Of a DNA stretch of 20,024 nt, positions 1-20,024 are shown one piece after another. The DNA is from a virus. Within the stretch, counting starts at the first letter, position 1. Each line of letters begins with the position of its first letter. The stretch is taken from the IMG/VR virus record IMGVR_UViG_3300020129_000305, positions 1 to 20,024 of that record. One strand, 5' to 3'. The notes under the pieces were generated by a model, which saw only the letters and a list, made by a program, of their open reading frames with translations, did no database searches and was not told the DNA's origin. Position numbers and translations under genes: made by a program.

Positions 1-51
1 ATGGCGGGGCATCGCCCGCCAAAAAATCGACCCCCCTGCGCCGCGGCGCCA

Positions 52-336
52 TCAGAACCGGGTCCGGTACGCCGCGCTCGTGTCGTGGTAGCGCCATCGA
101 CGCGCGTTCGTTATGTCCGCGCCACGCGCCCGGTTGCACCGTGGACACGACGCTCGCAGGTTGGTGGGTGTCCAGAACTCGCCGCCCTCAGCGACCGCCA
201 CCACATGATCCACCTCGGTCGCCCAGCCCTGGCAGCGAGCACCACGGATCTGGCACACACCACGATCACGCTCGAGCACCAGGCGTCTCAGACGTTGCCA
301 CTCCGGTGTGCTGTACCGCGGGTCAGTGCTGGGCAT
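52..336 (-). CDS. HNH endonuclease, small (94 aa)
   Basis: This is a compact HNH nuclease. Visible motifs are C28 and C35, the metal/catalytic pair D43-H44 (in EVDHVVAV), N59 and the C64xxC67 knuckle (CPRCNRARG), which together give the usual zinc-stabilised beta-beta-alpha fold. Such genes sit beside the terminase/cos end of HK97-type phages and assist packaging by nicking near cos. The position at the left end of the leftward transcript fits that role, but terminase genes are not in the window. ATG at 336 is chosen because it begins the HNH family N-terminus; longer in-frame extensions run into the upstream membrane-peptide gene and look non-coding. The first 33 nt are nearly repeated at 446..478. 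The Shine-Dalgarno is weak, so translation may be coupled to the preceding gene, whose TAA lies 2 nt upstream. Confidence 0.85.
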   Translation of the reverse strand: MPSTDPRYSTPEWQRLRRLVLERDRGVCQIRGARCQGWATEVDHVVAVAEGGEFWTPTNLRASCPRCNRARGADITNARRWRYHDTSAAYRTRF

Positions 337-478
337 GCTTACAGCAGCCACCACAGCAGGAGGGCGATGAGAGCCCAGATGATGGCACCGGCAACGATGA
401 GCAGGAGCAGCCCTCGCGCTACGGGAGGCATCAGGTCGCCACATACGGTGTGCTGTAGCGCTGGTCGGTGCTAGGCAT
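304..478 (-). repeat. 33-bp direct repeat of the HNH gene start (304..336 and 446..478)
   Basis: On the minus strand, 478 down to 446 matches 336 down to 304 at 29 of 33 positions. Both begin with ATG and encode MPSTDxRYSTP. The downstream copy starts the complete HNH gene. The upstream copy starts inside the last codons of endonuclease VII (CAT GCC TAG) and gives only a 15-codon ORF (MPSTDQRYSTPYVAT, 431..478) before TGA. That TGA overlaps the ATG of the membrane-peptide gene as TGATG. The upstream copy may be the remnant of a duplicated HNH start, or a short leader ORF used for translational coupling. Confidence 0.7.
339..431 (-). CDS. 30-aa single-span membrane peptide
   Basis: ATG at 431 begins a 30-residue ORF, MPPVARGLLLL then a long hydrophobic run through IIWALIALLLWWLL, ending in TAA at 339. 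It is almost wholly one transmembrane segment preceded by one arginine. It fills the gap between endonuclease VII and the HNH gene. Its start overlaps the stop of the 15-codon leader (TGATG), and the HNH ATG follows 2 nt after its stop, which is tight operon packing. No family is recognised. A small holin/antiholin-like peptide or other membrane microprotein is possible. Support is hydrophobicity and packing only, as there is no strong ribosome binding site. Confidence 0.5.
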   Translation of the reverse strand: MPPVARGLLLLIVAGAIIWALIALLLWWLL

Positions 479-908
479 GAAATAGTGGTCGGATCGTTCG
501 CAAGTCCACATCGGTCTCGAGGTATTGGGCGGCCGCTCGCAATCTGTCCGGGTCATGATCGAAGTTGCCCATGCCGCGATTGCACTTGCCGCAGAGCATG
601 CCGCGAACGCGGCCAGTCTCGGCGTCGTGGTCGACATCAAGTCGACGACCGTGGTAGTTAGACCGGCCACAGATGGCGCACACGCCATTCTGATCGCGGA
701 TGATCCGCATCACGTCCGCGATCCGTAGCCCATACTGACGTCGGAGGTAGCCCGAGTGCCGGTAGTCCTTGCCGTTCGCTTGGCTCCGGGCGTTCGCTGC
801 CTTCTTGCAGCATTCCTTGCACTCCCTCGACAGACCGTCGCGATTACGACGATTCGTGTAGAAGTCCGCCCACTGCTTGTGCTTGCGACACTTCGGGCAC
901 CGTTTCAT
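471..908 (-). CDS. Recombination endonuclease VII family protein (145 aa)
   Basis: The C-terminal half matches the phage endonuclease VII (Holliday-junction resolvase) pattern: C77xxC80 (CAICGR), the active-site D91xD93-H94 (LDVDHD), then C106xxC109-N (MLCGKCNRGMG) and the following DHDPDRLRAAAQYLE helix. The N-terminal part carries a separate zinc ribbon, C4xxC7 (CPKC) with C30/C33-C34 (CKECC). In phages of this type the enzyme resolves branched DNA before packaging, in line with its place near the packaging end. ATG at 908 is preferred; an in-frame GTG lies 6 nt upstream at 914 and neither has a good Shine-Dalgarno. A GGATAA palindrome lies just upstream and could control it. Confidence 0.85.
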   Translation of the reverse strand: MKRCPKCRKHKQWADFYTNRRNRDGLSRECKECCKKAANARSQANGKDYRHSGYLRRQYGLRIADVMRIIRDQNGVCAICGRSNYHGRRLDVDHDAETGRVRGMLCGKCNRGMGNFDHDPDRLRAAAQYLETDVDLRTIRPLFHA

Positions 909-913
909 GATCA

Positions 914-937
914 CCGATAAGTGGGGTTATCCGCACT
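914..937 (-). promoter_or_regulatory. Stop-overlapping palindromic element A (stoperator-like)
   Basis: The minus strand carries AGTGCGGATAAC (937 to 926), overlapping the TAG stop (936..938) of the upstream gene, and the palindrome CGGATAACCCCACTTATCGG (933 to 914). The same layout, CGGATAAC-N4-CTTATC, recurs at 2406..2425 and related 12-mers occur at 1281..1292 and 1839..1850. The element is the whole spacer between the DUF7694-like gene and endonuclease VII. A role as a dispersed repressor-binding site is inferred from the recurrence; a weak hairpin terminator is the alternative. Confidence 0.5.
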
Positions 938-1301
938 AGCCACGGCGCAGCTCGTGAAGGTGGAAGGTCGTGTCGTGCAGCGCGACGTAGTCCTCTGGTG
1001 GCGGCAAGTGCATGACCACCTCAAGGTCAGGCGGCAGTAGCTGATAGCGGGCGTCGGCGATCTCGTCCCAGCGCGGGTAGCGCGAGCCACGGCCGCGCTT
1101 GTCGGCGAAGCTGATGGAGAGGTGCCAACCTTCGGGCTCGTCGCCCACTAGGCAGGTCAGAAGGCCGTCGCCCACGTTCCGACGCCAGACGGTGATCGGC
1201 ACGCCGTAGATGTGGTGGTCGCGCTCGGCGTCGTGGCGCCACGGTGATCGCTGGCGGGTCAGCGGCCGTGCCACGTTCGCATAATCCGGACTACCGGGCA
1301 T
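936..1301 (-). CDS. Conserved actinophage protein, DUF7694-like (121 aa)
   Basis: The protein has the features I associate with the DUF7694 family of actinophage early proteins: WHLSISFADKRG, then RYPRWDEIADARYQLLPPD, then a hydrophobic HLPPPEDYVALHDTTFHLHEL tail. No enzymatic motif is visible and the function is unknown. ATG at 1301 overlaps the end of the upstream gene by 11 nt (CAT GCC CGG TAG read in the other frame). A GTG at 1274 would place the start downstream of the 12-mer motif at 1281..1292 and would leave the DUF core intact, so the N-terminus is uncertain. The family name is from memory and was not searched. Confidence 0.7.
   Translation of the reverse strand: MPGSPDYANVARPLTRQRSPWRHDAERDHHIYGVPITVWRRNVGDGLLTCLVGDEPEGWHLSISFADKRGRGSRYPRWDEIADARYQLLPPDLEVVMHLPPPEDYVALHDTTFHLHELRRG
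1281..1292 (-). promoter_or_regulatory. 12-mer element B (AGTCCGGATTAT)
   Basis: Minus-strand AGTCCGGATTAT begins on the TAG stop (1291..1293) of the HTH/zinc-finger gene, in the same orientation and position as the copies at 926..937 and 1839..1850. It falls inside the first codons of the DUF7694-like gene if ATG 1301 is used, or just upstream of it if GTG 1274 is the true start. Confidence 0.45.
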
Positions 1302-1806
1302 GAACGCTCAGCTTGTGGTTGCGTAGCTCGGCCAGGCCGAGGCCTTCGTTGTGTTTCTTCCAGCCGTCCCGGTCGTCGAAGGTCAACCCGCACGAGCAGA
1401 CCAGGACGCGGTCGGCGCCGGCCAGGGCCAAAACGTCGTCGACCTGCGCCTGATACTTCTTGACTTCGCCAGACGGCTCGACCGCTGGCGAGTGTCGGCC
1501 CTGCCAGTCGCGCAGCGTCCCCCAGGCAACCCCTAGTTGCTTAGACGCCCGAGTGAGACCAAGCTCGGCCACGAGCAGCACGGCCGCCTCTTTCTCCTCG
1601 ATCGAGTACGTCCGCCGCCGGCGTTTCGTGTCCGGCTTCGTGTCGGGCGGCAGGTCGGCCGGGCGTAGCTCCCGGCGGAGCAGCTTCAGAGCGGCCAGCG
1701 CGTCGTCGAGCGCCTTCAGCTGCCCGTACAGGTCGCGGCGTTCCGCTTCGATGAGCGTGATCGCCGTGGCGATCGAACGCGGGATCCCGTGATCGCTCTG
1801 GGTCAC
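1291..1806 (-). CDS. HTH and C2H2-like zinc-finger protein (171 aa)
   Basis: Three parts can be seen. Residues ~12-48 are a likely coiled coil (ITLIEAERRDLYGQLKALDD). Residues ~66-105 form a helix-turn-helix after a basic stretch KRRRR: TYSIEEKEAAVLLVAELGLT, then RASKQLGVAWGTLRDWQ, similar to the transposase/Homeodomain-like HTH. The C-terminus has C137xC139 with H152, H164 and H169 (VCSCGLTFDD...KKH...NHKLSVH), a zinc-finger-like pattern. It is probably a DNA-binding regulator or accessory protein of the early region; no target is known. There is no transposase catalytic domain and no other trace of an IS. GTG at 1806 is chosen, with GAAAGG about 7 nt upstream. The stop overlaps the next gene. 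Confidence 0.65.
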   Translation of the reverse strand: MTQSDHGIPRSIATAITLIEAERRDLYGQLKALDDALAALKLLRRELRPADLPPDTKPDTKRRRRTYSIEEKEAAVLLVAELGLTRASKQLGVAWGTLRDWQGRHSPAVEPSGEVKKYQAQVDDVLALAGADRVLVCSCGLTFDDRDGWKKHNEGLGLAELRNHKLSVHAR

Positions 1807-1829
1807 GTCAGCGCCTTTCGCTCTTTCAC

Positions 1830-1850
1830 ATAATGCGGATTATCAGGACT
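1830..1850 (-). promoter_or_regulatory. 12-mer element C and ATAAT/ATTAT palindrome
   Basis: Minus-strand AGTCCTGATAAT (1850 to 1839) overlaps the TGA stop (1843..1845) of the methylase gene and creates a TGATAA double stop. It runs into the inverted repeat ATAAT-GCGG-ATTAT at 1830..1843. This is the third copy of the 12-mer found at a stop codon in this region. It lies in the 36-bp spacer before the HTH/zinc-finger gene. Confidence 0.45.
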
Positions 1851-2361
1851 CATCGTCGTTCCAGATGATGAGGCAGGAGCCGAACGGCGGCCGGTCGTTC
1901 GCTTTCCGCTGCTCATCGCCGGGCCCGTAGAACCGGATCCGGCCCGGAAGGAACTCGACGGTCACGATGCCATCGCGGCGGGGCTCTTCGATGTGGCGCT
2001 GCCACCATCCCTGTTCGGTCCGGTTGGCCGGCAGCAGCATGACGATCACCTCGGCGTGCTCGTCAGGATCCCGACACGGGCCGGGCGCCTCCTGCCAGGC
2101 TTTCACCACCCACGACTCGATCGAGCTGTACGGCGGGTTGCACCAGACTCGCTCGCCGGCCCACGACTGGCGCAGCCCGTCATCTGCCCGGGTCCAGTAG
2201 CGCGGGAGCTTGGCGTTCCACTCATCGGCGGCGGCGTCGACGGTGAACGACCAGCGTTGCTGCCAGAGGTAGAACAGGTCGTCGGGAGTCTCACGGTCGT
2301 CGACCGACGATTGCGGCCGTTGCTGCGGGTGGTTCCGGGCCCGGAAGCGGAGCAGGCTCAC
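1843..2361 (-). CDS. Phage DNA N6-adenine methyltransferase (Dam-like, 172 aa)
   Basis: The sequence follows the phage Dam-type family (PF05869-like). ETPDDLFYLWQQRWSFTVDAAADEWNAKLPRYWT at residues ~24-57 includes the AdoMet-side FTVDAAA segment. Catalytic motif NPPY is at 75-78 (VWCNPPYSSIESWV), followed by VIVMLLPANRTEQGWWQ and a C-terminal GRIRFYGPG...PPFGSCLIIW block. It would methylate adenine in phage DNA, protecting against host restriction or marking the DNA. The length is normal and all visible blocks are present. GTG at 2361 is the start; the nearest Shine-Dalgarno, GAGGA about 10 nt upstream, lies within the large dyad at 2364..2402, so expression may be controlled through that structure. 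Confidence 0.88.
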   Translation of the reverse strand: MSLLRFRARNHPQQRPQSSVDDRETPDDLFYLWQQRWSFTVDAAADEWNAKLPRYWTRADDGLRQSWAGERVWCNPPYSSIESWVVKAWQEAPGPCRDPDEHAEVIVMLLPANRTEQGWWQRHIEEPRRDGIVTVEFLPGRIRFYGPGDEQRKANDRPPFGSCLIIWNDDES

Positions 2362-2363
2362 GG

Positions 2364-2402
2364 TGTGACATTCCTCGTTATGAAATAACGCCGAATGTCA
2401 CA
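2364..2402. promoter_or_regulatory. 39-bp nested dyad with TGTGACATTC arms
   Basis: Outer arms TGTGACATTC (2364..2373) and GAATGTCACA (2393..2402) are perfect 10-bp complements. A second inverted repeat, CGTTAT-GAA-ATAACG (2376..2390), has the same centre at 2383. Only the two bases between the arms on each side break full symmetry. The dyad lies directly upstream of the methylase GTG and includes its likely Shine-Dalgarno. A second dyad with the same outer arms lies at 2971..3015. It could be a protein operator or an mRNA structure that hides the ribosome binding site. Confidence 0.65.
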
Positions 2403-2425
2403 GTCCGGATAACGGTGCTTATCCG
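2402..2425 (+). promoter_or_regulatory. Palindromic element D (AGTCCGGATAAC ... TTATCCG)
   Basis: AGTCCGGATAAC at 2402..2413 (plus strand) is the best match to the 12-mer consensus. It forms the first half of the perfect inverted repeat CGGATAA-CGGTGC-TTATCCG (2406..2425), which begins directly after the TGA stop (2426..2428) of the 101-aa gene. The pattern CGGATAAC-N4-CTTATC matches the element at 914..933. Confidence 0.55.
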
Positions 2426-2731
2426 TCATTCGTCGGTGTGGAACAGGTCGCGGATCCCGAAGCGCTCGTCTGCCAGCACCAACGCTTCCTCTAGCAGCCG
2501 GGCCCCCTGCTCTGGCTCGAGGAGCACCGCTGTCACGGTCCGAGCTTTGTGCTGGCGGGTCATCAACTCGCCGTGGATCCCGTGCGCCACATCGACCACC
2601 ACGGCCCGCATGATCACGAACAGTTCCTCGCCGCTGGCCAGCGCGCCGATCCGTTCGTCGATCGCACCGCTCACCCGCAGCGTCGAGGCCTCCACCGGCA
2701 CGCCTTCAAACTTGGGTAGACGGGTCTTCAT
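2426..2731 (-). CDS. Conserved hypothetical early protein (101 aa)
   Basis: A 101-residue protein beginning MKTRLPKFEGVPVEASTLRV. ATG at 2731 has a strong Shine-Dalgarno (AGGAGG, 8 nt upstream) and overlaps the TGA of the zinc-ribbon gene as ATGA. The composition, a short beta-rich N-terminal half and an acidic helical C-terminus (LLEEALVLADERFGIRDLF), resembles small proteins commonly found beside replication genes of actinophages that carry a central DxxHG-type segment (VVDVAHGIHGELM). No catalytic motif is recognised and I do not assign a function. Extending it upstream to ATG 2944 in the same frame gives a single 172-aa ORF, but that extension is an out-of-frame reading of the zinc-ribbon gene. 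Confidence 0.75.
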   Translation of the reverse strand: MKTRLPKFEGVPVEASTLRVSGAIDERIGALASGEELFVIMRAVVVDVAHGIHGELMTRQHKARTVTAVLLEPEQGARLLEEALVLADERFGIRDLFHTDE

Positions 2732-2944
2732 GATGTCTTCCTCCTGTTCTTGTTGCCGGCGATCAGCGCGGCCGTAGTCGCCTCCCGCGATACGCGGCTG
2801 CACTCGTCTGAGCAGTACAGGTAGCGCGGGCTGGCGTCGCGCCCGCATGCGAATGCACGTCCGGGGGATCGAGCGGACCTCCTGGCCGCGTGTCTTGTTC
2901 ACCCGGTAATCGTGGAGGTGCTGAGCGGTGGTGCTATCGGTCAT
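2728..2944 (-). pseudogene. Zinc-ribbon protein gene interrupted by a +1 frameshift
   Basis: From ATG 2944 the frame reads MTDSTTAQHLHDYRVNKTRG ... IPRTCIR. After that the same frame becomes Arg/Pro-rich and unlike a protein. One nucleotide further (+1) the sequence reads CGRDASPRYLYCSDECSR and continues to KNRRKTS, with a TGA at 2728 that overlaps the next ATG as ATGA. Joining the frames gives a 71-aa protein with a textbook zinc ribbon: CIRCGR, then 11 residues, then CSDEC (C-x2-C-x12-C-x3-C). The region is 217 nt, i.e. 72 codons plus one base. The extra base lies near 2850 (CGC A TGC on the minus strand). It could be a real mutation, an assembly error or recoding; no slippery homopolymer is present, so a single-base insertion is most likely. 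Confidence 0.7.
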
Positions 2945-2970
2945 GGTTGGGGGTCTGTCTCATGTCGGCC

Positions 2971-3015
2971 GGGTGTGACATCCGCACGAATGCCATTCAC
3001 GGGAATGTCACACCC
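2971..3015. promoter_or_regulatory. 45-bp nested dyad with GGGTGTGACAT arms
   Basis: Perfect 11-bp outer arms GGGTGTGACAT (2971..2981) and ATGTCACACCC (3005..3015) surround an inner inverted repeat GAATG-C-CATTC (2988..2998) with the same centre at 2993. Of 22 half-site positions, 18 are symmetric. The inner repeat has a 1-base centre, which suits a DNA-level protein site better than an RNA loop. The dyad covers the last codons and TGA (3008..3010) of the replication initiator gene and precedes the zinc-ribbon gene. The outer arms match the 2364..2402 dyad. Termination is a second possibility, but there is no T-tract. Confidence 0.65.
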
Positions 3016-3478
3016 CCCTGGCCGGCTGAGACGGGCAGACGATCGCGACGAGGGCGTGGGTGGCGGGGTCCCAGGTTTCGAGCCAGCCGGTGCCCTTGCA
3101 TGGGCATCCTGGGGCGTGCTTGGCGCGACCCCCGCGTTCTTTTACACGTTCCTTTACAAGTTCCCCGTGCTTGGAGTTGCCGCGGTCACCGGCAGCAGTT
3201 GCCGCGGTACCGGCACCAGTTGCCGCGCGGCAACCGGCTGCCGCGGTGTCTGTGGATAACTGGAAGAGGAGGCTTGAGCCGGGCCGGTGGACCACGGTCA
3301 GCAGCCCGAGGTCGACCAGCCGGCGCACGGCGTAGCGGACCGTCCGCGGTGACAGGGCGGTGTCCTTGGCGATCGCCGCCAGCGACGGCCAGGCCTGCCC
3401 GTCCCGGTTGGCCCGGAACGAGATCGCCAGCAGTACGTACTTCGCCGACGGGTCGGGCAGGTCCTCGTCGAAAGCCAT
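3008..3478 (-). CDS. Replication initiator, winged-HTH O-like (156 aa)
   Basis: Residues ~8-75 form a winged helix-turn-helix of the HTH_36 type used by phage replication proteins: SAKYVLLAISFRAN, GQAWPSLAAIAKDTALSPRT, VRYAVRRLVDLGLLTVV. It is followed by a low-complexity linker (residues ~76-118, rich in Ala/Gly/Thr, then ELVKERVKERGG) and a short C-terminal domain with C125-P-C127 and C148. The linker is encoded by tandem DNA repeats that look like origin iterons, as in lambda O, so the protein probably binds its own gene to start replication. No helicase or loader gene is seen nearby, so host enzymes may be recruited. ATG 3478 has GGAGGT 9 nt upstream; GTG 3499 would give the GTGA overlap common here and 7 more residues. 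Confidence 0.75.
   Translation of the reverse strand: MAFDEDLPDPSAKYVLLAISFRANRDGQAWPSLAAIAKDTALSPRTVRYAVRRLVDLGLLTVVHRPGSSLLFQLSTDTAAAGCRAATGAGTAATAAGDRGNSKHGELVKERVKERGGRAKHAPGCPCKGTGWLETWDPATHALVAIVCPSQPARGV
3141..3259. other. Candidate phage replication origin inside the initiator gene
   Basis: Plus-strand layout: two tandem 12-mers in an AT-richer stretch, TTTACACGTTCC (3141..3152) and TTTACAAGTTCC (3153..3164), which match at 11 of 12. Then four copies of a GC-rich iteron around (G)TTGCCGCGGT: 3176..3197, 3198..3218, 3219..3236 and 3237..3250. The third is the perfect palindrome GTTGCCGCGCGGCAAC. Directly after comes TGTGGATAA (3251..3259), the exact complement of the DnaA box TTATCCACA. 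Iterons, DnaA box and a likely unwinding stretch inside an initiator linker match the architecture of lambda ori in gene O. Function is inferred. Confidence 0.65.
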
Positions 3479-3495
3479 CCTCACCGACCTCCAGC

Positions 3496-3711
3496 TCACC
3501 CGTCGCGGTGCAGCCGGAGCTGCGCCGCCCGGTACCGCTCCCGCGCTTGCGCCCGTTTCGCCTCCCGCGCCGCCTCCTCCTCCGCTGAGAGGTGGTCCCG
3601 GTCGTAGTGGTACGGGACGTTCTCGACGAACTTCCCGCACTCCTCGCACAATGTCAGCACCGTCTGGCTGGGCCCGCGGGCCGGATGCCAGTCGTCCCAT
3701 TCGGTTACCAC
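3496..3711 (-). CDS. Small CxxC/His protein (71 aa)
   Basis: The N-terminal half reads VTEWDDWHPARGPSQTVLTL followed by CEECGKFVENVPYHYDRDH, giving a C-x2-C ... H-x4-H zinc-finger-like set. The C-terminal half is a charged, probably helical segment (SAEEEAAREAKRAQARERYR). It may bind nucleic acid or act as a small partner of the flanking replication/nuclease proteins; no family is recognised. GTG at 3711 is chosen: GGGAGG lies 4-5 nt upstream inside the end of the VRR-NUC gene, and the first codons overlap that gene's last codons and TAA. Its own TGA overlaps a possible GTG start of the initiator. Confidence 0.7.
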   Translation of the reverse strand: MVTEWDDWHPARGPSQTVLTLCEECGKFVENVPYHYDRDHLSAEEEAAREAKRAQARERYRAAQLRLHRDG

Positions 3712-4031
3712 AGCACCTCCCGCATCTCGTCGAAGTTCGACGGCCGCCACACGAAGGTCTGCACCCCCTGCCGGGTGCAGGCGGTGAGCGCCTCGAGCCA
3801 TTCGTCTTGCTCCGCTGTCGTCTTGCTGCCCCGCCGGTCGGTCTTGAGCTCGGCGAAGATCAGCCGGGGCGGGCGGATCAGCACCAGGTCGGGGAACCCG
3901 GCTGGCGAGTGGACGCTGTTCCACGTCCAGTACACCTTCCAGCCCCGCAGCTGGGCCAGGTCGACGACCTGGCCCCGCCATCTGATCTCGTTCATCGGCC
4001 GCAGCGCCGGCACCACCCGCGGCGCGGTCAC
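3705..4031 (-). CDS. VRR-NUC domain nuclease (108 aa)
   Basis: This is a small stand-alone VRR-NUC (PD-(D/E)xK superfamily) nuclease. The pattern is NEIRWRGQVVDLAQLRGWKVY at the N-terminus, then the catalytic set P47-D48 (GFPDLVLI), E61-x-K63 (IFAELK) and Q75 (TTAEQDEWLEAL), then a final VQTFVWRPSNFDEM block. Proteins of this kind cut branched or structured DNA and are common beside phage recombination and replication genes. GTG at 4031 gives a GTGA overlap with the preceding gene. The N-terminal dozen residues before MNEIRW are not conserved in character, and ATG 3995 (MNEIRW) is the alternative start. Confidence 0.85.
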   Translation of the reverse strand: MTAPRVVPALRPMNEIRWRGQVVDLAQLRGWKVYWTWNSVHSPAGFPDLVLIRPPRLIFAELKTDRRGSKTTAEQDEWLEALTACTRQGVQTFVWRPSNFDEMREVLW

Positions 4032-4669
4032 GAGAACGGCCTGCCGTCGTCGTCGGGATCCGCTGGCGGCGGACCGGCCTGGCGGGTGTTTCCTCGAGGC
4101 GGCGGTCTCGACGGCGGATCGTCGTCGTCGATTTGGGTGAACAGTCCCGAGCCGGCCACGGCATTCAATGCGGCGCCGACCAGTGCCCGTTTCTGCGACA
4201 TTTTGACGAGCGTGTTCCACGGGGCCCGATATTCGACGTAGCGGTCCTCGCGAGGCGGCCGACGGTCCTGCTTCGCCCGGGCCCGCTCGAGGCGCTCTGA
4301 GTCTTCCGCGGACCGGTAGTAGCGACTCTCGTCGTAGCCGGCGTACCCGTCGCATTCGGCGACGGCGAACTCGCCGCGGTGAACCCGGCAGCGGTAGGTC
4401 ACGCCACGATGCTCACGGGAGTCGACGTCGTCGATCTTGGTGATGGTGAACCCGAGCCCGGCGGCCAGGAGCAGCATCTCGGCGCCCGGTTTGAGCAGCG
4501 CCGGCCGGTCGGTACCGGGGATGATCCCGTAATCGACGTGCTCGGTGAGCGCCGCCTTGGTCACGGCGCGGACCCAGGCGGCCCGCTCCTTGGTCGCCTC
4601 CGGGCTGAGCCGGCCCGCCTCGAGGCGGACGATCTCGCCCGTCACGGTGTCGATGTCGGTCCCGGTCAC
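4028..4669 (-). CDS. Putative phage recombination protein (213 aa)
   Basis: Two blocks stand out: EHVDYGIIPGTDRPALLKPGAEMLLLAAGL (residues ~43-72) and, near the C-terminus, APWNTLVKMSQKRALVGAALNAVAGSGLFTQ. The pair DYG-x-IPG...KPGAE...L plus N-T-x-x-K-M-x-x-KRA is seen in a family of phage early proteins that sit beside nucleases. They are often regarded as homologous-recombination or single-strand-annealing type proteins. The C-terminus is a low-complexity acidic/proline tail ending RPFS, similar in style to SSB-like acidic tips. Placement next to VRR-NUC supports a recombination role, but the family is not certain from memory. GTG 4669 overlaps the previous TGA (GTGA). Confidence 0.6.
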   Translation of the reverse strand: MTGTDIDTVTGEIVRLEAGRLSPEATKERAAWVRAVTKAALTEHVDYGIIPGTDRPALLKPGAEMLLLAAGLGFTITKIDDVDSREHRGVTYRCRVHRGEFAVAECDGYAGYDESRYYRSAEDSERLERARAKQDRRPPREDRYVEYRAPWNTLVKMSQKRALVGAALNAVAGSGLFTQIDDDDPPSRPPPRGNTRQAGPPPADPDDDGRPFS

Positions 4670-4833
4670 CGCTCGACCCGGGTGAGATCCTGGAGGAACT
4701 CGACCTCCTCGAGGGCGTCGTCGAGCGTGGCGGTTAGCGGCAGGGCGACCGGCAGGCCGCGGGCGATCACGCGGGCCTCGACGATGTGCCGGCGCAGCTC
4801 CTCGAGGAGCTCCGCGGTGTCGGCGAGGGTCAC
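4666..4833 (-). CDS. Small helical hypothetical protein (55 aa)
   Basis: The 55-residue product reads VTLADTAELLEELRRHIVEA at the start and ends LEEVEFLQDLTRVER. It is predicted to be two charged amphipathic helices joined by a short hydrophobic/proline segment (LPVALPLTATL). The gene is bounded by two GTGA overlaps: its GTG 4833 with the excisionase TGA and its TGA with the GTG of the recombination-type gene. That is strong evidence that it is translated. Function is unknown; a small regulator or partner protein is possible. Confidence 0.7.
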   Translation of the reverse strand: MTLADTAELLEELRRHIVEARVIARGLPVALPLTATLDDALEEVEFLQDLTRVER

Positions 4834-5039
4834 GCCGTGTTGCCGTTGCCGCGGGCCTGGGCGGCCATCCAGGCGTCCATGGCGCCTTGCTCGAAGCGGA
4901 TGAGACGGCCGCCGGCCTTGATCGACGGGCACTTGCCCTCGCGGGCCCAGCGCATGAGCCGTTCGCGGGCGAAGTTGTACCGGGCCGCGGCCTCGTCGGG
5001 CGTGAGGTAGACGGGCTGGCTCGTGGTCTTCGTTGGCAT
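4830..5039 (-). CDS. xis: Excisionase-like MerR-type HTH protein (69 aa)
   Basis: The protein is a single winged-HTH domain of the excisionase/MerR group: YLTPDEAAARYNFARERLMR, then WAREGKCPSIKAGGRLIRF (wing) and an EQGAMDAWMAAQ helix. Such proteins bend DNA at att sites and steer a tyrosine integrase to excision, and they often regulate the early promoter too. It is the first gene of the leftward early transcript, divergent from repressor and integrase, which is the usual place for Xis or a Cro-like regulator. ATG 5039 has a GGAG about 6 nt upstream. The symbol is assigned by domain and position, as binding cannot be shown here. Confidence 0.8.
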   Translation of the reverse strand: MPTKTTSQPVYLTPDEAAARYNFARERLMRWAREGKCPSIKAGGRLIRFEQGAMDAWMAAQARGNGNTA

Positions 5040-5086
5040 CTGGTCTCCGCCCTTCTGCCGTGTTCCCTTGATTCCCCCCGCTAAGG

Positions 5087-5115
5087 AGTGTCCCCCACGG
5101 TCCTTTCGGTGTCAA
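5087..5115 (-). promoter_or_regulatory. Candidate leftward early promoter
   Basis: On the minus strand a perfect -35 TTGACA (5115 to 5110) is followed, after 17 nt, by GACACT (5092 to 5087), a weak -10. The -10 overlaps the TGTCCCC half-site, so a repressor bound there would block the promoter. The start would lie about 40 nt upstream of the excisionase ATG. The -35 is convincing; the -10 is poor. Confidence 0.4.
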
Positions 5116-5170
5116 TAGTGCCGTTGAGGGTGACAAAGTGCCCGTATCGGCGGCCGAAGGTTTCCGCTAC

Positions 5171-5186
5171 TGTCCCTGCGGGGACA
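5171..5186. promoter_or_regulatory. Operator palindrome TGTCCCTGCGGGGACA
   Basis: A perfect 6-bp inverted repeat with a 4-bp centre. The half-site recurs at 5089..5095 and 5232..5238, so three sites span the divergent region. A 16-bp dyad is the size bound by an Xre-type repressor dimer. Confidence 0.6.
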
Positions 5187-5249
5187 CAGAAGGTGCCATA
5201 GGTAGCTCCCGGTTGCTTGTGGTTGTGGATCGGGGACAAGACTTTGTGG

Positions 5250-5621
5250 GTGAGTGACGTGGGCGCGGTCTTGAGAAATCTTCGGAAGAGCCGCGGCCTA
5301 AATCAGCTCCAGCTCGAAGAGGCCACCATCGAGGTCGGCCACCGGGTTTCCAAGAGCCAGATTGGCAAGGTCGAGCGGGGCGACCGAGCCCTCTCGGACG
5401 AGGTCTACGCCGCTCTGTCACAGGCTCTTCACCTCGGCGACGACGAAAAGGCCCGGATCGAGGCGGCCCGGGCCGGTGAGATCGTCGACGTCGCCGACCA
5501 GCTCACCGTGATCGAGCAACGCCTGCTGCTCGAGCTCACCCTGCTTCGGGGCGAGATGCGCGGCCACGCGGACGAGATCATGCGAGCCATCGACCGCATT
5601 CGCGACCTCATGCGCCCCTAG
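5250..5621 (+). CDS. Xre-family HTH repressor (123 aa)
   Basis: Residues ~5-60 are a Cro/C1-type helix-turn-helix: VLRNLRKSRGLNQLQLEEAT, then a VSKSQIGKVERGDRALSDEV recognition segment. The remainder (EKARIEAARAGEIVD ... RLLLELTLLRGEMRG) is helical and probably dimerises. No LexA-like protease domain is present, so it is shorter than lambda CI and not self-cleaving in that way. It is the likely immunity repressor, divergent from the early genes and next to repeated operators. GTG 5250 is preferred; TTG 5217 would extend through the last GGGGACA site, and GTG 5259 is also possible. There is no clear Shine-Dalgarno before GTG 5250, so leaderless translation is possible. Confidence 0.8.
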   Translation: MSDVGAVLRNLRKSRGLNQLQLEEATIEVGHRVSKSQIGKVERGDRALSDEVYAALSQALHLGDDEKARIEAARAGEIVDVADQLTVIEQRLLLELTLLRGEMRGHADEIMRAIDRIRDLMRP

Positions 5622-5644
5622 CCTGTACCCGCAGAGCACAGAAA

Positions 5645-5676
5645 CGCCCCGGCGCCGCTGATAACGGCCCGGGGCG
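5645..5676 (+). terminator. Strong hairpin between repressor and integrase
   Basis: CGCCCCGG (5645..5652) pairs perfectly with CCGGGGCG (5669..5676). An inner GCCG/CGGC stem (5654..5657, 5665..5668) extends it to 12 bp with one bulged C and a CTGATAA loop. There is no T-tract, which is common for actinobacterial terminators. It lies 24 nt after the repressor stop and may limit read-through into the integrase. Confidence 0.6.
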
Positions 5677-5705
5677 ATGGACGCACCTATCGAGGAGGAT
5701 GCGAC

Positions 5706-6893
5706 ATGGCAAGGGTAAAGCGCGAGGAGACCAGTCAGGGGCCACGCTGGCGGGTCCGCTACCGCCGGCCCGACGGCAGCGAAACATCGAGACGGTTCGA
5801 CCGACGTCACAAGGCCGAGGATTTCGCGGTGAAGGTCGAGCACGATCGGCGGACCGGCACCTATGTCGACCCGGCTGGACCGCGCACTCCGATACCGGAA
5901 GTCATCGACCGGTGGAAGGATTTCGCCCGCCACGGACCCGGCACCATCCCCACCCGGGACAGCGATATCAAGAACTGGATCCTCCCGCGCCTCGGCGCCT
6001 ACCGGGTCGGGCAGATCGGCGAGCCCGAGCTGAGCGCCCTGGTGACGACCTGCCAGGCCGGACTTGCGCCTGCGACCGTCGTGCGGGTGTGGGCGTGGGT
6101 GACCGGGATATTCGCCTACGCGGTGCGGGCCCGGCTGCTGGCTGTCAACCCGACGGTCGGGCTGGCCCCGCCGCCGGCGCCGCGCCAGATCGTCCACCCG
6201 CTCGAGGGCGACCAGGTGGAGGCGGGCATCGCCGCCCTGCCCGCTTGGTATCGCACCGCCGCAATCCTCGGCGCCGATGTCGGGCTACGCCAGGCTGAAG
6301 TGTTCGGGCTTAGCGTGCCGCGGGTCGGGTTGCGGACATTGCGCGACCTGGTTCTCCCGGTCGAACGGCAGCTGGTGACCTGCCGGGAGCCGTTCTTGAA
6401 ACTGCCTAAAGGCGAGAAGGTGCGCCAGGTGCCGATGCCTGACACGGTGGCGGAATCCCTGGCCGCCCATCTGGCCGCGTTCCCGCCCCGGGCCCGAGTG
6501 CCGGACAAGGTTTCCGGCGACGGGCAACTCCTGGTGTTCGCCAGCTCGGCCGGCGGTCCCGTCACCCGCAGCGTGATCCGAGACGCCTGGAATCGGGCGG
6601 CGCGGCGAGCCGACCTGCCGCCCGGTACCACCTTTCACGACCTGCGCCACTACTACGCGTCGGTGCTGATCGACGCCGGCTGCTCGGAACGGGAGATCGG
6701 CAAGCGGCTCGGCCATTCGTCGATCGAGGTGACCCAGCGCTACGGCGACCTGCTGGACCGGGCCGCGGACCGCACCCGGGACGCGGTCGCTGCGTCCATC
6801 GCCGCCCGGAAGGTTTCGGCCGCGTCCATATCGCGTCCACGGGCCGTATCCGGGCCTTCCAGTTATCAGGAAAATGCAGGTCAGCGGCGGTAG
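5706..6893 (+). CDS. int: Tyrosine integrase (395 aa)
   Basis: This is a full-length tyrosine site-specific recombinase. The N-terminus (RWRVRYRRPDGSETSRRF) is the arm-binding AP2-like domain, residues ~62-150 the core-binding domain and ~165-350 the catalytic domain. Catalytic residues visible are R195 (GLRQAEVFGL), K235 (LPKGEK), H311 and R314 (FHDLRHYYASVL), H337 (RLGHSSIEVTQRY) and the nucleophile Y346. ATG 5706 has GAGGAGG about 8 nt upstream. The C-terminal ~30 residues after the catalytic domain are low in conservation and their DNA carries the left pair of attP arm-type repeats. It catalyses phage integration and, with excisionase, excision. Integrase and repressor share a strand, with a hairpin between. 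Confidence 0.95.
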   Translation: MARVKREETSQGPRWRVRYRRPDGSETSRRFDRRHKAEDFAVKVEHDRRTGTYVDPAGPRTPIPEVIDRWKDFARHGPGTIPTRDSDIKNWILPRLGAYRVGQIGEPELSALVTTCQAGLAPATVVRVWAWVTGIFAYAVRARLLAVNPTVGLAPPPAPRQIVHPLEGDQVEAGIAALPAWYRTAAILGADVGLRQAEVFGLSVPRVGLRTLRDLVLPVERQLVTCREPFLKLPKGEKVRQVPMPDTVAESLAAHLAAFPPRARVPDKVSGDGQLLVFASSAGGPVTRSVIRDAWNRAARRADLPPGTTFHDLRHYYASVLIDAGCSEREIGKRLGHSSIEVTQRYGDLLDRAADRTRDAVAASIAARKVSAASISRPRAVSGPSSYQENAGQRR

Positions 6894-7076
6894 GTGACGG
6901 CAAAACGCCCTGTACCTCGGATTCTGGTCACCGCCTTTCACCCGGTCGCGCTCTGACCAGCGAAAACAGCCTCTGACCAGCGGAAACGACCCCCCAACGG
7001 TCCTACCGTTAGCACCCGCAGACACCCCAAAAATACCGTTGGTTCACTTTGGGCCGCGTCCATACCGCGTCCACGG
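6818..7076. other. Candidate attP with paired arm-type repeats
   Basis: Two 25-bp direct repeats, 6818..6842 (inside the integrase 3' end) and 7052..7076, differ at one base. Each contains CGCGTCCA twice, 11 bp apart (6821 and 6832; 7055 and 7066), i.e. one helical turn. Between them are two direct repeats CTCTGACCAGCG(A/G)AAAC (6951..6967, 6971..6987), the inverted repeat AACGGT-CCT-ACCGTT (6996..7010), and another ACCGTT (7035..7040). Arm sites outside, possible core inside and the integrase alongside is the usual attP plan. AACG-GTCCTAC-CGTT would fit a core with a 7-bp overlap, but no tRNA match was recognised, so the core is unproven. Confidence 0.6.
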
Positions 7077-7081
7077 CGGCT

Positions 7082-7198
7082 CTACGGGCGGGTCAGCCAG
7101 CGGACCACGACGTAGGCCACCTCGGCCGCCGCGAAGGAACCGGCGAAGATAGCCGCCCAGACGGCAAGCATCGCCAGCCGGCGGTCCCGGTCCGTCAA
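7082..7198 (-). CDS. 38-aa single-span membrane protein (lysis cassette)
   Basis: TTG 7198 begins MTDRDRRLAMLAVWAAIFAG, continues through a hydrophobic stretch AAAEVAYVVVRW and ends LTRP with TAG at 7082. A charged N-terminus and one transmembrane segment (residues ~9-33) resemble small holin partners or antiholins. It lies 6 nt after the stop of the two-helix protein. Alternative start is ATG 7171. Ribosome binding is weak, so the call depends on hydrophobicity and the lack of any other use for this stretch. Confidence 0.5.
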   Translation of the reverse strand: MTDRDRRLAMLAVWAAIFAGSFAAAEVAYVVVRWLTRP

Positions 7199-7204
7199 CC
7201 GGGG

Positions 7205-7378
7205 CTAGCCGGGGCGGCGGAGCACCCGGGCCAATACCGCTTCGGGTGGGATGACTCCGACCAGGATCAGCCCGGTCACCCACTGCACGGTATTGGCGGC
7301 GGAAACCATGGCGTCGAGGATCACGGCCACTCCGAGCAGATACGAGGCGACCCGGAAGGCCAGCACGGCATAGCTCAC
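7205..7378 (-). CDS. Putative holin, two transmembrane helices (57 aa)
   Basis: GTG 7378, 2 nt after the endolysin stop, opens VSYAVLAFRVASYLLGVAVI and continues to WVTGLILVGVIPPEAVLA, ending ARVLRRPG. Two hydrophobic helices (~4-26 and ~33-50), small size, a basic C-terminus and location directly after the endolysin match a phage holin, which would permeabilise the membrane to release or activate the endolysin. There is no good Shine-Dalgarno; coupling to the endolysin stop is likely. Reading the same frame further upstream overlaps the endolysin gene and is not coding. Confidence 0.65.
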   Translation of the reverse strand: MSYAVLAFRVASYLLGVAVILDAMVSAANTVQWVTGLILVGVIPPEAVLARVLRRPG

Positions 7379-7380
7379 CG

Positions 7381-8229
7381 TCAGGTGACCGGTGCCGTCC
7401 ACGCCGCGGCCCACGTTTGCGGCCCGACGAGGCCATCGACACCCAGGCCTTTCTCGGCCTGGAACTGCTCGCACACCGACTGTGATGACGGGCCGTACAT
7501 GCCGTCGGCGGCTAAGGACCAGCCTCGGGCGGCCATCTGAGCTTGCCACGTCGCGACGTTCGCCTGATCCAAGCCGCCGTCGTAGCCGGAATGGCAGTGT
7601 GGGTCGGAGGACTGCTGCCCCAGGTAGTCGCTGGGGCCGTACGGAAAGGGTGGCGCTTTGCCGGATGGTGCAGGCGGGCTGGGCGGCGGGGCTGGTGCTG
7701 GCGCTTGCCCTGTAGCCATGGCGATCACCTGCGACCACGGGAAGTTCGGGCCTGGGTCGGTGTGACCGCCGCCCATGGCGCCGAGGTCGCCGTGACCGCA
7801 CACACCGGCGCTCGAGCCTTGCGCCTGGGCCGGGGTCAGCTTGACGATAGGGATACCGAAGGCGGCGGCCTCCTCGGCGATCCAGGCGCTACAGGCGGCC
7901 AGCATGTTGGTTTGGCCGGCCCACGTCGCCGCCGACCAGCCTTGGGCCGCTCCAGACGGCGTGCATAGCTCGGTCTGGGTCGCCACGGGATTCGCATTCG
8001 CGCTTGTCCATGCCTTCTGATCTCGCGTGACGTACTCGCCGATGGTCGTGGCCGAGGCGTTGTCGATGCCGGTGTGCGACGACACCTGGTTGCTGGGGTT
8101 GGCAAACCAGCCCGCCAGCGACTGGATCGTTTGCGCCCCTTCACTGGTATGCACCACGATCAGGCGAACCTTCGAGCCGCCGCGGCTTGAGTAGCACGGG
8201 CTGGGCATCCACAGACGCTGGAGCGCCAT
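7381..8229 (-). CDS. Endolysin: N-acetylmuramoyl-L-alanine amidase with PG-binding domain (282 aa)
   Basis: Residues ~20-170 are an Amidase_2/PGRP-type domain (cuts between muramic acid and L-Ala). Zinc ligands appear as H27 (IVVHTSEG), H146 and D158 (GHGDLGAMGGGHTDPGP). A proline-rich linker (~174-197) joins a C-terminal peptidoglycan-binding domain (PG_binding_1-like, ~198-276: VATWQAQMAARGW, ADGMYGP, CEQFQAEKGLGVDGLVGPQTW). No signal peptide is seen, so export would depend on a holin. ATG 8229 is preceded by GGAGG and overlaps the stop of the 27-aa ORF as TGATG. The typical length and architecture make the call secure. Confidence 0.93.
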   Translation of the reverse strand: MALQRLWMPSPCYSSRGGSKVRLIVVHTSEGAQTIQSLAGWFANPSNQVSSHTGIDNASATTIGEYVTRDQKAWTSANANPVATQTELCTPSGAAQGWSAATWAGQTNMLAACSAWIAEEAAAFGIPIVKLTPAQAQGSSAGVCGHGDLGAMGGGHTDPGPNFPWSQVIAMATGQAPAPAPPPSPPAPSGKAPPFPYGPSDYLGQQSSDPHCHSGYDGGLDQANVATWQAQMAARGWSLAADGMYGPSSQSVCEQFQAEKGLGVDGLVGPQTWAAAWTAPVT

Positions 8230-8312
8230 CAGTCCTCCGGTGTGGTGGGTGGGTGGCTCGGCTCCTCGGCGGGCTCGGGGGCGGGCTCGGGGTCGGGAGT
8301 CACGTCAGACAT
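8229..8312 (-). CDS. 27-aa acidic proline-rich microprotein
   Basis: ATG 8312 with GGAG about 8 nt upstream opens a 27-residue ORF (MSDVTPDPEPAPEPAEEPSH then PPTTPED), rich in P and E. The stop overlaps the endolysin ATG (TGATG), and its last codons contain the endolysin Shine-Dalgarno. It may be a leader that couples endolysin translation rather than a functional protein. It has no membrane segment and no known family. Confidence 0.5.
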   Translation of the reverse strand: MSDVTPDPEPAPEPAEEPSHPPTTPED

Positions 8313-8331
8313 ACGTTTCTCCTACGTTTGT

Positions 8332-8430
8332 TCAGCCGCGGTGGCTGAGGGCGATGAGGATGTAGATGAGGGCGGCGAAGGCGATGATGCCGACCTCGAC
8401 CAGCAGCACGATGGTTTGGCCGTTGTTCAT
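8332..8430 (-). CDS. 32-aa single-span membrane protein
   Basis: ATG 8430 overlaps the TGA of the preceding gene (ATGA). The product MNNGQTIVLLVEVGIIAFAA LIYILIALSHRG has one transmembrane helix (~7-28), a short polar N-terminus and a basic C-terminus. It lies directly before the endolysin and its leader ORF, where actinophages often carry small membrane genes. A holin-like or lysis-regulating role is plausible. GGGAG lies about 9 nt upstream. Confidence 0.65.
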   Translation of the reverse strand: MNNGQTIVLLVEVGIIAFAALIYILIALSHRG

Positions 8431-8762
8431 GTGATGGGGCTCCCGTCGTCGTTGAAGTACAGGCCGGCGACGGTCGGCCAGTTGGCCTGGGTGAGTGAGA
8501 GCAGGTCGGCGTCGGTGACCTGCGACTGGTCGATGGTGCCGTCGCCGTTGTCGACCTTGTCGGCGATCCCGGGCCCGCCGGCGGCCATGCGGGTGAAGGC
8601 CAGGTAGGTTTCGCCGTCACCGCGTAGGCATTCGTCGGCGACGGCCACCCAGTTGGGGCGGGCGTCGTCCTTGAACGTTTCCGCCTGCTGGACGCAGACA
8701 GCCCGGACGCGGGACTGGAAGGCCGGGTCGAAGTACAGCTGGTCTTGGGCGAGGTAGGACAT
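8427..8762 (-). CDS. Conserved hypothetical protein between tail and lysis genes (111 aa)
   Basis: The product begins MSYLAQDQLYFDPAFQSRVR and has a central PNWVAVADECLRGDGETYLAF helix-rich region and a C-terminal SLTQANWPTVAGLYFNDDGS segment. It resembles small proteins commonly placed after the tail fibre genes of actinophages; none has a firm function known to me. ATG 8762 has AGAGGAA about 4-6 nt upstream. Its stop overlaps the 32-aa membrane gene start. It could be a virion-associated or tail-tip accessory protein, by position only. Confidence 0.65.
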   Translation of the reverse strand: MSYLAQDQLYFDPAFQSRVRAVCVQQAETFKDDARPNWVAVADECLRGDGETYLAFTRMAAGGPGIADKVDNGDGTIDQSQVTDADLLSLTQANWPTVAGLYFNDDGSPIT

Positions 8763-8771
8763 GGCTTCCTC

Positions 8772-9638
8772 TCAGGAGGGGAAAACGGAGCCGAGCAGGT
8801 AGGCGCCGCAGTAGATGGTGGTGGCGCCGGTTAGCTGAACCGTGCAGGATACGGGGATGGCCGAGCCGGGCGGGATGGCGAGCGGAGGTAGCGGGACGGC
8901 CCACGCCTGCATCTGACCTGCGGGCTGGTTGAACGTCTGATTGTTGTAGGCCAGGATGCTGGCGTTGAGGTCGGTGCGTTTCAGATCGGGCAGGATTCCG
9001 CTCTGACCGCTGGCCGTAAATCCACCAGCCCCGTACAGGGTGGCAATAAGGGTCCCGGGGACCGGCAGCGACGGCAGGGTGCCGGTGAACATTGTTTGAG
9101 TGCTAACCGGGAACCCGGTGACCGGCTTGCTCATATAGACCGATGCCGGCGACGGTTTGAACGGCCCGCCCAGACCGCCCGGCCGGACGTCGGTGAGGTT
9201 GCCGGCCACCAGGGCGGCGGCGGCGCCGGGCACGTACACCTGGTAGATGGCTACGGTGCCGGCCGGGGTGGCCGGGACGGCGGGGGAGGCGGCGACCGTG
9301 CCTTGCACCGAGTCCCAGATCCAGTCGTTGTTGGCGCCGCCGTCGAGGTCGGCGCCTCGAGGATGGCAGATGACCAGGTCGATGCGGTTCTGCCCGGACG
9401 GCGGGGCGGCCGGGATGACGATCTGCTCGGACGCGTCGGAGGTGCAGAGGGTGCCGCCGGTGTTGTTCTGGGTGGGGACGGCGACCTGGCCGGCGGCGAC
9501 GTTGAGGGTCATGCCGCCGGCGACGGATACCGCACAGCCCGAGCTGGCGGGGCCGGGCCAGAGCGCTCCGATCAGGCGGCGGTCCTGGGAGGCGGCGTAG
9601 CTGCCCGATTGCAGCCATTGGGGCGTGAAGCGAGTCAA
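8772..9638 (-). CDS. Putative tail-tip/receptor-binding protein (288 aa)
   Basis: The N-terminal half (MTRFTPQWLQSGSYAASQDR ... GGMTLNVAAGQVAV ... QNRIDLVICHPRG) matches the common baseplate/tail-tip attachment domain of actinophage minor tail proteins. The C-terminal third (~170-288), with short beta-strand-like segments and a terminal ATTIYCGAYLLGSVFPS, looks like a receptor-binding beta domain. It comes last among the tail genes, the usual place for host-recognition proteins. The start is TTG 9638, fixed by a consensus Shine-Dalgarno (AGGAGGT) about 6 nt upstream. Several cysteines are present but no enzymatic motif. Confidence 0.7.
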   Translation of the reverse strand: MTRFTPQWLQSGSYAASQDRRLIGALWPGPASSGCAVSVAGGMTLNVAAGQVAVPTQNNTGGTLCTSDASEQIVIPAAPPSGQNRIDLVICHPRGADLDGGANNDWIWDSVQGTVAASPAVPATPAGTVAIYQVYVPGAAAALVAGNLTDVRPGGLGGPFKPSPASVYMSKPVTGFPVSTQTMFTGTLPSLPVPGTLIATLYGAGGFTASGQSGILPDLKRTDLNASILAYNNQTFNQPAGQMQAWAVPLPPLAIPPGSAIPVSCTVQLTGATTIYCGAYLLGSVFPS

Positions 9639-9642
9639 GTGG

Positions 9643-10968
9643 TTACCTCCTGGTCAGTGCCGCGGTGTCCTGCAGGGGGCGGCGCAGGAGTTGGGGCAGG
9701 GTTACCTCGGGTCTGCCGACCGTCAGGCTCACGTCCTCCTGGCCGTCGTCGCCGATGTCGTAGGTGATGCCCAGCACCCGCACGGTGGTATTGACGTTGA
9801 GCCGGCCGGCCTGGATGACCAGCGGCAGCACGTCGCCCATGTTGATGGCACCGAAGGCGTAGACGCCCGGTCGCAGGTTGACGGTGTAGCTGGGCACCAG
9901 TATCCCGTTCAAAGCCAGGTCGCCTTGCGCTTTGTCGTTAAGGGTGGATTGGATGGTGACGTCGGAGGCGTCGTCGCGGCCCATCCACAGGCCGATGGGG
10001 ATGCTGGTGACGTTGTTGGTGTCAGAGTTCCAGGCTTCGGCGTACAACTGGGGCACGCTGGGATCCGACGAGCCGTTATTGCCGATCACCCGCCAGTAGT
10101 TGGCGTAGTCGCCGCTGGTGACGGTGCGGGTCAACGATGAGACGGTGGAGCCGTAGACGAGTGCCGGCGCGGACCGGGTGACCCCCTGGTAGGGGTAGAA
10201 GATGCGCAGCAGGTCGTAGTTCGTTTGCCGTCCGTCGGTGCCGTAGGCGGTGCCCGCGGCCAGCACGTCATAGTCGAAGCCGCCGATCACCGCGGCCAGG
10301 TCGGCGAGCGACTGGCCGATCTCGGTGGAGGGCAGGTAGGTGCGGTCCCGCAGTTGGCCCGACAGGGCGCCCCGGGCGCTTCCGTCGGGATTGCAGCGCT
10401 GGACGACCAGGGGCAGGTAGCTGCCGGGGGCGAAGCCGGTCCCACTCGACGACACGCTGGTTTTGGCGGTGGTGACGAAATCGGCGGCGATGCTGTCCTG
10501 GTCGCGTTGGACGACGTTGTAGGTGGTAGTGAACAGACGCCGGGCGAGCATGGCGGAGTAGTCCTGGCAGACGAAGTTGACCGAGTGGGCGTCCTCGGTG
10601 AGCTGGTCCTCGGACTGGGTGACCACGCCCCGGAACATGCTGACCTCGCGGCCGACGGTGTCGTCCCAGCGCATGGCCATCACGTCGGTCATCAACTCCA
10701 CCACGGCCTGAGCCGCGGAGGAGCGGCCGTCTACGGTGAAGGTCAGCTTGGCCGGCTGGTTCCAGAGCATCTCCAGACGCCGGGAGACGGCCTGGGTCAG
10801 CTCGGCGATACCCAACGTCCCGTAGGCGGTGTCTACGAACGGGCGAGCGAGCAGCAGAAGCCGCCAGATGCCCTCGCCGGCGGCCACCGGGTAGGTGCCG
10901 GGCGCGGCCATGGGCTCGACGCCCGGGCCGGGCCCGCTAACGGGAGCGCGGCCGGCGGGCCAGCTCAT
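9643..10968 (-). CDS. Minor tail protein, tail-hub/baseplate (441 aa)
   Basis: The region SMFRGVVTQSEDQL..DAHSVNFVCQDYSAML...TTYNVVQ (~110-155) and the final GDVLPLVIQAGRLNVNTTVRVLGITYDIGDDGQEDVSLTVGRPE block match the Siphovirus Gp37-like tail proteins (ReqiPepy6 Gp37 group), relatives of the T4 gp27/Tal hub. It would form the central tail-tip ring through which DNA passes and to which receptor-binding proteins attach. ATG 10968 overlaps the previous TGA (ATGA). Length and neighbours are as expected. Confidence 0.8.
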   Translation of the reverse strand: MSWPAGRAPVSGPGPGVEPMAAPGTYPVAAGEGIWRLLLLARPFVDTAYGTLGIAELTQAVSRRLEMLWNQPAKLTFTVDGRSSAAQAVVELMTDVMAMRWDDTVGREVSMFRGVVTQSEDQLTEDAHSVNFVCQDYSAMLARRLFTTTYNVVQRDQDSIAADFVTTAKTSVSSSGTGFAPGSYLPLVVQRCNPDGSARGALSGQLRDRTYLPSTEIGQSLADLAAVIGGFDYDVLAAGTAYGTDGRQTNYDLLRIFYPYQGVTRSAPALVYGSTVSSLTRTVTSGDYANYWRVIGNNGSSDPSVPQLYAEAWNSDTNNVTSIPIGLWMGRDDASDVTIQSTLNDKAQGDLALNGILVPSYTVNLRPGVYAFGAINMGDVLPLVIQAGRLNVNTTVRVLGITYDIGDDGQEDVSLTVGRPEVTLPQLLRRPLQDTAALTRR

Positions 10969-11864
10969 GAGATGTAGCCCTCTTGCCAGGAGGCCACCAC
11001 CTGGGTGCTGCCCGAAGTGGAGTTACCGGACGAGAACATGGTGGCGTAGTTGGGGCTGGGGCCGATGCCCAGGAACCGGGTGACGTTCCAGTCGATCTGC
11101 GATTGGACGGAGCTGCCGTCGCTGAGCACGGCGGTCTTGTTGGCCGAGTCGACGTCCACCCACTGGCCTGAGCCGATGGTGAAGGTGGGCAGGAAGTAGA
11201 TGAAACCGTTGGCCAGGCTGCTGCCCGACTGGGTGTAGGTGTTGACGGCCAGGCGGCCGCCGGTGACCGGCCCGTAGAAGCGGTAGACCGGGAAGATCAG
11301 GGTGTCGCCGCTGGGGCGGATGACCCCGGTCGATGGCGCCGCCGAGCCGGGCGGGTAGATGCGGTTGGGGACCAGGTTGTATTGCCGTCCCGGCGGCGAC
11401 GAGCTTCCCATGTAGCTGGTGGCGGTGTGGATGATGCCGTCGCGGGCGATGGGGTCGGCGGCGACCCACTGCAATTGGATGTCGCGCTGGTTGGGGCCGG
11501 CGATAGGCCACGAGTAGTTGCTGGCCCGCAGGGTCAGGGTCCGTTCGGGGGTGCCGGGCCGGTCCAGCACGTAATGCAGCACCGGCCGGACCGACGGCAG
11601 CATGAACGGGGCGAAGCTGTCGGCCACGTCGTCGATGCGGGCGCCGGCGCCGGCCAGAGCGGTGATGTTGGCGGACACCACCCGGGACCCGAAGAATCTG
11701 GTGCGGTCGTCGATGCCGTCCTGGTCGGGGCGGTTGTTGACCACCTCCCGCACCTCGGGGAAGCCGAGGTCCAGCTCGGTGCAGAAGTAGCCTTTGCTGG
11801 CGTCCTCCAGCAGCAGCGTTTGGGATCCCAGGACCAGCCAGGCGGAGCGGACGCAGGCGGCCAT
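10965..11864 (-). CDS. Distal tail (Dit-like) minor tail protein (299 aa)
   Basis: The gene directly follows the tape measure, where the distal tail protein is encoded. Features include FFGSRVVSANITALAG, RPVLHYVLDRPGTPERTLTLRASNYSWPI and a long beta-rich C-terminal half (GDTLIFPVYRFYGPVTGGRL ... GQWVDVDSANKTAVLSDGSS), typical of Dit-like proteins in actinophages that include a carbohydrate-binding-like insert. ATG 11864 overlaps the tape-measure TGA by one base (TGATG). The same frame stays open far upstream through the tape-measure gene, but that part is an antiparallel-composition artefact (Arg/Pro-rich) and is not included. Confidence 0.8.
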   Translation of the reverse strand: MAACVRSAWLVLGSQTLLLEDASKGYFCTELDLGFPEVREVVNNRPDQDGIDDRTRFFGSRVVSANITALAGAGARIDDVADSFAPFMLPSVRPVLHYVLDRPGTPERTLTLRASNYSWPIAGPNQRDIQLQWVAADPIARDGIIHTATSYMGSSSPPGRQYNLVPNRIYPPGSAAPSTGVIRPSGDTLIFPVYRFYGPVTGGRLAVNTYTQSGSSLANGFIYFLPTFTIGSGQWVDVDSANKTAVLSDGSSVQSQIDWNVTRFLGIGPSPNYATMFSSGNSTSGSTQVVASWQEGYIS

Positions 11865-13753
11865 CAGATTCTCGCTGTCTGGACGTACCAGGCGGTTTTG
11901 CGCATGAAGGTTTCGATGTCGACGTCGCTCGAGAAGTGGGCGTCGTTGATGATCACCGCCGGGCCGGTGCGGCCCGGGGCGGGGCTGATGGCTTCGCCGG
12001 CGTGGGCGTAGACGATCCCCGACCGGGTGATCAGCCCGCCCTGGTCCAGATGCGGGATGTGCGGCACGCCGATGGTTTCGCCGCCGATGTGGATCGGCCC
12101 GGCGTTGATCTTCGGCAGCTGAAAGTGCAGGCCGTTCCAGATGTCGATGATCCCATTCACCATGCCCCGGAAGGCGCCGAGGATGCCGTCCCACATGCCG
12201 GAGGCGAGCCGCGAGATCTGGCCGGGCAGCCGGGAGAACCATCCGATCACGCCGTCCCAGACCCGGGCGATGGCCTGCCAGGCGGACACGAACGGGGCGG
12301 TGATGTAGCCGGTGACGGTCCCCCAGGTGGTGGCGAACCAGCGCAGGACGGCGGCGGCGCCGGCGGTGATCTCGCCCCAATGTCGGTAGATCTGGTAGGC
12401 GGCGGCGGTGATCGGGCCGAGCAGGATCGACAGCAGCAGCGGCCAGTTCGTTTTGATCCAGTTCCACACGTCGAGGACTACCGCTTTCATGGCCTTCCAG
12501 ATGGTGTTCCAGTTGCGGTAGATGAGGTAGGCGGCGACGACCAGGGCGCCGATGGCGGCGATGATCAGCAGGATCGGGCCGAGGGCGAGGCCTTCGGAGA
12601 CGGTGGCGGCGTCGGTGGCGGCGGTGGCGGCCTCGGTGGCCGTGGTGGACGCTTCGGTGACCTTCTTGAACGTCTTCGAGATGGCCGACGCGGTTTCCAT
12701 GGCCCCGCCGGCCAGGGTGGTGGCGGCGCCGGCGGCGGTGATGGCCGGCCCGTACTTCTGCCCGAAGGTGGCGGCGGCGTCCTCGACGCGGGCTTTGATG
12801 GCGTTCATGTGGCAGGCGAACGTGTCGGCCGCGGCGGCGGCCTGGCCGTGGAGTTTGGCCGACAGCTCGGTGACCGCGCTGCCCTGGTTTTTGGTGGCGT
12901 TCTTGGCCGCCTCGGTCGCCGCGGCCAGCCGCTGGTGGGCGCCGACCGCCGTCTGGGTGGCGTCTTTCACTTTCTGTTGGGCGTCGCGGAGGCGGATGGC
13001 CTCGGCGACGGTCAGCTTCTTTTTGCCGGCGTCGAGAGCTTCGATGTCGGCCAGATGCTGTTTCGCTGATGCCAGCGCCTTGTCGGCCGCCTGGGCCTGT
13101 TTGGTGGCGGTCGTCAAACCTTTCTGGATATTGCCGGCTTTGGTGACGGTGATGCCGAACTCCTTCAGGAGTTTGGCGTTCCCGTTGTAAACCTTGCCCA
13201 GCTGGGTGGCGGCGGTGCCGAGATCCTCGTGTTTGGCCGCGGCCAGGTCGGTGGCCGTGTTCAGCAGCTGTAACGCTTTGGTCGGGTCGCCGGTCGCCTG
13301 GGTGAGTACCCGCAGGGCGTCCTGGGTTTGGTTGGCGGTGTTGCCGAAGCGCTCCTGGTGTTTGATCGCCGCTTCGATCTTCTTTTCGTAGTCGTCGTAG
13401 CTTTTGCCGGTGGCTTCGACGGCGGCCTGAAGCTGCTGGTGGGCGGCCTGGTCTTTCGAGCCGATGGCCTGCAAGCCGAGCCCGACGCCGGTGAGGGCGC
13501 CGCCGACGCCCAACATGACCTTGCCGATGGTTTTGCCGTGCTCGGAGATCTTGTCGAGGGACTCGTCGACCGCCGACAGTGATTCGCCGAACGGGCCGAG
13601 CAGCCCGGCCCGGTTGAGGGTGCCGAGCATCGACGAGAAGGCGCCGTGGATCGTCGACGCCGCCGAGGACGCCTTCTTGCCCGACGACGTGAACGCCTGC
13701 TCCAGGTTTTTGAGGTCGCCGAGGACCCGGACGACGATCGACGGGCCGGCCAT
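11864..13753 (-). CDS. Tail tape measure protein (629 aa)
   Basis: The protein has the tape-measure hallmarks: a long Ala/Lys/Gln-rich helical N-terminal two-thirds (KQAQAADKALASAKQHLADI...), Gly-rich helix IGKVMLGVGGALTGVGLGLQ, and hydrophobic membrane-like segments around residues ~395-470 (LGPILLIIAAIGALVVAAYL; WPLLLSILLGPITAAAYQIY) followed by Trp-rich repeats and an HLDQGGLITRSGIVYAHAGE ending typical of the family. It sets tail length and is ejected with the DNA. At about 0.15 nm per residue the tail would be about 95 nm, an inference only. ATG 13753 lies 3 nt after the stop of the chaperone frame. Confidence 0.92.
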   Translation of the reverse strand: MAGPSIVVRVLGDLKNLEQAFTSSGKKASSAASTIHGAFSSMLGTLNRAGLLGPFGESLSAVDESLDKISEHGKTIGKVMLGVGGALTGVGLGLQAIGSKDQAAHQQLQAAVEATGKSYDDYEKKIEAAIKHQERFGNTANQTQDALRVLTQATGDPTKALQLLNTATDLAAAKHEDLGTAATQLGKVYNGNAKLLKEFGITVTKAGNIQKGLTTATKQAQAADKALASAKQHLADIEALDAGKKKLTVAEAIRLRDAQQKVKDATQTAVGAHQRLAAATEAAKNATKNQGSAVTELSAKLHGQAAAAADTFACHMNAIKARVEDAAATFGQKYGPAITAAGAATTLAGGAMETASAISKTFKKVTEASTTATEAATAATDAATVSEGLALGPILLIIAAIGALVVAAYLIYRNWNTIWKAMKAVVLDVWNWIKTNWPLLLSILLGPITAAAYQIYRHWGEITAGAAAVLRWFATTWGTVTGYITAPFVSAWQAIARVWDGVIGWFSRLPGQISRLASGMWDGILGAFRGMVNGIIDIWNGLHFQLPKINAGPIHIGGETIGVPHIPHLDQGGLITRSGIVYAHAGEAISPAPGRTGPAVIINDAHFSSDVDIETFMRKTAWYVQTARI

Positions 13754-13756
13754 CGT

Positions 13757-13972
13757 CTACCGGCGGGCCGGGCGGTTGGCGCGGTTGGCGCGTTCGATGT
13801 GGCGGGCCTCGTTCTGCATCAGCCGGACCATGGCGTCGAAGGTTTCGTCGTCGGCTACGTCGTCGGGATGGACACGCCAATACCGCCAGAAGGCGGCAGC
13901 AGCGTCGGCGAGCTGCCGTCGGTAGGGTCCGCTTCGGTGACGTCTACCTCCACGTCGTAGGCGTGCAACCAC
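13757..13972 (-). CDS. Tail assembly chaperone, downstream (T-like) frame
   Basis: This frame (RRQLADAAAAFWRYWRVHPD then DVADDETFDAMVRLMQNEAR, ending HIERANRANRPARR) overlaps the end of the upstream chaperone ORF in the -1 frame and stops just before the tape measure. That is the G/GT organisation, where a fraction of ribosomes shift frame to make a fusion. No proper start of its own is seen: the frame opens at GTG 13972 without a Shine-Dalgarno. I see no canonical X-XXY-YYZ heptamer in the overlap; GGACCCT at 13930 to 13924 is the best weak candidate. The product is likely part of a fusion, not an independent protein. Confidence 0.65.
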   Translation of the reverse strand: MVARLRRGGRRHRSGPYRRQLADAAAAFWRYWRVHPDDVADDETFDAMVRLMQNEARHIERANRANRPARR

Positions 13973-14184
13973 AGGCTGGTCGCGTCCCGGTCCGGGTGGT
14001 CGCGGACCAGCGCCCGGAAGGCGATGATCCGGAACGGCTGGGCCGCGGCGAGTTCGCCGAACGGGGTCGGCTCGATCCGGCCGAGCTGATCCAACAGCCG
14101 CTGGGACGGCAGCCGGCGGGTGAACGCCCCCGACACCTCGACCCGGTCGGGCAGCGGGGCGGTCCCGTTGGTGTGCTCAGTCAT
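13855..14184 (-). CDS. Tail assembly chaperone, upstream (G-like) frame (109 aa)
   Basis: The 109-aa product (MTEHTNGTAPLPDRVEVSGA ... YDVEVDVTEADPT ... SIPTT) precedes the tape measure by the usual spacing and overlaps a second short frame, so it is the G-type tail assembly chaperone that coats the tape measure before tube polymerisation. ATG 14184 lies inside the end of the gp10-like gene (8-nt overlap). The N-terminal fold cannot be recognised by motif; the call rests on order, size and the -1 overlap. The termination at TAG 13855 is two-thirds through the second frame. Confidence 0.7.
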   Translation of the reverse strand: MTEHTNGTAPLPDRVEVSGAFTRRLPSQRLLDQLGRIEPTPFGELAAAQPFRIIAFRALVRDHPDRDATSLWLHAYDVEVDVTEADPTDGSSPTLLPPSGGIGVSIPTT

Positions 14185-14659
14185 GGACCGCCCCCGGCGA
14201 GCTGGTGGTGTTGGTCCACACCCGGCCGGACCCGAACACCTCGTTTATGGCCCGGGTGTACTCATCGGCCGCTTTGTCGGCCAGGCCGCGCGCCGCCGGG
14301 AACAGATACCGGCCGCCCTTCACGAACTCGCGTGACGACGGGAACGGCCGGCGGCGCAGCCCACCGAACTCCATCCATCCGGCGAAGGGGACCGGTTTGC
14401 CGCCCATCCGCACCGCCGCCCCCGACCGGTAGGCCGACGCCCGGATGCTGTTCGCCAGCGCCCCCGGCTGGTGGGTGCGGCCCGGCCGGCGGGACGACGT
14501 CGGGATCCGGGTGCGCGCCGCCGGCACGATCGGCTGGACCGCCTGGTAGCCGGCCCGTTTCATGGCGTTGAACAGCGGCCCCTTGTCGTCTTTGGTCATG
14601 GCGTCGACGTCCTTGCGCAGCGCGGTCAGACCTTTGATCTGTACCGCCGGGGCGGGCAT
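14177..14659 (-). CDS. HK97-gp10-like tail completion/neck protein (160 aa)
   Basis: IKGLTALRKDVDAMTKDDKG near the start, then PGALANSIRASAYRSGAAVRMG and FAGWMEFGG followed by RYLFPAARGLADKAADEYTR, form the HK97 gp10-like pattern of neck or tail-completion proteins. It would join head connector and tail. Unusually it comes after the major tail protein rather than before it. ATG 14659 overlaps the previous TGA by one base. The end is disordered (TNTTSSPGAVHD). Confidence 0.75.
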   Translation of the reverse strand: MPAPAVQIKGLTALRKDVDAMTKDDKGPLFNAMKRAGYQAVQPIVPAARTRIPTSSRRPGRTHQPGALANSIRASAYRSGAAVRMGGKPVPFAGWMEFGGLRRRPFPSSREFVKGGRYLFPAARGLADKAADEYTRAINEVFGSGRVWTNTTSSPGAVHD

Positions 14660-15339
14660 CAGGCTTTACCGGCCACCCAGGCCGACCCGGACCAGTGGGC
14701 GGCCAGCAGGTCGGCGGTGATCACATACTGGCCGACCGTCCAGGCGGTCGCCGGCGCCGCCGTGACCCCCGTCAGGGCGGCGAGGGTGGCCGGCACCGTC
14801 GACCCGGGCGGGGTGTAATAGCCGGGCGCCCCCGCCGACGCCCCCGTCGCCGCCACCGCCCCGGTGTTCTTCGTCCACGGGCCGGTGGCGGTCCAGTCGA
14901 TGTCGACCTCGGAGGCGTTGCCGGCCTGGCCGCCGAACACGTTGTACGGCAGCGGGATCAAAAGCCCCGCATATTCGGGGTTGTTCGCCGCCGCCGGCCT
15001 CGAGGCGTAACCGCGGACCTTGAACGTCGCCAGCGTGCCCGCCGACGCGTAGGCGGCCACCGCCGCCGACAGGGTGGCGTCGGTGCCGCCCGGGTCGAAG
15101 GACTGGGCGAACTTGGCCACAAAATGGTATTTCGCCGGGCCCGGATATTCCTGCACCCCGCAGAACGTCGTCAACGTGATCGGGTTGTTATCGACCTGCA
15201 AGTCGACCTCCAGCGACAAGCACTTGAGGTTCACGCCGTTGATCTCCACATAGGTGTCGGTCATCATCAGCGGCTGGGCGTTCGCCGGGGCCGGGTCGGC
15301 GTAAACGACGGGGGCGTCGAGAGTGTCAACGTCGGACAT
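14659..15339 (-). CDS. Major tail protein (226 aa)
   Basis: The central block TYVEINGVNLKCLSLEVDLQVDNNPITLTTF and VAKFAQSFDPGGTDATLSAAVAAY ... ATFKVRGY ... NPEYAGLLIPLPYNVFGGQAGNASEVDIDW is the tail-tube beta pattern of siphovirus major tail proteins. The C-terminus (GYYTPPGSTVPATLAALTGVTAAPATAWTVGQYVITADLL ending HWSGSAWVAGKA) is a small additional domain that may decorate the tail surface, similar to short carbohydrate-binding tails in other phages. ATG 15339 has a strong GAGGAG with ~6 nt spacing, consistent with high expression. The preceding gene's TGA lies inside this ribosome-binding region. Confidence 0.85.
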   Translation of the reverse strand: MSDVDTLDAPVVYADPAPANAQPLMMTDTYVEINGVNLKCLSLEVDLQVDNNPITLTTFCGVQEYPGPAKYHFVAKFAQSFDPGGTDATLSAAVAAYASAGTLATFKVRGYASRPAAANNPEYAGLLIPLPYNVFGGQAGNASEVDIDWTATGPWTKNTGAVAATGASAGAPGYYTPPGSTVPATLAALTGVTAAPATAWTVGQYVITADLLAAHWSGSAWVAGKA

Positions 15340-15348
15340 TGGTTCTCC

Positions 15349-15732
15349 TCACATTCGGGCGTTCAGGATCAGCTCTTCGGTCAGAAAGTCGGCGCCGGCG
15401 ATGTTCACGATCCCCCGGGGGCGCTGCTCGGTCGGCCGGCAGATCTGCACCACCCCGCCCAACGTCGGGTCGGCCTCGACCGCCTGGCGGGCCTGGCCGA
15501 TCAGCCCGTCGAGGGTGTCGTCGGCGCCGACGCCGACCGCGGCGGTGACCGACCAGGTGATCTCGTCGACCGCGAACGCCGGCTGGTGGAACATCACCGT
15601 CGGGCGCATGATCACCAGCGCCGGGGCGTTCATCGACGACGGCGGCGACTCGAACACCGCCACCAGGTCGCCGGTGCCCGCCTCGAGCACGTCCGCCAAC
15701 GCCGACGCCGCCGACGGACGGTCCCAGCTCAC
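15349..15732 (-). CDS. Head closure or tail terminator protein (127 aa)
   Basis: The GTG at 15732 overlaps the previous TGA (GTGA). The protein includes DVLEAGTGDLVAVFESPPSS, PTVMFHQPAFAVDEITWSVT and DTLDGLIGQARQAVEADPTLGG. The small alpha/beta size and position between the head-tail connector and the major tail protein fit a tail terminator or head-closure protein, which caps the tail tube or seals the head. No diagnostic motif distinguishes the two. The frame is open upstream but that section is Arg/Pro-rich shadow sequence. Confidence 0.65.
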   Translation of the reverse strand: MSWDRPSAASALADVLEAGTGDLVAVFESPPSSMNAPALVIMRPTVMFHQPAFAVDEITWSVTAAVGVGADDTLDGLIGQARQAVEADPTLGGVVQICRPTEQRPRGIVNIAGADFLTEELILNARM

Positions 15733-16100
15733 CCGAACACCAGCGGGCCGAGACTCGAGTACAGCGACTCGATGTCGGCGTCGAAACGGCCGACCCGGAC
15801 GATCCCAGCGTCCCCGAAACCGAGAGTGCCGTCGATCGAATCCCGCCGCCGGTACAGGCGCGCCGCGTGGATCAGGCACGCCTGGTGGGCAGCGTCGGGC
15901 AGCAGGGCGGTGTCCGCCGGGTAGGTCCAGTCGACGGTGACCGAACCGTCAGGGTTGGTAGTCGAGGTCTGGCCCAGGCGGCGCATGCCGAAATCCACCG
16001 CCGCCGCCAACGCGGTTTGGATGATGCCGTCCTCGGTCGGGTCGGGCTGTAGGCGCAGCAGCGCCCGAACCTCTTTCAGGCTCGGCCAGGCCGCCATCAT
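15729..16100 (-). CDS. Head-tail connector protein, gp6-like (123 aa)
   Basis: The N-terminal helix pattern [20 protein letters not shown] followed by [16 protein letters not shown] and the [20 protein letters not shown] helix is that of the HK97 gp6/SPP1 gp15-type connector family, which forms a ring below the portal. The typical size is 90-130 aa. ATG 16100 overlaps the fibre gene TGA (ATGA); a second ATG follows directly at 16097. It lies in the right place, between head and tail genes. Confidence 0.85.
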
Positions 16101-16921
16101 GCGCTCCGGTGGATGCCGATACCACCGTCATAGGTGCCGAAGCCTCCGGTTGGAGTGAAGGCGGTCGGTGGCGGACCGCTGACACCGGCGACATAGAGGG
16201 CTAAGGCGCTCGGGTTGTTGGCCGAATAGCCGAGGTTGAGGATGCCAAAGCCGCTAGTGCCGCCGGTACCGGCACCGCTCGCCCATCGAAAGCGATTGGC
16301 CAGAGTGGCGGCCTGGTCGACCGCGGCCACGCTAAACCAGGTGTTGGCCGGCACCACCAGTGGCGTACCGAGAGTGAGCACCTTTTGTCCGGTAGCGCCG
16401 GTCATGGGGATCGACCCGCAATCCAAAAGCAGGTCAGCCCACTTAACCCCGGCAGTCCACGCCATCGGCTGGGTCTGATTGACAGGCTTATAAATCCCTA
16501 CCCGGGTGATAGCGGCCGCGTCGCCGGCCGCGGTCATATAGGCGTCCAGCTTGTCAATGGTGACACCCGTTGGGCCTGAGTGGTACGGGACGCTGACGAA
16601 GAGGATCTGATTCTGCCCGACCGACTGGACGGCCCCGGTAGCGATCGGGTTGCCGTACCAGGAGCCGACAGCCGAGGGCGTGTAGGGCAGGGCGCTCAGA
16701 CCAGGCGGCCCCTGCGGGCCGGTCGCGCCCGCGGCGCCCTGCGGCCCGGTAGCGCCCTGCGGGCCGGTCGCGCCTGGAGCGCCCTGCGGACCGGTCGGCC
16801 CTTGCGGCCCTTGCGGCCCTTGCGGTCCGGGCAGGCCGGCCAGGACGGTGGCGTCGACGACGATCGGCGGCGGGGCGATCTCGGTGACGTCGACGACGAC
16901 GACGGGCGGGACGGCGGTCAT
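16097..16921 (-). CDS. Collagen-like fibre protein of the head module (274 aa)
   Basis: The first ~28 residues ([20 protein letters not shown]...) are an attachment segment. Residues ~29-74 are about 15 Gly-X-Y triplets ([35 protein letters not shown]...), which form a collagen-like triple helix. Residues ~75-274 are beta-rich ([36 protein letters not shown]) and could be a trimeric tip. Phage collagen-like proteins form fibres. Here it lies between capsid and connector genes, so it may decorate the head, not the tail. The tip-coding DNA is visibly less GC-rich than its neighbours, suggesting exchange. ATG 16921 overlaps the previous TGA (ATGA). Confidence 0.8.
16700..16837 (-). repeat. Gly-X-Y coding repeats of the collagen-like fibre
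   Basis: The DNA encoding the triplets has short tandem units; on the plus strand CTTGCGGCC repeats three times near 16801..16826, with related 9- to 18-bp units across the remainder. Such tandem units can expand or shrink by slippage, changing fibre length. Confidence 0.75.
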
Positions 16922-17304
16922 GTCGAGTCGGTGATGTCGCCGGTGACGGTGACGTTGCCGGCCAGCACGGTCACGGTCCGCCCGTCGGGGTAGGTGAGCT
17001 GCAAATCCCAGCCGCCGGTCGGGGCCGTCTTGGAGGCGGCGGCGGGCAGCTGGACGTCGACGGTGTTCGGCAGGTTGACCACGCAGACCATGGCCACGAT
17101 CGTCGACCCGGCTGAGCGGTCGCGGATTTCGGCTTTGACGACCACGCCGGTCAGGTCGACGGGCTGGGTTTTGGCGGCGTCGGCCCACAGCCGGAACTGC
17201 CAGTGGTAGCTGTCACCCCGGTAGAGGCGCAGCGGGTAGGCGGCCGGGCCGGGCGTCGTCGGCGTCGACGCCGGCAGGGTCGCCCGGGCCATGACCCTGG
17301 TCAT
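16918..17304 (-). CDS. Small beta-rich virion protein, BppU-like N-terminal pattern (128 aa)
   Basis: The segment [20 protein letters not shown] followed by [19 protein letters not shown] resembles the N-terminal Ig-like domain of BppU/upper-baseplate proteins and of small proteins found with collagen-like fibres in actinophages. The C-terminus ([31 protein letters not shown]) continues the beta pattern. It probably anchors or partners the following fibre, which starts on its stop codon. ATG 17304 overlaps the upstream TGA (ATGA). The role is inferred from the neighbourhood. Confidence 0.65.
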
Positions 17305-17714
17305 GCGTATGTGAAACCGTTGGCGACGGTGACGTTGCCGCGCGGGTTGGCGACCACCACCGCCACCGCCCCGGCCGCGTGGGCGGGGCTGATGCAGGTG
17401 ATGGTGCTGTCACCGACGACCAGAAAGCCGGTGGCCGCGGTGCCGCCGAAGGTAACCCCGGTCGACCCGATCAGACCTTCGCCGGAGATGGTGACGCCGG
17501 TGCCGCCCGCGATGGGCCCGCCGGGCGGGGCGATCGAGTCGACCCCCGGCGTCGCGGCCAGGGCCCCCCACTGGTCCTTGCGGACCAGCAGGGTGGTGGC
17601 CCCGGGGTACCAGCGCCAGGTACCCGGCAACGCCAGCGCGGCAGGGAAGTCGGTGCCCGGGGCGCTCGAGGTGGCCTGACCCCACGACCCGGCCTGTTTG
17701 ATCGTCCAGACCAC
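17301..17714 (-). CDS. TIG/Ig-like capsid-associated protein (137 aa)
   Basis: The first ~50 residues (VVWTIKQAGSWGQATSSAPG ... TWRWYPGATTLLVRKDQWGAL) are followed by an IPT/TIG-type Ig-like domain (~55-137): VDSIAPPGGPIAGGTGVTIS, GEGLIGSTGVTFGGTAATGF, ITCISPAHAAGAVAVVVANP and a NGFTYA end. Ig-like proteins directly after the capsid gene are commonly head decorations that bind host or surface glycans. Start GTG 17714 lies 5 nt after the capsid stop. The frame is open far upstream, but that portion overlaps the capsid gene and is not coding. Confidence 0.8.
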   Translation of the reverse strand: MVWTIKQAGSWGQATSSAPGTDFPAALALPGTWRWYPGATTLLVRKDQWGALAATPGVDSIAPPGGPIAGGTGVTISGEGLIGSTGVTFGGTAATGFLVVGDSTITCISPAHAAGAVAVVVANPRGNVTVANGFTYA

Positions 17715-17719
17715 CGGGG

Positions 17720-19042
17720 CTACTTGCCGGCCTTGGCCGGCGGGGCGGCCTCTTCGGTCGGGGCGTCCACCGGGGGCAGGTCGAGCATGGTCGGCATGCC
17801 GGACGGGGCCGTCAGCGGGATGATGCCCGTCGGGGCCAGCGTCCCGAACGCCACGTAGCCGCCGTAGGCGACCTGCACGCCGAGGATGGACGGTTCGATC
17901 ACCGAGAGCAAACCGATCACCTCCTCGTACACCTCGTAGAGCGCGGAGGCGCCGACCATGCACGTCCCGGCCGCGAACGTCGGGACCACGATGCGGGGCA
18001 ATCCCAGCAGGTCGCCGGCAAACGACGACAGCGCCGACGTGCCGGGGGCGCCCATCTCCGAGGTGCGGTCCTGGGGGATCGCCACCCGGGCCACGTCGAC
18101 CAGCGAACCCAAAGCGGCCCACACGTCCAGCGAGCACCAGATCCGGTCGGGCATGCGGAACGACGCCTGGTAGGCATGCATGCCGGCCGTGTACAGGGCC
18201 AGCGTCCAGCCCTTCAGGTCGTTGGTGGCCACCGCCACCGGGGTCGCCGTCGACGCCGACTTGAACGCCGCCGCCACCGCCGTCTCGGTCTGCACCGCAT
18301 ACACGTCGGCCAGGTCCTTGATCAGAATGTCCCACGCCCCCGGCGAGGTCCAGTCGATGTCCTGGCGGGAAATGTCGACGGTGCCGCCGTAGGTGGCCTT
18401 CGTGAAACTGACCGGGCTGATGGTCATCTTCTGCGACGGCAGCTGCGTTTTCTCTCCGGCCTGGACGCCGACCGTGGTGTGCTGGGTGATCTTCGGCCGG
18501 CTGAACGTCGCCCCCGGAATCCCCGCCAACGCCTTAGCGCCGCCCAGCGAAGAAATAAGCGGCCGGTTGTTGTCGATCAGGTCAACGACCGCCCCCACGA
18601 TCGGGGTCGGCAGGATACCGGTGGTGTCCGACGTCTTCTGGTCGGCGACCACCCGCATCTGCATGATCCGGGCGGCCGCGGCCGGGTCCGGGTCGGAGTG
18701 CATGCCCCGGGCTTTGATCAGATCCACCACATACTCGCCGGCGCTGCGATAAATCGGGGTGCGGTCGCCGCCGTCGACCCGGCGGGGCTGGGCGGCCAAA
18801 CCTTGCGGGCGGGGCAGCGCCCCAACGGCGGCCTCATGGTTGTCGCGGAGCTTCTCGAACTCCTCGAGCGGGGCGATCTGGGCGTTCAGCTCGACGATGC
18901 GCTGGCGGGCGGCGTCAAGGTTTTTCACCTCGGCGTCGACCAGATCCCGGGCTTCGGTTTCGACCCGGTCGAGGGTCTGATCGATGAAAGTGATCTGCTC
19001 CTGGCGGGCGATCAGCAGACGTTCAAGGACGGCGTTCGGCAT
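17720..19042 (-). CDS. Major capsid protein, HK97 fold (440 aa)
   Basis: The N-terminal ~70 residues (AVLERLLIARQEQITFIDQT ... IVELNAQIAPLEEFEKL) form the coiled-coil delta domain that acts as internal scaffold and is removed by the prohead protease. The following part has the HK97 capsid pattern: GILPTPIVGAVVDLIDNNRP at the N-arm side, SFTKATYGGTVDISRQDIDW in the E-loop/P-domain, then GMHAYQASFRMPDRIWCSLD, LGLPRIVVPTF and a C-terminal PTGIIPL region. The last ~25 residues (LDLPPVDAPTEEAAPPAKAG) are a disordered tail. ATG 19042 has GAGGTG 6 nt upstream; the GTG at 19051 lies within that Shine-Dalgarno and is rejected. Confidence 0.92.
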   Translation of the reverse strand: MPNAVLERLLIARQEQITFIDQTLDRVETEARDLVDAEVKNLDAARQRIVELNAQIAPLEEFEKLRDNHEAAVGALPRPQGLAAQPRRVDGGDRTPIYRSAGEYVVDLIKARGMHSDPDPAAAARIMQMRVVADQKTSDTTGILPTPIVGAVVDLIDNNRPLISSLGGAKALAGIPGATFSRPKITQHTTVGVQAGEKTQLPSQKMTISPVSFTKATYGGTVDISRQDIDWTSPGAWDILIKDLADVYAVQTETAVAAAFKSASTATPVAVATNDLKGWTLALYTAGMHAYQASFRMPDRIWCSLDVWAALGSLVDVARVAIPQDRTSEMGAPGTSALSSFAGDLLGLPRIVVPTFAAGTCMVGASALYEVYEEVIGLLSVIEPSILGVQVAYGGYVAFGTLAPTGIIPLTAPSGMPTMLDLPPVDAPTEEAAPPAKAGK

Positions 19043-19175
19043 ATCTGGCACCTCATTGGTCGGACGGGTTGATCCTCGACAGACGGTGGTGCCTCAGGTG
19101 CCCCTGTCCCGTGGTGCCCGGGTGAGCGGTGCTCGGCGCGGGTCCGGCGGCGGGGCGGCGTGGGTCCGGCGGCCT

Positions 19176-19790
19176 TCAGTCGAGAAGGGTAGCGCGCTCC
19201 GTCTGCCACAGGCGTTGATAGGCGATCAGTCGAGACTGGTCGGCCCGGGCGCGGCGATAGTTGCGGACCGAGAGCACCTGGGCGTCGGCATACGCGGGGG
19301 TCGGGACGATCGACGTCTCGACCAGCCGGGCCTCGATGCGGGTGATGCGGTCCATGTGGTCCTCACCCAACAGCGGCTGGTAGTTGGTATCGGCGCATTG
19401 ATCTGACGTGGACCGGACGCCGACGAACCCGATCGACAGGAATGCCAGCTCTCCTGATTTCGCCATGGCCGCGGCCCTCTGGGCGTTCGGCGAGTCGTTC
19501 AGTTGCCACGTCCCGTACAGGCCGTCATCTTTCGACACCCACCGCGTCGCCAAGCCGATCGGCCACCTGTCCTCCTGACCATGGAACAGCATCAGCGGCA
19601 GGGCGGCCGCGGTCTCGCGGATGGATTTGGCGAACGCTCCTGGCTTGAACTGCTCCAGGTAGGCGCCGACGTTCGCCCACGTGTTGTAGGGCACCGCCCG
19701 GCCCTCGATCCTCGTGAACCGGCCGACACTCTCGATGGCGTCGTGGCGGAACTCGAAGACGGCATGTTCTGGCTCGAGGACCATCGTCAT
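19176..19790 (-). CDS. Prohead serine protease (204 aa)
   Basis: The protein matches the HK97-type prohead protease family. The catalytic histidine is H70 (PLMLFHGQEDRWPIG), the serine S119 (GELAFLSIGF) and the acidic partner about E159 (ARLVETSIVPTPAYADAQVL). It degrades the capsid delta domain during head maturation and then itself. ATG 19790 overlaps the portal TGA (ATGA); a second ATG lies at 19784. The frame is open upstream but is shadow of the portal end. A 133-bp gap with no recognisable gene follows before the capsid start. Confidence 0.92.
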   Translation of the reverse strand: MTMVLEPEHAVFEFRHDAIESVGRFTRIEGRAVPYNTWANVGAYLEQFKPGAFAKSIRETAAALPLMLFHGQEDRWPIGLATRWVSKDDGLYGTWQLNDSPNAQRAAAMAKSGELAFLSIGFVGVRSTSDQCADTNYQPLLGEDHMDRITRIEARLVETSIVPTPAYADAQVLSVRNYRRARADQSRLIAYQRLWQTERATLLD

Positions 19791-20024
19791 TTCTGCTGAT
19801 CCTCCTCCTCGGAGTCGTCGGCCGGTTTCTGGTCGGCCGGCATCATCGGCGGCGGTTTCGGCGCCGCCGGCGGCGGTTTCGGCTTCGGGGCCGGCCCGGA
19901 CAGATCCAGCGGGCTGCACATCAGATAGGCCCGGCACTCGTCGGCGGTGGCGATATCGGCGGCGACCAAGGTGGACAGGGCGACGGCGGTGGTCGGCAGA
20001 TCCTCTCGCAGCAGCTTGTCCCGC
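19787..20024 (-). CDS. Portal protein, C-terminal end only
   Basis: The gene enters from beyond the window's right edge. The 78 residues that remain read RDKLLREDLPTTAVALSTLV, AADIATADECRAYLMCSPLD and then a proline/lysine-rich and acidic tail (APKPKPPPAAPKPPPM ... EEEDQQK). A helix ending in TADECRAYL followed by a short disordered tail is typical of the C-terminus of HK97-family portals, and the following protease/capsid order supports it. The N-terminal part is missing, so the call is by position and this motif. Confidence 0.75.
   Translation of the reverse strand, partial: RDKLLREDLPTTAVALSTLVAADIATADECRAYLMCSPLDLSGPAPKPKPPPAAPKPPPMMPADQKPADDSEEEDQQK

Follow-up and report, generated by a model that had tools for sequence, protein, structure and literature searches.

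A segment of ~120 bp (3136 bp–3259 bp) within a 20,024 bp IMG/VR virus record is quite likely to be the theta replication origin of the phage, lying inside the gene of its own initiator and combining iterons with a DnaA box. The record (the window, meaning the whole 20,024 bp stretch that was analysed) is probably a fragment. We established the anatomy of the segment, its excess of repeats over chance, the recurrence of this arrangement at the DNA level in relatives and the prediction of a winged helix-turn-helix (wHTH) fold for the encoded protein. On the best reading of these features, we infer that the segment would function as a lambda-O-type origin with a DnaA site of the iteron-plasmid type. 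The features are as follows.

3008 bp–3478 bp, minus strand: replication initiator gene, 156 amino acids, ATG at 3478 (sequence, HTH_36 and PHROG matches)
3257 bp–3451 bp, minus strand: winged helix-turn-helix domain, residues 10–74 (AlphaFold2 prediction)
3251 bp–3259 bp, minus strand: DnaA box TTATCCACA in gene-strand reading (TGTGGATAA on the top strand), at the border of wHTH and linker
3238 bp–3247 bp, plus strand: iteron 1, CTGCCGCGGT (sequence)
3219 bp–3234 bp, strand not applicable: iteron 2, GTTGCCGCGCGGCAAC, a perfect 16-bp palindrome
3199 bp–3208 bp, plus strand: iteron 3, TTGCCGCGGT (sequence)
3177 bp–3186 bp, plus strand: iteron 4, TTGCCGCGGT, in another reading frame than iterons 1–3
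3136 bp–3165 bp, strand not applicable: presumed duplex-unwinding patch (instability rank, two tandem 12-mers)

The initiator gene and its genetic context

The ATG of the initiator gene was preceded by GGAGG (3488 bp–3492 bp, minus strand). Residues 10–60 of the protein matched the Pfam family HTH_36 (E=1.3e-10), and PHROG families annotated as 'replication initiation' or O-like were matched at E=4.5e-15 to 1e-5, the 'O-like' families at E 1.6e-10 and weaker. The Pfam phage-O family was absent among the matches at E<=0.01, and RP-C, the sole plasmid-replication family matched in Pfam, was below its cut-off and covered the HTH only. AlphaFold2 modelled the winged helix at residues 10–74 with confidence and the remainder as disordered, with block means of pLDDT >90 for residues 11–60 and ~50 from residue 80 onward; therefore the origin elements fall in the coding sequence of the disordered linker. 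A fold search of the PDB with this model returned weak MarR/TubR-type winged helices as its best matches and none at E<=0.001. The product is thus a predicted winged-HTH phage replication initiator.

The C-terminal tail of the protein (3011 bp–3130 bp) contained Cys (HAPGCPCKGTGWLETW...IVCPS), and the initiators of the related loci L003–L007, L010 and L088 finished in a short helix-like stretch such as KVEELRSRL or KVAEIRAAL; this possibly marks a difference in helicase recruitment. An inverted repeat (2971 bp–3015 bp) with 22-nt arms that were 82% complementary, ends GGGTGTGACAT and ATGTCACACCC and no T run seen, spanned the 3′-end of the gene (stop at 3008) and is a possible operator or other binding site.

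In the phage collection, the capsid protein of the contig matched 34 records, all of them Mycobacterium phages, which supports an actinobacterial host and agrees with the earlier assignment of the window to an actinophage. The contig also encoded a tyrosine-type integrase (Pfam, PHROG), so that the phage is probably temperate. Downstream of the initiator, an Endonuclease VII-like gene (471 bp–914 bp, minus strand, E 1.8e-20) and a Dam-like methyltransferase gene (1843 bp–2361 bp, minus strand, E 2.3e-24) were found, and an ORF with collagen-like repeats (16,097 bp–17,188 bp, minus strand) lay amid the virion genes. Upstream of the initiator, 4031 bp–4669 bp (minus strand) encoded a conserved phrog_10048 protein, for which 143 relatives were found and which has this position in many environmental phages.

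Putative origin elements and their excess over chance

The box, the four iterons and the 12-mers all lay inside the minus-strand initiator gene. Each of the elements named in the original prediction (four iterons, the 16-bp palindrome, the DnaA box and the tandem 12-mers) was present where it had been placed, exact to the base. The iteron cores, GCGGCA on the gene strand, begin at nucleotides 235, 253, 274 and 296, which gives spacings of 18, 21 and 22 bp. One iteron was the perfect palindrome and the other three were direct copies, and the exact core had no further copy anywhere in the 20,024 bp window. The 12-mers TTTACACGTTCC (3141 bp–3152 bp) and TTTACAAGTTCC (3153 bp–3164 bp) directly abutted. 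The claim that they lie in an AT-richer patch was borne out, as the 30-mer over them was less stable than 99.97% of the 30-mers of the contig (the 0.03% least stable).

Repeats were compared with a synonymous-codon null in which the protein and the codon usage were held fixed. Direct pairs of repeated 8-mers in the window gene numbered 21 versus 8.3 +/- 4.1 (p 0.009) or 7.4 +/- 3.9 (p 0.005) under this null, and inverted 8-mer pairs also exceeded it (p 0.005). The linker, AAAGCRAATGAGTAATAAG, is low in complexity, and the repeats might be taken for the product of an Ala/Gly/Thr linker written in GC-rich codons. This is scarcely credible, however, as the synonymous null was rejected, relatives with unrelated linkers showed likewise and the copies lie in two frames, iteron 4 encoding DRGN and the in-frame copies TAAT/RAAT. 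Successive copies of the L088 repeat GGGTGGCGCTCAGTAC similarly encoded different peptides, GWRSV and then VALS. Since the copies occupy different reading frames in both the window and L088, they are not protein repeats.

It is also very improbable that the repeats are operators of a self-regulating wHTH repressor and have no origin function. MarR/TubR regulators do share the wHTH fold, and sites bound by plasmid initiators often serve as operators too, but the repeats lie ~220–300 bp downstream of the start codon, with a DnaA box and the most unstable DNA alongside, and the families matched are annotated as initiators. The cumulative GC skew had its minimum at 4018 bp, near the initiator gene; it was set aside as evidence because this minimum is shallow (-60, compared with a final value of +667) and gene orientation tends to shape skew. 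Rfam and tRNA scans gave no matches.

Iterons and AT-rich patches in related initiator genes

No close relatives of the window initiator were found in viral contigs, genome contigs, phages at high coverage or plasmids, and because of this the iterons of the window itself could not be traced by alignment. Relatives were instead reached through the neighbouring phrog_10048 gene, which led to L003–L007 and then to 80 loci; a second scan of genome contigs with the family of this gene gave no matches. Queries with the wHTH only added L088 and L091–L104. The resulting comparison set held 22 non-redundant wHTH initiator genes, namely that of the window and 21 from other viral contigs.

Almost every one of the 22 genes had its own, distinct iterons in the linker, above the synonymous-codon null. 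In L003–L007, where the wHTH gene is downstream of the phrog_10048 neighbour, the null was exceeded in all five (in L007 at k=7 and 8 only). The linker repeats were of the AATCTGTACTCAGTACAGAT type in L003 (five copies, 22–24 bp apart), the ACCCCTGGCGTAGCGCC type in L004 (three copies at 21 bp), AAACCGTCGCA in L006 (at 21–22 bp) and the AGCGTTACCCGAGCGGGAC type in L010 (at 33 bp). When 1029 genes of the loci were ranked by repeat excess, 12 of 14 wHTH-profile matches fell within the top 62, and other top-ranked genes (in L018, L038, L073 and L055) resemble initiators. L039 and L021, weak matches to the wHTH profile, were dropped as they had no repeat excess. The loci from wHTH queries showed the excess in 13 of 15 cases, comprising L088 (p=0.002) and 12 of the 14 loci L091–L104; it was absent from L103, a short fragment, and from L104. 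In L018, L038, L073, L055, L066 and L030, repeat excess over the synonymous null flagged likely phage initiator genes without recourse to homology.

An AT-rich patch followed the iterons in most relatives. The proteins of L006 and L088 were 46% identical and differed in iteron sequence and box orientation; both loci nevertheless keep the layout of box, then iterons, then AT-rich patch. Across the relatives, linker protein and iteron sequence both change, whereas the presence of iterons and of the patch is kept. The original prediction had set its reading against relatives that keep the linker and lose the iterons and box; the opposite was seen for the iterons and the AT-rich patch, while the box occurred in about half of the genes. 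Repeat excess and this recurrence support its reading of the segment as a putative lambda-like origin in the initiator gene. The in-gene iterons that it had treated as a feature of this phage were present but not special to it, as putative in-gene iterons are a general property of the HTH_36-type phage initiator class, non-actinobacterial phages included.

DnaA boxes within the initiator genes

Within the window, TTWTNCACA was matched solely by the box at 3251 bp–3259 bp. A lone box has an expectation of 0.16 per 20 kb and at least one was present in 15 of 100 shuffles; the single box of the window is weak alone and gains significance only via its recurrence in relatives. For the comparison set, boxes were scored as TT[AGT]TCCACA; a looser consensus, [TC][TC][GA]TCCAC[AC], was dropped as too common in GC-rich DNA. 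The sequence TTGTCCACA is a Streptomyces oriC box (PMC3583192).

Eleven of the 22 non-redundant initiator genes carried a box. There were 13 boxes in 14,854 bp of initiator genes versus 1 in 177,464 bp outside them at the same loci (binomial P 4.5e-14), and the synonymous null gave a mean of 0.76 and a maximum of 4 in 2000 shuffles. As the first boxes had been noticed before the test was framed, L091–L104 were scored as a hold-out set. Its ten non-redundant genes, from loci collected with a profile of two box-carrying initiators (L006 and L088), held 7 boxes in 7.5 kb versus 0 in 53 kb outside, with a synonymous-null mean of 0.43 (P 0.0005).

In most cases the box coincided with the final wing strand or followed it closely, and it preceded the iterons or fell between them. 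The boxes of the window (encoding LSTD) and L088 (encoding FSTK) read in the direction of the gene; those of the other relatives are on the opposite strand and encode VVDN, VVDK, LVEK or LVDKN. As both orientation and encoded residues vary, the apparent constraint on the box acts at the DNA level. We consider it improbable that the enrichment is a by-product of conserved VVDN/VVDK residues that follow the final wing strand: several boxes do have this coding context in common, but the residue-preserving null yielded far fewer boxes, the window and L088 boxes encode other residues from the other strand, and other parts of the gene hold the box of L098 and a second box in each of L091 and L095. 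Homology probably links the VVDN-type boxes of L006, L091, L093, L094 and L095; the box counts therefore do not represent independent events, and protein conservation could account for some of the box signal.

The strict box was absent from the initiator genes of L004, L005, L010 and L011, all of which have iterons. The box sets apart a subgroup with small initiators. A plain in-gene origin of the lambda O type, with a box that is unused for initiation and is a regulatory or transcriptional leftover or due to chance, is possible, if on the unlikely side. Described Microcystis, Sphingopyxis and Pseudomonas phages, together with L004, L010, L011, L030 and L066, have in-gene iterons without a DnaA box, and a lone box would arise in 20 kb with a probability of ~15%; against this, the initiator genes are enriched in boxes, as confirmed in the hold-out set, and the box position is kept though its orientation and residues change.

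Helicase and loader genes

The contigs of the window, L003–L007 and L010, which are fragments, had no DnaB_C or IstB/DnaC matches, and most contigs of the box-carrying subgroup, fragments too, showed neither a DnaB nor a DnaC-like gene. L011, which lacks the box, carried both DnaB_C and IstB-type matches, and L004, L005 and L010 had neither strict box nor helicase on their fragmentary contigs. Two described phages with a like initiator and no in-gene DnaA box had DnaB close by; these Sphingopyxis and Pseudomonas phages encoded it near the initiator, the Pseudomonas gene overlapping the end of the initiator gene. The correlation of helicase absence with the box is only suggestive, and an absent helicase gene is a weak argument because the contigs are fragments. 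To our knowledge, actinobacteria lack DnaC.

Comparison with known origins

In the origins of lambda and the Stx phages, the middle of the O gene holds four iterons, beyond which comes an AT-rich tract where the duplex opens. Each lambda iteron is an inverted repeat of 19 bp to which O binds as a dimer, and the adjacent gene encodes the loader P; in the accounts cited, DnaA acts on ori-lambda via the pR promoter and competition for DnaB, with no box among the iterons (PMC7466680, PMC5043065). Like lambda O, the window initiator has a predicted N-terminal winged-helix DNA-binding domain and iterons in its own gene, adjoined by an easily opened AT-rich tract. Unlike lambda, the protein is only 156 amino acids, a DnaA box is present and no DnaC- or DnaB-type gene was seen. 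The iteron plasmids P1, F, pSC101, RK2 and R6K have mostly direct iterons about two helical turns apart, an AT-rich patch and a DnaA site, and use the host helicase (PMC5043065). The window resembles them in its direct iterons at 18, 21 and 22 bp, DnaA box and AT-rich region, but their origin normally lies outside the rep gene and their initiators belong to other families.

Initiators of HTH_36 and of PHROG 391, 270, 1032 and 8540 (Microcystis phage Mvi-Yong1342-1, Sphingopyxis phage VSN-002 and Pseudomonas phage PseuP_224) share with the window the wHTH and the in-gene linker iterons; unlike the window, these three genes have no DnaA box. Mycobacteriophage RepA prophages have a protein-dependent origin for which the authors propose a possible place upstream of repA or inside it, like that of lambda; RepA is of plasmid type with 320–350 amino acids, no iterons have been identified, and the prophages are extrachromosomal with parABS (PMC7157519). 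The window phage differs from these parABS prophages in having a tyrosine integrase. The in-gene origin of the Streptomyces linear plasmid pSLA2 is a possible precedent. No description of a DnaA box within a phage initiator gene was found in the literature searched, which took in only part of the subscription papers.

Proposed mechanism and significance

With its winged helix, the 156-amino acid protein would bind the four iterons, forming a complex that would bend the DNA and open the adjoining AT-rich 12-mer patch. Host DnaA at the TTATCCACA box may then stabilise the complex and aid in bringing in the host replicative helicase DnaB, a recruitment that is proposed because no phage helicase or loader was seen on the contig. 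Such a scheme would work as the lambda origin does, with the initiator gene as the origin, supplemented by a DnaA site like that of iteron plasmids. The evidence is evenly balanced on a broader proposal, by which small, mostly actinobacterial temperate phages have fused both textbook origin designs. These phages would pair an in-gene origin, as in lambda, with helicase delivery by host DnaA via a box conserved at the border of wHTH and iterons; the initiator of 150–200 amino acids would act without phage helicase or loader, and replication would be tied to the initiation state of the host.

Actinophage origins have barely been mapped, and the mycobacteriophage RepA origin was left unplaced and without iterons (PMC7157519); the present analysis gives a precise candidate of ~120 bp. 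It also offers a rule for finding origins, namely a DnaA box together with linker repeats that exceed the synonymous null in a wHTH initiator gene, and the repeat excess could serve as a general finder of phage origins. As a minimal initiator, the protein lends itself to the study of helicase recruitment by a phage in bacteria that lack DnaC, and small replicons for actinobacterial vectors could follow.
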